From Prochlorococcus sp. scB241_528O2 (GTDB taxonomy: Bacteria > Cyanobacteriota > Cyanobacteriia > PCC-6307 > Cyanobiaceae): 64,000 nt of DNA. Shown piece after piece: positions 1-64,000 of this stretch (the first letter of the stretch is position 1; each line of letters begins with the position of its first letter). The stretch is taken from contig JFLJ01000113.1 of NCBI GenBank assembly GCA_000634115.1, positions 1-64,000 on the forward strand. The letters are read 5' to 3'. The notes below the pieces were generated by a model. The model did no database searches, was not told where the DNA came from, and saw nothing but the letters and a program-made list of their open reading frames with translations. A program made the translations under genes and the position numbers.

Positions 1-256
1 AATTAATGCAATTTTTATAACCTTCAATCTTCGCTAGTTCATCAATTTTCAAACCTGTTTCTTCAAATAAGGTTTTTCTGATATCATCTTTATTAAATTT
101 AGTTAATGCTCCTTTAGAAGAGTACTTAATGCATTGGTTTTTATATTTGGCTTCTTTGACAACAGGGGATAAATAAAAACCAAACAAGATAATAAAAGAT
201 CCATAGGTTACAACTTTTCTATGGTTTTCCCACCATTCATAAAATTTATTAGACAC
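1..256 (-). CDS. Hypothetical protein, partial (C-terminus off the left edge)
   Basis: An open frame runs leftward off the window from a GTG at 256. The visible 85 residues begin VSNKFYEWWENHRK, followed by one hydrophobic segment (about residues 17-30, VTYGSFIILFGFYL) and then a charged, soluble part with two cysteines. This looks like a small protein anchored by one N-terminal helix. No in-frame ATG precedes the GTG, and the first ATG on this strand nearby is in another frame, so GTG is the likely start. I do not recognise the family. Confidence 0.6.
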   Translation of the reverse strand, partial: MSNKFYEWWENHRKVVTYGSFIILFGFYLSPVVKEAKYKNQCIKYSSKGALTKFNKDDIRKTLFEETGLKIDELAKIEGYKNCIN

Positions 257-329
257 GAAAAATAAATAAATAAATAACTAACTTCTATTTTAAATTGATT
301 GTCAACAAATTACTTTAGTAATTTAATTT

Positions 330-569
330 CTACTTAAGTGAATGTTTTTCATTAATAGATCTGACCCAAGAGTAATATCTTGATTTTCTAATCCTTTGTT
401 CTTTTGAGACTAATCTATCTGCAGATTCTAAAGGTGATTCTCCTTTTTCAACTTTTGTTGTAATAGATATACCAAAACCTTTTGCTTCAATTTTTGCAAT
501 GCCACCCTCTAAAAAAAATAGAAAAGACCAACCTTTATTCCATCCTAGATAAAAGGGATTTCGATACAT
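330..569 (-). CDS. Small hypothetical protein (79 aa)
   Basis: ATG start at 569. The first 40 residues are aromatic and glycine-rich (YLGWNKGWSFLFFLEGG) and read like beta strands; the C-terminal half is basic and helical. There is no signal peptide or clear membrane helix. It is on the same strand as the partial gene to its left, 73 bases away. I do not recognise a family; the balanced composition and the lack of a competing frame support a real gene. Confidence 0.6.
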   Translation of the reverse strand: MYRNPFYLGWNKGWSFLFFLEGGIAKIEAKGFGISITTKVEKGESPLESADRLVSKEQRIRKSRYYSWVRSINEKHSLK

Positions 570-758
570 TTTAGTTTATGGACTTACTCTTTAATGATAT
601 TTTCCTCTTGAACTAGTTACTTGTATACACCATTACCAAATAAGAAGTTTAGGACTAATTATTTTTAGAAAGTTATTTTTTTTTAAATATTTATAAGCAA
701 GAATACTTGACGCTTTAGAGTAGTACATTTATATTAATAGTACAACTGTATTATCTTT

Positions 759-1049
759 ATGACATCAGGAGTTGCTAATGTTCGGACTAATTTTTATCGT
801 AGCAGCCTTATTGACCCCCCAACTGGCTGGTTGTTTAACAAAAAAAATGGTTTGTTGATTTTTTTTGAGAGTTATAAGAAATCTGTATCTAATAACTTAA
901 AAGTATATACTCACCTTTTTTACTCAAATGAATTAGGTGAACCAGCCCAACTTAAAAATTCAAGACTTCACTCTATTGAGTGTGCCTATGAAACATGGAA
1001 TGAATTAATTTCAGGAGGTTGGGAAATTGTTACTAATAAATTCCAGTAA
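759..1049 (+). CDS. DUF1651-like small protein (96 aa)
   Basis: ATG start at 759. The pattern GWL-(x)n-LLIFFESYKKS followed by a block ending in YETWNELISGGWEIV resembles the small DUF1651 proteins that are multicopy in marine picocyanobacteria. Family membership is judged by eye and the molecular function of DUF1651 is unknown. The protein is soluble with no signal peptide. It has its own promoter region to the left, because its left neighbour is on the other strand. Confidence 0.65.
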   Translation: MTSGVANVRTNFYRSSLIDPPTGWLFNKKNGLLIFFESYKKSVSNNLKVYTHLFYSNELGEPAQLKNSRLHSIECAYETWNELISGGWEIVTNKFQ

Positions 1050-1116
1050 TCATGATTAAGGTAAATCCGTAAAATGCGAATATCTAAAATAATCTATCCT
1101 AAAACGAAAACTAACA

Positions 1117-1239
1117 ATGATTTGTATTACTTGCAATCACTTTCGCTGTAGCATTAAAGAAACTTTTGCCACTTCCTTGATTCGTCCAAGATACGAAAAA
1201 CGTATACCTCAGGGCGATCATTTATTTAAAGGTTCTTAG
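1117..1239 (+). CDS. Cys-rich micro-ORF (40 aa)
   Basis: ATG at 1117, TAG at 1237-1239. The product starts MICITCNHFRCSIKET, giving C-x2-C-x4-C spacing that could hold a metal, and ends with a basic segment RPRYEKRIPQGDHLFKG. The composition is protein-like rather than the A/T-driven Lys/Asn/Ile mix of random frames here. It follows the DUF1651-like gene by 67 bases on the same strand. I do not recognise a family. Confidence 0.5.
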   Translation: MICITCNHFRCSIKETFATSLIRPRYEKRIPQGDHLFKGS

Positions 1240-1383
1240 TATTCGAAAAAAATAGAACCATATTTTTAATTAATTTTCTTAATTATTTTCTAATTAAAAT
1301 TATCTAGGTAGAAATATTTATTTATGTAAACAAAGCATTATTTTATACAACTTCAAATAATCTTTTTAAGTAATTTGTTGAAT

Positions 1384-1485
1384 ATGATCCAATTTTACTT
1401 TTCCATATTTCTATTAGTTGTGCTTACGTTTTTTGCACTTTTATTAGATGCACCAGAATTGGCTTCTTTAATTCAAACATTTTAG
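1384..1485 (+). CDS. One-helix membrane microprotein (33 aa)
   Basis: ATG at 1384, TAG at 1483-1485. The peptide is nearly one membrane helix (FYFSIFLLVVLTFFALLL) with a short acidic tail, DAPELASLIQTF. A rho-independent terminator begins nine bases after the stop, which supports real expression. It resembles the size class of small photosystem or cytochrome subunits but matches none that I recognise. Confidence 0.55.
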   Translation: MIQFYFSIFLLVVLTFFALLLDAPELASLIQTF

Positions 1486-1493
1486 AATTTAAT

Positions 1494-1524
1494 AAATCAG
1501 CATTTTTACTGATTTACTTTTTTT
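1494..1524 (+). terminator. Rho-independent terminator after the 33-aa ORF
   Basis: A 7-bp perfect stem AAATCAG/CTGATTT (1494-1500 with 1509-1515) around an 8-nt loop is followed by ACTTTTTTT. Confidence 0.65.
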
Positions 1525-1556
1525 ATATGTAAGGCGTAGGTTTGATTTGTTGAATC

Positions 1557-1609
1557 GGAGGGATCTAATGATTGACAGTCCACCAGAGGAGTTAGATTAT
1601 AAAATTTAA
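1557..1609 (+). CDS. Possible 13-aa leader or micro-ORF with strong Shine-Dalgarno
   Basis: GGAGGG at 1557-1562 sits 5 nt before an ATG at 1568; the frame encodes MIDSPPEELDYKI and stops at 1607-1609. Strong ribosome sites are rare in this sequence. The ORF lies alone between two terminators (1494-1524 and 1634-1676), so it may be a tiny protein or the coding part of a short regulatory RNA. The frame is open upstream of the ATG, so a longer product from a TTG is possible. Confidence 0.35.
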
Positions 1610-1633
1610 ATCTAGATAAAACTAATGCTAAAT

Positions 1634-1676
1634 AAGGAATGTATCTTCTATTTGAGATTCATTCCTTTTTAATTTC
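1634..1676 (+). terminator. Rho-independent terminator
   Basis: AAGGAATG (1634-1641) pairs with CATTCCTT (1660-1667) around an AT-rich loop that can extend the stem imperfectly. A T-rich tail follows. It would end a short transcript beginning after the previous terminator. Confidence 0.6.
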
Positions 1677-1969
1677 TTTCTAAAAAAATGTGAAGATATA
1701 AATATGAAATTTTTAAAGTAAAAAATCTATTCATATTAAAAATAATTTGATGCCAAAGACACTTCTTGATAGTGGCTAACTTTACCTGAACCCAAAACAA
1801 GTTATTTGTTCTTGTTTTTGTTCCCATACGTTCATAATTAGTTTTAGTAAACTTTTAACTTCTCAATTCGAGTCTTCAGTATCTTTTTGAAGATTTATGC
1901 AAATATTTTTATTTCTTCATAGGTATTGTCAATTGATATTGTTTTTTTATTTTGATTAGCTATAGAATT
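1677..1969. other. Gene-free stretch with one hairpin
   Basis: No convincing ORF. The only structure I see is AAAACAAG (1794-1801) pairing with CTTGTTTT (1811-1818), extendable by GAAC/GTTC beyond a bulge. There is no good T-tract on the plus strand. It could terminate the leftward gene at 1970-2167, but this is uncertain. Confidence 0.4.
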
Positions 1970-2167
1970 TTAAAAAGCTCCATTACAGTTAAATCCACTG
2001 CAGTTAATAACCCTAAAAATGTTCATTATGAAATTATGAAATCTTTCATCATAAAAAAATGCCCAGGTTGTAAATATAGCAAATCCAGAGACGGCAAAAG
2101 CAACATATTGAAGCCAATGTATTCCATAAATGTCTAATCCATTTTTATCAAAATCTGATTTACTCAA
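1970..2167 (-). CDS. Small membrane protein (65 aa)
   Basis: The start is a TTG at 2167 with no in-frame ATG before it. After a short polar head (MSKSDFDKNGLDIYGIHW) a hydrophobic helix spans about residues 20-38 (LQYVAFAVSGFAIFTTWAFF), followed by a short tail. The opposite-strand frame over the same bases has no such pattern. It lies downstream of the HLIP gene on the same strand, 97 bases away. Function unknown. Confidence 0.5.
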   Translation of the reverse strand: MSKSDFDKNGLDIYGIHWLQYVAFAVSGFAIFTTWAFFYDERFHNFIMNIFRVINCSGFNCNGAF

Positions 2168-2206
2168 TTGCTTTTTTGGTTTATTTTAAAAATATTTTTT
2201 TTAAAC

Positions 2207-2251
2207 GGAGGGTTTGTCTTGAACGAGAGATTTATTTTACTTAAATCTTAA
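2207..2251 (+). CDS. Possible 10-aa micro-ORF with strong Shine-Dalgarno
   Basis: GGAGGG at 2207-2212 lies 6 nt before a TTG (2219) that opens NERFILLKS and stops at 2249-2251. The ORF alone is too short to trust; the ribosome site, almost identical in context to that at 1557 (CGGAGGG), is the reason to list it. It lies between two minus-strand genes. Confidence 0.2.
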   Translation, partial: GGFVLNERFILLKS

Positions 2252-2264
2252 ATAGATTGATAGC

Positions 2265-2519
2265 TTAAATAAATCCTGGAATTATCCACCCAAAAAAGCC
2301 GTAATTTATTATTAAAGCTAAAAACCCAATCATAGCTAATCTACCATTTGTTATTTCGGCGTTGTTCCAATATTTGTCAGGATAGTTTTTATCTTTTTTA
2401 GAATTTTCTTCTATCAAAAAATCTGGTTCTAAAGGTTCCTGCAACCTTTTGATCGCGTATAAAGTGAATTGGATTGTAATTGCGATGATAACAACTATAA
2501 AACTAGTAAGAGCATCCAT
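2265..2519 (-). CDS. hli: High-light-inducible protein (HLIP, 84 aa)
   Basis: The conserved chlorophyll-binding helix of the Hlip/CAB superfamily is present at residues 54-66 as AEITNGRLAMIGF, followed by a hydrophobic stretch to the C-terminus. An additional hydrophobic segment at residues 5-21 gives a second predicted membrane helix, which many 40-60 aa Hlips lack. Family role: one-helix thylakoid proteins that bind chlorophyll and carotenoid and protect photosystem assembly under high light and nutrient stress. ATG start at 2519. A promoter region of about 350 bases without genes lies upstream and carries inverted repeats. Confidence 0.9.
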   Translation of the reverse strand: MDALTSFIVVIIAITIQFTLYAIKRLQEPLEPDFLIEENSKKDKNYPDKYWNNAEITNGRLAMIGFLALIINYGFFGWIIPGFI

Positions 2520-2877
2520 TTTTAGATTTCATATGTGATCAAAATTAAACAGTCAAAGAGTAAATGACATTTCTATGTATTAAAAATTCCCTTATATCTG
2601 CTATGTTGTCAGAGGAAACTTTAACTTTAATTGTTAATTAATGTAACATAGATAAAGAAAATTAGTATTAATCCTTACATTCTCTTTGGTTTTCACATTT
2701 CAAAAAGGCTTTAATGTTACATTAATGTGTCTAAAATATCAGAAAGATTAGTTCTAGTTTAAATAACTAATTTTCTTTAGATTTGTATTTCTCTATATCA
2801 ACGAATATTGAAAAGTTTTTTAATAGGAGTATATTTTCAATTTTATTGATTTGAAAAATTTTAAAAAATAAGAATTA
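2520..2877. promoter_or_regulatory. Gene-free region upstream of hli with paired inverted repeats
   Basis: ATTAATGTAACAT (2637-2649) is repeated in perfect inverted orientation as ATGTTACATTAAT (2714-2726), 64 bases apart. The second copy sits in a local palindrome TTAATGT-T-ACATTAA. No ORF longer than a few codons is convincing here. The position, 118-207 bases before the hli start, fits regulator binding sites, but I cannot name a regulator. Confidence 0.4.
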
Positions 2878-2997
2878 TTATTTTTGTTTAATTTCGGGAA
2901 GATAGAATTTATTACCTAATGTATAACCTATCGACATAAGTACGAACCCAATAAGTTGAGGTAAATGAGAATTTGCAAGATAGATTTTTTCAATCAT
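2878..2997 (-). CDS. Membrane microprotein (39 aa)
   Basis: ATG at 2997, TAA at 2878-2880. A central hydrophobic helix (about residues 13-27, LPQLIGFVLMSIGYTLG) is flanked by charged ends (MIEKIYLANSH and KFYLPEIKQK). This is typical of single-span microproteins. The 66-aa coiled-coil gene to its right starts on the same strand, 37 bases away. Function unknown. Confidence 0.6.
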   Translation of the reverse strand: MIEKIYLANSHLPQLIGFVLMSIGYTLGNKFYLPEIKQK

Positions 2998-3034
2998 TTC
3001 TCAATCTATAAATTTATATAATAATAAAAAATTT

Positions 3035-3232
3035 TTAATTCTGTAATTCTGTTCTTTTTTTTGATTCTTTAATTTCACCAGATTTTTTTAGTGAATTAAC
3101 AAGTCTTTCATTTTCTGTTTTTAAATTTTCTAATGCAGACTTTGTGAATTGTTCTTTAGCCTCAAATTTTGCTGAACTTATAACTTTTTTATTAGGAAGT
3201 TTTTTCTTCGGTTCGGGCTTCATGTTAAACAA
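3035..3232 (-). CDS. Small basic coiled-coil protein (65 aa)
   Basis: ATG at 3232; an alternative in-frame ATG lies at residue 4. The protein is very lysine/glutamate-rich. Residues 22-60 (AKFEAKEQFTKSALENLKTE, then ERLVNSLKKSGEIKE) form heptad-like helix. A basic proline/lysine N-terminus (PEPKKKLPNKK) could touch nucleic acid or membrane, but that is speculation. No family recognised. Confidence 0.6.
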   Translation of the reverse strand: MFNMKPEPKKKLPNKKVISSAKFEAKEQFTKSALENLKTENERLVNSLKKSGEIKESKKRTELQN

Positions 3233-3320
3233 CTTTTTAAAAGTTTAGAAGTTATTTTTTTCGTATTAGGTATTATTTTTTACATTTTTCTGGTTAATAA
3301 TATTTGTTTACATAAACAAA

Positions 3321-3533
3321 TTAATCTTTATCTTTTGGGAGGCTTAACCATCCTGTAGTCCATTCTGACTTAAGTTTTGTCCATGAGATCCTTTTAATAT
3401 CTTTTTTGTTTTTGGTAGGAAAAATATCAACCCATCTATCTTCATTTTTACCACCATAAGCTTTAACTTGAAAATGCCTATTACCATTAATAGTTTTTGG
3501 TGCTGTCCAACAAAGAGTAGGAGGCCATTTCAT
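3321..3533 (-). CDS. Tryptophan-rich small protein, DUF2389-like (70 aa)
   Basis: The start is taken at the ATG at 3533 (MKWPPTLCWTAPKTI), not the longer frame opening at 3578, because the longer form would overlap the upstream 28-aa gene and its extra 15 residues are low-complexity. W, T/A, RHFQV, a central WVDIFPT and the C-terminal W-x2-L-x3-W-x2-GW pattern resemble the tryptophan-rich family DUF2389/TIGR02450. Function of that family is unknown. The assignment is by eye. Confidence 0.6.
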   Translation of the reverse strand: MKWPPTLCWTAPKTINGNRHFQVKAYGGKNEDRWVDIFPTKNKKDIKRISWTKLKSEWTTGWLSLPKDKD

Positions 3534-3558
3534 GAGAAATTTTAAAAAGTTAAAAAAA

Positions 3559-3645
3559 CTAAAGGTTACTTTGCCCACTCAAAACTAAACCATAATAAGC
3601 AATAGTACCAAGAATAAGTACGAAACCTAGTAATCTAATAATCAT
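3559..3645 (-). CDS. One-helix membrane microprotein (28 aa)
   Basis: ATG at 3645, TAG at 3559-3561. The peptide MIIRLLGFVLILGTIAYYG plus VLSGQSNL is one hydrophobic helix with a short polar tail. It sits 25 bases before the tryptophan-rich gene, so the two are probably co-transcribed. It resembles the small subunits of photosynthetic complexes in size only; I do not recognise it. Confidence 0.5.
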   Translation of the reverse strand: MIIRLLGFVLILGTIAYYGLVLSGQSNL

Positions 3646-3715
3646 GCTTTAATATTTTTAATGTAAAATTATATTCAAGAATTTTTATATATTTTGGTTG
3701 AAGATTTAAAAATTT

Positions 3716-3925
3716 CTAATTTTTCCTTTTTTTATTTCTAACTATCGAATGGCAAAATGCATGATGCCATTCATTCTGAATCTTGCCAATGAAATCATCA
3801 ATAAATAAATCGGGACATCTAGTTTCTTTTTGAAGTTCTTCAAGCTTTTCTTGAATGGATTCATATACACTAGTTATTACCCCTAAATTTTCTTCTTGAG
3901 AGGGAGCCCAGTTTTTATTCTCCAT
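3716..3925 (-). CDS. Small hypothetical protein (69 aa)
   Basis: The start is chosen at the internal ATG at 3925 (MENKNWAPSQEEN), 10 bases after the stop of the 56-aa gene upstream. The earlier ATG at 3952 would overlap that gene. The middle is helical (SVYESIQEKLEELQKET); the end holds CPDLFIDDFIGKIQNEWHH and a basic tail. The W/H/C residues near the C-terminus are spaced loosely and no metal motif is clear. Family unknown. Confidence 0.6.
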   Translation of the reverse strand: MENKNWAPSQEENLGVITSVYESIQEKLEELQKETRCPDLFIDDFIGKIQNEWHHAFCHSIVRNKKRKN

Positions 3926-3935
3926 TGTTTCGGTT

Positions 3936-4106
3936 TTAATCGTTTTCCACAATATCGTAATAGGTTATATCTCCAAAGTCAGTATCTGAACAACATAAAT
4001 CACCATATAGTTTCTCTAACAAATCGTAAGCATCTGAATAATTATCAAAACTTTTAGAGGTTAATTTGTCATCTTTACCATCAATTCTAATTATCTTGTA
4101 GGACAT
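3936..4106 (-). CDS. Small acidic hypothetical protein (56 aa)
   Basis: ATG at 4106, TAA at 3936-3938. The product MSYKIIRIDGKDDKLTSKSF reads as two beta strands, followed by an amphipathic helix (SDAYDLLEKLYGDL) and an acidic end with adjacent cysteines (LCCSDTDFGD). Its close spacing to the 69-aa gene suggests a two-gene operon. No family recognised. Confidence 0.65.
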   Translation of the reverse strand: MSYKIIRIDGKDDKLTSKSFDNYSDAYDLLEKLYGDLCCSDTDFGDITYYDIVEND

Positions 4107-4167
4107 ATTTAACTCACATGCAAAAAGTATTTTTTTGATTAATTAGAACATCTTATAAATAAAAATC

Positions 4168-4374
4168 TTATTTAGGAGTGTTAGTGGGGTAAAGCTTCTG
4201 AATTTTATTTTTCTGAAGTTCTATTTTTTTTTGTTCATATTTTTTTTCCATTATTTTTCTGATAAGTAATTGTGGGATAAGCCAAACTAATGCAATAGCT
4301 AAAGCCATGAAAACAGGATTTTTCCAGGTTAACCTAATAATCTCTTGTATAAATTCTTGATTGAAAATTTCCAT
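4168..4374 (-). CDS. Single-span membrane protein with basic tail (68 aa)
   Basis: ATG at 4374. An amphipathic N-terminus is followed by a hydrophobic helix at about residues 20-40 (PVFMALAIALVWLIPQLLI), then a lysine/glutamine-rich coiled segment (EKKYEQKKIELQKNKIQK). Likely a membrane microprotein with a cytoplasmic helix. Family unknown. Confidence 0.65.
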   Translation of the reverse strand: MEIFNQEFIQEIIRLTWKNPVFMALAIALVWLIPQLLIRKIMEKKYEQKKIELQKNKIQKLYPTNTPK

Positions 4375-4550
4375 AAACTAAATATTGGATGATAAAAATA
4401 TCTATGCTTTCTTTTATAAAATCTTTATAAATTTCAAATAACATTATAACCTTAAAAAATCTTATAAGGAATTGTAAAACTTTTTTCTTTTTATAGTTTG
4501 TTTTTTTTATATTTGGATTTAGATTAAATTTTTTAATTTTTAGTTTAAAG

Positions 4551-5216
4551 ATGCCTAATTATCTAATCACAGGATCAAATAGGGGGATTGGATTAGAATT
4601 ATGTAGGCAAATTCATAATAGGGGAGATAATGTAATTGCAACGTGTAGGAAAGCTTCAAGAGAACTTATAGATTTAGGAGTGAGAATTGAAGAAAATATA
4701 GAAATTTCTTCTGATGAGTCGATAACAAATTTGTGTAAAAAACTATCTGGATTCAATTTAGATTGCTTAATTCATAATGCAGGAATTCATGAATTTAATT
4801 CTTTCGAAAACTTAGATAAAAAAAGTATTTTGCGTCAATTTGAAGTCAATGCATTAAGCCCAATATGTATGACTCAATCACTTAAACATCTTTTAAAAAG
4901 ATCTTCTAAAGTTGCTTTTATCACAAGTAGAATGGGCTCTATTGAAGATAATTCGTCTGGAAGTTCTTATGGTTATAGGATGTCTAAAGTTGCCTTGTCC
5001 ATGGCAGCAAAATCACTTTCTATAGATTTATCAAAAAAAGATATTTATGTAGCAATTTTGCATCCTGGCTTAGTTAGTACAAGAATGACTGGCTTTACAA
5101 GAAATGGAATTAGTCCTGAAGATTCAGCAAATGGCCTTTTAAAACGTATTGATTCTTTAAATAAAAAAAACTCAGGTACGTTTTGGCATGTCAACGGACA
5201 AGTTTTGCCCTGGTAA
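4551..5216 (+). CDS. Short-chain dehydrogenase/reductase (SDR, 221 aa)
   Basis: A classical SDR: nucleotide-binding TGSNRGIG at residues 7-14, the NAG motif in LIHNAG at 73-78, and the catalytic pair Tyr142/Lys146 (YRMSK) with a serine in ITSRMGS around 125-130. At 221 aa it is slightly short for the family (about 250), consistent with a C-factor/sniffer-type subgroup. Substrate cannot be told from sequence. It is soluble and monocistronic, with AT-rich flanks. ATG at 4551; no Shine-Dalgarno is evident. Confidence 0.85.
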   Translation: MPNYLITGSNRGIGLELCRQIHNRGDNVIATCRKASRELIDLGVRIEENIEISSDESITNLCKKLSGFNLDCLIHNAGIHEFNSFENLDKKSILRQFEVNALSPICMTQSLKHLLKRSSKVAFITSRMGSIEDNSSGSSYGYRMSKVALSMAAKSLSIDLSKKDIYVAILHPGLVSTRMTGFTRNGISPEDSANGLLKRIDSLNKKNSGTFWHVNGQVLPW

Positions 5217-5331
5217 TATCTATTTTTATAATGAAGAGATTTATAACGTTAATTTGTTAAAAAACTTTTAAAATTTTAAAGAATTGCTTTCCTTCTTTAA
5301 TTCTTTTAGTTATCTTAAAAAAAATATTAGT

Positions 5332-5341
5332 AAAGGAGGTG
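5332..5341 (+). promoter_or_regulatory. Near-perfect Shine-Dalgarno site
   Basis: AAAGGAGGTGA at 5331/5332-5342 is fully complementary to the 16S rRNA 3' end (CACCUCCUUU) and lies 6 nt before a TTG at 5347. It fixes the start of the 40-aa ORF. Almost no other gene in this window has such a site. Confidence 0.75.
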
Positions 5342-5346
5342 ATTCA

Positions 5347-5469
5347 TTGTCGTATCTACCGAAAAATGCGGTTATCAAAGGGGCCGTGAATTCATTATCT
5401 TCATCACATTCGGCGGTCTCTTTTTCATTAATTAAGAAAAAAGGTTTTATCATCAATAGATTTATATAA
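5347..5469 (+). CDS. 40-aa microprotein with near-perfect ribosome site
   Basis: A TTG at 5347 follows AAAGGAGGTGA with good spacing. The product begins MSYLPKNAVIKGAVNSL and continues with a Ser-rich middle (SSSHSAVSFS) and a basic, hydrophobic C-terminus (KKKGFIINRFI). An intrinsic terminator ends the unit 23 bases after the stop. A longer frame opens at 5284, but the ribosome site decides for the TTG. GC content in the first half (GGGGCCGTG) is above the surroundings. No family recognised with certainty. Confidence 0.6.
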   Translation: MSYLPKNAVIKGAVNSLSSSHSAVSFSLIKKKGFIINRFI

Positions 5470-5492
5470 ATCAGTCACTTAATTATCAAAAG

Positions 5493-5527
5493 CTCTGCAT
5501 CTTAGATATATGCAGAGTTTTTTTTTT
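5493..5527 (+). terminator. Rho-independent terminator of the 40-aa ORF
   Basis: CTCTGCAT (5493-5500) pairs perfectly with ATGCAGAG (5510-5517); nine or more T follow. Confidence 0.85.
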
Positions 5528-5555
5528 GAATTTAAATAATCTCTCAAATTTTACA

Positions 5556-5657
5556 CTATCTTTTTTGGCCGAAATAAATTAATGCTAAAAACGATAATGT
5601 GCTTACCAAAGCGATTAAATACCAACCAGTTGAGGAGTTGCTAGTTACTTCTGTCAT
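5556..5657 (-). CDS. One-helix membrane microprotein (33 aa)
   Basis: ATG at 5657, TAG at 5556-5558. A polar head MTEVTSNSSTG leads into a helix WYLIALVSTLSFLALIYFG and ends QKR, the positive end suggesting a cytoplasmic C-terminus. It converges with the 40-aa gene. It looks like a thylakoid-type small subunit but matches none that I recognise. Confidence 0.55.
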   Translation of the reverse strand: MTEVTSNSSTGWYLIALVSTLSFLALIYFGQKR

Positions 5658-5746
5658 TTATCCTGATTTTTTTTGCTTAATTGATTATTTGAGAGAAAAT
5701 TAGAATCGATAACATTAAAAAATAAAAAGATGTAAGTTACGTTCAT

Positions 5747-6001
5747 TTATAAAAAAATGCTAATTATCAAAAAGATTATTCCTATAACCACCGTAACAAC
5801 TGCTCCATCAACTAATAAGTCTTTCCATGTATAACTTTTAAGCATCCTTGTTTTATCTTCCTCACTCATAAGGTTCTTCAACCACTTCCAATCTAAAAGC
5901 TGTGTCAATGCAACACCAAAAATTAAATGACCAATCAAAATACCAATTAGATCAATTCTAGAAATATCTTTAGTGAGACTTGTAATAATAAAAAATTCCA
6001 C
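5747..6001 (-). CDS. Two-span membrane protein (84 aa)
   Basis: A GTG at 6001 overlaps the stop of the upstream gene by one base (TAGTG), indicating translational coupling. Hydrophobic segments lie at about residues 17-37 (LIGILIGHLIFGVALTQLL) and 65-84, separated by a charged loop (WLKNLMSEEDKTRM). The two-gene arrangement suggests the products work together. Family unknown. Confidence 0.65.
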   Translation of the reverse strand: MEFFIITSLTKDISRIDLIGILIGHLIFGVALTQLLDWKWLKNLMSEEDKTRMLKSYTWKDLLVDGAVVTVVIGIIFLIISIFL

Positions 6002-6228
6002 TAGCTTTTATCTTTATTAGATAATGCGCCACCTTCTTCTTTGTATTTTTCCCAAGCTTCACTTATTTTTGCTTTAGAAAAATTTTGTTTCCCCTCAGAG
6101 AATTTATTTTTGAGATTATTAAAACTATTTGAAATCTCTTTTTTTGTAGGTTCATCAAGAAAGTTTGATGTTAATTTCCATAAATACCAGCTACTAGCTA
6201 TAAGAAGAATCAATCCAAGTAATTGCAT
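6001..6228 (-). CDS. Membrane-anchored helical protein (75 aa)
   Basis: ATG at 6228. Residues 3-16 (LLGLILLIASSWYL) form a short N-terminal membrane anchor; the rest is lysine/glutamate-rich helix (NSFNNLKNKFSEGKQNFSKA). Its stop overlaps the GTG of the following two-span gene. The opposite-strand frame here has no protein-like pattern. Function unknown. Confidence 0.65.
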   Translation of the reverse strand: MQLLGLILLIASSWYLWKLTSNFLDEPTKKEISNSFNNLKNKFSEGKQNFSKAKISEAWEKYKEEGGALSNKDKS

Positions 6229-6318
6229 ATTAGTTTTTTACTATGCTACAACTTTTAAAATGGTTTCGATAAATTAATTTATTTAATACCTATAGAATTT
6301 CATGACTTTAAATTTAAA

Positions 6319-6474
6319 TTAAAACTTTAACCAGTGAAAAAATATTCTATCCAGCAACCAAACAGTTAAACCTCCTTCCAAGAAAGCCAGCCAGTACATA
6401 CCATAATCCGAAAACCCCATTTGCTCTTTTACTGTTTTAATTAGTTTTTTATGTGCTTGAATGAGATCTTTCAT
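6319..6474 (-). CDS. Small membrane-associated protein (51 aa)
   Basis: ATG at 6474, TAA at 6319-6321. A basic amphipathic N-terminus (MKDLIQAHKKLIKTVKEQ) precedes an aromatic, hydrophobic part (YGMYWLAFLEGGLTVWLLD). The start lies 17 bases after the stop of the zinc-finger gene, so they are probably co-transcribed. No family recognised. Confidence 0.55.
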   Translation of the reverse strand: MKDLIQAHKKLIKTVKEQMGFSDYGMYWLAFLEGGLTVWLLDRIFFHWLKF

Positions 6475-6491
6475 TAATAAATCGAATTTGT

Positions 6492-6743
6492 TTAAACGTG
6501 CTGAATTTCTTTAGTTACAAAACCCTTTCCGTAACAATATAAACAGGTTTTAGTTTCATCTAATGAAATTCTTAGAAAACCTGCTCCATTACATCTAGAG
6601 CAATTTACTTTAGTATTTGAATAGAGTTTTGATTTAATTTTAGCAGCACGATTTAAGTAAGAAACAGTTTCTTTACGACCGTTTGCTTTGGCAGCCTTGT
6701 TTAAAAGCTTTTTGTAGTTGACTTTAAGTTCTTGGGTATTCAT
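6492..6743 (-). CDS. DnaJ-type zinc-finger small protein (83 aa)
   Basis: ATG at 6743. The C-terminal half carries two CxxCxGxG-type repeats, CSRCNGAGF and CLYCYGKGF, which match one zinc site of the DnaJ cysteine-rich domain. The N-terminal half is a basic helical segment (NYKKLLNKAAKANGRKE). No J-domain is present. DnaJ-like zinc proteins of this size act as thiol or folding helpers in chloroplasts (BSD2/PSA2 type), so a similar role is possible here but is inference. Confidence 0.7.
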   Translation of the reverse strand: MNTQELKVNYKKLLNKAAKANGRKETVSYLNRAAKIKSKLYSNTKVNCSRCNGAGFLRISLDETKTCLYCYGKGFVTKEIQHV

Positions 6744-7698
6744 CTTTTAACTGGAACTGTTTTTCAAATATAGGTAAAAGGAATCAATAAATAATTTAAA
6801 TAAAACCTCTGAATTTACCGTTTATATTTCTGATCTGATCTCTTATTGAGATTAATTTAATATAACTAATATTTATTATTAATGTTTAACTAAGGAGTAA
6901 AACTTGGTATTTTTAATATAAAATTTATATTTAATTAACTAATCTCAAATAATTAAGAAACAAATAAGTTTTTGACTTTCAGAAGAGTAAATTTATAAAT
7001 AGAATTTATTCTTAAATTATATTGTTGACTTCTCAAAAATATTATTATCCAGCCTTTTAAGATTTTTTACTAAGAAATCATTTTCATTAGTAAGAACAAA
7101 AGGTTTGCTTTTTTAGATTCTTCTTGGCTTTCAGAAGTCAAGCTTTATTTAATTTTATCGGAATTCATAAATTAAAAATTAATCTAAAAAAATAATCTAA
7201 AATTTTACTTATCCCTATAACAAAATGTGGACAGATTTTGAAAAAAGGGAAAATATTTTATTTTGCACATAGAAGATTTAATTCAATCAACATGTTGTGG
7301 AAAACCCTGTTGAAAAACACTAAAAAAGTGGATAACTCTCGGGGATCATTATCAAAACAAGCTTTTCTCTAATAATTCCTAAGTATTAATACTTTATCAA
7401 GATAAGTTTAAATATAGATTAAAAGGCTTAATAATCTATTGTTATAACAGTGGGATCATTACTTTTGAAATTAGACAAAGTATATTTTTCAGAAACTAAT
7501 GTTGAGAAAAAATTAAAATAATTTCTATTGTATGATGTATCAAATTAACAATTAAAGTTAAGAAAAATAACTGGTGACTTGAATTTCTGAAATTTTGTCT
7601 CAGCTGTTCAAATTAAGTCTTGATTCGGTTTTCTCTATGGAAATATCTCTCAAAGCTAAAATTAATGAAATAAATTTAATTTAGTTAAAAAATTAAAA
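6744..7698. other. 955-base gene-free region with DnaA-box-like cluster
   Basis: I find no credible gene. Within 7226-7335 four 9-mers close to the cyanobacterial/bacterial DnaA box, all in the same orientation, occur: TGTGGACAG (7226), TGTGGAAAA (7296), TGTTGAAAA (7308) and AGTGGATAA (7327). The second is an exact complement of TTTTCCACA. Flanking sequence is extremely AT-rich. Other small structures: TTACTAA/TTAGTAA hairpin near 7070-7095 and an inverted pair TTGACTTCT/AGAAGTCAA (about 7024 and 7133). Confidence 0.4.
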
Positions 7699-7935
7699 AT
7701 GTCAGAAGCAAAAAAGGATTCAAAAAAATGTTCTGGTAAGAAAAACATTATGTTTGCCTATGGTTTTATACAACTTGGTTCTAGTTTCGTATCTGCAATA
7801 GCTTTAGCTGCGATTGCTTTTGGATTCTGTTCAGTAAAGAAAGAGTCTAAACTCTTCAATAAATGTGTTGCCGAAATTATTGAAGATGGTGGTACCAATT
7901 TTGAGGCCGTAAGGTATTGTAATGGGGGCAATTAA
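7699..7935 (+). CDS. Cys-containing single-span membrane protein (78 aa)
   Basis: ATG at 7699. A basic head (MSEAKKDSKKCSGKKN) precedes a long hydrophobic segment (IMFAYGFIQLGSSFVSAIAL to IAFGFC, residues 17-44), then a soluble tail with two cysteines (NKCVAEIIEDGG and VRYCNGG) that could form a disulfide outside the cytoplasm. The next gene follows by 22 bases. Family unknown. Confidence 0.65.
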   Translation: MSEAKKDSKKCSGKKNIMFAYGFIQLGSSFVSAIALAAIAFGFCSVKKESKLFNKCVAEIIEDGGTNFEAVRYCNGGN

Positions 7936-7957
7936 TTCTCCCTCACAGAAAAATTAA

Positions 7958-8200
7958 ATGGATTCAACCTGTGATTTGATCTTTGACTCTTTGAAAGAGG
8001 AGCCAATTGGAGAATCTGATCATTTCATTTGGTTCATAACAGATATTGGCATTGTTGCCCTATTTAAAAGAGAGAAAAACTTTGAAACTTATAGTTCGAG
8101 TGTCGAAATTGAGGCAAATAAAATAGCTTTGGATATAACTAAAGAAGAGAAAGAGTACCTCAAAATAAAAGATAGACAGCTTTTTTTATTTTATTCATGA
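7958..8200 (+). CDS. Small soluble hypothetical protein (80 aa)
   Basis: ATG at 7958, 22 bases after the preceding gene, probably co-transcribed. Acidic alpha/beta composition (FDSLKEEPIGESDHFIWFIT) without signal or membrane segment. No motif recognised. Confidence 0.6.
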   Translation: MDSTCDLIFDSLKEEPIGESDHFIWFITDIGIVALFKREKNFETYSSSVEIEANKIALDITKEEKEYLKIKDRQLFLFYS

Positions 8201-8220
8201 TCTAGGATTAAGTTCTTGAT

Positions 8221-8412
8221 TTAGTAAGATGGCTCAAGGTTAAATGCCGGCTCCATAATATTGTTTTCTCTAATTAATTCGTAGGTTAGCTCTTTATTTA
8301 GGGCATTTATATAGGATGTATAAAGTTTCCCCCAAACAAATTCGAATTCATCTTTACTTAAATTTTTGAAAAGAATTTCTCCTTTGAAGTAAATGTGATA
8401 AGAATCATTCAT
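8221..8412 (-). CDS. Small soluble hypothetical protein (63 aa)
   Basis: ATG at 8412. It reads as two strands (SYHIYFKGEILFKNLS) and a helix with DEFEFVWGKLYTSYINAL. The arrangement 'x-L-S-x-E-F-x-x-x-W' recurs among small picocyanobacterial proteins, but I cannot give a family. It converges with the 80-aa gene. Confidence 0.6.
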   Translation of the reverse strand: MNDSYHIYFKGEILFKNLSKDEFEFVWGKLYTSYINALNKELTYELIRENNIMEPAFNLEPSY

Positions 8413-8510
8413 TATTGAAAATAAATCTTTTCCTTTTTAACGCAGAGAATTATCTATGTAGTATTAAGTGCTACTAAAAAGAAATTTAAATGATGAATTT
8501 ATAGATACTT

Positions 8511-8822
8511 CTAGACCATCCGTGTATTCATTTTTTGTTTTTTGAATAATCCGACTGTCTCATCAAGATCCATACACGGCTGAATACTTATATCCATTAA
8601 CCTTCTCCATGGATGCCATTGCTTCCAAATTGTCTCAAGAGAATCTGCACTCACTACAGAATGTCCAATCCCATTTTGAACCATAAAAATCCAAGAATGT
8701 ACCTCATAGTTTTCAGGTCTGTTTTGAGGACCACCTGATTCGTACCAATTTATTAGCATTTCCGCCCCTTCTTCTTGATCTTCTCCATCAGTAAATTCGT
8801 AGGAAATCAAATACCTTTGCAT
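8511..8822 (-). CDS. DUF3303-like protein (103 aa)
   Basis: ATG at 8822. The layout, an N-terminal strand (RYLISYEF), a helix ending in YESGGPQNRPENYEV, then HSWIFMVQNGIGHSVVSADS and the block W-x2-W-x7-DISIQPCMD, resembles DUF3303, a ferredoxin-like-fold small family with unknown function (W-x2-W-x-DL followed by x-V-x-P). It is soluble. The assignment is by pattern only. Confidence 0.65.
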   Translation of the reverse strand: MQRYLISYEFTDGEDQEEGAEMLINWYESGGPQNRPENYEVHSWIFMVQNGIGHSVVSADSLETIWKQWHPWRRLMDISIQPCMDLDETVGLFKKQKMNTRMV

Positions 8823-8923
8823 ATAGATTAATATTGAAATCTCTAAACTATATTAACTCCGGAATTAAATATTGCCTTCCAAATTAATGAATGCTAAGAA
8901 GTTTATATAAGTAATTATTTTAA

Positions 8924-9028
8924 ATGGCTCAAAGATTAGGAAGAATTAAAAAGAATATTTTGACTAATTTATATTTTATAAATAAGACAATTTTGAATTA
9001 TTTTCAAAACCATGATCTTTTCGTATAG
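8924..9028 (+). CDS. Possible micro-ORF (34 aa)
   Basis: ATG at 8924, TAG at 9026-9028; product MAQRLGRIKKNILTNLYFIN then KTILNYFQNHDLFV. A basic amphipathic peptide. The Asn/Ile/Lys-rich composition is what chance frames look like here, so it is listed only as a candidate. Confidence 0.2.
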   Translation: MAQRLGRIKKNILTNLYFINKTILNYFQNHDLFV

Positions 9029-9105
9029 CTCAAGTTAAAAGATGAAATTTGATACTTTTTAAAACATAATATCTTAGTTAAGATGTTTATGTTTAGCAGA
9101 CTTTA

Positions 9106-9489
9106 ATGAAAAATAAAAAGGATAGTAGTGATCCCATTGATAATTTAGAGTATGAAAAAATTCTAGAAGAAGAAATAATTAATTCGTACGAAATTAAATT
9201 TCAGAAAGATTCTGAACAAGATAGTAAAAAGAATAAATTTTACAGACTAAAAAGAACTCCATTGGAGATTGTAAATAGGTTATTTTTCTTTTTCTTTATT
9301 GGAAGCTTTCTTTTTTCTTTGTTTTTAGCTTTTTCAGAAAGTAAGTTATGGTTCATACTTTATGTAATAAGTGGATTGTCATGTGTTTTCTATACTCCTA
9401 ATAGAAAGGCACTTAAAGAATTAATAGCAGCTTGGCCAAATATTGAGGATCTCATCAAAGGTAGGAGTTTTTGGAGAAAAGGCAAGTAA
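9106..9489 (+). CDS. Two-span membrane protein (127 aa)
   Basis: ATG at 9106. The acidic cytoplasmic N-terminus (about 55 residues) is followed by two hydrophobic segments at about 62-79 (LFFFFFIGSFLFSLFLAF) and 84-98, then a helix with LKELIAAWPNIEDLIKGRSF. It heads a run of three close, same-strand genes (7 and 3 bases apart). Family unknown, though the layout is like small thylakoid-associated proteins. Confidence 0.65.
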   Translation: MKNKKDSSDPIDNLEYEKILEEEIINSYEIKFQKDSEQDSKKNKFYRLKRTPLEIVNRLFFFFFIGSFLFSLFLAFSESKLWFILYVISGLSCVFYTPNRKALKELIAAWPNIEDLIKGRSFWRKGK

Positions 9490-9496
9490 ATAGATT

Positions 9497-9580
9497 ATGA
9501 AACCGTTAAGTTCTTTCAAAAAATGGTTATTAAATATTCTTGAGCCATACATTGAGGTTACTAACAAGAAAAAAGGATAA
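9497..9580 (+). CDS. Micro-ORF (27 aa) between two membrane genes
   Basis: ATG at 9497, TAA at 9578-9580. MKPLSSFKKWLLNILEPYIE plus VTNKKKG is an amphipathic helix with basic ends. It starts 7 bases after one gene and ends 3 bases before the next, so it fits an operon member. Confidence 0.4.
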   Translation: MKPLSSFKKWLLNILEPYIEVTNKKKG

Positions 9581-9583
9581 AAA

Positions 9584-9721
9584 ATGAGTTTAATAAAGTT
9601 TGGGATTATTGTTGAAATTTTTTTGTTTGTGGGAGTTTTTTTATGGGTTAAGAAACTAAATAGTAAACAAAGTAGGCAACCATCTATATCAAAAAAAACA
9701 ATAAAAAATCTCAAATTTTAG
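9584..9721 (+). CDS. One-helix membrane microprotein (45 aa)
   Basis: ATG at 9584, TAG at 9719-9721. A hydrophobic helix (KFGIIVEIFLFVGVFLWV) is followed by a basic tail (KKLNSKQSRQPSISKK), predicting a cytoplasmic C-terminus. A 97-codon frame on the other strand covers the same bases but would run through three plus-strand genes. Family unknown. Confidence 0.55.
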   Translation: MSLIKFGIIVEIFLFVGVFLWVKKLNSKQSRQPSISKKTIKNLKF

Positions 9722-9843
9722 AATTTTGATCACAAAATAAGTAATCTTTATAAAGAGATCACTTTTATGGGGGAATTTCTTACTGTTTCCTCTCACTTTG
9801 TGTACTAAATCAGTTAGAACATCTTCATGGTTCTTAAAAAAAT

Positions 9844-10197
9844 ATGGTTTCCTCCATCAAAGGTCTTGCTCCAATAACCAATCCATTAAACAGTGTCTTA
9901 ATAGAAAAGAAACTAATAAATGTTGATCAGAAGTTTATTCAGCTTGTTTCCCTCGCAGAAGAGTTACCTCGCACAGAAGTTATTGAAAGTGGAAGGAATT
10001 ATTGGAGAGGTGTTTGTAGAAGTTTGATTTTTAGATTTCCAGATGATCTTGAAATTTTGAAGCTTGATGTAAGAAGTTATTTAGACAGATCTAAAGGAAT
10101 CATTCAAATAAGATCTGCGGCTAGATTAGGTCAATCAGATTTAGGTGTTAATCTCAGAAGAGTGGAATATTTGTTTAATCAATTAGAGAAATTTTAA
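9844..10197 (+). CDS. DUF1499 family protein (117 aa)
   Basis: The C-terminal half shows the DUF1499 signature: RSLIFRFPDDLEILKLD, then IIQIRSAARLGQSDLGVN and RRVEYLF. Typical members begin with a signal/lipobox and a CPxSPNCVSS motif. Here the frame starts at MVSS, with an in-frame stop three codons before it, so only the VSS of that motif remains. This is a shortened N-terminus or a cytosolic variant. The function of DUF1499 is unknown. Confidence 0.75.
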   Translation: MVSSIKGLAPITNPLNSVLIEKKLINVDQKFIQLVSLAEELPRTEVIESGRNYWRGVCRSLIFRFPDDLEILKLDVRSYLDRSKGIIQIRSAARLGQSDLGVNLRRVEYLFNQLEKF

Positions 10198-10274
10198 TTA
10201 ATCTGTTTTTTATAAATTTAAGGTTCTTTTTACTAAATAGGTGTGCTTTAATTCATAATAATATCTGAAATACC

Positions 10275-10406
10275 ATGGTAAAAATAATTTTAGTTGGAAT
10301 TATTGTCGCGCTTGTATATTCTCAACCTGATCTTCGTCTTACAGTAGCTGATTGGTTAAAGACAGCTTCTGATTTTCTTATTGAATCGGTAAAAGTAAAA
10401 CCTTGA
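10275..10406 (+). CDS. Small hydrophobic protein (43 aa)
   Basis: ATG at 10275, TGA at 10404-10406. The N-terminus VKIILVGIIVALVYS is a membrane helix or signal; the rest is an amphipathic helix (TVADWLKTASDFLIESVKVK). Codon choice is less AT-extreme than the surroundings, as expected for a real gene. Family unknown. Confidence 0.55.
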   Translation: MVKIILVGIIVALVYSQPDLRLTVADWLKTASDFLIESVKVKP

Positions 10407-10590
10407 ATAGAATTTTAAATCAAGAACTAAATAAGACCTGAAACAGTAATCATTTGTTTAATGCAAACAGCTATGAAAATAAATATTATTATTCTGCTTA
10501 ATATGTATTTCACTTAAAAAAATAAATAGTTTTAGGAACATAATAGAAAATTTTTTTGAAATTTTCGAATAGTTAACGATAATAAGGGAT

Positions 10591-11646
10591 ATGAAGCTTA
10601 GATTATTTGAGTTCTATTTTATTAAAGACTATTTAAGACCTTGGTTTGGTCTTATTTATTCTTTATTCTTTCTGTTTTTTCTAGGTGCAATTGGCTATCG
10701 AATAACAGAGGGATGGGAATGGAGTGATTGCTTATGGATGGTTCTGATCACAATAACCACTATTGGTTTTGGAGAAGTTCAACCTTTAAGTCCTGAAGGC
10801 AGAATCGTTACTGTTTTAATAATCGTCGGCGGATTGATCTTTATTCAATTTACTTTTCAAAAAGCTGTAAGATTGTTCGAATCCGGCTATTTTCAAAGAG
10901 TAAACGAATTACGTTTTAAAAGACTTCTTAGAAAAATGGAAAATCATGTAATTTTGTGCGGATATGGGAGGGTAGGTCAGGAAATATCTAACCAAATAAA
11001 AACGCAAAACATTCCTATTATTGTTGTTGAGAGTGATGAAGATAGAAAAAAGATTGCTGAAGAAAATGGTTTAGAAGTGCTTTGTGCTGATGCGACTCTT
11101 GATGAGACGTTAAAACTTGCAGGATTAGAAAAATGCAAAAGTTTGGTCGTTACCTTACCTAATGATGCTGCGAATTTATATGTAGTTTTAAGTGCTAAAG
11201 GTATAAGAAGTTCTATAAGAGTAATAGCAAGAGCTGGAACTGAAGAAGCTGCAAGTAAATTAAGATTAGCTGGAGCAAGTATAGTTGTAAGCCCGTATAT
11301 CGCTGCAGGAAGAGCAATGGCATCAATGGCTTTAAGACCAATTGCTATTGACTTTCTTGATCTGCTCGCAGGAAGTGAATGCGAAATTGAAGAATTTGAA
11401 TTAAGTAATGATATTAGTCTTTTTGAAACTGCAGAGAAAAGATCACTCTCTGAACTAGGAATAGGCAAAAAGAGTGGGGCTAAAATATTAGCCATTAAAG
11501 AAAATGAAAAGTTGTTTACTAATCCTGGAGGTAATTTCATCCTTCAGCCAGGTCAGGTATTAATAGCATTTGGTAGTAAAGAGCAACTAAATATTTTGAA
11601 TGGTTTGTTGGGTAATCTTGTTGTAGCAGTAGAGCTATTAAAATAG
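10591..11646 (+). CDS. K+ channel with RCK (TrkA-N/TrkA-C) domain (351 aa)
   Basis: Two membrane helices (about residues 18-36 and 71-88) flank a pore helix and selectivity filter TTIGFGE (56-62; family TVGYG/TIGFG). A Rossmann-type RCK domain begins at VILCGYGRVGQE (120-131), with the acidic end of the second strand at VESDED; a TrkA-C domain follows to the C-terminus. This is the MthK-like ligand-gated K+ channel layout, in the plasma membrane. No voltage sensor is present. ATG at 10591. The cytochrome gene follows after 54 bases. Confidence 0.88.
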   Translation: MKLRLFEFYFIKDYLRPWFGLIYSLFFLFFLGAIGYRITEGWEWSDCLWMVLITITTIGFGEVQPLSPEGRIVTVLIIVGGLIFIQFTFQKAVRLFESGYFQRVNELRFKRLLRKMENHVILCGYGRVGQEISNQIKTQNIPIIVVESDEDRKKIAEENGLEVLCADATLDETLKLAGLEKCKSLVVTLPNDAANLYVVLSAKGIRSSIRVIARAGTEEAASKLRLAGASIVVSPYIAAGRAMASMALRPIAIDFLDLLAGSECEIEEFELSNDISLFETAEKRSLSELGIGKKSGAKILAIKENEKLFTNPGGNFILQPGQVLIAFGSKEQLNILNGLLGNLVVAVELLK

Positions 11647-11700
11647 ATAGATCGAGATTCAGAATTAATTGCTAAATTGATTGTGGGTGGAGTAAATCAA

Positions 11701-12054
11701 ATGAAAATACTTAAATTTTTATTTGTAATTCCTGTAATAACTTTAATAATTACTTTTCAAACCTCTTTGAAAAATAGATATCTAATGGCTTCTGATATTA
11801 GAAATGGAGAAACAATTTTTAGAAATGTTTGTGCAGGCTGCCATGTAAGAGGTGGATCAGTTGTTCTTAAAGGATCCAAATCATTAAAACTTTCCGACCT
11901 TGAAAAAAGAGGAATTTCAGATGAGAAATCAATAGCAAAAATAGCTAATGAGGGGATTGGTTATATGAAGGGTTATAAAAATAAATTAAAGGATGGAGAG
12001 GATAAGGTTCTTGCGCAATGGATTATTCAAAATGCAGAAAAGGGTTGGGAGTAG
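11701..12054 (+). CDS. petJ: Cytochrome c6-type protein (117 aa)
   Basis: A signal-anchor (residues 4-20, LKFLFVIPVITLIITFQ) precedes a class I c-type haem site CAGCH at 44-48 (haem ligand His48) and a plausible Met ligand at 89. The end QNAEKGWE is typical of cytochrome c6, the lumenal carrier from cytochrome b6f to photosystem I. The ATG at 11701 is chosen over the TTG at 11677 because GGTGGAG lies just before it and the signal peptide then starts properly. A terminator follows. It could also be a c6-like paralogue rather than the main petJ. Confidence 0.8.
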   Translation: MKILKFLFVIPVITLIITFQTSLKNRYLMASDIRNGETIFRNVCAGCHVRGGSVVLKGSKSLKLSDLEKRGISDEKSIAKIANEGIGYMKGYKNKLKDGEDKVLAQWIIQNAEKGWE

Positions 12055-12065
12055 ATGAAAAGTTT

Positions 12066-12108
12066 GCTTCTTTAATATTCGTGTGAGTAAAACTAAAGAA
12101 GCTTTTTT
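12066..12108 (+). terminator. Rho-independent terminator of petJ
   Basis: GCTTCTTTA (12066-12074) pairs perfectly with TAAAGAAGC (12094-12102), then six T. Confidence 0.85.
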
Positions 12109-12124
12109 ATATTAAATAAACAGG

Positions 12125-12152
12125 TTTAAGAACAAATTAAAAAGTAAATAAG
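12125..12152 (+). promoter_or_regulatory. Candidate Pho box upstream of phoB
   Basis: TTAAG (12126), TTAAA (12137) and ATAAG (12148) are spaced exactly 11 bases, as expected for PhoB direct repeats. The site is about 100 bases before the phoB ATG, suggesting autoregulation. Confidence 0.5.
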
Positions 12153-12247
12153 ATCAAATAAAAAATAAGCATTAAATGTAAAGTAAATATGAAATAATTA
12201 CATCAAATAAATTTGATTATATAAAATAAATTTGTTGGATTTTCCGA

Positions 12248-12976
12248 ATGACTACTAAAGATCATAAAAGTTTGCAGGGCTCAAAAATCATTCTTGTAGA
12301 GGATGATAAGAGTATTAGGCTGACAGTTGGTGAATCATTAAAAGGTGAAGGTTTTCAAGTTTTAACTTTTAAAGATGGTTTAGGTGCTTCAGATTTTATT
12401 AGCAATAATAATAGAAATGATATAGACCTTATAATTCTTGATTTAATGTTGCCAGGGCTTAATGGATTAGAGTTATGCAGAAAAATAAGAAATGAGGGAA
12501 ATTATACACCCATATTAATTTTGAGTGCAAAAGATAATGAATCAGACAGGGTTCTTGGATTAGAAGTTGGTGCTGATGATTATCTAACAAAACCTTTTGG
12601 TTTAAATGAATTAATTGCCAGATCGAGAGCCTTAATAAGAAGATCTAAACGTAATAAGAAATATATAGAAAAAACACAAACTATCATTGAGTTTAATCAT
12701 ATAAAAATGTTTGTAGAGGAATGCAGGGTAACTTCTTTTGATAGGGAAATAACGTTATCTCCAAAAGAATTTAAATTATTAGAGTTATTTATGAAAAGTC
12801 CCAAAAGGGTATGGTCAAGGGATTTAATTCTTGAAAAAATATGGGAAATTGACTTTATTGGTGATACTAAGACAGTAGATGTTCATGTTAGATGGCTTAG
12901 AGAAAAATTAGAAGAAGATCCCTCAGCTCCAAAGTTTCTTAAAACTGTAAGAGGTTTTGGATATAAGTTTGGATGA
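12248..12976 (+). CDS. phoB: Phosphate response regulator PhoB (242 aa)
   Basis: OmpR-class regulator. The receiver domain has the acidic pair at residues 18-20 (VEDD), phospho-acceptor Asp65 (LIILDLMLPG) and Lys115 (LTKPFG). The C-terminal winged helix (about 145-242) ends TVRGFGYKFG. Its stop overlaps the phoR ATG (ATGA), so the pair is translationally coupled. Assignment to phosphate rather than another OmpR system rests on context: porin, pstS, pstCAB and 11-base TTAAG repeats lie around it. It binds Pho boxes under phosphate starvation. Confidence 0.92.
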   Translation: MTTKDHKSLQGSKIILVEDDKSIRLTVGESLKGEGFQVLTFKDGLGASDFISNNNRNDIDLIILDLMLPGLNGLELCRKIRNEGNYTPILILSAKDNESDRVLGLEVGADDYLTKPFGLNELIARSRALIRRSKRNKKYIEKTQTIIEFNHIKMFVEECRVTSFDREITLSPKEFKLLELFMKSPKRVWSRDLILEKIWEIDFIGDTKTVDVHVRWLREKLEEDPSAPKFLKTVRGFGYKFG

Positions 12977-14133
12977 AAATGAAAACACTACAAGAAGTAT
13001 TATTTTTTTTACATCAGAAGTGGAAAATAAAAGTCAAGCATTTTTCTCAATCAAAAGAAAAAAAATTTGAAGTTGATAAAAATAAGTATAAAAAAACTAT
13101 TGATTTCCCATTTGATAAAATTAAACCTCAAGAAGTGTTGTCTTGGTTAGATTATTCATCGCAAGGGTGGATAATCTTATCATCTGATCTAACAATAAAA
13201 TTTATCAATCAGAAAGCTTTATCTCTTATTAGGGTTATCAAATATAAAGATGTTATTGGAAAAGCAATTAATGATATTAATGAGCTTGAAGTACTTAGTA
13301 ATAAAATTCTATATTTAAGAAAAAAAGATTTCCCATTCAACCTTGATTTCATAATTGCGGGAGTACCCATTTCGGTAAATATTGTTAGAGGAAGGAAAAA
13401 GAATTATTTAATATTATTGGAAAGTAAATTATCAATTGAATCGATAAAAAAACGACAAAATCAATTAATTAATGATGTGTCTCATGAACTGAAAACTCCT
13501 CTTACATCACTTATCTTAATTGGGGAAAGACTTGAATCAGTAGTATCAAAAAAGGATAGGTATCTTGTTAAAAGACTTAAGAAAGAGTCAAAAAGATTAA
13601 GAAAAATGGCCGAAGAGACTTTAGAGCTTTCTAAGCTAGAAAGTAACGAAGATTTTAATAAAAACAAAAAAATATCTATTTCAGATTTGATTATGGAATC
13701 TTGGCAAACACTAAAACCGCTTGCAGAAAAAAAGGATATAAAAATAAATTTATTTTCTCCAACAAAATATTATATATCTGGGGATATTGAAAATTTAAAA
13801 AGAGCATTTATAAATATTTTAGATAACGCTATTCGTTATTCCCCAACAAAAGAGGGCATACAAATTGAAATTTTTAAGAGAGCTAGCTCTGTTGTTATAA
13901 GAGTTAGAGATAAAGGTATTGGATTAGAAGAAAATGAATCAAATGACATTTTTTCTCGTTTTTATCGTGGGGATCCATCAAGGACTAAATTTAAGAAAAG
14001 TGGAAGTGGTTTAGGTCTTTCAATTACAAAAAAAATAATTAATAACAATAAAGGTTTTATAAAGGCATTTAATCATAAAGATGGTGGAGCGATTATTGAA
14101 ACTATCTTTCCGTGTCTTAATACAGATTTATAG
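12973..14133 (+). CDS. phoR: Phosphate sensor histidine kinase PhoR (386 aa)
   Basis: The H-box NDVSHELKTPLTS (His171) and a full HATPase (N-box DNAIRYSP, G1 DKGIGLEE, G2 GSGLGLSI) are present. A PAS-like region covers about residues 55-155. I see no convincing membrane helix; the N-terminus (LQEVLFFLHQKWKIK) is at best weakly amphipathic, as in the cyanobacterial SphS type. Two ATG codons open the frame (12973, 12979). It converges with a small secreted-protein gene 7 bases away. It should phosphorylate PhoB when phosphate is scarce. Confidence 0.92.
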   Translation: MKMKTLQEVLFFLHQKWKIKVKHFSQSKEKKFEVDKNKYKKTIDFPFDKIKPQEVLSWLDYSSQGWIILSSDLTIKFINQKALSLIRVIKYKDVIGKAINDINELEVLSNKILYLRKKDFPFNLDFIIAGVPISVNIVRGRKKNYLILLESKLSIESIKKRQNQLINDVSHELKTPLTSLILIGERLESVVSKKDRYLVKRLKKESKRLRKMAEETLELSKLESNEDFNKNKKISISDLIMESWQTLKPLAEKKDIKINLFSPTKYYISGDIENLKRAFINILDNAIRYSPTKEGIQIEIFKRASSVVIRVRDKGIGLEENESNDIFSRFYRGDPSRTKFKKSGSGLGLSITKKIINNNKGFIKAFNHKDGGAIIETIFPCLNTDL

Positions 14134-14140
14134 GGAAAAT

Positions 14141-14467
14141 TTAAAAAATATTAGGACATGATTTTTCTGCAATAAATTTTTTTAAATTCAAAACCCCTTC
14201 TCTTGTAAAAAGAATGCTTCCTTCTTTGGAGTCATCTGCCCAATAAGAATCTCTTTTGCCAATAGCTAACCAAAGCCTATCAGGTAATGTTGGCATGTAC
14301 ATACTCTCGAAAGCAGATGTTCCAATGTCATTTTCTTCTTTCATATCTTTGCATGCTTCTATAATTAGTTTCGGTCGATTTAAATAATGCCTGACACCCT
14401 GCCAATAATATTTTGTTTCAGCTTTAACTGGGGCGATGAATAAAATAGTAAATATTAGGTATTTCAT
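14141..14467 (-). CDS. Small secreted protein in the pho cluster (108 aa)
   Basis: A signal peptide MKYLIFTILFIAPVKA with predicted cleavage before ETKYYW. The mature part (about 92 residues) has two cysteines and aromatic clusters (YYWQGVRHYLNRP, MPTLPDRLWLAIGKRD). It lies between phoR (convergent) and the phytase-like gene (same strand, upstream). A periplasmic role in phosphate acquisition is plausible from position only; no family recognised. Confidence 0.75.
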   Translation of the reverse strand: MKYLIFTILFIAPVKAETKYYWQGVRHYLNRPKLIIEACKDMKEENDIGTSAFESMYMPTLPDRLWLAIGKRDSYWADDSKEGSILFTREGVLNLKKFIAEKSCPNIF

Positions 14468-14496
14468 GAGTTAACTTTTTTTAATTATAAGAACTG

Positions 14497-14527
14497 CAAA
14501 AAAAAGCCACCTTATATAAAAGGTGAC
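14497..14527 (-). terminator. Rho-independent terminator of the phytase-like gene
   Basis: On the minus strand a stem GTCACCTT/AAGGTGGC (14520-14527 with 14506-14513, one G-U pair) is followed by a run of eight or more T (plus-strand A run 14497-14505). Confidence 0.75.
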
Positions 14528-14545
14528 TTTTATTAGTAGTTTTAA

Positions 14546-16828
14546 CTAGATTTTTCCAATATTTAGGAAAAGAGTTTCACCAGTTGATTTCTTTCCAGTC
14601 CCGTCGTTGTCAGTTGAAATCCATGCTTGCCCTTCGCTTGTTATTGCTAAGCCTTCAACCTTTTCAAGGATAAAACCACCCGTAGATTTCATTACTGGTT
14701 TTAGATCAGTAACTAACTCTTTTTCAACTAAAGGATAAAGTCTGGGAGGAATATTAGTCTGAAGACCTTCGAAAATAACATCATCTAAATCTATTTTATA
14801 TATAGCTTTCAATTTCGCTTTCTTTCCATAGAAACTATCTCTTTCGATTACATAAAGTGCCCCGTCATGGTAAGTCAATTCTGAAATACCAACCCCACCT
14901 TTTTTGATCCTATCTAATTGATAATTTACGGCCCCCCACTGTTTAGTTTTTAAATTATAGGAAAGAATCTTAGTAGTATTGAAAGTATCATCACCCCAAG
15001 GTTTCTGTTGAGCAACATAAAGAATGTTGCCGTTTCTAGTTATGCCTTCAAAACCAGGATTTTTAGCATAATTAAGATATGAAGGTGGAGGAGTTATCTT
15101 CTCTAAAATTTCACCATCTGAGCTTACATGGTAGATAGCAGGAGGATGTTCATCTAGCTTTTTCTTGATTCCTTCAGTAGAAATGTAGAATCCACCATTA
15201 CCATCAGTAGTAATACCCTCTTGATCCATAAATAATGCAGTCTTACCATCTAGCTTTATATCTATAGCTCTTTCTAATAGTGCTGGGGAAGATGAAGGAT
15301 CAATAACGTAAATTCTTGGCTGAGTTTTAAAAGTCCCATCATTTACAGCATAAATTTTACCGTCATCACCAGCTACCATTCCACTTATCGCACCCCAAGA
15401 TACAAATTCAAGGCCATTTTCATTTGTTAAATGTGGGTATGAAGCAGGAGCATCTTGTAGTTGATAAATAGTCACATGAGAAGATAAACCAGGTTCTTTT
15501 TTGTTGTAGTCTTTTTCATTTGCTGAGGCAATTAATCCCCTCTCTGGAATTGCGACAAATCCCTCTGGTCCAATGCCTGATGGAAGTAATTGAGTAAGCA
15601 AAGGTTGATTTAGTTCTGTGATATCGTAAACAGCTACTATCCCAGCTCGTTCAGCACCAACAAATAAATAGGGCGTTCCATTAATTTTTGAATATGTAAC
15701 TGACTCAGGTTCTACTCCCTTTTTACCTGCTCTCCCATCTTGGAAATGACCTATTTGTGCGATTGCTCTTTCTAGTCTATTTGCATCTTCATAAACTACT
15801 GTTCCATCTTTTTTAAAAATAGTCCAGGATCTTGAACCACCTCTTTTTGCCTGATTTGGATCAATATGCTTGTAATCGCCTTCATTTGCTGTTGCAAAAT
15901 GTTCATTATCAATCCAAGTAAGACCATCGGGTTCTCTTCTTACATTCTTTAGTTTGCTTTTAAATTTATGTGCTCCATCTTTCTTTGTATCCATTCCTGC
16001 CATTTGTTTTACAACTCCTGCCGAGAAATGTGATATTACATTTCCATCTTTATCAATTACTGCAAGATGGTTGTTTTCTTGAAGAGAGACAACTGTTTCA
16101 CCAAGATCATTAATAGCAACGAATTCTGGTTCGGGATCAAAAGGAGCTATTTCGGATAAGCCTGTTAAATCTACTTTTTTAATTGATTTACATTGTATTT
16201 TTCCTCTTTTGTTTAACTTCACAAGAGAAACATAACCTGCAGGATTAATTTGAATGCCATTGTCATCAATTTGAGGGATAAATCCATTTTTATATTCTTC
16301 ATCTCTCTCATTCTCTATAGCGACAGCAAGAAATGTTCCGTCTGGTGAAACAAAAACGCTATCAGGCTGCCCACCTAAATCACATTCTTTTACCGCTTTT
16401 CTTGTATCTAAATTATATTGAACTAATGCTCCAGAAGGATTTGTATAACTTTCGGATGTATTCGAACCTATATAAGCATTGTTTCCAAGTGCTGCAATTC
16501 CAGTTGGTTCTGCTTCCATTTCAACAACACCCAATGCTTTAGGTTTTGCAGGGTCTGAGATATCAACTAAACCTACTACTCCTAGATCGCTATCTGTATA
16601 CATCAATGTCTTTCCATCTTCTGATGCTGTAACTACTTCTGAAGACGTTTTGGTTGTAGATTTTTGTCCCTCTGGTAAATTATCACTTACATTGAAAGAA
16701 GAAATTCTGTTGAAGTTTTTTTCATTGGCCCAATATTTTGTATTCCAATTTGCAAATCCGCTACTTGTAGAGGAGGCGACGATTGCAAGTAATGCAGAAA
16801 AACTTGCAGCAGCTAGGGTTTTTTTCAT
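14546..16828 (-). CDS. Secreted phytase-like beta-propeller protein (760 aa)
   Basis: A signal peptide (MKKTLAAASFSALLAIVASS, cleavage near residue 27) leads into two propeller-like halves. The N-terminal half (about 40-420) has LVIVD-like repeats such as LVDISDPAKPKALGVVEM. The C-terminal half (about 430-760) matches the 'esterase-like activity of phytase' family, with MVAGDDGKIYAVNDG, DQEGITTDGNGGFYIS and GLAITSEGQAWISTDNDG. Genes at this position in related genomes have been labelled alkaline phosphatase; I see no classical PhoA or PhoX active-site motif, so release of phosphate from organic esters is an inference. Located with porin and pstS under likely PhoB control. Confidence 0.82.
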   Translation of the reverse strand: MKKTLAAASFSALLAIVASSTSSGFANWNTKYWANEKNFNRISSFNVSDNLPEGQKSTTKTSSEVVTASEDGKTLMYTDSDLGVVGLVDISDPAKPKALGVVEMEAEPTGIAALGNNAYIGSNTSESYTNPSGALVQYNLDTRKAVKECDLGGQPDSVFVSPDGTFLAVAIENERDEEYKNGFIPQIDDNGIQINPAGYVSLVKLNKRGKIQCKSIKKVDLTGLSEIAPFDPEPEFVAINDLGETVVSLQENNHLAVIDKDGNVISHFSAGVVKQMAGMDTKKDGAHKFKSKLKNVRREPDGLTWIDNEHFATANEGDYKHIDPNQAKRGGSRSWTIFKKDGTVVYEDANRLERAIAQIGHFQDGRAGKKGVEPESVTYSKINGTPYLFVGAERAGIVAVYDITELNQPLLTQLLPSGIGPEGFVAIPERGLIASANEKDYNKKEPGLSSHVTIYQLQDAPASYPHLTNENGLEFVSWGAISGMVAGDDGKIYAVNDGTFKTQPRIYVIDPSSSPALLERAIDIKLDGKTALFMDQEGITTDGNGGFYISTEGIKKKLDEHPPAIYHVSSDGEILEKITPPPSYLNYAKNPGFEGITRNGNILYVAQQKPWGDDTFNTTKILSYNLKTKQWGAVNYQLDRIKKGGVGISELTYHDGALYVIERDSFYGKKAKLKAIYKIDLDDVIFEGLQTNIPPRLYPLVEKELVTDLKPVMKSTGGFILEKVEGLAITSEGQAWISTDNDGTGKKSTGETLFLNIGKI

Positions 16829-16870
16829 TTAGTGCGTAAGGAAATACATTCTCATGCTCCCTTTAAAAAG

Positions 16871-16916
16871 TTAAGAAAAAAAAATAGATTTATTAAGAAC
16901 AATTTAAGCTTTTAAG
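16871..16916 (-). promoter_or_regulatory. TTAAG repeat cluster upstream of the phytase-like gene
   Basis: TTAAG occurs at 16871, 16893 and 16904 (spacing 22 and 11) and again at 16912. The 11-base period fits a Pho box, though the repeats read on the plus strand while the gene is on the minus strand, and one position (16882) does not match. Confidence 0.35.
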
Positions 16917-16925
16917 CTATATAAA

Positions 16926-16956
16926 TAAAAAAGACCTACCAAAGGTAGGCCTTTTT
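16926..16956 (-). terminator. Terminator between porin and phytase-like gene
   Basis: CCTACC/GGTAGG with three-base loop (16935-16940, 16944-16949), extended by AAG/CTT beyond one mismatch; T runs on both strands. It ends the leftward porin transcript. Confidence 0.85.
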
Positions 16957-16983
16957 GTGCGTAAGAGATTTTCTAAACTAAAT

Positions 16984-18342
16984 TTAGAAGCTGAATGAAG
17001 TCTTAACCATTACACCAGTCATATCATCTGTATTTGCAGTTGATACATCCTTTGCGAAAACTAATGGAGTAATTGTCATACCATCGTTTATTTGGTAGGA
17101 GTAGTATGCCTCATACATGTACTGAGCGTCTGTATCTTCAACAGTGTTAACTCTTGTACCCATTCCGATTCCAAGCTCACCAGGTCCAACTTCAGGCCAT
17201 GATAGTCCAACGAAGAAGTTTGATAATCCGTCGTTGTTACCAACAACACTACCATCTTCACCAGCTTCGTAACCAACACTTATTGAAGGAAGTCCTTCAG
17301 AATCAGGAGCGTAGTAAGCATTAAGAGCAACGAATGAATCAACCTCCATGTTGTCATTAACTGGAGCTCCATCTTCAGTAACAGCGTAAGTTGCTGAAAC
17401 ACCATAGTTATCACCTGTATAAGCGAAGTTAATACCATAAGCATCAACACCTTCTTCGTTAGCTATGTCATTTTCGTCACCAGCCCAACCTACAGCAGCA
17501 GTCAAACCGTTACCGAAGTCATATTCAGCACCTATGTATGCGCCATCATTATCAACGTCGCCGTTAGGTGTACCACACTCATCAAGAGTGTCACCAGGTG
17601 TTCCGTAAGCGCAAGCCTTGGTGAACAATTTACCACCACCTATGTCATCACCAACCATAACAGTTGTGTTTTCACCAAGTGGGAATTTATAAGAGATCTC
17701 GTCAAGTCTTAAAGATTCACCAGCTATAGTGTCTCCACCAAACTCATCAATACCTGGCGCGTCAGAATTACCAGTATCGAATTTAATTTCAAGATTATCT
17801 TCACCAGTGAAACTTGTAGTTAATTTCATGCCGAATTCATAACCTGTTCCAAGGTTGTCATCACGATCGTTACCACCGTCATCGTCATAACTGATACCAG
17901 CGAAGAAGTTAGCACCGAATGATGCCGTTGTTGTTTCTGAGAAACTTCCAGCTTCGATTGTATTAACACGAGCTTCGAGGCCATCCACTCTTCCTTTCAT
18001 AATTGCCAACTCAGAACCAAGTTCATCACTTAACCTGTCTATTGCAGCTTCATTCATCAAGCCTTCACCGCCTGCAATTAGATTATTTAATTCAGCAGCC
18101 GCTTCTAAACGAGAGACAGAGTTACCATTGAATCTTGGACTATTTGTAAGATCCTTTAAAGAATCGTAAGCCCAATCTCCTGGGAATAAAGTATCTGATT
18201 TGAAATCACCTAAAGATACTAAATTGTTAGAGTTTGTATAATCACTAAGATCTGTTGAATTGATCTCAGCTGCATTTACTGCGAAACCTGATGCCAAAGA
18301 AATGATGGCAGGAGCAGCAATTAATTTTTGAAAAAGTTTCAT
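16984..18342 (-). CDS. phoE: Phosphate-regulated outer-membrane porin with SLH domain (452 aa)
   Basis: A signal peptide (MKLFQKLIAAPAIISLASGF, cleavage after AVNAA), then an SLH-type segment (LFPGDWAYDSLKDLTNSPRF, residues about 55-75), a short coiled coil (MKGRVDGLEARVNTIE) and an OprB-like beta barrel ending in aromatic VKTSFSF. The start is placed at the ATG at 18342 rather than the GTG at 18354; it is preceded by GAGG. The barrel is acidic (many DDG/DND turns). Position opposite pstS with a Pho box supports a phosphate-starvation porin. Pore selectivity cannot be read from sequence. Confidence 0.85.
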   Translation of the reverse strand: MKLFQKLIAAPAIISLASGFAVNAAEINSTDLSDYTNSNNLVSLGDFKSDTLFPGDWAYDSLKDLTNSPRFNGNSVSRLEAAAELNNLIAGGEGLMNEAAIDRLSDELGSELAIMKGRVDGLEARVNTIEAGSFSETTTASFGANFFAGISYDDDGGNDRDDNLGTGYEFGMKLTTSFTGEDNLEIKFDTGNSDAPGIDEFGGDTIAGESLRLDEISYKFPLGENTTVMVGDDIGGGKLFTKACAYGTPGDTLDECGTPNGDVDNDGAYIGAEYDFGNGLTAAVGWAGDENDIANEEGVDAYGINFAYTGDNYGVSATYAVTEDGAPVNDNMEVDSFVALNAYYAPDSEGLPSISVGYEAGEDGSVVGNNDGLSNFFVGLSWPEVGPGELGIGMGTRVNTVEDTDAQYMYEAYYSYQINDGMTITPLVFAKDVSTANTDDMTGVMVKTSFSF

Positions 18343-18435
18343 GAACCTCAACACGTAAATAATGGATAAATATCCAAATCTATAGGAACGAATTTAGGTT
18401 AAGAAACGGGTAAGAAATAAAGTCAAAAAAGAAAA

Positions 18436-18463
18436 TTTAAATAGACCTTAAACTTCCCTTAAA
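18436..18463 (-). promoter_or_regulatory. Pho box for the porin gene
   Basis: Reading on the minus strand TTTAAG, TTTAAG and TTTAAA start exactly 11 bases apart (plus-strand CTTAAA at 18458 and 18447, TTTAAA at 18436). It lies about 95-120 bases before the porin start. Confidence 0.7.
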
Positions 18464-18582
18464 TTAAATCAAAAAAATGTTTATTTATTTCGTGATTTTT
18501 TTAATAAAAGTTAAAAACTATACTATTTTTTTTCCAGAATATTTTTGAAACAAAACGAAAAAAAGCCAATTTAATATTTAGT

Positions 18583-18609
18583 TTAAGAAGGGATTAAGAA
18601 CTAATTAAC
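18583..18609 (+). promoter_or_regulatory. Pho box for pstS
   Basis: TTAAG (18583), TTAAG (18594) and TTAAC (18605) with exact 11-base period, 76 bases before the pstS ATG, matching the PhoB direct-repeat layout. TATAAT-like TGTATAAT (18641-18648) downstream could be the -10. Confidence 0.7.
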
Positions 18610-18684
18610 CAAAGGATAAAATTTTAATTAATAAGTATTTGTGTATAATTTCGGTGCTATATATATGTAGTCTTTCATTTAATC

Positions 18685-19680
18685 ATGACATCCATGAACA
18701 TAGCTAAGAAAGCTTTGGTTCTCACTTCTGCAGTAGCCATTGCTGCTGGTACAAGTGTTCCTGGCACAAGTGTTTCTGCTAGAACAAGATTAAGTGGTGC
18801 TGGAGCATCATTTCCTGCCAAAATTTACACTCGTTGGTTCAAAGATTTAGCCTCTTCAGGCGGACCAAGAGTAAACTACCAGGCTGTTGGTTCAGGCTCT
18901 GGAAGAAAAGCTTTTATTGATCAAACTGTAAATTTCGGTGCTTCTGATGATCCTATGAAGGCTACAGATATAGCGAAGGTAACAAGAGGATTAGTTCAAA
19001 TCCCAATGGTTGGTGGAACTATTGCTTTCGGTTATAACTATGATTGTGATTTGAAACTTACTCAAGAGCAAGCAGTAAGGGTTGCTATGGGTATGGTTAA
19101 AAATTGGAAAGAATTAGGCTGTAAATCAGGTAAGTTAACTTGGGCACATCGTTCTGATGGATCAGGAACAACTAAAGCCTTTACAAACTCCATGGAAGCT
19201 TTTTCACCAACTTGGACTTTAGGAACTGGTAAATCTGTTAAATGGCCAGCAGGCGTTGGTGCTAAAGGCAATTCTGGTGTTGCAGGTGTAATTCAAAATA
19301 CTCCTGGTGCAATTGGTTATGTTAACCAGTCCTATATTAAAGGTAATGTTAAAGCTGCTGCACTTCAGAATCTTTCAGGTGAGTTTCTAAAACCATCTGT
19401 AGAAGCTGGAGCTAAGGCTCTTAATGGCATTACTTTAGATGAAAATCTTGCTGGTAAAAATCCTAATCCAACAGCAAAAGGAGCATATCCTATAGCTTCA
19501 TTGACATGGATACTGGCTTATGAAGAAGGTAATGGTAGAAATACTAAAGCTATCAAACAAGCCTTTAATACATTGTTAAGTGATGAGTATCAAGATAAAG
19601 CTCCATCACTTGGATTTGTACCCTTAAAAGGAGATATTCTTGAGAAGTCAAGAGCTGCGGTAAAAAGAATCGGTAAATAA
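18685..19680 (+). CDS. pstS: Phosphate ABC transporter substrate-binding protein PstS (331 aa)
   Basis: A signal peptide (residues 4-30, ending near SVSARTR) is followed by the PstS core: LSGAGASFPAKIYTRWF, phosphate-contact loops VGSGSGRKAF and FGASDDPM, and SDGSGTTKAFT. An alternative ATG lies at 18694. PstS is the periplasmic phosphate receptor for PstCAB, which is encoded 4.4 kb away after the arsenic operon. A Pho box lies just upstream and a terminator just downstream. The codon use is more GC-rich than its neighbours, as in highly expressed genes. Confidence 0.95.
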   Translation: MTSMNIAKKALVLTSAVAIAAGTSVPGTSVSARTRLSGAGASFPAKIYTRWFKDLASSGGPRVNYQAVGSGSGRKAFIDQTVNFGASDDPMKATDIAKVTRGLVQIPMVGGTIAFGYNYDCDLKLTQEQAVRVAMGMVKNWKELGCKSGKLTWAHRSDGSGTTKAFTNSMEAFSPTWTLGTGKSVKWPAGVGAKGNSGVAGVIQNTPGAIGYVNQSYIKGNVKAAALQNLSGEFLKPSVEAGAKALNGITLDENLAGKNPNPTAKGAYPIASLTWILAYEEGNGRNTKAIKQAFNTLLSDEYQDKAPSLGFVPLKGDILEKSRAAVKRIGK

Positions 19681-19698
19681 AACGTAAGAAAAACATTT

Positions 19699-19730
19699 AA
19701 AAAGGGGGAATTTATTTCCTCCTTTTTTTT
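19699..19730 (+). terminator. Terminator after pstS
   Basis: A 10-bp stem (about 19701-19710 with 19716-19725, one G-U pair) around a short AT loop and eight T. It overlaps the last codons of the convergent chrA. Confidence 0.75.
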
Positions 19731-20955
19731 ATGCAAATAAATATTTTGATAAACCTAATATTAAAGAAAAAAGGATAAGTATGTATGTTGGAACTATTTT
19801 AAAAAAAGATAATACTGTAGAGATTAAAACTATAAAAATAGAGCTAATTAAAAAGAATTTTGATGAAAAACTATCTTCTATTAAATTAAATCCAGAGAAA
19901 ATAACTGCTCCAGGAATTGTATTGATCACTCCTTCGATAAAGTAATTAACAAATTTAATTCTGTTTTTTATGAAGCCTTTCCCAAAAACAAAAATCAATA
20001 AAAAACTTGGTAAAAAAATTGCAAAAGTTGATATAAATGAATACTTTAAAGCTTCATTTATTCCTCCAACCGAAAACCCAGCTTTGTATCCAATAAAACT
20101 TGTAGTTAATAAGACAGGGCCAGGTGTTATCTGGCCTATCATTATCCCATCTATAAATTCATTATTTGTTAACCATCCTTGTGAGACAACATAATCACTC
20201 ATTAAAGGAATGATTACTAATCCCCCTCCAAAAATAAAAAGTCCCGATTTGAAGAAGAAAAAAAACAGATTAAGATAATCTATTAAAAACTTTGAGTTTG
20301 TAGAGAGCTTTAAAAAATTATAAAACTTGGCAATATCCAAAAAGATGGAGCTATTTAAAAATGAGGTTGTTGAATATATAGATAAAGGAACCAAGCTATA
20401 AAAAATATTTTTCCATTTCTCTAAGAAAATATTTATCAAACCTGCAATAGTAAGAATTGTTATGAGAGGAAATTGAATACTATTATATTTTGCAAATATA
20501 AGTAGAAATAAGATTGAGCTAGAGAATAATACTCGATCTAACCTTAATCTTTTTTTTAAAAGAACTAATGAAAATGAAAAAATTATTCCCGCAATAATAG
20601 GAGGATTAAAATAAATTAAATCATTTAGAAATTTTGATCCAGAATAAATTTGCCAAAAAAAGCTAAGAACTAATACCGAAATGAAACCTGGGATAATGAA
20701 ACATATACCTGATATCAATCCACCAAGATAACCATTAATTTTAAGACCTATATATATTGCTAATTGCGTGGATATTGGCCCTGGAAGTAATTGACATAAA
20801 CCAATACCTTTTTCAAAAGATTGGATTGAGATCAATTTTTTATTATTTATAAGTTCATCTTCGAATAAAGAAATATGAGCATATGGTCCTCCAAAACTGA
20901 AAATACCAATTTTTAGAAAAATTTTTGCAAGTTCAATTAAGGATATTTTTGCCAT
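19729..20955 (-). CDS. chrA: ChrA-family (CHR) transporter (408 aa)
   Basis: Two homologous halves of the CHR family: [20 protein letters not shown] with [11 protein letters not shown] in the first and [19 protein letters not shown] with [11 protein letters not shown] in the second, about ten membrane segments in all. The family exports chromate and some other oxyanions. It is the last gene of gap-arsJ-chrA (30 bases after arsJ), so an arsenic-related or general oxyanion role is possible (inference). Converges with pstS. Confidence 0.88.
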
Positions 20956-20985
20956 TTAAATATTCTATTTTCTAAAAATTAGTTT

Positions 20986-22245
20986 TTATGGTGATGATAA
21001 GCTTTGTTTGATTGATGGTAATTTAAGACTCGAAATCCAAGATAATAATATTAGAAGTGATGAAAAATAAAGACAATATTGAAGCCCAATACTCGGATTT
21101 CTTCCAATCATAAATAGTAAGCCAGATAGTAATGTTCCAACTAGTCTTCCAGCAGCATTTGCCATGTAATAGAATCCAACATTTAAACTAACTTTTTCAT
21201 TATCAGAGTAGGCCAAAATCATATAAGAATGTGTAGAGGAATTCATTGCAAAAACAAATCCAAAAATAGTAAGTCCTAAAATTATTGCTATCGATGGAGA
21301 ACTTTCTCTCCATAATGCGACTCCTATCAAAGATGGTATGACCATTAATACGGCACTCCAAAATTGGATAGCTTTACGATCTGGACTTTCTTTCTGGCCC
21401 CACATCTTTCTAATTGCTGGAGCCGAAGCCTGAACAATTCCATAACCTATTACCCAGGCACCAAGAAATAATCCTATTTCCATGTAGTCCCAACCAAATG
21501 CCATATCTAGGAATACTGGAAGAGCTACAACAAACCAAACATCTCTTGCTCCAAAAAGAAAGAATCTTGCTGCTGAAAGAATATTTATTGCATTTGATTT
21601 TGAAAAAAGATCATTAAAAGCTGGTTTGCTTTTCATCTTGCCAATTTCACCAGGCAAAATTAATGTCAATAAAAAGGCTAAGCAGAGTCCAAAACCCATA
21701 ATTCCTACAGCATTATTGAATCCAAATAACTTATATAAAAGTCCACCCAAGAAAAAACCAACTCCCTTAAGAGCATTTTTAGATCCAGTTAAAATAGCAA
21801 CCCATTTAAAAAGTTGTTTTTGGCCAGTAGCATTGCCATCATTTGTCTCTGGAACTACTGTCTTAACAGCACTTTTAGCACTCATTTTGTTTAAATCTTT
21901 TGCTATCCCACTAACTGCTTGAGCAACCATAACGTATGCGACACTAAAAATTACTGGCCAATCTTCCTTAACTGGAATAAGCATAAAAAGAGCGATGATT
22001 TGTAGGATAGTCCCAATCCATAAAGTAAGCCTTAATCCATATCTTGCTCCTATCCAACCACCATAAAGATTAGTAATTATTCCAAAAAACTCATAAAAAA
22101 GGAAAAGCAAAGCAATTTGCAGAGTTGTATAACCTAGCTCGTGAAAGTGACCAACAACTAATAATCTTAATGCGCCGTCAGTCAGCGTGAACGCCCAATA
22201 GTTTGCTGTTACAACACTATATTGTTGAATATTAGATAACTTCAT
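20986..22245 (-). CDS. arsJ: ArsJ-type organoarsenical efflux MFS transporter (419 aa)
   Basis: A 12-helix major facilitator. The opening QQYSVVTANYWAFTLTDGAL and the GWIGARYGLRLTLW loop between helices 2 and 3 fit the ArsJ group. The decisive evidence is context: it begins 11 bases after a GAPDH gene and is divergent from arsR. Known for this pair: GAPDH makes unstable 1-arseno-3-phosphoglycerate from arsenate, and ArsJ exports it, after which it hydrolyses outside. A generic MFS role cannot be excluded from sequence alone. Confidence 0.8.
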   Translation of the reverse strand: MKLSNIQQYSVVTANYWAFTLTDGALRLLVVGHFHELGYTTLQIALLFLFYEFFGIITNLYGGWIGARYGLRLTLWIGTILQIIALFMLIPVKEDWPVIFSVAYVMVAQAVSGIAKDLNKMSAKSAVKTVVPETNDGNATGQKQLFKWVAILTGSKNALKGVGFFLGGLLYKLFGFNNAVGIMGFGLCLAFLLTLILPGEIGKMKSKPAFNDLFSKSNAINILSAARFFLFGARDVWFVVALPVFLDMAFGWDYMEIGLFLGAWVIGYGIVQASAPAIRKMWGQKESPDRKAIQFWSAVLMVIPSLIGVALWRESSPSIAIILGLTIFGFVFAMNSSTHSYMILAYSDNEKVSLNVGFYYMANAAGRLVGTLLSGLLFMIGRNPSIGLQYCLYFSSLLILLSWISSLKLPSIKQSLSSP

Positions 22246-22256
22246 AAAGACATAAA

Positions 22257-23279
22257 TTAAATCTCTTTTTTGATTACATATTCAGTAAGATCTGCAAGTC
22301 TGCAGCTGTAACCCCACTCGTTGTCATACCAAGCGTATATCTTTAATAAATTTGAATTAACAACCATCGTTGATAAACTATCAACTATTGAACTTCTAGA
22401 GTCATTTACATAATCTGCAGAAACTAAAGGTCTTTCTTCGTAGCCAAGAATTCCTTTTAAATAGGTTTCTGAAGCTTCCTTTAGTGCCATATTTACTTGC
22501 TCAGTTGTCACTTCTTTATTTAATTCAAATACTGCATCTGTTAAAGAACCATTAAGTAGAGGAACTCTTACTGCATGTCCATTTAATTTTCCTTTTAATT
22601 CTGGAAAGATCTCAGCGATAGCTTTAGCAGATCCTGTGGTTGTAGGTATTAAACTTTGCATACATCCTCTTGCTCTCCTCAAATCACTTTTATAAAAATC
22701 TACAGGTACTTGAGTGTTAGTGACATCGTGAATAGTTGTAATAGCACCGTGTTTAATTGAAAAATTTTCATTAATTACCTTTACTATCGGAGCTAAACAA
22801 TTTGTAGTGCAGGATGCTGCAGTTACTAATTTATGTTTGGAAGGGTCATAAAGACTTTGATTTATGCCATAAACAACATTAAGTGATTCAGCTTCTGCAA
22901 CAATTCCTTTGACTGGACAAGCTAATATTACTCTTTTCATCCCTAGAGAATCAAAATAGGGATTTAGTTTGTCTGGCTTTTTATTCTTTCCTGTACATTC
23001 CAAAATAATATCTACAGAAGATTTTTTCCAAGGGACATCAAGGTAATTTTTAAAAGATGTGTAGGTTAATTTCTTTCCATCAATTATTATTTCTTCTTCT
23101 TTAACCTTTATATCTTTCCTCCATCTGCCATGGACTGAATCGAATTCGAGTAGATGAGCAGCGGCATTCGAATCTCCTGCTATCTCATTAATGTGAGTTA
23201 TTTCTATATCAGCTCTATCCCATAATGCTCTGAAAACTAATCTGCCAATTCTTCCAAAACCATTAATTCCAATTTTCAT
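22257..23279 (-). CDS. gap: Arsenic-associated glyceraldehyde-3-phosphate dehydrogenase (340 aa)
   Basis: Complete GAPDH: NAD site INGFGRIGR (4-12), catalytic Cys157 in SCTTN and the His-containing block [29 protein letters not shown] at 31-51 resembles the ArsJ-associated GAPDH subgroup. First gene of the minus-strand arsenic operon, starting 96 bases from arsR across a palindromic operator. It would use arsenate in place of phosphate, so its product is the ArsJ substrate. Its job is likely separate from the photosynthetic GAPDH, which should lie elsewhere in the genome. Confidence 0.85.
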
Positions 23280-23305
23280 AACTTTGAAAATTCCTACTAA
23301 AATTA

Positions 23306-23342
23306 TACATCAAAATATTTTGATGTATCAAGATGTTTTGAT
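23306..23342. promoter_or_regulatory. Tandem ArsR operators between gap and arsR
   Basis: A perfect 22-bp palindrome (23306-23327, arms TACATCAAAAT/ATTTTGATGTA) contains ATCAAAATATTTTGAT. A second 16-mer ATCAAGATGTTTTGAT follows at 23327-23342, its centre 18 bases from the first. ATCAA-N6-TTGAT is the usual form of SmtB/ArsR sites. The position lets one repressor control both directions. Confidence 0.8.
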
Positions 23343-23375
23343 TAATGAAATCTTTTTTATTTAAGCTATATTTAA

Positions 23376-23717
23376 GTGAATTTAATTACTTTAAAATTGT
23401 TAAAAGAGAGTATCAAAGTAAAAAAAGAAGATATATCTAAGCTGATGGTTTCATTTTCTGATCCTTTTAGGCTAGAAATAATTGACCTAATGATGGATGG
23501 AGAAGTTTGTGTTTGCGATATTATGAAATTAACTAATTTATCTCAATCAAGAATTTCATATCACATAAAAATATTGAAGGAAGCTGGTCTTATCGCAGAC
23601 CGACAAGAAGGTAGATGGGTGTATTACAGCCTAAATAAAGAATCTCTCTTATTGATCAAGGAATGGATATTTTCTTTGACAGATTATTCCTCAAATAGAA
23701 AACGTTGCTGCGAATAA
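23376..23717 (+). CDS. arsR: ArsR-family arsenical-responsive repressor (113 aa)
   Basis: Winged helix with DPFRLEIIDLM, the metalloid-sensing motif CVCD (Cys45, Cys47 in EVCVCDIMKLT) and the recognition helix SQSRISYHIKILKEAG. Two more cysteines close the protein (KRCCE) and may add a third ligand. Start is a GTG at 23376. A downstream ATG at residue 24 (MVSFSDP) would still leave the full domain. It is divergent from gap-arsJ-chrA and should repress them until arsenite binds. Confidence 0.92.
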   Translation: MNLITLKLLKESIKVKKEDISKLMVSFSDPFRLEIIDLMMDGEVCVCDIMKLTNLSQSRISYHIKILKEAGLIADRQEGRWVYYSLNKESLLLIKEWIFSLTDYSSNRKRCCE

Positions 23718-23735
23718 ATTATATTTTAGATTTTA

Positions 23736-23942
23736 TTAATTAACTTCTGATTCCCTGTCATAAGTCATTCCTGATTGTTCCATCCATTCAGCTTTAGTTT
23801 TACAATTTTGTTTGTGATTAAAGATGTGAACGCCTTCAATAATAATCATTATGGATAGAAGCAAAACAGGAATAAAATATACAGGGGAAGATATTACTTC
23901 TCTATATTTGATTTGAGCAATGAACTCCCTGTAATTAAACAT
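23736..23942 (-). CDS. Single-span membrane protein (68 aa)
   Basis: ATG at 23942. A membrane helix at about residues 20-37 (PVYFIPVLLLSIMIIIEG) is preceded by a basic segment and followed by a soluble tail with one Cys (NCKTKAEWMEQSGMTYD). It converges with arsR, 18 bases away, and is divergent from pstC. Family unknown. Confidence 0.65.
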   Translation of the reverse strand: MFNYREFIAQIKYREVISSPVYFIPVLLLSIMIIIEGVHIFNHKQNCKTKAEWMEQSGMTYDRESEVN

Positions 23943-24119
23943 CCCTCAGTTTCTATTCCATAAATATTATTCACCTATGGTTAAGTAAAGTTAAAGAAAA
24001 AATTTTTTAAGATGTTAAGTTTAAGGATGTTAACTTTTCATGACTTTCATATACCTTTAACCCCTCTTAAAGTCTTTTCCAATATTTAGTAGTAAATTTA
24101 TAGAAGTATTCTTTTTTTA

Positions 24120-25067
24120 ATGGAAGAGAAATTAACTCTTTTCAAGAATCGTAAAAGATTCGGAATTGAAAAAAATATAGATTTAATCTTTAAAAATACA
24201 ACCCTAACCTTGTCTAGTCTGGTTGGAATAGTACTTTTTGGAATTATTTTAGTAGTCTTTTTTCAGTCATTTGAATCATTTTCAAGATATGGCTTGAAGT
24301 TTCTTGTGACATCTGAATGGAATCCAGTAAAAGATGAATATGGAGCTTTTACAGCAATATATGGGACATTAGTTACTTCTCTTCTTTCATTATTGATTAC
24401 TATCCCTTTAGGTGTTGGAACTGCGATATTTATTACAGAGGATTTTGTTCCGAAATTTGTCAGAGAAATAGTAGGTTCATTTGTTGAATTACTAGCAGCT
24501 ATACCATCTGTCGTATTGGGATTATGGGCGATATTTGTTATGGAACCTTTCTTTAGAGAGTTTTTTGTTTTTTTACATAAATTCTTTGGTTGGATTCCTT
24601 TATTTAGTTCGGAGCCTGCAGGTCGGAATTCACTTTTGGCGATAATAATTTTAATGGTAATGCTTTTACCAATAGTGACCTCGATAGCTAGAGATAGTCT
24701 GAATCAAGTTCCCAAAAAGCTTAGGAATGCTTCCTATGGAATTGGTGCAAGTAGATGGAAAACTATATTTTCGGTAATTTTGCCTGCTGCATTATCAGGA
24801 ATTATGGCAGGAGTTCTATTGGCGTTAGGCAGGGCAATGGGTGAAACCATGGCTGTAACGATGATTATTGGAAATTCTAATGCATTTAGTTGGTCACTAT
24901 TATCTCCTGGATATACCATCTCTTCTATGCTTGCAAACCAGTTTGGTGAAGCCGATGGAAGTCAGGTCTCATCACTTTTTTATGCGGCTTTTGTACTAAT
25001 GATCCTATCTTTAGTGGTTAATATCTTTGCTCAATGGCTAGTTAAGAAATTTAGTCTCAAATATTAG
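24120..25067 (+). CDS. pstC: Phosphate ABC transporter permease PstC (315 aa)
   Basis: Six membrane helices and the permease EAA-like loop (RNASYGIGASRWKTIFSVIL) that contacts PstB. First of three tightly packed genes; pstA starts directly after its TAG. The upstream 120 bases hold several TTAAG/TTAAA words (23981, 23991, 24007, 24015, 24021) but without a clean 11-base period, so the Pho box here is unclear. Works with PstA and PstB in the plasma membrane. Confidence 0.93.
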   Translation: MEEKLTLFKNRKRFGIEKNIDLIFKNTTLTLSSLVGIVLFGIILVVFFQSFESFSRYGLKFLVTSEWNPVKDEYGAFTAIYGTLVTSLLSLLITIPLGVGTAIFITEDFVPKFVREIVGSFVELLAAIPSVVLGLWAIFVMEPFFREFFVFLHKFFGWIPLFSSEPAGRNSLLAIIILMVMLLPIVTSIARDSLNQVPKKLRNASYGIGASRWKTIFSVILPAALSGIMAGVLLALGRAMGETMAVTMIIGNSNAFSWSLLSPGYTISSMLANQFGEADGSQVSSLFYAAFVLMILSLVVNIFAQWLVKKFSLKY

Positions 25068-25967
25068 ATGATTATGAATTCTCTTTATTACCAGAAAAAA
25101 CTATCACGAAATGTAGGAGATAAATTTTTTACTTCTTTATCAGTTTTTTGTGCACTCATTGCAATTCTTCCTTTGATTTTTCTGGTTACATATATTCTTA
25201 TTAAAGGGGGAGCTCAAATCACACCAGAATTATTTACTTTAGAACCAAATCCTCCTGGAGATGATTTAGATGCAGGAGGTATTAATCCTGCATTAATTGG
25301 GACACTAGTAATTACAACTATTGCTTCAATTATTTCCATACCAGTAGGTGTTGGCGGTGGCATATATCTAGCTGAATATTCAAACGGAGGACCTTTTTCA
25401 AAATTTATTAGATTCGGAGTTAATGTTTTAGCTGGTGTTCCTTCAATAATTGCCGGTGTATTTATTTATGCCTTAATCGTTTCAACAAAAATTTTATTTG
25501 GCAGTATGTACAGTGGTTTAGCAGGAGGTATGGCTCTTTCAATATTGATGTTGCCTACAGTTATAAAAACTACTGATGAAGGTTTAAAGTTAGTACCAAA
25601 TGAATTAAGGTATGCTTCTCTAGGCATAGGAGCAAGTATGTATACAACAATATTAAAAATAACTTTACCCACAGCATTTAGATCTATTGCTACTGGGGTT
25701 GTGCTTGGAATCGCAAGGGCTGCAGGCGAAACAGCACCTTTGATATTTACTGCTTTATTTTCTTACTACTACATAGTAGGTTTTGAAGATTTGTTTTACG
25801 AGATGGGCTCATTAGCTGTCTTGATATATAATTTTGCCCTTGAACCTTATGATGCACAGAATAAACTAGCCTGGGCGGCTTCCTTTATTCTTGTCATATC
25901 AATACTAACAGTTAATATCTTTTCAAGGATATTGGCCGCTTTTACTGAGAAAACTAAGAGGGTATGA
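25068..25967 (+). CDS. pstA: Phosphate ABC transporter permease PstA (299 aa)
   Basis: Second permease with the loop [19 protein letters not shown] and the C-terminal block [18 protein letters not shown] typical of PstA. Start is ATG at 25068, immediately after the pstC stop (a second ATG is at 25074). pstB follows after one base. Confidence 0.93.
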
Positions 25968-25968
25968 A

Positions 25969-26778
25969 ATGATTAAAAACACTAAAAAGTCGCAAAATAA
26001 AAACATTTTATCTCTTGAGGATGTTTCTATTAGTTATGGCACTTTTGAAGCGGTAAAAAATGTTTTTTTAAATTTTAAAGCAGGAGATATAACTTCACTC
26101 ATTGGCCCTTCGGGTTGTGGTAAATCAACCGTTCTTAGAGCTTTGAATAGAATGAACGATTTAATCCCTAATTGTTCGTTAAAAGGGACAGTCCTCTTTG
26201 ATGGAACTAATATTTACGATAAAAGAGTAGATCCAGTTGAAGTGAGAAGAAGAATCGGAATGGTTTTTCAGCAGCCTAATCCTTTTCCAAAATCTATCTA
26301 CGAAAATATTGCATTCGGAGCAAGAATCAATGGCTTTACTGGAGATATGGATGAATTAGTGGAAAGTTCCTTGAGAAAAGCTGCTGTATGGAGTGAATGT
26401 AAGGATAAATTAAATGATAGTGGTTACTCTTTATCTGGCGGACAACAACAGAGATTATGTATCGCTAGAACTATTGCAATTGAACCTGAAATAATTCTAA
26501 TGGATGAGCCATGCTCAGCTTTGGATCCTATATCTACCTTGAAAATAGAAGAGACGATGCATGAACTAAAGAAGAATTACACAATAATTATCGTTACTCA
26601 TAATATGCAACAGGCATTAAGAGTTAGTGATATGACTGCATTTTTTAATGCTATTGAATATGAAGATGGTGATGGAGGGAAAGTCGGCTATCTTGCCGAA
26701 TTTGATTCGACAAAGAAAATTTTTAACTCTCCAAAAGAAAAAACTACTCAGGAATACATATCTGGTAAATTTGGTTGA
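25969..26778 (+). CDS. pstB: Phosphate ABC transporter ATPase PstB (269 aa)
   Basis: Walker [10 protein letters not shown] (46-54), Q-loop [10 protein letters not shown], signature LSGGQQQR, Walker B/D-loop [11 protein letters not shown] and switch His in VTHNMQQ. Usual length for the family. It energises PstCA. Confidence 0.95.
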
Positions 26779-26884
26779 GGTTAAATTTTTACCTTTAAAA
26801 GAATGATTTTTAGCTTTAAGCCAGATAGGGGTAGACAAACAGTATAAATACCTATATAGTTATTTCGAATTAGTAAGTTTATCT

Positions 26885-26974
26885 TTGAAAAACTATCCTT
26901 TACTACCTTTCTTGATTTTTGCAGGGGCTCTAATAACAACGGCAACTATAGGATTGCCTGTATTTACTTCATAA
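26885..26974 (+). CDS. Possible hydrophobic microprotein (29 aa)
   Basis: TTG at 26885, TAA at 26972-26974. MKNYPLLPFLIFAGALITTA then TIGLPVFTS is one hydrophobic helix with helix-breaking ends, unlike chance frames here. No ATG is available and the frame upstream is open only to 26825, so the start is uncertain. Confidence 0.35.
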   Translation: MKNYPLLPFLIFAGALITTATIGLPVFTS

Positions 26975-27005
26975 TTTAAAAGTATTTTCTTCGGCAGGTA
27001 ATTTT

Positions 27006-27161
27006 ATGGTTTCAATAATAAATAAAGTATTAATTGGAAGTCCTCATAAAATCTTATTAAATGGAAATTTATTTGACTTTATAAGAAAAAGAGAGAATAT
27101 GAATCTGTGTGGGAGTGAAAAATCTGTATTAAAACCATTTTTAAAAGTGGTTAATTTCTAA
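27006..27161 (+). CDS. Possible small basic protein (51 aa)
   Basis: ATG at 27006, TAA at 27159-27161. Basic, mixed composition (VLIGSPHKILLNGNLFDFIR, then KRENMNLCGSEKSVLKPFL). Located between the previous micro-ORF and a coiled-coil micro-ORF, all on the same strand. No family. Confidence 0.35.
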   Translation: MVSIINKVLIGSPHKILLNGNLFDFIRKRENMNLCGSEKSVLKPFLKVVNF

Positions 27162-27171
27162 TTTATTTATC

Positions 27172-27318
27172 ATGGATAAAACTAAAGAACAGTTAGAAAA
27201 ACTAAGAGAAGTGGCAGAAGCATCTCTTACAAAAACGGATGAACTTCAAAAAGTTCTTGCTCAGATTGAAGCTTTAATGTCTAGAGAAGAATCACAAACA
27301 TTATCAAAGAAGAAATAA
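27172..27318 (+). CDS. Small coiled-coil protein (48 aa)
   Basis: ATG at 27172, TAA at 27316-27318. Clear heptad-type helix (TKEQLEKLREVAEASLTKTD and ELQKVLAQIEALMSREE) with a lysine tail. Composition is rich in Ala/Leu/Glu, unlike random frames. Family unknown. Confidence 0.6.
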   Translation: MDKTKEQLEKLREVAEASLTKTDELQKVLAQIEALMSREESQTLSKKK

Positions 27319-27424
27319 TCATAAAAAAACCTTGGATTTTGTACTTTTTATTACACCTTTACGTTTCCATCTTAGTTATTAATTAAATATACAGATCCCG
27401 TTCCAAAGTTTTCTGTTAGGTCTC

Positions 27425-27475
27425 GAGGTCTTACCTTCTTTAAGTAAAAGACCTCTTTAATTTCTTATTTTTTTA
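27425..27475 (+). terminator. Rho-independent terminator
   Basis: GAGGTCTT (27425-27432) pairs perfectly with AAGACCTC (27448-27455), then a T-rich tail. It separates the plus-strand genes from the minus-strand secreted-protein gene. Confidence 0.7.
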
Positions 27476-27492
27476 ATTAATATTTTTCTTAT

Positions 27493-27795
27493 TTAATTAA
27501 TAACTTTATAGATTTCTTTCTTGCATACGTTTACGTCGAATAATTCTGTATTAACTATCTCGATTCCTGTTTTTTCAGTAACTTTAACAGTAGCATTGCA
27601 TTCATCTTGTTTTAGAGCTAGATAACTAGGCTTTTTATTGTTTAAATCTAATTCAATATCAGATTCAGAATCTTCTTTATATTGTTCCATGACCAGGGTA
27701 AGTGCCTCTATCTCAACAGAAAAATTCTCATTTGCATTTGTTCCAAATGAATTGATAAGAAATGGAAATAAAATCAAGGCTATTAATTTTTTCAT
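27493..27795 (-). CDS. Secreted small protein (100 aa)
   Basis: A signal peptide MKKLIALILFPFLINSF with cleavage near TNANE. The mature part is acidic (EQYKEDSESDIELDLNNKK) with two cysteines that could form a disulfide. ATG at 27795. Family unknown. Confidence 0.7.
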   Translation of the reverse strand: MKKLIALILFPFLINSFGTNANENFSVEIEALTLVMEQYKEDSESDIELDLNNKKPSYLALKQDECNATVKVTEKTGIEIVNTELFDVNVCKKEIYKVIN

Positions 27796-27941
27796 TTCTA
27801 TAAAATGGGTTTATTTTTTTTATAACGTGGATTTAACGCTAAAGAAAGGGGCATTAGCTTTTTATTTTTTATAATCTATTCTTTTTATCAAAAAATAGAC
27901 CTATACTGACTAATTTAATTGATTAGAAAAATAAGTGAGAA

Positions 27942-27978
27942 TTTTAGTATCAATTGCTATATTCAATTGATACTAAAA
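27942..27978. repeat. Perfect 15-bp inverted repeat
   Basis: TTTTAGTATCAATTG (27942-27956) and CAATTGATACTAAAA (27964-27978) around a 7-nt loop. It lies 22 bases beyond the 3' end of the IF2_N-domain gene, so it probably terminates that transcript, although no strong T tract follows on either strand. Confidence 0.7.
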
Positions 27979-28000
27979 GTCATTTTAATAAGATTTTTAC

Positions 28001-28294
28001 TTAATAATTATGTTTCGATATAAGTCTATTTGCAAAATATTTTATCTTTACTTTTTCTGCAATTTTTATTGGACTGTTTTTTTTGTTGACTTTATTTTTA
28101 TTTAAAATAACTATTTCATCTGATACATTTTTACCAGTTTCAAAATAACTTTTAATTTGCGCTGATTCTTGTTCATTTAATCTTTTTGTCGCCCCTTTTG
28201 CATTTATTCCAAGTTTCTTACAGGCTAATAATATTCTATTACTTTCGACATTAAGTTCTTTAGCAATAGCGAAAATTGGAGTGTTTTTAGACAT
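28001..28294 (-). CDS. Orphan IF2 N-terminal-domain protein (97 aa)
   Basis: Residues 5-55 match the small helical domain found at the N-terminus of bacterial initiation factor IF-2: IFAIAKELNVESNRILLACK followed by KLGINAKGATKRLNEQESAQ. In IF-2 the domain is repeated and precedes the GTPase; here it stands alone with a lysine-rich tail (NKNKVNKKNSPIKIAEKVK). No GTPase follows. It may bind RNA or the ribosome, or be a DNA-binding helix set; both are inference. ATG at 28294. Confidence 0.7.
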   Translation of the reverse strand: MSKNTPIFAIAKELNVESNRILLACKKLGINAKGATKRLNEQESAQIKSYFETGKNVSDEIVILNKNKVNKKNSPIKIAEKVKIKYFANRLISKHNY

Positions 28295-28391
28295 TATTTT
28301 CTTTACTATGGAATTTATTAATAATAGTATATTTATAAATTAATAATTTATTGTATCTTTAACTATTATTAATTTCAAATTTTTTTATACT

Positions 28392-29711
28392 TTACGCTAC
28401 ATCATCTTCTAAATTATTTAACTCATTAAACTTTCTTTTCATGGTTGGATTATTTCTAGTTAATTTCTTAACCGTTAAATCTTGAGATTTGCTGTCAGCA
28501 GATAGAAGGTGTTTTTTTGAGAGAATTAAAGCCTCCTTAGTTTTTTGTAAATGAGTTATTGATTTATCAATTTCTAAAATTGCATCATTAAATCTATCTT
28601 GGGCTAGTGATACATTTTTACCAACTGCATTCTTAAATTGATCAAGAGTACTTTCAAAGTTAGTTATGTCGTAATTCTCTCGTTTCATTAAATCAATTTG
28701 GGATTTAAATTTTAGAGTTTCCATAGATGCATTTCTTAGTAGAGAAATAATCGGCAAAAAGAATTGTGGTCTTATGACATACATCTTTGGAAATCTATGA
28801 GAAACATCTACTATGCCCGAATTATATAATTCACTATCTGGTTCTAGAAGAGAAACTAGTACTGCATACTCACAAGATTTTTGTCTTCTATCCTTATCTA
28901 ATTCTTTTAAAAAATCTTCGTTTTTTCTTTTATTAGTTCCATTTATACTTTCATTCTTCATCTCAAACATTATGGATACTATTTCAATTTTATTATCATC
29001 AAACTCTCTAAATATATAGTCACCTTTACTTCCAGAAGTTACATCGTTATCTTTTTCAAAATAAGAGTTTTTAAATGCTGTAGCGCGATTAAGATTGAAT
29101 TGGTTCTCGCAATGGATTTCTAAGGTTTCGCCTACCATTTTTGTAGACAATCTAGATTTCATTTCTCTTAACTCCTGAATAGTCAGGTCTCTTTCACTAA
29201 TTTTGCTTTTAAACTTTTCTTCAATCAATTTTTCATTTATTGATTGTTCAAGCTTAATCTTTTCAATGGAAGTTGTTAATAATGAGTTTTCTTTCTCTAA
29301 TTTAGTAACAGCTTCATTAACTTTATTTTTTAATGATAATTCTGAAATTAAATACTGGTTTTTAATTTCATCCTTTAATTTGTTTAATTCATTGTTCAGT
29401 ATATTTATTTTATTTGATGCTTTATTTCTTAAATCATTCACAGCATTTATTTTCTTCTCTTCAGCAATATTTAATTTAGATTCAAGAGCTTGAATCTCAT
29501 TTTCTTTAATGCGGTTTTGTTCTATGTATTGTATTTTTAATTCTTGCTTTAGAATTTCCAAAGCTTTTTTATTATCTTCTTCAGCCAATAGAAGTCTTTC
29601 TTTTATTTGTTTATTAAATTCTTCGTCTTTAATTTGAAGAAGTATTTCTTCAAAGCTGCTAGGATCAATTCGGAAAGTTTTGCCGCATGAGGGACATTTT
29701 ATATCTTTCAT
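28392..29711 (-). CDS. DUF2130 coiled-coil protein (439 aa)
   Basis: Starts with half a zinc ribbon (CPSCGKTF, residues 5-12), then a long coiled coil (about 25-190), then the DUF2130 domain: LEIHCENQFNLNRATAF, SYFEKDNDVTSGSKGDYIFR, IVSIMFEMKNESIN, NEDFLKELDKDRRQKSCEYA and SHRFPKMYVIRPQFFLPII. The D-x(n)-ExK arrangement (GDYIFRE ... FEMK) resembles a PD-(D/E)XK nuclease core, but that is inference. The family is common on bacterial accessory DNA with unknown function. A ribbon-helix-helix gene lies directly upstream on the same strand. Confidence 0.85.
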   Translation of the reverse strand: MKDIKCPSCGKTFRIDPSSFEEILLQIKDEEFNKQIKERLLLAEEDNKKALEILKQELKIQYIEQNRIKENEIQALESKLNIAEEKKINAVNDLRNKASNKINILNNELNKLKDEIKNQYLISELSLKNKVNEAVTKLEKENSLLTTSIEKIKLEQSINEKLIEEKFKSKISERDLTIQELREMKSRLSTKMVGETLEIHCENQFNLNRATAFKNSYFEKDNDVTSGSKGDYIFREFDDNKIEIVSIMFEMKNESINGTNKRKNEDFLKELDKDRRQKSCEYAVLVSLLEPDSELYNSGIVDVSHRFPKMYVIRPQFFLPIISLLRNASMETLKFKSQIDLMKRENYDITNFESTLDQFKNAVGKNVSLAQDRFNDAILEIDKSITHLQKTKEALILSKKHLLSADSKSQDLTVKKLTRNNPTMKRKFNELNNLEDDVA

Positions 29712-29842
29712 TTTTTAATTACAAAATTAATATTTGAAACGATTTAATATTCGAATTAATTAAAAAGAATATTATTCTTGACTAAGAATAAACAATGATT
29801 GAATGTTATGCATTAAAAAATAAAATAAATATTCAATAGAAG

Positions 29843-30211
29843 TTATATTAATCCAGATTCTTTAAGAATATTAATTTTATTTGCTAATTCAATATCTGCA
29901 GATGATATTGAGCGATCTAATGTTTTGTGAGAAGAAACTGTATAACCACTATCATCAACAAATTCATCTTCTCCATCTTTTAAATGCATATTCTCATTTT
30001 GTGCATCTTTTAAAATATCCGATTTATATAAATTTGATTTCTTAATATTGCTATATCCAAAATTTGCAATTCCTCTGGAATCTAATGCTTCCTCAACTAA
30101 TATCCCAACAACTTTTGATCTACTAATGGATTCACTTTTGGATATTTCATCAATAATTTCAAGTACCCTTTTTCTGGGAAGATAACCTATTCTTTTTACT
30201 TTATTTTCCAT
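29843..30211 (-). CDS. Ribbon-helix-helix-type protein (122 aa)
   Basis: The N-terminal 50 residues read as an RHH fold: strand VKRIGYLPRK, helix RVLEIIDEISKSESI, then the turn SRSKVVGILVEEALDSRG. The C-terminal part is acidic and probably binds a partner. In antitoxin/regulator genes this layout gives DNA binding plus partner neutralisation. It precedes DUF2130 by 131 bases. No toxin-like gene is adjacent. ATG at 30211. Confidence 0.6.
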   Translation of the reverse strand: MENKVKRIGYLPRKRVLEIIDEISKSESISRSKVVGILVEEALDSRGIANFGYSNIKKSNLYKSDILKDAQNENMHLKDGEDEFVDDSGYTVSSHKTLDRSISSADIELANKINILKESGLI

Positions 30212-30438
30212 AATTCTTTAAATATGTCATTATTGTAACACTTATGTCAAATTTGGCCACATTTTATTCATAGTAATTAATTGTAAGTCTGGTAATGAAA
30301 GAAAGTATAATTTCAAATAACTTTCTTTGAAAGTTTTTTCTTATATAGTGATTAGGATAGTTTCATATGCTTCATCTAATTACTCTTTCAGAATATTTCC
30401 AAATATTAAAAATTTTTTCAATTTAAATTCTAAATCCT

Positions 30439-30642
30439 ATGAAAGATAAACTTTATGACAATGCTGACAGCTTCGCAATGTCATTTGACGATGAATGGAA
30501 AAGAATTAATTGTGAAGATTTACGATTAAAGATTGATAAAGTATTTGAAAATTTATCTGACCATCCTTTTTTAGTTTCTAATCCAGAGAATGCAAGAAAA
30601 ATGGCTGAATTTAGGATTTTTTCATTAAAGAAATTTCAATAA
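30439..30642 (+). CDS. Small soluble hypothetical protein (67 aa)
   Basis: ATG at 30439. Acidic, helical (AMSFDDEWKRINCEDLRLKI and ENLSDHPFLVSNPENARKM). No signal or membrane helix. Family unknown. Confidence 0.55.
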   Translation: MKDKLYDNADSFAMSFDDEWKRINCEDLRLKIDKVFENLSDHPFLVSNPENARKMAEFRIFSLKKFQ

Positions 30643-30674
30643 TTGTTTTAGTTTAAATTCCAATACTTATGGAT

Positions 30675-30848
30675 TTACATGTTTGGTGAATTAAAAAACC
30701 CCTTGCTATATAAAAATATTGTTATACCTATGATTGGACCTATACCAAATATAAAAAGTACTAATTTTGCTGAATTTTTAGTTTGACCTATTTCTTGATT
30801 TTGTTTAATAGAGTTAGTTTGTGATTTTTGTGATTTTTTGTTTTTCAT
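30675..30848 (-). CDS. Single-span membrane microprotein (57 aa)
   Basis: ATG at 30848, TAA at 30675-30677. A Lys/Gln/Ser-rich N-terminus (MKNKKSQKSQTNSIKQNQE) precedes a helix (LVLFIFGIGPIIGITIFLYS). Family unknown. Confidence 0.55.
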   Translation of the reverse strand: MKNKKSQKSQTNSIKQNQEIGQTKNSAKLVLFIFGIGPIIGITIFLYSKGFFNSPNM

Positions 30849-30984
30849 GAGAAAATCCTACTACACTGCAAAGTTAAAAACTTTTGATAAATTTTTAAAT
30901 CTCTAATATTTTTATAATTTAACCAAATTTATTTAGAATTCCTAAAAACACAATATTGTATAATGCTATTAATAAAAAGTGAAT

Positions 30985-31191
30985 ATGAGTGCAACTAAGA
31001 GAGAGGAAGTAAGTTCTCACCTTAGATATATAAGGTTAGATCTCAGAGAGATGTATCAAATGCTTATCAAAGACGATTTGTTGCCAGATCTAAATGAAGC
31101 AAAGGAAGTACATGCTCAACTTGATGCTCTACTTAATTTATTATCAGATAAAGAATTAAAAAAAATAAAAAGTCAATCAGAAAATTTTTAA
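30985..31191 (+). CDS. Small helical protein (68 aa)
   Basis: ATG at 30985 is preferred over the GTG at 30979. The whole protein is amphipathic helix (HLRYIRLDLREMYQMLIKDD and EVHAQLDALLNLLSDKELKK). Likely a helical bundle or partner-binding protein. Family unknown. Confidence 0.6.
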   Translation: MSATKREEVSSHLRYIRLDLREMYQMLIKDDLLPDLNEAKEVHAQLDALLNLLSDKELKKIKSQSENF

Positions 31192-31204
31192 ATAATAAGA
31201 ATAA

Positions 31205-31399
31205 CTATAAATAATTAGTAGCTGATTCTATTCTTTTGCGATTATCGTGCATCTGTTCTAATTTGTTGTAGATTTCTTTAATTTGCATTTGCAATACATC
31301 TGTAGAATTTATATTGCTTAAAGATTCCATCGCTGAGACTAGACTTTCCTTGGCTTCAATTAAATGTCTACATTCTTTACTGCCTGCTTCGTATGACAT
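31205..31399 (-). CDS. Small helical protein (64 aa)
   Basis: ATG at 31399. A helical hairpin-like sequence (HLIEAKESLVSAMESLSNIN, then LQMQIKEIYNKLEQMHDNRK). It converges with the 68-aa helical gene 13 bases away; both share size and all-helical layout. Family unknown. Confidence 0.6.
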   Translation of the reverse strand: MSYEAGSKECRHLIEAKESLVSAMESLSNINSTDVLQMQIKEIYNKLEQMHDNRKRIESATNYL

Positions 31400-31538
31400 G
31401 GTCTTTTAAAATTGCTATTATGACAAATATATAAAAAATTGTTCCGTATTGCTTGATACTTTTATCAAATGAAAGCCTATTATTGTAATTTTTAATACAG
31501 AGTTTGGAATTTTTTTCATTAAAGTTTAAAAAAAACAA

Positions 31539-31721
31539 ATGCAAGAAAATTCCAAAGATTATGAATTCTGTATTAAGGTGGCTTTAGATAATGCAAAAAA
31601 AAGAATTAATCTACTCAATAGTTTTGATAGAAAGTGTCTTCTAGAGGAATATAAAGAATGGATAAAGGATGGTTCAACTAAACATTCAGTTTTACTAATT
31701 AGAGAGGATCCCATTATCTAA
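31539..31721 (+). CDS. Small hypothetical protein (60 aa)
   Basis: ATG at 31539. One or two helices (DYEFCIKVALDNAKKRINLL, FDRKCLLEEYKEWIKDG) and a short end strand. Two cysteines without a metal pattern. Family unknown. Confidence 0.55.
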   Translation: MQENSKDYEFCIKVALDNAKKRINLLNSFDRKCLLEEYKEWIKDGSTKHSVLLIREDPII

Positions 31722-31742
31722 AGAATAATGTAATGAAATTTT

Positions 31743-31838
31743 TTAACTCTTTTCATTCGAAGTAACCTTAAATAAAAAATATAGGCTTACCATAAAAGTA
31801 ATTATTAGAATAATAGTTAAAGAAGAAAAATTATACAT
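31743..31838 (-). CDS. Possible one-helix microprotein (31 aa)
   Basis: ATG at 31838, TAA at 31743-31745. MYNFSSLTIILIITFMVSLY then FLFKVTSNEKS. The same frame stays open and protein-like upstream to about 31910 (KGELKINTVIIKRPRDKT) but has no ATG, GTG or TTG there, so the start may be non-canonical or the 5' end may be lost. Last of a four-gene same-strand run. Confidence 0.3.
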   Translation of the reverse strand: MYNFSSLTIILIITFMVSLYFLFKVTSNEKS

Positions 31839-31896
31839 AGTTTTATCTCTAGGTCTTTTTATAATAACAGTATTTATTTTTAATTCCCCTTTTGAT

Positions 31897-32025
31897 TCAG
31901 TTTCCTTTTAAAAGTGAAAAAATAAATTCCTTTAAATTTTCTTTTTCTAGAGAAATTTCTTTATACTTATAGTTTTTTAGTTTTTTATAAATTAAATCCA
32001 ATAAATATTCTGATTTTTCATTCAT
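31897..32025 (-). CDS. Small basic helical protein (42 aa)
   Basis: ATG at 32025, TGA at 31897-31899. It starts 3 bases after the lipoprotein gene's stop. NEKSEYLLDLIYKKLKNYKY then KEISLEKENLKEFIFSLLK is amphipathic helix. Family unknown. Confidence 0.5.
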   Translation of the reverse strand: MNEKSEYLLDLIYKKLKNYKYKEISLEKENLKEFIFSLLKGN

Positions 32026-32028
32026 AAG

Positions 32029-32385
32029 TTAAAGTTTTTTTTCTAATAAATAAATCTTTTCTTCTCCAATTTTATCTGGTTTTGTTATTTTACATCCTTT
32101 ATCTTTTTCCATGTCACAATCTTTTGTTGATGGTAAAGATTTCCATGTACAAATTTTTTCTTGAGAATCTTGTTTTAAAATAATCCATCCATCATCTAAG
32201 TATTTTGAAATACCATCTTCTCCGCAGGAAAACTTTATTTCCATTCTTTCTTTTTTTGAATTGTTATTCTGAATGATATTTTCTTCAGAATTAATTATGG
32301 GGTTCTCATTATTTATTAATGTTCTACAAGAAGTTAAGAAAGTTAAAGCTAAAAATATTTGTGAAAATTGTTTTATTCTTTTCAT
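32029..32385 (-). CDS. Small lipoprotein (118 aa)
   Basis: Signal with lipobox LTSC (cysteine at residue 20; FLALTFLTSC). The mature protein has an Asn-rich spacer and then a compact domain with several cysteines (FSCGEDG, KICTW, DCDMEKDKGCK) that could form disulfides. ATG at 32385. Probably membrane-anchored in the periplasm. Family unknown. Confidence 0.7.
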   Translation of the reverse strand: MKRIKQFSQIFLALTFLTSCRTLINNENPIINSEENIIQNNNSKKERMEIKFSCGEDGISKYLDDGWIILKQDSQEKICTWKSLPSTKDCDMEKDKGCKITKPDKIGEEKIYLLEKKL

Positions 32386-32423
32386 TTTATTTTTTTGATT
32401 AATAAATTTATGTAAATTATAGT

Positions 32424-32600
32424 TTATTTTGATTCAATCAATTTTAATAATTGGTCCATTTTATTCATCAATTTCTTTACTTCATCAGGCTGCGGTAAAA
32501 TTAATTCTTCTGTAACTGCTAGATGCATTTTTTTTAAGTTTTGCCTTAAATCTGTTAAATGCAACTTTACGTTTTCTTTCTTTTGTTTAACATCAGTCAT
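32424..32600 (-). CDS. Small helical protein (58 aa)
   Basis: ATG at 32600, TAA at 32424-32426. A basic amphipathic helix (VKLHLTDLRQNLKKMHLAVT) and a second helix (VKKLMNKMDQLLKLIE). It is 38 bases upstream of the lipoprotein gene, likely co-transcribed. Family unknown. Confidence 0.55.
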   Translation of the reverse strand: MTDVKQKKENVKLHLTDLRQNLKKMHLAVTEELILPQPDEVKKLMNKMDQLLKLIESK

Positions 32601-32689
32601 AGTATTAATATTTGAATTTTATTAAAATCTAAAGAGATTATTATCATATTTTGGAGGTTATTAATAGGAGATAATTAAAATTTTAGTTT

Positions 32690-33118
32690 TTAATTTTCAA
32701 TTTCATATAGTTCTCTTCCACCATAACAAAAATTTGTTGATAACATTTTTAGTTCCCTCTTATTAAATTGGATTAAATTTTTATTTTTAATAATATAATT
32801 TTTTGCAATAGCTTCACATTCTAATTTATTTCTTGCATGTTTAATAACCGGATAAAAATATGTAAATAAAGCAACTACAAACATAAATGTTAATAATGAT
32901 TTTTTGTCATTTTTAATTAATTCTTTAGATTTTTTTTTGGCTTTTAAAATTTTTATTAGTAATTTATCTGGCAATCCTATCTGAACAAATAAAAATTCTA
33001 CCCACCATGGAAGTTCTTTATCTTTATTTTTCTTTGGGTTTGAGGAAGTATTCATTGTCTTAGCTTGAAAATTTTGGTTTCTGACATCTCTGGGATCACT
33101 TTTTTCTTTTTTATTCAT
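32690..33118 (-). CDS. Membrane protein with basic cytoplasmic N-terminus (142 aa)
   Basis: ATG at 33118. About 70 basic residues (KKNKDKELPWWVEFLFVQIG, KILKAKKKSKELIKNDKK) precede a membrane helix (about 75-92, LLTFMFVVALFTYFYPVI). The outer part has two cysteines (LECEAIAK, NFCYGGREL). Family unknown. Confidence 0.65.
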   Translation of the reverse strand: MNKKEKSDPRDVRNQNFQAKTMNTSSNPKKNKDKELPWWVEFLFVQIGLPDKLLIKILKAKKKSKELIKNDKKSLLTFMFVVALFTYFYPVIKHARNKLECEAIAKNYIIKNKNLIQFNKRELKMLSTNFCYGGRELYEIEN

Positions 33119-33249
33119 ATCATCAAATATCTTATTGGAATATAGAAGGTTTATTTTGATTTGGAAACTATATTTTTATTTTATAAGTTTTAATTTAATT
33201 TATCTATGTATTTGAGTATTGTAAATTTGTATTTAAATAAAATTAATAG

Positions 33250-33519
33250 ATGGCAAAAAAAAGAAGGAAGTTAAATAAAGATTTCGAAAAAGAAATATAT
33301 TCATCAAAAAAAAATGTTGAATTAGTTTTAGCTAAAATCTATGATATCGACGACGAAGATATACAAAAAGAATATATGAGTGCATTTAATAGAGTTGTCT
33401 ATTTATATGATGAATTAAAAGAAGATTATGAACAAAAAGGCTTTAATGATAATTCAGAGGGATTCCTGAAAAATTATAAAAATGCTTTTAATCTTTTCGA
33501 ATCAGAATTTGAAATTTAG
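33250..33519 (+). CDS. Small charged helical protein (89 aa)
   Basis: ATG at 33250. A basic start MAKKRRKLNKDFEK is followed by acidic helices (YDIDDEDIQKEYMSAF and YLYDELKEDYEQKGF). Soluble. Family unknown. Confidence 0.6.
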   Translation: MAKKRRKLNKDFEKEIYSSKKNVELVLAKIYDIDDEDIQKEYMSAFNRVVYLYDELKEDYEQKGFNDNSEGFLKNYKNAFNLFESEFEI

Positions 33520-33526
33520 ACTATCC

Positions 33527-33733
33527 TCACCTTTTATAAGGTTTTACTGGTATTTCAATAAATTTACCTTTTTGGAGATCAAATTTTTTCTTTTTCAAAC
33601 TTTTTATACAAGTTGATTCTTTTCTCTCCCTTTTACAAATTCTTTTTATTTGGTAATCATTTAAAGAGAATGATTTATCCCCATATATGACCAAAGCAAA
33701 TATAAATAAACAAATATTTAATGCTGATTTCAT
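33527..33733 (-). CDS. Small secreted basic protein (68 aa)
   Basis: Signal peptide (MKSALNICLFIFALVIYG, cleavage near KSFS), mature part very basic with two cysteines (RICKRERKESTCIKSLKKKK). It converges with the 89-aa gene 7 bases away. Family unknown; the basic, disulfide-capable mature peptide is notable. Confidence 0.6.
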   Translation of the reverse strand: MKSALNICLFIFALVIYGDKSFSLNDYQIKRICKRERKESTCIKSLKKKKFDLQKGKFIEIPVKPYKR

Positions 33734-33772
33734 TAATTCTCTGGATGTTTAAGTATCTTTTATAAAGATAAA

Positions 33773-34051
33773 TTAAATACAATTATAATTATCTATAATC
33801 TTTTTTAATTCATTTTTAGTCAAGTCTGTTGAAATAAATACTTCTTGGGCTGTTTTCCCTTTCCTTGCTATAGCTTTATATCCGTTTATGGTTTTTACGG
33901 ATAATCTTATAGTCAATTTAGAAGATCTTCCTCTTACTCTAGATATCACAGCAGGAGTTATTGTCTTGATATTTATGTTAAGTGCTAATTTTTGAAGTAT
34001 CGGTATTAGACCTTCGATATAAGTACTATGGTTTAATACTAATCTACCCAA
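33773..34051 (-). CDS. DUF2103 family protein (92 aa)
   Basis: The core matches DUF2103: GRLVLNHSTYIEGLIPILQK, TITPAVISRVRGRSSKLTIR and GYKAIARKGKTAQEVFIST. The open frame extends to 34201, but that would overlap petN on the other strand; the TTG at 34051, just before GRLVLNHS, is the likeliest start. DUF2103 is described as possibly metal-binding; role unknown. Divergent from petN. Confidence 0.75.
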   Translation of the reverse strand: MGRLVLNHSTYIEGLIPILQKLALNINIKTITPAVISRVRGRSSKLTIRLSVKTINGYKAIARKGKTAQEVFISTDLTKNELKKIIDNYNCI

Positions 34052-34164
34052 TTTTTTATTTTTATTATATTTATAAAATTCTGTTTCTGAGAGATTAACT
34101 TTAACTAAGAAATGACTAAAAAATTTAGAAGTTCTGTTATATTTATATAAATTGTTTGTAACTA

Positions 34165-34266
34165 ATGATCTTTCAGATAGGTTGGGCGGCTTTAGCTGCA
34201 ATTTTTACTTTTTCAATTGCTATGGTTGTTTGGGGTAGAAATGGTGACGGTTCTATTGATGTATGA
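34165..34266 (+). CDS. petN: Cytochrome b6f complex subunit VIII PetN (33 aa)
   Basis: [20 protein letters not shown] and [13 protein letters not shown] are PetN along the whole length, including the invariant VVWGRNGxGSID end. It is a single thylakoid helix needed for b6f assembly. Start ATG at 34165. Its TGA overlaps the next ATG (ATGA). Confidence 0.95.
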
Positions 34267-34403
34267 TTTCATCTTTTAATTATGAAATCTATTTAAGTAA
34301 ATTTCTTATTGTTACATCATTCTTTTTACTCATATTCATAACATTTGCCGTAATTTATATATCTTTTATTTCTTGGAAAGATAAGAAAAGATTGAAAAAA
34401 TAG
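34263..34403 (+). CDS. Membrane microprotein coupled to petN (46 aa)
   Basis: The ATG at 34263 overlaps the petN stop by 4 bases (ATGA), the classic coupling layout. The product starts [14 protein letters not shown] and has a strong membrane helix ([19 protein letters not shown]) and a basic end (WKDKKRLKK). It stops just before the convergent psb29. No known b6f subunit matches. Co-expression with PetN suggests a thylakoid location (inference). Confidence 0.6.
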
Positions 34404-34406
34404 AAA

Positions 34407-35018
34407 CTATTTTTTTTGTTCTTTTTTCTTATCCTTTATTCTTAGTTCTTCAATTAATTCTTTAGCTTGTTTCATTTTGGATATACTGCTTTTGTAAATT
34501 CCAATATCTTTGTCTGCTTTATTAGTGGATAGTTTCAAATTATCAAAAATATCAGAAATGGTCTTATTCATTTCAGCTTCATTTGCCCCTTTAAAGTCTT
34601 GAGAATTTGAAATTAATATATAAACTCCTAAATTCAATATTCTTGAGGGATAAAGTTTAGAATCGCTTTTTTCTTTAAGTAAATTTAATATGTCTTTTGA
34701 TGATTTATTCTTAAATTCCTCTTGAGATTTTTGAGATATTTCTTTGATTTCACTCGATTTAAAATTTGTAGAACTGCATAAGGAATCAAATAGAAGATAT
34801 AAATGTTCCTCAGGGTTATACCCTTTCATTAATTCTTTGAATGTTTCAGTGAGACCAATACAAAAGAGATAATCTTGTGTAAATTCATTTTGATGATTTA
34901 AAAGATTTAGTTCTACGAGCATTTCATCTACTATTCTTTTGTATAATCCTGGAATAACGTATGGAAATTTTTCATAAAATAACTTTTTGCTATCTGAAAC
35001 AGTCAATTTTTCTTTCAA
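34407..35018 (-). CDS. psb29: Photosystem II biogenesis protein Psb29/Thf1 (203 aa)
   Basis: TVSDSKKLFYEKFPYVIPGL, RIVDEMLVELNLLNHQNEF, LFCIGLTETFKELMKGY and PEEHLYLLFDSLCSS match Psb29/Thf1, which stabilises photosystem II repair and interacts with FtsH proteases. A long C-terminal coiled helix ends in poly-Lys/Glu. Start is a TTG at 35018. clpP and ftsH are the next genes, so proteostasis genes cluster here. Confidence 0.88.
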   Translation of the reverse strand: MKEKLTVSDSKKLFYEKFPYVIPGLYKRIVDEMLVELNLLNHQNEFTQDYLFCIGLTETFKELMKGYNPEEHLYLLFDSLCSSTNFKSSEIKEISQKSQEEFKNKSSKDILNLLKEKSDSKLYPSRILNLGVYILISNSQDFKGANEAEMNKTISDIFDNLKLSTNKADKDIGIYKSSISKMKQAKELIEELRIKDKKKEQKK

Positions 35019-35099
35019 TTTTTTTATATGTAAACCTTAATAAGGTTAGCGTATGTTGACTCAATATCGTTAGTATCTAATAAACAAATAAATATTATT

Positions 35100-35687
35100 A
35101 TGATCCCTTTAGTTTTAGAAGAATCCGGTGGTAGTGAAAGAGTCTTCGATATTTATTCGAGATTATTAAGAGAGAGAATAATCTTTCTGGGAGAACAAGT
35201 TACTAGTGAAACTGCCAATAGAATTGTTGCTCAATTATTATTTCTTGAAGCAGAAGATCCTGAAAAAGATATCTATATGTATATAAATTCACCAGGCGGA
35301 TCTGTCTATGATGGGTTAGGTATCTTTGATACTATGCAACATGTTAAACCGGATATTCATACAGTATGTGTAGGACTGGCAGCTAGTATGGGCGCATTTT
35401 TATTGGCTGCAGGTACTAAGGGTAAAAGAAGCAGTCTTAGACATTCAAGAATCATGATTCATCAACCACTTGGAGGTGCAAGGGGACAAGCAAGTGACAT
35501 AAGAATTCAAGCAGATGAAATTTTATTTTTAAAAGAACGACTTAATACTGAATTATCAGAAAGAACTGGTAAAGATTATGAAACTATTAAAGAAGATACA
35601 GATAGAGATTTTTATATGTCTCCAAAAGAAGCACTCGAGTACGGATTAATAGATTTAGTCTTAGATAAGAAACCTGTCAAGGTTTGA
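35100..35687 (+). CDS. clpP: ATP-dependent Clp protease proteolytic subunit (195 aa)
   Basis: Catalytic triad Ser96 (GLAASMGAF), His121 (RIMIHQP) and Asp170, with the family's expected length. One of several cyanobacterial ClpP paralogues; it keeps the full triad, so it is not a ClpR. ATG at 35100. It converges with ftsH, 2 bases apart. Confidence 0.95.
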
Positions 35688-35689
35688 GT

Positions 35690-37603
35690 TTAACTTAACA
35701 ATTGAGGTGTTCTATCTTTCTCAGGAATGGTAGTGAATTTTGAAAGAATACTTACAAATTCTTCACCATCTAATGTCTCTTTTTCTATTAATAGATCAAC
35801 AATTTTATCCATAGCTTCTCTATTTTCACTGACTATAGAATAAGTTTCTTCATAACATTCCTTAACCATTACTCTTACACTTTCATCAATTTGTTTGGAG
35901 ATGGAATCAGAAACTTCACTTCTAGTCATCAAATCTCTACCAACAAATACTTCTTGATTACCACTTTCTAATGCTATGGGACCTAAATTACTCATTCCAA
36001 ATCTTGTAACCATTTGGCGTGCCATAGAAGCAACTTGTTGAAAATCGCCACCGGCACCTGTTGTTATTTCACCCTTTCCGAAAACAACATCTTCAGCAGC
36101 TCTTCCTCCTAATGCGCCCATTATCCTTGCTCTTAATTGAGCTCTACTAATGAGGGTTTGTTCATCATCTGGAGTAAACCAAGTTAAGCCTTTGGCTTGA
36201 CCTCTTGGAATGACAGTTACTTTCTGAACAGGATCATGTGCTTTCACAAGTGAACCTATAAGAGCATGGCCAACTTCATGGTAAGCAATTAATCTTTTGC
36301 TTCTCCCATCTGTTAATGGGGAACCCTCCATTCCAGCTACAATCCTATCTACAGAGTCATCAATTTCTGAAATACTAATAGAATCTTTTCTTCTTCTAGC
36401 AGTTAAGATTGCAGCCTCATTTAGTAAATTCGCCAAATCTGCCCCTGTAAAACCTGGAGTTCTTCTTGCAATACTTTCAAGTGTTAAATCTTCTTTGAGT
36501 TTCTTATTTCTCGCATGTACTTCAAGTATTGATAATCGACCCTTAATGTCTGGAGCATCAACAGTTACCTGTCTGTCAAATCTACCTGGCCTCATGAGAG
36601 CAGAGTCTAAAACATCAGGTCTGTTTGTCGCTGCAATAATTATTATTCCACTATTACCTTCGAATCCATCCATTTCAGTAAGCAATTGGTTGAGGGTTTG
36701 TTCTCTTTCATCATTTCCTCCTCCAATACCAGCACCTCTTTGCCTTCCGACAGCATCGATTTCGTCAATAAATATTAAACAAGGACTATTTTCTTTAGCT
36801 CTTTTAAATAGGTCTCTTACTCTACTAGCACCTACACCAACAAACATCTCAACAAATTCGGAACCTGATAATGAAAAAAATGGTACACCGGCTTCTCCTG
36901 CAATTGCTTTTGCTAAAAGGGTTTTACCAGTACCTGGAGGACCTACCAATAAAACACCCTTAGGAATCCTTGCTCCTACAGAAGTAAATTTTTCTGGTTT
37001 TTTCAGAAAAGTTACAACTTCTTCTAAATCCTGTTTGGCTTCATTAACACCTGCTACATCATCAAATACAACTCCTGTTTGAGCTTCCATTGCAAATCTT
37101 GCCTTTGTCTTTCCAAATTGCATTGCTTGACCAGGTCCTCCTGGCATCCCATTTGATCTCCTAGCTAATAATATTAAACCTCCAATTAAAATAGCTGGGA
37201 AAAGTAAATTCCCTAAAATTCCTAATGCAGGTGGAGCTGTTTTAACAGGATGTACATCAAAACTAATCCCCTCATTTTTTAAATTGTTTATAAGTTCAGG
37301 TGTTAATCCTGGAAGATCTACGCGCAATCTCTGGACTTTATTATCTAAATCTGAATCTATTGTCTCTATTACTGCATTTCTACCTCCATCAAAAATATCA
37401 ACTGATGTAACCCTTCCTGAATTAATATAATCTAAGAATCTGCCATAACTAACTCTTGCTACCGCAGAATTTCTTGGAGCAATGGTTGTTCCATTTGATT
37501 TGAGTGAATCAACATTGCTAGAGGATAAAAATTGGTAGGAAAGTGCAATTACTAAAACTATAGGTAAAGCCCATAAAATTAATGTTTTAAATTTTTGATT
37601 CAT
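35690..37603 (-). CDS. ftsH: Membrane ATP-dependent zinc protease FtsH (637 aa)
   Basis: Two N-terminal membrane helices (about 8-26 and 128-147), AAA Walker A GPPGTGKT (221-228), Walker [15 protein letters not shown] ([18 protein letters not shown]) and the zinc site HEVGH. The usual thylakoid FtsH length. Degrades damaged D1 and other membrane proteins. ATG at 37603. Confidence 0.97.
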
Positions 37604-37709
37604 TAATTTACTGAAGTTAATTCGATGATTCTATAGTGAATCAGCTCATTTCGTTGATATTTCCTATAACTTTATGCTTATATAACTCTTGAATGTATTA
37701 GATTTATTG

Positions 37710-37919
37710 ATGAAATTTGTTATTAGGGATAAGGTTAAGTTGATTGCGCCAGTTTCCTACCTAAAGACCTCAGATAATATGCCAATGCTTAGACCACCTG
37801 ATCTTGTAGCTATTGATGAAATTGGAGAAATACTATCAATAAAATCTCCAGATACTGTTGAAGTAAAGTTTAGAAGAGGTTCTTTTTTAATTGATATTGA
37901 TAAGATTGAGAAAATCTAA
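37710..37919 (+). CDS. DUF3148 protein, CRR42-like (69 aa)
   Basis: KVKLIAPVSYLKTSDNMPML, RPPDLVAIDEIGEIL and VEVKFRRGSFLIDIDKI match DUF3148. The plant member CRR42 is needed for NDH-1 complex assembly, which is the best guess for function. ATG at 37710 is preferred to the TTG at 37689. Converges with the M16 gene, one base apart. Confidence 0.8.
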   Translation: MKFVIRDKVKLIAPVSYLKTSDNMPMLRPPDLVAIDEIGEILSIKSPDTVEVKFRRGSFLIDIDKIEKI

Positions 37920-37920
37920 T

Positions 37921-39138
37921 TTAAAAGTTTTTCTTCCACCTAGTACTAATTTCTAAACATATTTTTTTATTTCCAGAAATACTCAAAAAAGGTTTTGAAA
38001 AATACTTATTAATCAATTTAAGAATATCTAATGAAGATATTTCGTCTATTTTTATATTTAAATCTATCTCCGAAACCGGGAATATTCCATAGCTAATTAA
38101 TTGAAGTTTTCGCTGTAAAATTTCATCTAATGATTGATTGCCTAATAGAAAAGAACCTTTTAATTTTTCTTTAGCTAAAAATAATTCAGAATCAATCAAA
38201 GGGTTTAAAAGTAAATTTTTCCATAGGGATGATAAAAGTTCAAAAGCGAAAAGGGCATTTTTATTTGAAACTGATAAATAAACTAAAAATGGCGCATTTC
38301 CAAACCTAACAGGATTATAAACTCCCAGATCGTAAGTAATGCCATTCTTTTCCCTGAAAAGTTTAAATAAAGCAGCGCTCATTCCATAAGATAAATATGA
38401 CTCCAAAACTTTAAGGGGCAAGTATTCTCTACTTCTACGAGAACAAGTTTGGTTTCCTATCATTATGATTGTTTGATTTGAATCATTATTTATGTGATCA
38501 AATCTATTAATAGGATCTAAATTATGATTTGGAGGGCATGGGTTTTCTTCTAGGATTTTTTGATCTAATGTGCCTAAATTTTTTCCATTTATTTCTAAGT
38601 TGTTTGACATTATGTACTTTTCTCTAGTTTTGAAATTTTTAAATTCAAATAAAACATCTGCATATGAAATTTTCGAGACATCATTTACATTCCCTATTGT
38701 ATTGAAAGCATAAGGATGACTTGAGTAAACAATTTTTCTCCATTTTTCAAAACATATATTGAATGGATTTTCTTTATCTTTTTTAATCAAATCAATAGAG
38801 GATTTTTTTACTTTTTGAAATTCAATTTCCGAGAGAATTGGCTTATTAACTATTAAATCTAATAAAGGGAGTAATTTACTGAAATGTTCATTTAGGGATT
38901 TAATGCTTATCGAAATTCCATCTTCGAATATTTCCTGATTTAATTCTGCTCCATAGGATTCAATATATTCAGAAAGGAGGAAATTATCAAAGCCTTCACA
39001 ACCTCGGGTGAGTAATGAAGAAAGAATCTTATTTATACCTTTTTTGGTAATACTATCCATATCGCTGCCGCCTTTAATCCAAATTGAAGCAGTTGAAAAA
39101 TTCCTTTTTTTATGATCTAAATAATATCTTTTTGTCAT
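37921..39138 (-). CDS. M16-family peptidase-like protein, non-catalytic subunit (405 aa)
   Basis: Insulinase/MPP fold without the HxxEH zinc motif: the corresponding region reads ISSLLTRGCEGFDNFLLSEY. Retains the second half with EKNGITYDLGVYNP. Its ATG overlaps the stop of the upstream M16 gene by 4 bases, so the two form the classic alpha/beta-type pair in which one subunit has the metal and the other binds substrate. Confidence 0.85.
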   Translation of the reverse strand: MTKRYYLDHKKRNFSTASIWIKGGSDMDSITKKGINKILSSLLTRGCEGFDNFLLSEYIESYGAELNQEIFEDGISISIKSLNEHFSKLLPLLDLIVNKPILSEIEFQKVKKSSIDLIKKDKENPFNICFEKWRKIVYSSHPYAFNTIGNVNDVSKISYADVLFEFKNFKTREKYIMSNNLEINGKNLGTLDQKILEENPCPPNHNLDPINRFDHINNDSNQTIIMIGNQTCSRRSREYLPLKVLESYLSYGMSAALFKLFREKNGITYDLGVYNPVRFGNAPFLVYLSVSNKNALFAFELLSSLWKNLLLNPLIDSELFLAKEKLKGSFLLGNQSLDEILQRKLQLISYGIFPVSEIDLNIKIDEISSLDILKLINKYFSKPFLSISGNKKICLEISTRWKKNF

Positions 39139-40397
39139 TTACTAGGAGATGCAATTAGAGTGAATTTATTTCCGCTGCAATATTGTGTAATCTCTTTGAA
39201 ATTATCCAAATCACTCCAATATTTTAAATGACTTTGTAATTTGTTTATTGAGGATTTTCTCCCCCAGAGAAGTTCATTTCCAAAGAATGAAGAAAGTTGT
39301 GTAGATGTTTCTAAATTAAATACATAATTGCTTTTTACAATATTTATAGCTTTTTTAATTTCATCCAAAGTTAAAATTTCATGATTAGATATTTCTTCTA
39401 TTGTTTTGTTAATTTGCTTTTCTACTAAATAAATATCTTTCTTCTCACAAGTTGCTTCCAAGATAAATAATCCACCTAATTCACCTGCATTTACATCAAC
39501 ATATACTGATTCAACAAGATTATTATCTTCTTTTAAAAGTTTTACTAACCTGCTGTTTCTTCCTACAGAGAGTATTGAAGCTAAAATCTCAAGTCCAATA
39601 AGATTTTTTTGATCACTAAGATTCGGGATAAACCAAGCCATAAATATTCTTGAAAATTCTAAATTATCAAACTTAATTACCTCTCTACCATTTCTAATCT
39701 TTAGGGAAGCTATATTTTTTGGATTTTTTAAATTTGGATGCTTATAAACTGAATTTTTATTTATCCCCGATAGATCACTTTTTTCAAAGATTTTATAAAT
39801 TTCCTCTGAGAGATTACCAGCAACTGCAATACAAATATTATCGCTATTGTAGTATTTACTATGAAATTTCTCAAGGTCATTTATCTCCAATCCTTTGATA
39901 CTTTGCTCTGTTCCTAGTATTGAATTGGCATAATTAGAATTTAGCCAAACCCTATTTAAAAAGTAATTAAATAATTTTTCTTCGGGTTGATCATTTTGTT
40001 GTTTGATTTCATCAAGGACTACACCCTGCTCTTTTATAAATTCATCGGTATTAAAATTTGGAGAAACTACAATATTTGTCAAAAGAGCAAGTGATTCTCT
40101 AAAGTTATTAGGGGGAATGAGGACGTGGTAATGTACATCATCATAACCTGTTGAAGCATTGCTCAATCCTCCTAATGATTCAATTTTATGATCAAATTCA
40201 CCTGGCATGATTTTGTTAGAACCTTTAAAAATCATATGTTCTAGAAAATGAGCAGTGCCATTTTTATCAACTTCCTCAAATGAAGAACCTGCTTTACACC
40301 AAATATCAATGCTTATAAGCGGCAATTCTTTATTATCCACTAATACACATTTAGTTTTGCTTGAATGGGTGTAGTAATTAACTTCTCCTACATTCAT
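39135..40397 (-). CDS. M16 zinc peptidase, catalytic subunit (420 aa)
   Basis: Inverted zinc motif HFLEH (His50, Glu53, His54 in AHFLEHMIFKG) and a distal glutamate region (EQGVVLDEIKQQNDQPEEK). Cyanobacterial processing-peptidase type, related to plastid SPP and mitochondrial MPP. The partner follows with a 4-base overlap. Natural substrate unknown. ATG at 40397. Confidence 0.9.
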   Translation of the reverse strand: MNVGEVNYYTHSSKTKCVLVDNKELPLISIDIWCKAGSSFEEVDKNGTAHFLEHMIFKGSNKIMPGEFDHKIESLGGLSNASTGYDDVHYHVLIPPNNFRESLALLTNIVVSPNFNTDEFIKEQGVVLDEIKQQNDQPEEKLFNYFLNRVWLNSNYANSILGTEQSIKGLEINDLEKFHSKYYNSDNICIAVAGNLSEEIYKIFEKSDLSGINKNSVYKHPNLKNPKNIASLKIRNGREVIKFDNLEFSRIFMAWFIPNLSDQKNLIGLEILASILSVGRNSRLVKLLKEDNNLVESVYVDVNAGELGGLFILEATCEKKDIYLVEKQINKTIEEISNHEILTLDEIKKAINIVKSNYVFNLETSTQLSSFFGNELLWGRKSSINKLQSHLKYWSDLDNFKEITQYCSGNKFTLIASPSK

Positions 40398-40438
40398 TTG
40401 AATTTTCTATTTAAACTCTATTTTGGTCCTTTTTAACC

Positions 40439-41164
40439 TTGTTGTCTGAATCTTTAACTAAAACTAAATTAACAGACTCTCTTATTTTGGACTTGTTACA
40501 AAATATTAGAGAGCATAGATCTATTCTTGATAACCTCAAGAGTATAAAAGTTGATGCAAATCTCACTAATATAATATCCAATGAAATAGGTAGAGAACTA
40601 TATATTGAAAACGAATTTCATAAAGCAAAAGGATTTAGAAAGTTACATATCGAAGTTGCAGAATTTTCAAACAATCTTAAAATATTACACTGCGTTTTTT
40701 TCCCTGATCCTAAGTTCGATATTCCAATTTTTGGAATGGATTTAGTAAAAATAAATGATGTTGTTTCCGCTGCAATTGTCGATTTATCTCCATCATCTCA
40801 GAATCAAGACTTAAAATATGAAAAATCTCTTTCTGAAATTGATAAAAGTTCTTTCACTTTATTAAGAGAGATTCCTAAATGGGGGGGTATTTTTTCTAAA
40901 AATGTATTTTTTGCTTCTTTAAAAAATAATTCTGAGGAAGATGCTTTTTGCAGGTTAGTGGATGAATACCTCTCAATTTTAGTAAAATTAAGTAAGGAAG
41001 CTAAGCCTGATTTCGAAGAGAAAATTATTCAAGAGAGAATAGATTATCAAAAGAATTATTGCTTGCAGCAGATGAAAAATGAAAAGACTAGTATGGTTCT
41101 TTTAAAATATTTTGATGAAAAATGGGTGAATAATTATATAAAAACTGTACTATTTGATTTTTAA
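40439..41164 (+). CDS. pcyA: Phycocyanobilin:ferredoxin oxidoreductase PcyA (241 aa)
   Basis: FDBR family: [40 protein letters not shown] with catalytic Asp, and [17 protein letters not shown]. It reduces biliverdin to phycocyanobilin with ferredoxin. The TTG at 40439 (or the TTG at 40442) is the start. Phycobilisome genes are not expected here, so bilin probably serves a residual phycobiliprotein or signalling role. Stop overlaps the devB start by one base. Confidence 0.92.
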
Positions 41165-42078
41165 TGCATTTAAGAAAGTTTAAAAATTTATTTATTTATT
41201 TATTATTGTTTATCCCATTGTCTCTTGGAATTATTTCTTGTTCTAGTAATAATAAAACAAGTTCAAAGTTAAAAGAAGATATAACTGCAGATTTTATACC
41301 TCCTATTAAAGCCGTTGCCGCACTAGGTCAACTTTCTCCTTCGGGAGAGATCAGGCAATTAGCTGCACCGATAAGTCAGTTTGGCTCATCACCTCGAATA
41401 ATTGAAATACTAGTGAATGAAGGAGATTTTGTAAAAAAAGGTGATGTTCTCGCAATTTTTGAAAACAGAGAAAAGTTAATAGCTGATCTTGAAAGGAATG
41501 ATGATCTAATCAATACTATTAACAAAGAAATTTCCCTAAAGGAAGATCAAATAAAAAGGTATGAGTTGGCTTTGAGTAAAAATGCATATTCTTTTGTACA
41601 GTTGTCGCAGAGAAAAGACGAATTACTAAAGTTGCAAAAACAAAAAATTAACCTTATTGGAGACAAAAAAAATATCGAGATTGATCTTTTTAATTCAAAA
41701 TTAAGGAGTCCAATTGATGGTTTTATACTTGGGATAAATTCGAGGGTTGGTGAGAGGCCTAAAAATGAAGGCATATTGGATATTGGTTCTACTCAAAAGA
41801 TGGAAGCCCTAATAGAGGTTTATGAATCTGATATCGATAGAGTCTTTATCTCTCAGAATGTTGAATTGAGCAGTGAGAATGGTGGTTTCCAAAAAAATCT
41901 TAAAGGCAAGGTAATTAGGATTAGTCCTCAGGTAAAACAAAGAAAAGTTTTATCAACTGATCCAACTGGGGATGCTGATTCGCGTATTATCGAAGTTCTC
42001 GTTGAATTAGATAAAGAATCAATAGATATTGTTCAAAATTTTGCAGGAATGAAGGTGATTGCAAAATTTATTCCCTAA
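41164..42078 (+). CDS. devB: HlyD-family membrane fusion protein DevB (304 aa)
   Basis: A lipobox-like IISC (Cys26) after a hydrophobic start suggests a lipid-anchored form. The lipoyl/HlyD halves (IIEILVNEGDFVKKGDVLAI; LRSPIDGFILGIN) and a coiled-coil hairpin (about 100-175) follow. It starts on the pcyA stop (TAATG), and devC starts on its stop. In Anabaena DevBCA exports heterocyst glycolipid with TolC; the substrate here is unknown. Confidence 0.85.
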   Translation: MHLRKFKNLFIYLLLFIPLSLGIISCSSNNKTSSKLKEDITADFIPPIKAVAALGQLSPSGEIRQLAAPISQFGSSPRIIEILVNEGDFVKKGDVLAIFENREKLIADLERNDDLINTINKEISLKEDQIKRYELALSKNAYSFVQLSQRKDELLKLQKQKINLIGDKKNIEIDLFNSKLRSPIDGFILGINSRVGERPKNEGILDIGSTQKMEALIEVYESDIDRVFISQNVELSSENGGFQKNLKGKVIRISPQVKQRKVLSTDPTGDADSRIIEVLVELDKESIDIVQNFAGMKVIAKFIP

Positions 42079-43250
42079 TGAATTTTTCTCTTTTTAAATT
42101 TAGAAAAATACCATTAGCCTGGTTGTTATTAACCAGGCAACCATTAAGATTGGCTGTCGCCATTGCAGGAATAAGTTTTGCAGGGATTTTGATGTTTATG
42201 CAATTAGGTTTCAGAGATGGATTATTTGATACTAGTGTAACGATTCATAAACTTTTAGATGCGGATCTTGTTTTGATCAGCCCCAGATCGAAAAGTTCTA
42301 TAAGCATGAGTGGATTCCCAAAAAGAAGGTTAATTCAGACTCTTGCTGTAGACGAGGTTGAAAAAACGGCTCCTGTAAATCTAAATTATCTACTTTGGAG
42401 AAATCCCGAAAATCTTAAAACAAGATCTATACTTGCTTTAGGTTTTAATCCTTCTGATTCACTTCTTTTGGATGATGGATTTTCAAATAAAGCTTACAAA
42501 TTAAGAAATCCATCAAGAGTTCTCTTTGACAAACTTTCCAGACCTGAATTCGGACCAATTGAAGAATGGTTTTTATCAGATCAAAAAGTTGAAACTGAGG
42601 TCGCTGGGAAAAGAGTAATAGTTGAAGGTCTTGTTGAGTTGGGACCATCTTTTGGCGCAGACGGTAATTTGATAACTAGCCGAGAAACCTTCTTGAGACT
42701 TTTTCCTGCGAATCCTCCTGGAAGTATAGAAATTGGTTTAGTAAAACTTAGAAAAGGTTCAGATCCTGAATGGATTTCAAAAATATTAAATAAATCTCTC
42801 CCAAATGATGTTCGAGTTCTTACAAAAAATCAATTTATAGAATTTGAGAAGAATTATTGGAAAAATAGTACTGCGATAGGTTTTATATTTAGTTTGGGCG
42901 CTTTGATGGGTTTCGTTGTTGGATGCGTAGTTGTTTATCAAATTCTTTACAGTGACGTTACAGACCATCTTCCAGAATATGCGACTCTATTAGCGATGGG
43001 GTATAGACTAAATTCTCTTTTCTTTGTTGTTGCTAGAGAAGGATTTTTGTTGGCATTATTTGGTTACTTACCTGCTTATTTATCTGGCCAAATGCTTTAT
43101 TCTGTTATAAGAAACTCTACTAAATTGCCAATAATAATGGATGCAGATAAAACGATTTTAATTTTCGTATTGGTTTTAGTTATGTGTATGGGTTCTGCTG
43201 GTATTGCTATGCGTAAATTAGTTGATGCAGATCCTGCTGAAATTTTTTAA
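42078..43250 (+). CDS. devC: ABC transporter permease DevC (390 aa)
   Basis: FtsX/MacB-type permease of the DevC group: WLLLTRQPLRLAVAIAGISF near the N-terminus, a large periplasmic domain and three C-terminal helices (IFSLGALMGFVVGCVVVYQI and the last ending GSAGIAMRKLVDADPAEIF). Starts at the devB stop; devA follows after 15 bases. Confidence 0.88.
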   Translation: MNFSLFKFRKIPLAWLLLTRQPLRLAVAIAGISFAGILMFMQLGFRDGLFDTSVTIHKLLDADLVLISPRSKSSISMSGFPKRRLIQTLAVDEVEKTAPVNLNYLLWRNPENLKTRSILALGFNPSDSLLLDDGFSNKAYKLRNPSRVLFDKLSRPEFGPIEEWFLSDQKVETEVAGKRVIVEGLVELGPSFGADGNLITSRETFLRLFPANPPGSIEIGLVKLRKGSDPEWISKILNKSLPNDVRVLTKNQFIEFEKNYWKNSTAIGFIFSLGALMGFVVGCVVVYQILYSDVTDHLPEYATLLAMGYRLNSLFFVVAREGFLLALFGYLPAYLSGQMLYSVIRNSTKLPIIMDADKTILIFVLVLVMCMGSAGIAMRKLVDADPAEIF

Positions 43251-43265
43251 TAGTTAAGAATATTA

Positions 43266-43994
43266 ATGGATAAAGCTAAAAAAACAAGAAAAAATATTAA
43301 TAAATTAAAGACAGTTTCAATAAATAATTTGAGTCACTTTTATGGAAAAAATGAAAATAAAAAACAAGTTCTCAATAATGTAAATTTAAATATTGATAAA
43401 GGAGAGTTGGTTCTTTTAAAAGGACCTTCTGGATGCGGCAAAACTACTCTTTTAACATTAATTGGTGCTTTAAGAACCTGTCAAAGCGGTGATTTGAAGG
43501 TATTAAATAATCAATTAAATGGAGCCTCAAGAAAAACGAGACAGATTCTCAGAAGAAGTATTGGTATGATTTTTCAAGGCCATAATCTACTGAGATGTTT
43601 AACAGCTGAACAAAATGTTCAAATGGGTGCAGATTTAATTAAAGGGTTAACATATTTGCAAAGACGTGAAATTGCACGAAATTGGTTGTCAGCAGTGGGA
43701 CTAGAAGATCATCATAAGAAGTTGCCAAATAATTTATCTGGTGGGCAGAAACAGAGAGTAGCAATTGCTCGGGCGTTATCTGCTAATCCAAAACTTTTGC
43801 TAGCTGATGAGCCGACTTCTGCTTTAGATAGCATTACAGGAAGGGAAATAGTTACCCTTTTAAGAAAATTAGCAAAAGAGCAAAATTGTTCTGTTCTTAT
43901 GGTGACTCACGATCCAAGAATTTCTGATATGGCGGATAGGATATTAAATATGGAAGATGGTAAAATATATAGTGCCCATAGTGAGCTAATATAA
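43266..43994 (+). CDS. devA: ABC transporter ATPase DevA (242 aa)
   Basis: Walker A GPSGCGKTTLL, signature LSGGQKQR, Walker B LLADEPTSALDS, switch MVTHDPR. LolD/MacB-type ATPase that powers DevC. Confidence 0.9.
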   Translation: MDKAKKTRKNINKLKTVSINNLSHFYGKNENKKQVLNNVNLNIDKGELVLLKGPSGCGKTTLLTLIGALRTCQSGDLKVLNNQLNGASRKTRQILRRSIGMIFQGHNLLRCLTAEQNVQMGADLIKGLTYLQRREIARNWLSAVGLEDHHKKLPNNLSGGQKQRVAIARALSANPKLLLADEPTSALDSITGREIVTLLRKLAKEQNCSVLMVTHDPRISDMADRILNMEDGKIYSAHSELI

Positions 43995-44012
43995 TTAAAA
44001 GTTAAAAATTTC

Positions 44013-44162
44013 ATGTCAAAGAGAAGGAATCTAAAAAAAGAAAAGCAAGAACGTAACAGAGCATATGCCAGAAAGTTCAAAAAAAGAAAATTAAGAACTG
44101 ACGGGAGACCAGATGGTGGAAACGTTTCAGGTACAGCAAATAATGGCGGGGCAGCTGATTAG
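44013..44162 (+). CDS. Small basic protein (49 aa)
   Basis: ATG at 44013, TAG at 44160-44162. A very basic helix (MSKRRNLKKEKQERNRAYAR, KFKKRKLR) followed by a Gly/Asn/Ala tail (GGNVSGTANNGGAAD). GC content is above neighbours. It looks like an RNA- or ribosome-binding microprotein by composition only. It follows devA by 18 bases. Confidence 0.65.
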   Translation: MSKRRNLKKEKQERNRAYARKFKKRKLRTDGRPDGGNVSGTANNGGAAD

Positions 44163-44223
44163 GAAATATCTTTTATTTTTACCTTCTTGGAGTCCATTTT
44201 TAATGAATTTTTAAAGCTTGAAC

Positions 44224-45135
44224 ATGAATGTAAGTATTGTTATACCGACTTACAATAGATTACCTATATTAGAGAAATGTCTTGTTGCGCTTGAAAATCA
44301 AAAATTAACCCCAAATATCAGTAATTATGAAGTAATAGTAATAGATGATGGATCCACTGATGGAACAAGCTCCTGGATAAATAACAATAAAGCTAATCTT
44401 CCACACGTTATTCTATTTCAACAAGAACATGGAGGACCTGCACTTGGAAGAAATCTTGGTGTAATTAAATCAAAATATGAAATTATTATATTTATTGATA
44501 GTGATCTTATAGTTTTAGATAATTTTATAAATTGCCACGTAGAAAAATTACTTGCCTCTTGGAGAAAAAATGATAAAAAATGTTTTACCTATGGAACGGT
44601 GGTCAATACATCTAATTTTCTAAATCCTCAGAGTGAAAAACATAAAATAATGGACACTTCTTTTGCCTATTTTGCTACTGGGAACGTTGCTATATCAAAA
44701 GAATTAATTTTAAGTGTCGGCTTATTTGATACTTCTTTTAGTCTTTACGGTTGGGAGGATTTAGAACTTGGAGAAAGATTAAAAAAAATAGGTACAAAAT
44801 TAATTAAATGTCCAAAAGCAATTGGTTTCCATTGGCATCCGCCATTTAATTGCAATCAAATAGATTCATTAATAACTCAAGAAAAAGAGAGGGCAAATAT
44901 GGCGTTAGTGTTTTATAAGAAACATCCAAATTTAAGGGTTAGATTTATGATTCAATTAACTCCTCTTCATAAATTACTTTGGCAAATTCTTTGCTTTGGA
45001 GGGCTAATAAGTATTGATAGAATCCTACCTTTATTAAGATTCCTAGTAAATATAAGAAGAAACAGACTTGCACTTGAGATACTTAGGATACCTCTAAATA
45101 TGATTTATATTAAACAGTTAACTAAATCAAGATAA
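44224..45135 (+). CDS. Family 2 glycosyltransferase (303 aa)
   Basis: GT-A fold: VSIVIPTYNRLPILEKCL, VIDDGSTDGT, the DxD-type FIDSDLIVLD and a second-half acceptor motif GWEDLELGERLKK (GT7-C like). The ATG at 44224 is preferred to the TTG at 44218. The sugar and acceptor are unknown; a surface polysaccharide or lipid role is likely. Confidence 0.85.
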   Translation: MNVSIVIPTYNRLPILEKCLVALENQKLTPNISNYEVIVIDDGSTDGTSSWINNNKANLPHVILFQQEHGGPALGRNLGVIKSKYEIIIFIDSDLIVLDNFINCHVEKLLASWRKNDKKCFTYGTVVNTSNFLNPQSEKHKIMDTSFAYFATGNVAISKELILSVGLFDTSFSLYGWEDLELGERLKKIGTKLIKCPKAIGFHWHPPFNCNQIDSLITQEKERANMALVFYKKHPNLRVRFMIQLTPLHKLLWQILCFGGLISIDRILPLLRFLVNIRRNRLALEILRIPLNMIYIKQLTKSR

Positions 45136-45163
45136 AAAACTTTTAGAAATACACATCATTTGC

Positions 45164-45252
45164 TAGAATTGTTGAAATTAAATCCACACATCTGACTGTT
45201 TCGGGTGATTTATTAATATAAATTCCCCGTCAGATGGAGGCTAACCCGAAAC
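45164..45252 (+). ncRNA. Structured rpsB leader with H-type pseudoknot
   Basis: A TGCTAGAAT extended -10 (TAGAAT at 45164-45169) predicts a transcript start near 45176. Two perfect helices interlock: CATCTGAC (45189-45196) with GTCAGATG (45229-45236), 8 bp; and GTTTCGGGT (45198-45206) with ACCCGAAAC (45244-45252), 9 bp. The helix order A-B-A'-B' is a pseudoknot. Loops are 1, 22 and 7 nt; the last contains GAGG. The ATG of rpsB lies 11 nt beyond. It resembles in topology the S2 leader RNA known from other bacteria (rpsB/t44); autoregulation by S2 is inference. Confidence 0.7.
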
Positions 45253-45262
45253 CTTTTAAATT

Positions 45263-45967
45263 ATGGCTGTTGTATCACTATCTGAGATGATGGAAGCTGG
45301 TGCTCATTTTGGGCATCAAACTAGACGTTGGAACCCCAAAATGTCTAAGTATATATACTGTGCGAGAAATGGAGTACATATTATTGATCTTGTTAAAACA
45401 GCATTGTGTATGAACAATGCATATAAATGGACAAGGAACGCAGCAAAAAGTGGTAAACGTTTCTTATTTGTCGGGACAAAAAAACAGGCATCGGACGTAG
45501 TTGCCCAAGAAGCTACTCGCTGCGGTGCTGCATATGTAAACCAAAGATGGCTTGGAGGTATGTTGACAAATTGGACAACTATGAAAGCTAGAATTGAACG
45601 ATTGAAGGATCTTGAAAGAATGGAGAGTAGTGGGTCAATAGCAATGAGGCCCAAAAAAGAAGCTGCAGTTCTGAGGAGAGAACTTGAAAGATTACAAAAA
45701 TACCTTGGAGGACTTAAGGGTATGAGAAGATTACCAGACGTAGTAGTTTTGGTTGATCAGAGAAGAGAATCTAACGCAGTTCTAGAAGCCAGGAAATTAG
45801 ATATTTCATTAGTATCAATGTTGGATACCAACTGTGACCCCGATTTATGTGAAGTTCCAATCCCATGTAATGATGATGCAGTTAGATCGGTTCAACTTAT
45901 TTTAGGAAGACTAGCAGATGCCATTAATGAAGGCAGGAAGGGATCTAATGCCGAAAGAAAAAATTAA
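45263..45967 (+). CDS. rpsB: 30S ribosomal protein S2 (234 aa)
   Basis: Full S2: [56 protein letters not shown] and [23 protein letters not shown] at 45263; tsf follows after 43 bases, the standard bacterial pair. A structured leader lies upstream. Confidence 0.98.
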
Positions 45968-46010
45968 ATTCTAATTTAAAACTTACTAATTACTATCTTT
46001 TATTATTTAA

Positions 46011-46667
46011 ATGGGAAACATTACAGCAAAACTCGTAAAAGATCTTAGAGATAAGACAGGTGCAGGCATGATGGATTGCAAAAAAGCACTTAATGAAACT
46101 GACGGAAATGTCGATAAAGCTTTGGAGTGGTTAAGAAAAAAAGGTATAGCTAGCGCTGAAAAGAAATCGGGAAGAGTAGCGGCTGAAGGCTCTATTGGTA
46201 GTTATATTCATACAGGTTCAAGAGTTGGAGTTCTAATAGAGTTAAATTGTGAAACTGATTTTGTAGCTAGGGGCGATATATTTCAATCCCTTTTGAAGGA
46301 TGTCTCGATGCAAGTAGCTGCTTGCCCAAATGTTGAGTATGTTTCAATTGACGAAATACCAGAAGATGTTGTGGAAAAAGAAAAGCAGATTGAAATGGGG
46401 AGAGATGATTTATCTGGAAAACCAGATCAAATTAAAGAAAAAATAGTTGAAGGGAGAATATCGAAAAGACTAAATGAGTTAGTTCTGCTTTCTCAACCTT
46501 ACATTAAAGATAGTTCTCTTACAGTTGAGGATCTTGTCAAACAAGCAGCAGCAAAAATAGGAGAAAATATCAAAGTAAGACGCTTTACAAGATATACATT
46601 GGGTGAAGGTATTGAAAAAAATCAGATGGACTTCGCTGAAGAAGTTGCATCAATGAAATTAAACTAG
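46011..46667 (+). CDS. tsf: Elongation factor Ts (218 aa)
   Basis: [20 protein letters not shown] (the TDVF-like N-terminal domain), [15 protein letters not shown] and the C-terminal [13 protein letters not shown]. Short cyanobacterial form with one core subdomain. Nucleotide exchange factor for EF-Tu. Confidence 0.97.
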
Positions 46668-46671
46668 AAAA

Positions 46672-47748
46672 TTGAATAATTTCAATAATTGCGAAGAAAT
46701 AGACAAAATAAACTCTCAATTAAATAGAGCAGGCATTCAAAAAAACCGACTAATTAGTCAGATCTACAGTGAGTATGAAATCTACTTTAATATGGTGAGA
46801 GATCTACTATACATTTCTGTAGAAAAAGGGCTTAATGAACTATGTAGCGACCAATCAATTAAAAATGTTTTCTTAAATGCAAACGAACTTTGTTCTTTCT
46901 TTGAGAAAAAAATAAGTAAATTAATTTACGCAAAATTGCCCTTAATAACAATAGAACAATTAAAAATAAATAAAATTGGGGAAAACATAAATCAAGAGAT
47001 TAATTTTAGAGCTTTAGGAACGTCTCAAAAAACAAAGGTTCATCAAGAAGAAGAACTTCAATATGACGATGGTCTTAAATTTGAAGAACCTATGCAGTTT
47101 AAGATTAGTGAAGATATTTCTAATGTTTCTAAATATTATCAAGATCAGAATCAAGAGAAATTCGCATCAATTGATTTAGATAAGAATCACCATATTAATT
47201 ATTTATCTAATAACAATATTATTGAAAATATAGGAGTGGACAAAAAATTTATTTCTTCCCTAATCGAATTAATACAGGAAGTTAAGGTTGAAATACCAAG
47301 GCATTCTGAAAACGAAAATATTAATCAAATTGATATTTCGCCCAAACATCAGAGTCTTAAAATTTTTGATTTAATTGACAATTCATTGGAAAAATTACTA
47401 TTGAATCTTTCATACAATATCAACTTAGAATTATTTAAGGCTAATCTAATAAAAAAGATTATATCTCAAGATTCCTTCGAGTACTTAGTAGACAAAAAAT
47501 TGATGATAAAACATCCACATCCTTTCGTTATTAATTTTGAATTCAATCTAAATAATTCATCATCCAACGGTCACAATATCCCAAGTATTATTTTCTTTAA
47601 TATATCTACTGTTGAGTTAGAATTTAAAAATTTAAATCTTTCTATCCAAAGGAATAAAATCAATGAGCTAAAAAATCAATTTCAACGTTTGATTAAAAAA
47701 GAAAGATACTGGAAGCAAAAAGAAATAACTTTGAATAAGATACGTTGA
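46672..47748 (+). CDS. Cyanobacterial hypothetical protein between tsf and recG (358 aa)
   Basis: TTG start at 46672, five bases after tsf. Helical N-terminus (about 1-95; NMVRDLLYISVEKGLNELC), a polar low-complexity linker (about 100-180) and a second helical/strand domain (KKFISSLIELIQEVKVEIP; FDLIDNSLEKLLLNLSYN). No membrane helix or catalytic motif. The position in a translation/recombination operon is typical of picocyanobacteria, but the function is unknown to me. Confidence 0.75.
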   Translation: MNNFNNCEEIDKINSQLNRAGIQKNRLISQIYSEYEIYFNMVRDLLYISVEKGLNELCSDQSIKNVFLNANELCSFFEKKISKLIYAKLPLITIEQLKINKIGENINQEINFRALGTSQKTKVHQEEELQYDDGLKFEEPMQFKISEDISNVSKYYQDQNQEKFASIDLDKNHHINYLSNNNIIENIGVDKKFISSLIELIQEVKVEIPRHSENENINQIDISPKHQSLKIFDLIDNSLEKLLLNLSYNINLELFKANLIKKIISQDSFEYLVDKKLMIKHPHPFVINFEFNLNNSSSNGHNIPSIIFFNISTVELEFKNLNLSIQRNKINELKNQFQRLIKKERYWKQKEITLNKIR

Positions 47749-47769
47749 AAAATAACTCTTTTTTCAGAT

Positions 47770-50226
47770 GTGAATAGTAGCGGGAAAAATAATATCTTAA
47801 TTAAAGATTGGATAAGACCTCTCCAGAAGTCTTTAACTATTGAATCGGAAAGTAAGTATATTAATACTTTAGGAAGAAAAAAATATTTTAATGAGTATTT
47901 GTATGAGTCATTGACAAAATTAGATAATGTAAATCTATCAGACGAATATTTGGGTAAATTTAGTGAACTTTCTAAAAAATATAGTGAATATAATAAACTA
48001 GATTTTAATCAAAGAAAAAGATTAATTATAGACACAAGGAAAAGTCTTTATAAACTTGGTAAAACTTTAGAAATAGAAAATTCTAATAATATTTCTAATA
48101 CAGTTTTTTTGAATAAAATTGATTCAAGTTTGTCTCTTGATTCAGATATATCATTAATAAAAAATGTTGGCAAAGTTTATAAAAATAAGCTTAATGAATT
48201 AGGTGTTTTTAATATAAAAGACCTAATTAATTATTTCCCACGAACATATTTAGACTATACCAATAGAGTTAAGATAATAAATTTAAAACCAGATAATTTA
48301 TATACCTGCATAGTCAATATTAAAAGATTTTATATTTATAAGAGCAAAAAAAATAGTAATTTATCAATAATGAACTTTCTAGTTTCAGATGAAACTTCTT
48401 CAATAAAGGTTACAAAATTTTTTTTAGGAAGGCGATTTAGATCTTATTCCTTCTTTGCTTCGCAAAAATCTTTGTATACACCTGGTACTAAATTAGCAAT
48501 ATCAGGAAAGGTTAAATTGACAGAGTATGGAAAAACTTTTGTAGATCCGCAGATTGAGATTCTTAAGGATAATAATGATAATTTTAATTTCTCAGGAAGA
48601 ATATTACCCTTGTATTCATTAGCTGAAGCATTATCAAATATGAGTTTTATAAAACTCATAAAAAAGGTTCTAATTTACGCAAGGGAATATCCAGACATTT
48701 TAAACCAAAAGCAACTTGATTCATTATCTTTATTATCTAAAGGAGATTCTTTGATTAATATTCATTTACCACCATCTCAACAGGCACTTATTGAGTCAAA
48801 AAAACGTTTGGTTTTTGATGAGTTGTTCCTACTGCAAATAAAGTTCTTACTGAGAAAAAGAAATACGAATAAAAATATAGTTTTAAAACAATTACCTCAA
48901 AAAAAATCATTACTAAATGAATTTTTAAATAATTTTCCTTTTGAATTAACAAAATCTCAAGTCAAAGTTCTAAATGAAATTAAGAAAGATTTATGTAATC
49001 CCTTACCAATGTCGAGACTTCTCCAGGGAGATGTAGGGAGCGGTAAAACTATCATTGCAATCGCATCTCTTTTAATTGTTATTGAAAAAAATTTACAAGG
49101 TGCTTTTATGGTGCCTACAGAAGTATTGGCAGAACAACATTATAAAAATTTATTAAAATGTTTGAATCCACTCTTAGTTTCCATTGAACTTCTTACTGGG
49201 AATACTCCTCAAAAAAAGAGAAAAGAAATTCTCTCGAATTTAAATAATGGACTAGTTGATATCCTTGTTGGTACTCATGCATTATTTGAAGATAAAGTTA
49301 TCTTTAATTCCTTAGGGATTGTAGTAATTGATGAACAACATCGGTTTGGAGTTACTCAAAGAAATAGATTACTTAATAAAGGTGATAATCCTAACTTGTT
49401 ATCAATGACAGCAACACCTATTCCAAGAACACTAGCGCTTTCTATTTATGGTGATTTAGACGTTAGTCAAATTACAGAACTTCCTCCTGGTAGAATTCCC
49501 ATAACTACAAAAGTAATTTCAGAGGATGATTTAACTAACTTGTACAAGATTGTTGATGATGAAATCACTAATGGAAGGCAAGCTTATGTGATTTTGCCGC
49601 TTATAGAAGATTCAGAAAAAATTAACTTAAGTTCTGCAAAGAAAATATTTAAAAATTTATCTGAAGAGATATTTATAAATAAAAAAGTTGGATTATTACA
49701 TGGCAAATTAAATTCACAAGAAAAGAATGAAGTGATTAATTCTTTTTTAAAAAATGAAATTAATATATTGGTTTCCACCACTGTAATTGAGGTTGGAATT
49801 GATGTGCCTAATGCTTCAATTATGATTATTTTTAATTCCGAAAGATTTGGATTATCTCAGCTACATCAATTAAGGGGAAGAGTTGGTAGGGGATCAACTA
49901 AATCTTTTTGTTATCTAGTTACCTCCGATAAAAATTTATTAGAAAATAAGCGACTATGTGTTTTGCAGAAATCTAATGATGGTTTTTATATTGCCGAAAA
50001 AGACTTGGAACTTAGAGGCCCAGGTCAGATTTTAGGATATAGACAATCTGGATTACCTGATTTTGTACTGGACAATTTACCAAACAATAAATTTCTTATT
50101 GAAAAGGCTCGTGAAGAGGCTATTAAGGTTGTTAGTAATGATCCCGATTTAAAAGAAAATATAGTTTTAAGGAATATACTAATTAATAATTCTGATAATA
50201 AATTCATTCATGATTTCTTGAATTGA
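47770..50226 (+). CDS. recG: ATP-dependent DNA helicase RecG (818 aa)
   Basis: Wedge/OB domain (about 130-330; SLIKNVGKVYKNKLNELGVF), helicase motifs GDVGSGKT, VIDEQHRFGV, MTATPIPRT, and TTVIEVGIDVPNAS, ending RGRVGRGSTKSFC and the RecG C-terminal GPGQILGYRQSG. Rescues stalled forks by branch migration. GTG start at 47770. The first 100 residues are a cyanobacterial extension. Confidence 0.95.
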   Translation: MNSSGKNNILIKDWIRPLQKSLTIESESKYINTLGRKKYFNEYLYESLTKLDNVNLSDEYLGKFSELSKKYSEYNKLDFNQRKRLIIDTRKSLYKLGKTLEIENSNNISNTVFLNKIDSSLSLDSDISLIKNVGKVYKNKLNELGVFNIKDLINYFPRTYLDYTNRVKIINLKPDNLYTCIVNIKRFYIYKSKKNSNLSIMNFLVSDETSSIKVTKFFLGRRFRSYSFFASQKSLYTPGTKLAISGKVKLTEYGKTFVDPQIEILKDNNDNFNFSGRILPLYSLAEALSNMSFIKLIKKVLIYAREYPDILNQKQLDSLSLLSKGDSLINIHLPPSQQALIESKKRLVFDELFLLQIKFLLRKRNTNKNIVLKQLPQKKSLLNEFLNNFPFELTKSQVKVLNEIKKDLCNPLPMSRLLQGDVGSGKTIIAIASLLIVIEKNLQGAFMVPTEVLAEQHYKNLLKCLNPLLVSIELLTGNTPQKKRKEILSNLNNGLVDILVGTHALFEDKVIFNSLGIVVIDEQHRFGVTQRNRLLNKGDNPNLLSMTATPIPRTLALSIYGDLDVSQITELPPGRIPITTKVISEDDLTNLYKIVDDEITNGRQAYVILPLIEDSEKINLSSAKKIFKNLSEEIFINKKVGLLHGKLNSQEKNEVINSFLKNEINILVSTTVIEVGIDVPNASIMIIFNSERFGLSQLHQLRGRVGRGSTKSFCYLVTSDKNLLENKRLCVLQKSNDGFYIAEKDLELRGPGQILGYRQSGLPDFVLDNLPNNKFLIEKAREEAIKVVSNDPDLKENIVLRNILINNSDNKFIHDFLN

Positions 50227-50283
50227 AAACTATTATTGTAATTTTTTAAATATATGCAAGTATAAATCAATTGCAAATTTTAA

Positions 50284-50967
50284 TTGAAAATTTGGAATAA
50301 GATACCAATTAAAGAGAATGGAGATAAATTAATAGCTATACCTAGCTACTTTAACTTTTTTGATCCTCACCCTTACTCTCATTTAGGAGCACCATATAAA
50401 GATAAAACTTCTATATGGAAATTAAGAAAGGAGGTTGTTAATAGATTAGTAAAAGTAAATGATTATTTGATATCTAAGAATAGTTTTTACCTTTTAATTT
50501 ATGACAGCTGGCGACCTTTAGAAGTCCAAGAATTTATGTTTAAAAGAGCATTTTTATTAGAGTGCGAAAAAATGGATATCAATGACTCTCTAAAAAATAT
50601 GAAATCATATCCATCTATTTTAAAAAAAGTTGAAAAATTTTGGGCCTATCCTTCTTTCGATACTAGGTGTCCTCCACCTCACTCAACAGGGGGTGCATTG
50701 GATGTTTGTTTATCTGATAAACAAGGAAATCTTCTTGAAATGGGAGGCAAAGTTGATCAAATGGATGAAACTTCAAATCCTAATTTTTATGAAAACATAA
50801 CAAATGAAGAAGCAATTATTTGGAATAGTAGAAGAAATTTATTAAAGAAAATCATGACTAAATTTGGGTTTGTCCAACATCCAAATGAATGGTGGCATTT
50901 TAGTTATGGTGATCAATTATGGGCTTGGAAAAATAAAAAAGAAAATGCTCTTTATGGGAAGATTTAA
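50284..50967 (+). CDS. D-alanyl-D-alanine dipeptidase, VanX type (227 aa)
   Basis: M15D zinc peptidase: SxHxxGxxxD at 131-140 as PHSTGGALD with His133 and Asp140, and E-x2-H at Glu202/His205 (EWWHFSYG); catalytic DSWRP arginine at about 74-78. Cleaves free D-Ala-D-Ala, probably in cell-wall recycling rather than resistance. TTG start at 50284. Converges with sir, 3 bases apart. Confidence 0.88.
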   Translation: MKIWNKIPIKENGDKLIAIPSYFNFFDPHPYSHLGAPYKDKTSIWKLRKEVVNRLVKVNDYLISKNSFYLLIYDSWRPLEVQEFMFKRAFLLECEKMDINDSLKNMKSYPSILKKVEKFWAYPSFDTRCPPPHSTGGALDVCLSDKQGNLLEMGGKVDQMDETSNPNFYENITNEEAIIWNSRRNLLKKIMTKFGFVQHPNEWWHFSYGDQLWAWKNKKENALYGKI

Positions 50968-50970
50968 ATT

Positions 50971-52758
50971 CTAATCGATTGCATTTAGTAAATTCAAAAT
51001 AGAACTTTCATCTTGCGTATTTATGAAATCTCCAAAATCTAAATGTGAATTACTTATCCAATGATCAAATAATGGTCGAAGAGTTTTTTCTAAATCGTTA
51101 AGTTCCATTCTTTGTAAGAATGGTTTAGCTAATCTTTGTAGATTTTTACTTCCCCCCATCCATAATTGGTATTTGTTTTGCCCACTACCTACAAGTGCTA
51201 ATTCAGCCATATAAGGTCTTGTACATCCATTTGGACAACCTGTCATTCTAAATAATATTGTCTTTTCTATTTTTAAATCTAATAGTAATTTTTCAATCCT
51301 TTTAAGTACGTCAGGTAAAATTCTTTCTGCCTCAGTCATCGCAAGACCACAAAGTGGTAAAGCTGGACATGCCAAGGCGTGCCTTTGTATTTCATTAATG
51401 TCATCTAAGTTTTCGTATCCAATTTTTGATAGAGATTTTTGAATTTCAATTTTGTTTTTATTAGCAATATTACACAGTAAGATATCTTGATTAGGTGTAA
51501 GTCTTAAATCAAGATTATATTTCTTTACGATAGTAGTAATTGTTTTCTTCTTTTCCCCAGATAATCTTCCTGACAACAAAGGTAAACCTACGAAATGTGA
51601 GGTCTTATTTTGTTTATGCCAACCTAGATAATCAATAAGAACTTGATTTGGTTCTTTTCTTATTTTTTTAATTTCTTTTTTGAAGTACTTTTCTAGGAGC
51701 AATTTTCTGAACCATTTAATACCTTTTCTATGAATAAGGTATTTCATCCTTGAATTTTTTCTTGATTTTCTGTCACCATAATCTCTTTGAATAGCCACAA
51801 TACTTTGTATTAATTCATAAATATCTTGTTCTTTAACATAACCAAGGGGATCTGCAATTCTGGCGAAGGTTTCTTCATTATTATGTGTACGTCCCATACC
51901 ACCTCCAACATAGAAGTTGCACCCTTCTAAGTTCCCATCTTTTGAAGTAAAGGCCACTATCCCAATGTCATTAGTAAGAAGATCAACAGAATTATCTCCA
52001 GGAACTGTCACAGCGCATTTGAATTTTCTAGGTAAATAAGTTGAACCATAGAGAGGCTCATCTTTTATTCCACTAAAAACATTATCTTTAAATTGAAGCC
52101 TCCTAATAGCTTCGATATCTTTGTCAGGTTTTATGGTGTATTCTAAATCCCCGTCTGCCCAAAGTTCTAAAAATGTACCTTGTCCAGCTAATGGTGTGAG
52201 AAGGTCTGCAACTTTTCTAGCTAATTTTCTCGCAATTTTGTAATCAGGTGAATCAAATGGAGCTGCTGGGGCCATTACGTTTCTATTTATGTCTCCACAT
52301 GCAGCTAATGTTGAGCCCATTGAGTTTACAATTGTTTGAATTACTACCTTAAGATTCTCCTTCCTAATTCCATGCATTTGAAAGGCTTGTCTTGTGGTTG
52401 CCCTAAGTGATCCATTACCTAGTTTGTCTGATAATTTATCTAATGCTAAAAATAATTTCCCAGGGATTTCCCCACCTGGACTTCTTAACCTAAGCATCAT
52501 TTGCCAATCTTTACTTTTGCCAGGCTTTCTATTTTCCCTATTATCTTGCTGATAACTACCATGAAATTTCAATAACTGAACTGCATCATTAGTAAAATGA
52601 TCACTCTCATTGACTAGTTCAGTAGCAAGTGGTTCTTTAAGGAATTGGCTGCTTTTTTTGAAATTTTCAAATTTAGAAACCTCTAGTCCATTTGCCAGAC
52701 AAACAGTTTCTTCTTTGGCAGAATCTTTTTTCTTTTTTACTTTCTCAACCTTGATCAA
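50971..52758 (-). CDS. sir: Ferredoxin-sulfite reductase Sir (595 aa)
   Basis: Two SiR/NiR repeats; the 4Fe-4S/siroheme cysteines are in ACPALPLCGLA and TGCPNGCTRPY. Substrate-binding arginines and lysines are in MLRLRSPGGEIPGKL and RATTRQAFQMHGI. Reduces sulfite to sulfide with ferredoxin. The TTG at 52758 is the first start after an in-frame stop. Divergent from glyS. Confidence 0.94.
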   Translation of the reverse strand: MIKVEKVKKKKDSAKEETVCLANGLEVSKFENFKKSSQFLKEPLATELVNESDHFTNDAVQLLKFHGSYQQDNRENRKPGKSKDWQMMLRLRSPGGEIPGKLFLALDKLSDKLGNGSLRATTRQAFQMHGIRKENLKVVIQTIVNSMGSTLAACGDINRNVMAPAAPFDSPDYKIARKLARKVADLLTPLAGQGTFLELWADGDLEYTIKPDKDIEAIRRLQFKDNVFSGIKDEPLYGSTYLPRKFKCAVTVPGDNSVDLLTNDIGIVAFTSKDGNLEGCNFYVGGGMGRTHNNEETFARIADPLGYVKEQDIYELIQSIVAIQRDYGDRKSRKNSRMKYLIHRKGIKWFRKLLLEKYFKKEIKKIRKEPNQVLIDYLGWHKQNKTSHFVGLPLLSGRLSGEKKKTITTIVKKYNLDLRLTPNQDILLCNIANKNKIEIQKSLSKIGYENLDDINEIQRHALACPALPLCGLAMTEAERILPDVLKRIEKLLLDLKIEKTILFRMTGCPNGCTRPYMAELALVGSGQNKYQLWMGGSKNLQRLAKPFLQRMELNDLEKTLRPLFDHWISNSHLDFGDFINTQDESSILNLLNAID

Positions 52759-52845
52759 AGGACCAAAACATATCTCTTTTTATACATTAGCGAAAAGCTT
52801 ATTTAACTGGTAGTAAATTATAGTAATAGAAGTTATATTTTTTTC

Positions 52846-55008
52846 TTGTCTAAATATTTACTTGAGATAGGAACAGAAGAGTTGCCCGCTAAATTTTCTC
52901 ATTCTGTTCTAGAGCAATTTAAATCTCTAATAGAATTTGAATTGGATAAAAAGTTAATAAAATTCAACAATATTGTTGTCACCTCTTCGCCAAGGCGGAT
53001 AGTTCTAATTTTAGAAGGTTTAGTCGATTTTGCAGAAGATAAGATGATAGTAAGAAAAGGACCTAAAGCAAATTCAGCTTTTTTAAATGGATCTCCTACT
53101 AAGGCTGCTTTAGGATTTGCGAATAGTTTGGGTATTGATGTGGGTGAGCTAGAAATAAAAAATACAGAAAAGGGTGATTTTGTTTTTGGTAAGAAAATTG
53201 AAAAGGGACAATCAACAAGAATTTTTTTGTCTTCAATTATTCCTAAATTAGTGAAGAGTCTTCAAGGACCACGATTTATGAAATGGGGAGCGGGGAACAT
53301 AAAATTCTCAAGACCTATTAGGTGGATTGTCTCTATATATAATGATGAGATTCTTGATTTTACTTTTGATGAATGTGATCCAAATATTCAAATAAGTAAT
53401 AAATCAAAAAGTCATAGATTAATTAATGAGGTTTTTGAAGTTCCGAATCCGGACAAATATTTTGAATTATTGAAACAAAAAAGAGTATTAGTTAAGAGAC
53501 ACGAAAGGAAAGAAAAAATTGAAGCTTTAATAAATCATGCTTCTAAATCATTAAATCTGAAACCTGACCTCTCCGAAGGATTGCTTAATGAAATTACTGA
53601 TTTAGTTGAATGGCCAGAGTTAATTATTGGTGAATTTAGTGAAGAATTTCTTGATCTTCCTGTAGAGGTTCTTTCAACAGTCATGAAAAGCCATCAGAGA
53701 TATGTACCTCTTTTATTAAAAAATAATACTTTTTCCAAACTAGATTTAAGTTCTGAAAAAAACATTAGTACAAATTTTTTCGTTATTTCAAATGGTCTTG
53801 AAGAATCAAATAATAATATTGCCAAGGGTAATGAGAAAGTATTGAGGGCAAGGTTTTCAGATGCAAAGTTTTTTGTGTACAGTGATAAAAAAGTTACTTC
53901 AATTGAAAGAAATGAAAAACTTAAATCTGTTTCTTATTTAAAAGGACTTGGAAATATTTCCCAGAGAGTAGAGAGAATAGAGGAAGTTATTAAAAAAATC
54001 CTTATATTTTTAAATGATAATTCTTTAGAAGATAAAAAGATAATAGAAGCTGCAAGATACTGTAAAAACGACTTATGTAGCGAAATTGTTTACGAATTTC
54101 CAGAGTTGCAAGGAATCATGGGTGGTAAATATCTCAAAAATGAGGGATTTAGTGAGGATGTTTGTTTAGCTGTAGCCGAACATTATTTACCTTCTTTTTA
54201 TAAAGATGCTTTGCCTTCTACAAAATATGGTGCATTAGTTTCAATTGCAGATAAGACTGAAACTTTAATCAGTATATTTATTTCAGGTAAGCGTCCAACT
54301 GGATCATCTGATCCTTATGCTTTGAGAAGGAATTTGAATGGAGTTATTAAAATAATTTGGGATTATGAACTTGATTTGCCTTTAGATAATTTATTTAACG
54401 AACTTATTGAATTTTGGAAAATAGCATTCCCGAATTTGAACTTCTCAAAAGAGAAAGTTTTAAGTGATTTAAATGAATTTTTAGTTCAAAGAATTATAAG
54501 TCATCTCGAAGAATTATCACTAAGTAAAGAATTAATCAAGGCAGTTTGTTCTTCTGATGAATTTTCTCAAGAAAAGATATTGAATATTGTTGATCTTAAA
54601 AATAGGATTCAATCCATTCTCAATTTTAGAAAAAAAGAAACTTTTGTTGAAATCCAGAAGGTAATTACTAGAGTAAGCAAATTAGCTAACAGCAGTAATC
54701 TTTCAACAGATGTTTTCTCAACAGGAGATTATGTAAAACCACAACTTTTTGAAAAAGATTGTGAATTGAAAGTTTTTGAGTTTATTAGAGAATTAGAAAA
54801 ACATTTTTCAACAGGTTCTTGCAATTATCAGAAACTTCTAAATTTGTTTGAGATTAATATAAATACTATTGAGGATTTATTTGATAATGAAAAGGGTGTC
54901 CTAGTAATGACAGAGGATATAAAAATAAGAAATAATAGACTCATTTTATTGAGCTTAATTAGAAATTATTCTTTAAAGATCGCTGACTTTACACTTTTGA
55001 ATTCTTAA
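52846..55008 (+). CDS. glyS: Glycyl-tRNA synthetase beta subunit (720 aa)
   Basis: KYLLEIGTEELPAKFSHSVL, RWIVSIYNDEILDF, LPSTKYGALVSIADKTETLI and GSSDPYALRRNLNGVIKIIW match the beta subunit of the tetrameric enzyme; the HD-type middle and DALR-like end are present. TTG start at 52846. Its last 20 bases overlap the end of chlP on the other strand. Confidence 0.96.
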   Translation: MSKYLLEIGTEELPAKFSHSVLEQFKSLIEFELDKKLIKFNNIVVTSSPRRIVLILEGLVDFAEDKMIVRKGPKANSAFLNGSPTKAALGFANSLGIDVGELEIKNTEKGDFVFGKKIEKGQSTRIFLSSIIPKLVKSLQGPRFMKWGAGNIKFSRPIRWIVSIYNDEILDFTFDECDPNIQISNKSKSHRLINEVFEVPNPDKYFELLKQKRVLVKRHERKEKIEALINHASKSLNLKPDLSEGLLNEITDLVEWPELIIGEFSEEFLDLPVEVLSTVMKSHQRYVPLLLKNNTFSKLDLSSEKNISTNFFVISNGLEESNNNIAKGNEKVLRARFSDAKFFVYSDKKVTSIERNEKLKSVSYLKGLGNISQRVERIEEVIKKILIFLNDNSLEDKKIIEAARYCKNDLCSEIVYEFPELQGIMGGKYLKNEGFSEDVCLAVAEHYLPSFYKDALPSTKYGALVSIADKTETLISIFISGKRPTGSSDPYALRRNLNGVIKIIWDYELDLPLDNLFNELIEFWKIAFPNLNFSKEKVLSDLNEFLVQRIISHLEELSLSKELIKAVCSSDEFSQEKILNIVDLKNRIQSILNFRKKETFVEIQKVITRVSKLANSSNLSTDVFSTGDYVKPQLFEKDCELKVFEFIRELEKHFSTGSCNYQKLLNLFEININTIEDLFDNEKGVLVMTEDIKIRNNRLILLSLIRNYSLKIADFTLLNS

Positions 55009-56329
55009 TTTTAATTCCGCCTTTAATTGCATATTTTTTAAGCATTTTTTCAACTTCTTTGTCTTCTCTAACAGCACTATCTACAGGCTTGTAATTTAGT
55101 GGTGCCAATGCTTTACCTCTTAGAATTGATCCAAGAGTAAGCATTGTAAGTTTAATTTGCTGTATTGGTTTCATAGCAACAACTTTTTTATATAAATAAC
55201 TATCAAAAGTTAGCCTTTGAACGTCCATATCATCACACATTTCTACAAAAGCCTCTCTGGCTGAGTCATTCCTGTAAAAAATATTTTGAAGAATTTCCAG
55301 TACCCTATATGTAGTTCCATATTTTTTATCCCATTTCTTTAAGTAATTCTTTAAATCATTTTCAGAAGGGATGATTTCTCCATTCTTTGAAGCTTCAACA
55401 ATTTCTTCAGCACACATTCTACCGCTCTTTGCAGCAAAATATATTCCTTCCCCAGAACTTTTAGTAACATAACCAGCAGCATCTCCTACTAATGCCATTC
55501 TTCCGACAACTCTTCGAGGTCTTGGGTGCTCAGGTATTGGATGAGCTTCTACTTTGATAACCTCACCATTGACAAGCCTTTTTTTTGCTCTGTTTCTTAC
55601 ACCTTCTTGAAGACCCTTGATTAATGATTGATTCTTTTGCATTGTTCCTGTACCTACTGCGACATGATCATATTTAGGGAATACCCATCCATAAAAGTCT
55701 GGAGAGACATCAGTTCCAACATACATTTCAGCTAGGTCTTCATAATAACTCATCTCTTCTTTAGGTAATTTAATCCTTTCTTGAAAAGCTATAGCCACCT
55801 TGTAATCACCAGCATCCATGGCTTTGGCAACTCTACTATTGGCACCATCGGCGCCAATTAATAGATCTACTGTAAGTTCTTTTAATTCGCCTTTCTTATC
55901 TCCAGAAGAATAATCAGAATATGTAAGTTTATATGGCCCTTGGTTGTTATTTCCTGTATCAATTGTAGTGACTAATCCATTAATTAATGTAGCTCCAAGT
56001 TCGGCTGCTCTGTTTCGCATAAAAGCATCCATTACTTCTCTTCTGCACATTCCTATGAATTCATTATCACTTTTGCCATAGACTTTATCTAAACTTATAT
56101 CTACTTCTCGATTTGAAGGAGATATCATTCTCATATGTCTTACTTTCCTATCGATAATTGATTCGGGCAAGTCAAATTCTTCTACCATGCAAAGAGGAAT
56201 AGCTCCTCCACAAGGTTTTGCATTGTCTAGTTTTCTCTCGAAGAGCCAAGTTTTTATTCCAGATTTAGCAAGTATTTCTGCAGTACATGAACCACTTGGA
56301 CCTCCACCAATAACAGCTACCCTCAACAT
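54989..56329 (-). CDS. chlP: Geranylgeranyl reductase ChlP (446 aa)
   Basis: FAD site VIGGGPSGSCTAEIL at 5-20, the conserved PCGGAIPL and VGDAAGYVTKSSGEGIYFA blocks. It hydrogenates geranylgeranyl diphosphate or geranylgeranyl-chlorophyll to phytyl forms for chlorophyll and tocopherol. ATG at 56329. The C-terminus overlaps glyS by 20 bases. Confidence 0.96.
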   Translation of the reverse strand: MLRVAVIGGGPSGSCTAEILAKSGIKTWLFERKLDNAKPCGGAIPLCMVEEFDLPESIIDRKVRHMRMISPSNREVDISLDKVYGKSDNEFIGMCRREVMDAFMRNRAAELGATLINGLVTTIDTGNNNQGPYKLTYSDYSSGDKKGELKELTVDLLIGADGANSRVAKAMDAGDYKVAIAFQERIKLPKEEMSYYEDLAEMYVGTDVSPDFYGWVFPKYDHVAVGTGTMQKNQSLIKGLQEGVRNRAKKRLVNGEVIKVEAHPIPEHPRPRRVVGRMALVGDAAGYVTKSSGEGIYFAAKSGRMCAEEIVEASKNGEIIPSENDLKNYLKKWDKKYGTTYRVLEILQNIFYRNDSAREAFVEMCDDMDVQRLTFDSYLYKKVVAMKPIQQIKLTMLTLGSILRGKALAPLNYKPVDSAVREDKEVEKMLKKYAIKGGIKIKNSKV

Positions 56330-56442
56330 ACGAAAAAAAAATAATACTGTATTAAAAAGCTACATCTTTTTTGCTTATAAAAGTGCATTTCTTAAAATAA
56401 TAGTTAATATCGAAATATGTTTTTATGATTAACCTTTAACTA

Positions 56443-57153
56443 TTGGAACCAAAAAAAGATATAAATGAATTTGATATACCTTTTGCTCAAAGAACTTACT
56501 TAAATAATAATAATTCAACATTATTACAAAAATTATTAATCTATTCCCCATTTCTTTTACTTCTGTTTTCTATAACTCTTTTTAGCTTGATCAGAAAAAT
56601 AGAACTCACCCCTCTGAATATTTTCAGCTCTAAGACTGAGAGAAATTCTAACAATAGAATTTTGGGCCATCTGCCCTATAAAGAAGTTTCTAAAGATAAA
56701 TTAGTTTTAATTGAGCCTAATATTGAAGTACATATTGATATGCGTGATTCTCTATTAAAGATGAGAGAAGAAGCAAAAAAAGATGGAATATATTTGGTTT
56801 TCTTGAGTGGTTATAGATCCATAAATTTGCAAAACGATATTTTTTATTCTTTAAAATCTATCAGAAATCAAGAAGCTGCAGAACGAGCTAGAGTTTCAGC
56901 ACCTCCAGGATATTCTGAGCATAGTACTGGTTTCGCAATTGATATTGGAGATGCTACTCAAAGAGAAACAGATTTTGAGACCGAATTTGAGAATACTAAT
57001 GCCTTTAAATGGTTATTAAAGAATGCTCCAAGGTTTCACTTTAAGTTATCGTTCAATAAAAATAACAAATATATAGATTACGAACCCTGGCATTGGAGAT
57101 ATGAGGGATCAATAGAAGCATTAAAAGTTTTTGAAAGTTCAAATAGAAAATAA
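56443..57153 (+). CDS. D-alanyl-D-alanine carboxypeptidase, VanY type (236 aa)
   Basis: One N-terminal membrane helix (about 32-50) anchors an M15B domain: SEHSTGFAID with His160 and Asp167, and EPWHW with Glu214/His217; FLSGYRS at 120-126. It trims the terminal D-Ala of peptidoglycan stems in the periplasm. TTG start at 56443. Divergent from chlP. Confidence 0.87.
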   Translation: MEPKKDINEFDIPFAQRTYLNNNNSTLLQKLLIYSPFLLLLFSITLFSLIRKIELTPLNIFSSKTERNSNNRILGHLPYKEVSKDKLVLIEPNIEVHIDMRDSLLKMREEAKKDGIYLVFLSGYRSINLQNDIFYSLKSIRNQEAAERARVSAPPGYSEHSTGFAIDIGDATQRETDFETEFENTNAFKWLLKNAPRFHFKLSFNKNNKYIDYEPWHWRYEGSIEALKVFESSNRK

Positions 57154-57279
57154 TAAATCTGAGTGATAAATTATTTGATATGATTATGTTTTTAAAGTCT
57201 TAGAATGAAAATTCTCATAATAAGCATTCTTTGAGTTAGCCTTAATGTATCCAAATAATTATTTATATAAATTTTATAA

Positions 57280-59076
57280 ATGTCATCTTTAATAAAGGAA
57301 ATTAGAAATGTTGCAATTATTGCCCACGTAGATCACGGGAAGACAACTCTCGTAGACGCATTGTTATCTCAATCAGGAATATTTAGAGATAATGAAGTTA
57401 TCCCTACATGTGTAATGGATTCAAATGATCTAGAAAAAGAAAGAGGAATAACAATACTTTCAAAAAATACTGCAGTAAATTATAAAAATACCAGAATTAA
57501 TATTATTGATACACCAGGACATGCTGATTTTGGAGGTGAAGTTGAAAGGGTTTTGGGAATGGTTGACGGTTGTTTACTAATTGTTGATGCAAACGAAGGG
57601 CCAATGCCTCAAACAAGATTTGTTTTAAAAAAAGCATTAGAGAAAGGACTTAGACCTATAGTCTTTGTAAATAAAATTGATAGACCAAGAGTCGTACCAG
57701 AAATAGCAATTGATAAGGTTCTAGATTTGTTTTTAGAATTAGGTGCTGATGATGATCAATGTGATTTCCCTTATCTTTTTGGAAGCGGACTATCTGGCTT
57801 TGCGAAAGAAGAGATGGAATCAAATAGTGATAATATGATGCCCCTCTTTGAAGCTATTATTAGACATGTTCCACCTCCAGTGGGAGACTCAAATAAGCCT
57901 CTTCAACTACAAATAACTACTTTGGACTATTCTGATTTCTTAGGCAGAATTGTAATTGGAAAAATTCATAATGGAACTATAAAAAATGGTCAACAAGCTA
58001 GTTTAATAAAAGAAAATGGCAAAACTATTAAGGGCAAGGTTAGTAAATTATTAGGATTCGAAGGATTACAAAGAATTGATATTAATGAAGCATTTGCAGG
58101 AGATATCGTTGCTGTTTCTGGTTTCGATGATGTAAATATTGGTGAAACCATTGCATGTCCCGATTCTCCTCATCCGCTTCCATTAATAAAGGTTGATGAA
58201 CCCACCTTGAATATGACTTTTGTTGTCAATGATTCCCCATTCGCTGGTAAAGAAGGGAAATTTGTCACCAGCAGACAATTAAAAAATAGATTGGAGAGGG
58301 AACTTTTAACAAATGTTGCACTTAGGGTCGAGGAAACTGATTCTCCTGACAGATTTTCTGTCTCAGGGAGAGGAGAATTACATTTAGGAATTTTGATTGA
58401 AACTATGAGGAGAGAGGGGTTTGAATTCCAAATCTCACAACCTCAAGTGATATTTAGAGAAATTGACGGTGTTGAATGTGAGCCTATTGAGACTTTGGTC
58501 TTAGATGTGCCTGAAGTGTCTGTAGGTTCATGTATAGAGAAACTAGGTTCTAGAAAGGCAGAGATGAAAAACATGCAGACCAGTTCAGATGGGAGGACTC
58601 AATTAGAATTCCTTGTTCCATCAAGAGGACTTATTGGATTTCGTGGTGAATTTGTTCGGATAACCAGAGGTGAAGGTATCATGAGTCACTCTTTTTATGA
58701 ATATAAACCGAAAACAGGAGATTTCGAAACTAGGAGAAATGGAGTTCTTATTGCTTTTGAGGAAGGTGTAGCAACATTTTATGCTTTAAAAAATGCAGAA
58801 GATAGAGGAGTTTATTTTATTAAACCTGGAGTTAAAGTTTATAAAGGAATGATAATTGGGGAGAATAATCGACCTCAAGATCTTGAGTTGAATATATGTA
58901 AAACTAAGCAGTTGACTAACATGAGGTCTGCAGGGGCTGAAGAACTAGATACTTTGCAGTCACCTGTTGATATCACTCTTGAAAGGGCACTTGAATATAT
59001 TGGTCCCGATGAAATGTTAGAAGTGACACCTGAATCAATAAGAATGAGAAAAATAAATAAAAAGAAAAAAAATTAA
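57280..59076 (+). CDS. typA: GTP-binding protein TypA/BipA (598 aa)
   Basis: G1 [11 protein letters not shown]3 [13 protein letters not shown]4 NKIDRP; the BipA C-terminal [11 protein letters not shown] and [16 protein letters not shown]. Ribosome-associated translational GTPase, stress role. ATG at 57280. DUF309 follows after 11 bases. Confidence 0.97.
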
Positions 59077-59087
59077 TTATTAATTTC

Positions 59088-59456
59088 ATGAATGAAGAAA
59101 GCACTAAAAGTTTTCAAGATTCCCTTTGTATTGCTTTAAATCTTTTCAATAATCATGAATGGTATGATGCCCATGATGCTTTTGAGGAAATTTGGAATAC
59201 TGTTGACGGTGATGAAAGACAAGTTATTCAGGGAATATTACAAGTATCCGTTTCGCAATTTCACTTAAGTAAAGGGAATTTAAATGGAGCTACTATTTTG
59301 CTTGGAGAAGGTCTAGGGAGAATAAAAACTAGAACTAAGATCAATATAGGTATTGATCTTGAATCCTTCTGCCGATGTTTGGAAGATTTATTGATTAAAT
59401 TACAATGTAAGGAGAATTTAAATGAGCATGACAAACCTTTTTTGAAACTTCTTTAA
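59088..59456 (+). CDS. DUF309 protein (122 aa)
   Basis: ALNLFNNHEWYDAHDAFEEI, W, then DERQVIQGILQVSVSQFHLS and KGNLNGATILLGEG match DUF309 (N-x-HxWYDAHxxLE-x-W). Helical, TPR-like; possible metal or small-molecule binding, function unknown. ATG at 59088. Confidence 0.85.
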   Translation: MNEESTKSFQDSLCIALNLFNNHEWYDAHDAFEEIWNTVDGDERQVIQGILQVSVSQFHLSKGNLNGATILLGEGLGRIKTRTKINIGIDLESFCRCLEDLLIKLQCKENLNEHDKPFLKLL

Positions 59457-59461
59457 AAAAC

Positions 59462-59524
59462 ATGACTATTTTTTTTTTAAGAATTATATTTTTGTTTTTA
59501 TCGCAATCTTTTATTTTTTTTTGA
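59462..59524 (+). pseudogene. Possible remnant 5' end of an lptA-like gene (20 aa)
   Basis: The ATG at 59462 opens only MTIFFLRIIFLFLSQSFIFF, a signal-peptide-like stretch, before TGA at 59522. It is the only thing between DUF309 and lptB, where many cyanobacteria have lptA (OstA). A homopolymer-rich T run could mark a frameshift or deletion. It may equally be chance sequence. Confidence 0.2.
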
Positions 59525-59551
59525 AAATCAGATAATTATTCGGTCTCAAGA

Positions 59552-60283
59552 ATGATGAACTTAAAAATTCAAAATGTATCTCTGACAATCCAAAGGAGGT
59601 TAATAGTAAATGATGTTTCAATAACTGTAGCTCCAGGAGAAGTTGTAGGGTTAATGGGACCTAATGGCGCAGGGAAAACTACTACTTTTAACATTGCAGT
59701 GGGGAATATAAAACCTGATAAAGGAGAAATTATAATGAACGATAAAAACATAACTAATCTACCACTACCAATTAGATCGAGACTTGGATTGGGATATTTA
59801 ACTCAGGAGGCAAGTATCTTTAGAGATCTTACTGTTAAGGAAAATATTGATTTGGCTTTACAAAATTCATCTTATAGTGCTGCGGCAATAAGAAATAGGA
59901 GAGAACAATTAATTAATGAATTTAATTTGAATAAGTTTGTTGATAATTATGGTTTCCAACTATCAGGTGGAGAAAGAAGGAGGTGTGAAATAGCAAGAGC
60001 ACTTTCTGTTGGTAGAAAAGGTCCTAAATATTTGTTGTTGGATGAACCATTTGCTGGAATAGATCCTTTAGCTGTTAATGATTTAAAAAAATTAATTCTT
60101 AAATTAAGCAACAGCGGAGTTGGTATTCTTATTACTGATCATAATGTGAGAGAAACCCTTTTAATTACAAATAAGTCATATGTCTTAAGTGAGGGGAAAA
60201 TATTAGCTTATGGGTCATCACGTAAATTAGCTAATAATCACATTGTAAAGAAGTATTATCTGGGCGAGAATTTCAAACTTTGA
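59552..60283 (+). CDS. lptB: LPS export ABC ATPase LptB (243 aa)
   Basis: Walker A GPNGAGKTT, Q-loop TQEASIFRDLT, signature LSGGERRRCEIAR, Walker B LLLDEPFAGIDP, and TDHNVRETL, the LptB pattern. Two ATG codons (59552, 59555). No lptF/lptG permease follows; ccsA is next. The partner permease must be elsewhere if the complex exists. Confidence 0.88.
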   Translation: MMNLKIQNVSLTIQRRLIVNDVSITVAPGEVVGLMGPNGAGKTTTFNIAVGNIKPDKGEIIMNDKNITNLPLPIRSRLGLGYLTQEASIFRDLTVKENIDLALQNSSYSAAAIRNRREQLINEFNLNKFVDNYGFQLSGGERRRCEIARALSVGRKGPKYLLLDEPFAGIDPLAVNDLKKLILKLSNSGVGILITDHNVRETLLITNKSYVLSEGKILAYGSSRKLANNHIVKKYYLGENFKL

Positions 60284-60395
60284 ACTTCTTTTTGAAAAAT
60301 ATTAAGACTTAAATATTAAAGTTTACTCATTTAATGATGGATTTAAATTATTATTTATTTGTCATTAAAAATGTAAAATTGGCCGAATTTCTAAA

Positions 60396-61352
60396 ATGAT
60401 ATTAGATAATCTTTTTAAAAATTTATTATATGACCCAGTATCAGTTTTAGGTATTTTAGTTTTTTATATTTTATTAGTTAATTTACCAATATCTTTAGGT
60501 GCATTTTTCACAAAAAAATCTTCTTTTATCGTTAGATTACTTACGATTTTAGTGAATTTTTTTATAGCTTTACAATTAATATTTAGGTGGTCTATTTCTG
60601 GCCATTTCCCAATAAGTAATTTATATGAGTCTCTTTATTTTCTTACTTGGGGTATCTCATTGGGACAGCTATTAATTGAGAGGGAATATCAATCTCCAAT
60701 TATCCCTTCAATAGCAATACCTATTGAGTTGTTGACCGTAGCTTTTGCTTGTTTTGTTTTACCTGAGGATTTAAAATTATCTTCCCACCTTGTTCCAGCA
60801 TTAAGATCTAGCTGGTTAATAATGCATGTGAGTGTTGTAATGCTTAGTTATGCGGCACTCATAATAGGTTCTCTACTCTCAGTTTCTGTTTTGTTTATTA
60901 ATAAAAATCAACCTTTACAAATTAGAAGTAGTTCCACAGGTATTGGAGGGTACAAAATAACGAGTAATTTCCCTCAAAATGAAATAATTGATTCAATTGA
61001 ATTTTCTCATTCTGAACAGTTAGATACATTAAGTTATAGATCAATATTAGTAGGATTTGTTCTTTTAACTCTCGGGTTGATTTCCGGTGCGGTTTGGGCT
61101 AATGAGGCATGGGGTACTTGGTGGAGCTGGGATCCAAAAGAAACTTGGGCATTTATCTCATGGTTGTTTTATGCAGCTTATCTGCATATGAGAATAAGTA
61201 AAGGTTGGCAAGGAAGAAAACCAGCTTTACTAGCCTCTACAGGTTTTCTAGTAGTTTTAGTATGTTATTTAGGTGTAAATTTTTTGGGAATAGGTTTACA
61301 TAGTTATGGATGGATATTTGGTAATTTGTTAATTTCATATCATATTTATTGA
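60396..61352 (+). CDS. ccsA: Cytochrome c biogenesis protein CcsA (318 aa)
   Basis: Eight or so membrane helices and the haem-handling motif [13 protein letters not shown] with flanking His ([16 protein letters not shown]). System II haem delivery with Ccs1/CcsB to make c6 and cytochrome f. ATG at 60396. The end overlaps rpe by 7 bases. Confidence 0.93.
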
Positions 61353-62104
61353 GGTTCTGAAAGCACCTTTCCATTTTGTGCTTCTTGAGCAACTTTTCTC
61401 AAGTCTTCACATCCCTCTTTTAACGTTGGGTAAGCAAACATTCCACTGCCTGCAATAAAACAATTAGCACCAGCATCGGCACATTGTGAAATAGTCCAGT
61501 TTGCTTTTATCCCTCCATCAACTTCAATGTCTACATTTAAGTTTTTTTCGATGATAAAGTTTCTTATCTTTCTAATTTTATTTAGCATTGTGGGAATATA
61601 AGCTTGTCCACCAAAGCCTGGATTAACTGTCATGACCAAAACATGATCAACCATATCCATTATGTTTTCAATCATTTCAAATGGAGTATGAGGATTTAAT
61701 GCGACGGAAGGAGAACCTCCTAGGTCTCTTATCCTTCCAAGAATTCTATGAAGATGAATATTTGCTTCTGCATGAGCTATTACTACTCCTGGTTCACCAT
61801 TAGCCCCTTTCGTAGCATTTACATAAGACTCGAGCATGGTTTCACAATTGTACTGACTCACCATTAATTGAGTTTCAAAAGGGACATTGCAATATTTCCT
61901 ACATGCAGCAATCATTTCAGGCCCAAAGGTAAGGTTTGGGACAAAATTTCCATCCATAACATCAAATTGAATTCTATCTACTCCAGCTTCTTCTAACTCT
62001 TTTACACATTCTCCCATATTTGCCCAATCTGCGGGTAATACAGAAGGAATTATTTGAATTGGTCTATTAACACCAGCTAAATTCTTTTGGTTTGACTCAG
62101 TCAT
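61346..62104 (-). CDS. rpe: Ribulose-phosphate 3-epimerase (252 aa)
   Basis: [53 protein letters not shown] and [14 protein letters not shown] with all metal His/Asp positions visible. Calvin cycle and pentose phosphate enzyme. ATG at 62104. Divergent from glpX, so two Calvin-cycle genes share one 186-base promoter region. Confidence 0.96.
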
Positions 62105-62290
62105 TTAATTTTTAAAATATTTAATAAAGATACTATATTTAGTTGTTTATTCCTAATTTCAAGTCACGGCCTGATAAAGTAACAGCTGTAAAGAGTTAAA
62201 AAAGCTTATCAGCATAAAAATTCTTATGAAAAATGACATTTTTTATGAGATTATACTCAAAACCTTTTAGAAATCCTTAAAAATTTAATT

Positions 62291-63292
62291 GTGAATCAAA
62301 CTTTAATTCAAGAAATTCTCGAAGTCGTCGAGCAAGCAGCAATTGCCTCAGCAAAACTCACAGGACTTGGTCAGAAAGATGAAGCTGATGCTGCAGCTGT
62401 CGAAGCAATGAGATTGCGAATGGGCAAAATTGAAATGAAAGGAAAAATTGTAATTGGAGAAGGTGAAAGAGATGAAGCACCTATGCTTTATATTGGTGAA
62501 GAGGTAGGAAGTGGAAGTGGCCCAGGAGTTGATTTTGCTGTAGATCCTTGTGAAGGAACTAATCTTTGTGCAAATAATCAAAGAGGTTCTATGGCTGTCT
62601 TGGCTGCCTCTGATACTGGTGGTCTTTTTAATGCACCTGATTTTTATATGAACAAATTAGCAGCTCCTCCTTCTGCAAAAGGTAAAGTTGATATTAGAAA
62701 TTCGGCTACCGAAAACCTGAAGATTCTTAGTGATTGTTTGGATCTTTCTATTGATGAACTTACTGTTGTAGTAATGGATAGAACTAGACATAAGAATTTA
62801 ATTAAAGAGATTAGAGGGTGTGGAGCAAAAGTTCAACCTATCTCTGATGGTGATGTCCAAGCTGCTATTGCATGTGGTTTTGCAGGAACTGGAACACATT
62901 GCCTGATGGGTATAGGAGCAGCTCCTGAAGGGGTTATTTCAGCTGCTGCAATGAGGGCTTTAGGTGGACATTTTCAAGGACAACTAGTATATGATCCAGC
63001 AATCGCTCAAACTTCTGAATGGGCTGATTACACAAAAGAAGGAAATATAAAACGTCTAAACGAAATGGGAATAACTGATATAGATAAAATATATGAGGCA
63101 AATGAACTGGCATCCGGAGAAAACGTTGTTTTCGCGGGAAGTGGAATTACAGATGGATTGTTATTTGACGGAGTAAAATTTGAAAGGGATTGCGTTAGAA
63201 CAAGCAGTCTAGTAATTAGTACATTGGATAGTACTGCAAGATTCACAAATACTGTCCATATAAAAGATGGTGCCAAAAGTATCAGCCTTTAA
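62291..63292 (+). CDS. glpX: Fructose-1,6/sedoheptulose-1,7-bisphosphatase class II (333 aa)
   Basis: [59 protein letters not shown] match GlpX. In cyanobacteria this single enzyme serves both Calvin-cycle phosphatases. GTG start at 62291 ([19 protein letters not shown]). Confidence 0.96.
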
Positions 63293-63310
63293 AAATTTAC
63301 ATTTGATTTT

Positions 63311-64000
63311 ATGCATATTGTTGTCGTCGGACTAAGTCATCGCACGGCACCTGTCGAAGTGCGTGAGAAGTTAAGTATTCCTGACCAATCTATAAAAGAA
63401 TCATTGAAAGCATTAAAAACTTTCAATGATGTTTTAGAGGTTTCAATTTTAAGTACTTGTAATAGGCTAGAAATATATGCTCTTGTAAAAGATAAAAATA
63501 CTGGAATTTCATCTATTAAAGAATTCATCTCAAATTATTCGGGAATTATCTTTGAGGATTTAAATCCACATCTTTTTTGCTTCAAACAAGAAGATGCAGT
63601 TTTGCATTTAATGAAAGTTTCGGCAGGACTAGATAGCCTAGTTTTAGGTGAAGGTCAAATCCTTTCACAGGTAAAAAAAATGATGAGATTAGGTCAAGAG
63701 AATCAATCTACTGGTCCTATTCTTAATAGATTATTAACTCAATCAGTTAGTACAGGTAAAAAGGTAAGATCGGAAACTAATTTAGGAACTGGTGCTGTTT
63801 CAATAAGTTCAGCGGCAGTAGAACTTGCTCAATTAAAAATTGGACAAGAACAGGGGGTTGATGCTCTTGTAAGTCTTGAATCAGAGAAGGTTCTCATTGT
63901 TGGCGCTGGACGGATGAGCAGGCTTCTAATTACTCATTTAAAATCAAAAGGATGTAAAAAACTCATTCTTGTTAATAGAAATATTGATAGAGCATTAAAT
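63311..64000 (+). CDS. hemA: Glutamyl-tRNA reductase HemA, partial (3' end off the window)
   Basis: ATG at 63311. IVVVGLSHRTAPVEVREKLS, catalytic Cys50 in STCNRLEIYAL, SAGLDSLVLGEGQILSQVKK and the NADPH site VLIVGAGRMSR are all in the visible 230 codons, about half of the usual protein. First step of tetrapyrrole synthesis (Glu-tRNA to glutamate-1-semialdehyde). It begins 18 bases after glpX. Confidence 0.96.
   Translation, partial: MHIVVVGLSHRTAPVEVREKLSIPDQSIKESLKALKTFNDVLEVSILSTCNRLEIYALVKDKNTGISSIKEFISNYSGIIFEDLNPHLFCFKQEDAVLHLMKVSAGLDSLVLGEGQILSQVKKMMRLGQENQSTGPILNRLLTQSVSTGKKVRSETNLGTGAVSISSAAVELAQLKIGQEQGVDALVSLESEKVLIVGAGRMSRLLITHLKSKGCKKLILVNRNIDRALN

Follow-up and report, generated by a model that had tools for sequence, protein, structure and literature searches.

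The leader of rpsB in the 64,000-nucleotide stretch of Prochlorococcus DNA analysed here (the window) is very probably the cyanobacterial branch of a known kind of rpsB leader (rpsB motif, t44), a putative autogenous r-leader responding to ribosomal protein S2. The leader contains two perfect helices. Helix A, or P1, is formed by CATCTGAC (45189–45196) and GTCAGATG (45229–45236) and has 8 bp, and helix B, the pseudoknot, is formed by GTTTCGGGT (45198–45206) and ACCCGAAAC (45244–45252) and has 9 bp. The helices are interlocked in the order A-B-A'-B', with the 3' end 10 nt upstream of the rpsB ATG (45263). The coordinates, the order and the gap had been given in an earlier note on this DNA and were confirmed by a check of the sequence, whereas its description of the helices as GC-rich was overstated, the one-strand G+C content being just moderate (4/8 in helix A and 5/9 in helix B). 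Its term H-type pseudoknot holds for the interlocked helices, but the pseudoknot is not bare, as a third stem (P3) lies between B and A'. The gene names rpsB and tsf follow protein families and the E. coli record. The features are as follows.

45161..45169, + strand: extended -10 box TGCTAGAAT, read from the sequence; the TGnTAnnnT spacing is kept across leaders
~45176, + strand: predicted transcription start, placed from the -10 box
45184..45190, + strand: CCACACA, conserved 5' flank entering P1; invariant columns in alignment A1, and E. coli P1 also begins CACA
45189..45196, + strand: P1 5' arm (helix A), from sequence and covariation
45198..45206, + strand: pseudoknot 5' strand (helix B, J2-3); 9/9 pairs kept in 56/56 A1 rows
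45207..45224, + strand: P3 hairpin GAUUUAU-UAAU-AUAAAUU, from the minimum free energy (MFE) fold and from loops compared with shuffles
45225..45228, + strand: CCCC adjoining P1; 45226–45228 are able to pair with GGG 45203–45205, in competition with the pseudoknot
45229..45236, + strand: P1 3' arm, from sequence and covariation
45237..45243, + strand: GAGGCUA, conserved linker from P1 to the pseudoknot, from the alignment; GUGGAGGC is found in E. coli too
45244..45252, + strand: pseudoknot 3' strand, from sequence and covariation; ends 10 nt before the start codon
45263..45967, + strand: rpsB (ribosomal protein S2), homologues found; tsf follows at 46011

The 64-kb window contains four cases of perfect 8+9 helices that interlock within 100 nt, against 0–6 (mean 2.3) in 15 dinucleotide shuffles, and shuffles of the 87-nt leader contain such a pair in 4 of 20,000 cases. 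Since such pairs, taken by themselves, are no more frequent in the window than chance would give, the reality of the rpsB leader fold rests on its conservation. The other interlocking perfect pairs (at least 8 bp with at least 9 bp) are located at 19710–19775, 29712–29774 and 47680–47764, their number being that expected by chance.

The gene rpsB was detected in 51 of 61 genomes of the genus, 149 of 151 of the family and 239 of 242 of the class, and leaders were read for 60 members of a Cyanobiaceae sample and for 61 from other families of the same class. Both helices, in the same order, precede rpsB in 60/60 Cyanobiaceae leaders (58 by script; L123 and L151 by eye). The same fold is present in 60/61 leaders of other families (54 by script and 6 by eye), with L234 set aside as unclear. 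The pseudoknot has 9 bp in 60/60 Cyanobiaceae leaders, where it ends 8–15 nt upstream of the start codon, and 4–10 bp in the other families. The gap between P1 and the pseudoknot strand is 0–3 nt in most leaders, i.e., P2 is absent or very short, with a longer insert in L230. Four Cyanobiaceae leaders (L128, L139, L140 and L150) have 100–139 nt between the pseudoknot strand and the P1 3' arm, a greatly enlarged P3 region. An additional Prochlorococcus set comprised 109 loci, whose leaders fall into 95 different sequences when the final 100 nt are compared; L001 and L020 in it are the window itself, and L081 and L089 were dropped from it because their leaders run off the contig. A phage link was rejected, as the leader had no match in the phage collection; the S2 protein matched 12 phage records, none of them named after a cyanobacterial host.

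Two alignments were used for the analysis of covariation. Alignment A1 (56 rows) consists of the window and 55 of the 60 Cyanobiaceae leaders, excluding L128, L129, L139, L140 and L150 for their long loops. In A1, 95.5% of the P1 cells are paired, with changes on both sides at 5/8 pairs, while the pseudoknot is 100% paired and nearly invariant, its changes being one-sided only, so that no double change was found in helix B among these 56 Cyanobiaceae rows. RNAalifold, which cannot draw interlocked helices, gave helix B alone on A1. Alignment A2 (53 rows) consists of the window, 9 of the 60 Cyanobiaceae leaders and 43 of the 61 leaders of other families; long-loop and unusual forms were excluded, as was L234, set aside in all analyses, and the rows L219 (3' side misaligned) and L178 (shifted by one) were retained in the counts. 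Here both-side changes were found at 11/15 pairs (7/7 counted pairs in P1 and 4/8 in the pseudoknot), and the number of double-changed cells was 118, versus 26.7 in shuffles and 5–21 in slid controls. The A2 pseudoknot is paired in 92.9% of its cells. Taken alone, it has 18 double-changed cells versus 4.5 when shuffled, a value reached in 0/500 shuffles; the same helix slid by +1 has 13. Its outermost pair holds 12 of the 18 double changes, with 16 of 52 cells there unpaired, and its GGGU/ACCC core is invariant. Thus, of the compensatory changes that the earlier note had proposed to look for in both helices, those in P1 are clear and strong, those in the pseudoknot are modest and confined to outer pairs, and the core offers no variation.

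The loop between the pseudoknot strand and the P1 3' arm also appears to be structured. In the window, P3 pairs 45207–45213 with 45218–45224 in the MFE fold, at −1.5 kcal/mol alone. Compared with shuffles, the P3 loops have a mean z of −2.82 in Cyanobiaceae (54/58 below −1), −2.16 in other families (39/51) and −1.58 in the Prochlorococcus set (29/56); P3 is thus weak in Prochlorococcus. Eight hand-set leaders and L234 were left out of the energy runs on P3 loops and on GGG:CC(C) pairing. Because this loop folds better than shuffles, the element consists of P1, P3 and the pseudoknot. Among 200 shuffles of the complete 87-nt leader, just one folds as well as the leader itself. The folding is no longer unusual when 40 nt of coding sequence are included, as 31 of 200 shuffles then do equally well.

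A promoter is predicted at a fixed distance upstream of the fold. TGnTAnnnT occurs 15–35 nt upstream of P1 in 60/60 Cyanobiaceae leaders, 54/60 leaders of other families and 109/109 of the Prochlorococcus set, counts that are not independent, as the leaders are related. At the control distance of 35–110 nt before P1 it was found in none of the three leader sets, and at 110–135 nt in 1/58, 2/59 and 2/109 leaders. A scan with the plain promoter consensus over 45000–45400 gave one site versus a shuffle mean of 2.2, which is not significant alone. A -10 box at 45161–45169 would place the start near 45176, upstream of P1, and the transcript would therefore carry the fold. This agrees with the earlier note, which had put the fold just after a predicted transcription start. 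Together with the conserved fold and its covariation, the positioned -10 box supports the view that rpsB has a structured leader, most likely a putative S2-responsive one.

The fold might instead act mainly as a separate small RNA made from the leader, as in the annotation of t44/tff in E. coli, whose record labels the leader as the putative small RNA T44; one terminator-like stem (45189–45207; shuffle mean 0.2) indeed lies inside the fold. That stem is incompatible with P1 and with the pseudoknot, as it would use strands of each. In each of the 120 leaders retained, the fold keeps a fixed place near the start of rpsB, and we regard this explanation as exceedingly improbable. As a candidate in its own right, the terminator-like stem at 45189–45207 was rejected because of its conflict with P1.

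The relationship of the fold to known r-leaders was examined with covariance searches in both directions. The Rfam family t44 (RF00127) matches 45167–45246 with 27.7 bits (E 0.00037 in a 221-base search) and with the 8-bp P1 in register, which is below its gathering cut-off of 44 bits. At genome scale, no t44 match was reported in the own genome, and 0/60 class genomes were over the cut-off. For RF01815 ('rpsB'), which we take to be the rpsB motif of Meyer et al., no match was reported in the window (gathering cut-off 40 bits); in the class it reached E ≤ 1 in 18/40 genomes, often but not always at the rpsB leader, and the cut-off in 0/40. Only 3 of 19 cyanobacterial loci scanned matched t44 or RF01815 at E ≤ 0.5. 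The comparison with RF00127 and other r-leaders suggested by the earlier note thus yielded an in-register t44 match, with neither Rfam cut-off reached. The sole Rfam match over cut-off in the window is the cyanobacterial RNA Yfr17 (RF02365) at 7194–7452 on the + strand, with 85.7 bits.

In the reverse direction, a search model built from the cyanobacterial leader alignment (R1) finds the rpsB leader of E. coli K-12 in register with 20.7 bits and E 5e-5, the search covering 1.2 kb; the second-best place there scored 3.7. In the own genome it gives a single strong match of 65.1 bits, at rpsB, followed by one of 16.3. Both coordinates were available for 77 class genomes, and in all of these the match (E ≤ 6.6e-5) abuts rpsB. 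Across the phylum, R1 matched 186 of 291 genomes at E ≤ 1, weak sister-class matches included, and gave no match in 105/291, including the class members G099, G211, G223 and G235. The weak matches in sister classes lie mostly away from rpsB: in four genomes with both coordinates, only that of G429 is at rpsB. Among the leaders of twelve sister-class genomes, one matches R1 (L274, E 7e-5, with two candidate starts). By eye, the sister-class leaders L274, L276, L277, L281 and L285, of which only L274 matches R1, carry CACACG or GCACGCC together with GCGGAGG blocks; these resemble P1 and the linker, and the pseudoknot there is different or weak.

In Meyer et al. 2009 (PMC2704228), the rpsB motif consists of P1, P3 and a pseudoknot between J2-3 and a 3' extension of P1; Cyanobacteria are listed for it, P2 being absent or very short there, and the pseudoknot has five pairs outside Firmicutes. 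The window element agrees with this motif in its position upstream of rpsB, in the compensatory changes of P1, in the J2-3/P1-extension pseudoknot, in its absent or very short P2 and in a variable P3. Yet, the pseudoknot has 9 bp in Cyanobiaceae. With the E. coli rpsB leader, i.e., t44, the element shares the in-register 8-bp P1, the CACAC flank, the GUGGAGGC linker, the GGGU/ACCC core and an AACCC block, whereas in E. coli the pseudoknot (identified by eye) has about 5 bp and lies farther from its start codon than the 9 bp of the window, and the t44 model contains a stem missing from the window leader.

The earlier note had considered a separate or poorly described r-leader class. A distinct cyanobacterial class, unrelated to t44/rpsB and of independent origin, could explain why the window leader falls short of both Rfam cut-offs and why the majority of cyanobacterial leaders in the scan have no match to either family. 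It is contradicted by the local matches, which are in register both ways and include the CACAC, GUGGAGGC and AACCC blocks common with E. coli, and by the published motif, whose architecture is that of the window element and which lists Cyanobacteria. The separate class was therefore rejected, its independent origin being very improbable. The S2 leader kind has already been reported, including from cyanobacteria; the new part is the Cyanobiaceae subtype.

This subtype differs from the leaders of other families in its start region. A Shine-Dalgarno (SD) sequence, defined as a match to four or more letters of TAAGGAGGT, GG included, whose end lies 4–12 nt before the start, precedes rpsB in 0/60 Cyanobiaceae leaders and 0/109 of the Prochlorococcus set versus 60/60 leaders of other families, where it often directly follows the pseudoknot strand. 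As a genome control, ORFs taken from their first ATG and 200 aa or longer were examined in ten stretches per group. SD-like sequences preceded 29/191 ORFs in the Cyanobiaceae stretches versus 30/191 at the control position, which is background, and 23/105 versus 11/105 in those of other families; within the window, 2/44 ORFs (at least 120 aa) had one. Since SD use is at background in Cyanobiaceae, the missing SD characterises the lineage and is not peculiar to rpsB. This accords with a literature passage, according to which Prochlorococcus does not rely on SD sequences. The earlier note had proposed the GAGG of the final loop as a ribosome-access switch. This is unlikely: 22 nt separate GAGG from the ATG, and the same letters recur in E. 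coli and in the majority of other-family leaders, all 60 of which have their own SD. As an SD it was rejected on the same grounds, and it probably represents a conserved element of the loop instead.

A further trait of the subtype is a C-rich stretch adjoining P1. In the 5 nt that precede the P1 3' arm, CC is found in 58/58 leaders of the family, in 60/60 distinct segments of the Prochlorococcus set and in 13/54 elsewhere, and in the MFE fold that stretch is paired with two or more of the GGG residues in 58/58, 60/60 and 23/54, respectively. Strictly, CCC no more than 2 nt from the P1 3' arm is found in 45/58, 54/56 and 2/54. For the window, energies computed without a pseudoknot model are −20.3 kcal/mol for helix A with GGG:CCC, −17.8 kcal/mol with helix B forced and −12.1 kcal/mol for helix A with both pseudoknot strands free. 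As the GGG is invariant, competing GGG:CC(C) pairing cannot be shown by covariation; the family leaders appear, as a hypothesis from folding, to have gained this competing fold. The absent SD, the ninth pseudoknot pair and the competing CC(C) co-occur in the Cyanobiaceae clade. These Cyanobiaceae features were not found described in the open-licence literature searched, and a term search of PMC7247131 gave neither 'uS2' nor 'cyanobacteria'.

In E. coli, S2 represses rpsB-tsf through the leader with S1 needed as a helper, and the ribosome binding site lies outside the S2 operator (review, PMC10931766). In the window leader, S2 exceeding the free 30S subunits would bind P1, the pseudoknot and the conserved linker and would most probably stabilise the pseudoknot, which would in turn block 30S loading at the start codon 10 nt downstream. 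The outcome would be less S2 and, through the operon, less EF-Ts. In Cyanobiaceae, where no SD is present, the ribosome footprint would cover the pseudoknot strand itself, and without S2 the leader would probably adopt a local fold with GGG paired to CC(C). Given the place of the E. coli ribosome binding site, beyond the operator, and the need for S1 there, blocking may proceed differently in the two.

The pseudoknot might instead be a constitutive element of translation or stability, e.g., for docking of bS1 or the 30S subunit, and not an S2 sensor. A conserved structure directly before the start codon, with no SD in Cyanobiaceae, would suit such a role, as would the high affinity of bS1 for pseudoknots, stated in a review. 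In E. coli, however, the same kind of RNA serves S2 as a site of repression (PMC10931766), and the own genome holds its single strong match at rpsB, which makes a purely constitutive role unlikely.

Within the preferred reading, that of a putative autogenous S2 leader, the Cyanobiaceae form may tentatively be modelled as a two-state switch for SD-free initiation, in which GGG chooses between the local CC(C) and the 9-bp pseudoknot; we hold this as a possibility with the balance against it. The CC(C)-paired state would be free, with the start open, and the pseudoknot, whose end lies some 10 nt short of the start codon, would be the S2-bound, closed state.

Collectively, these results correct the lead of a new class and extend the S2 leader, with covariation, through the cyanobacterial class, whose leaders both Rfam families (RF00127 and RF01815) miss at their cut-offs. 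If the two-state switch were true, it would provide a concrete case of an r-protein operator for SD-free translation, in abundant ocean phototrophs.
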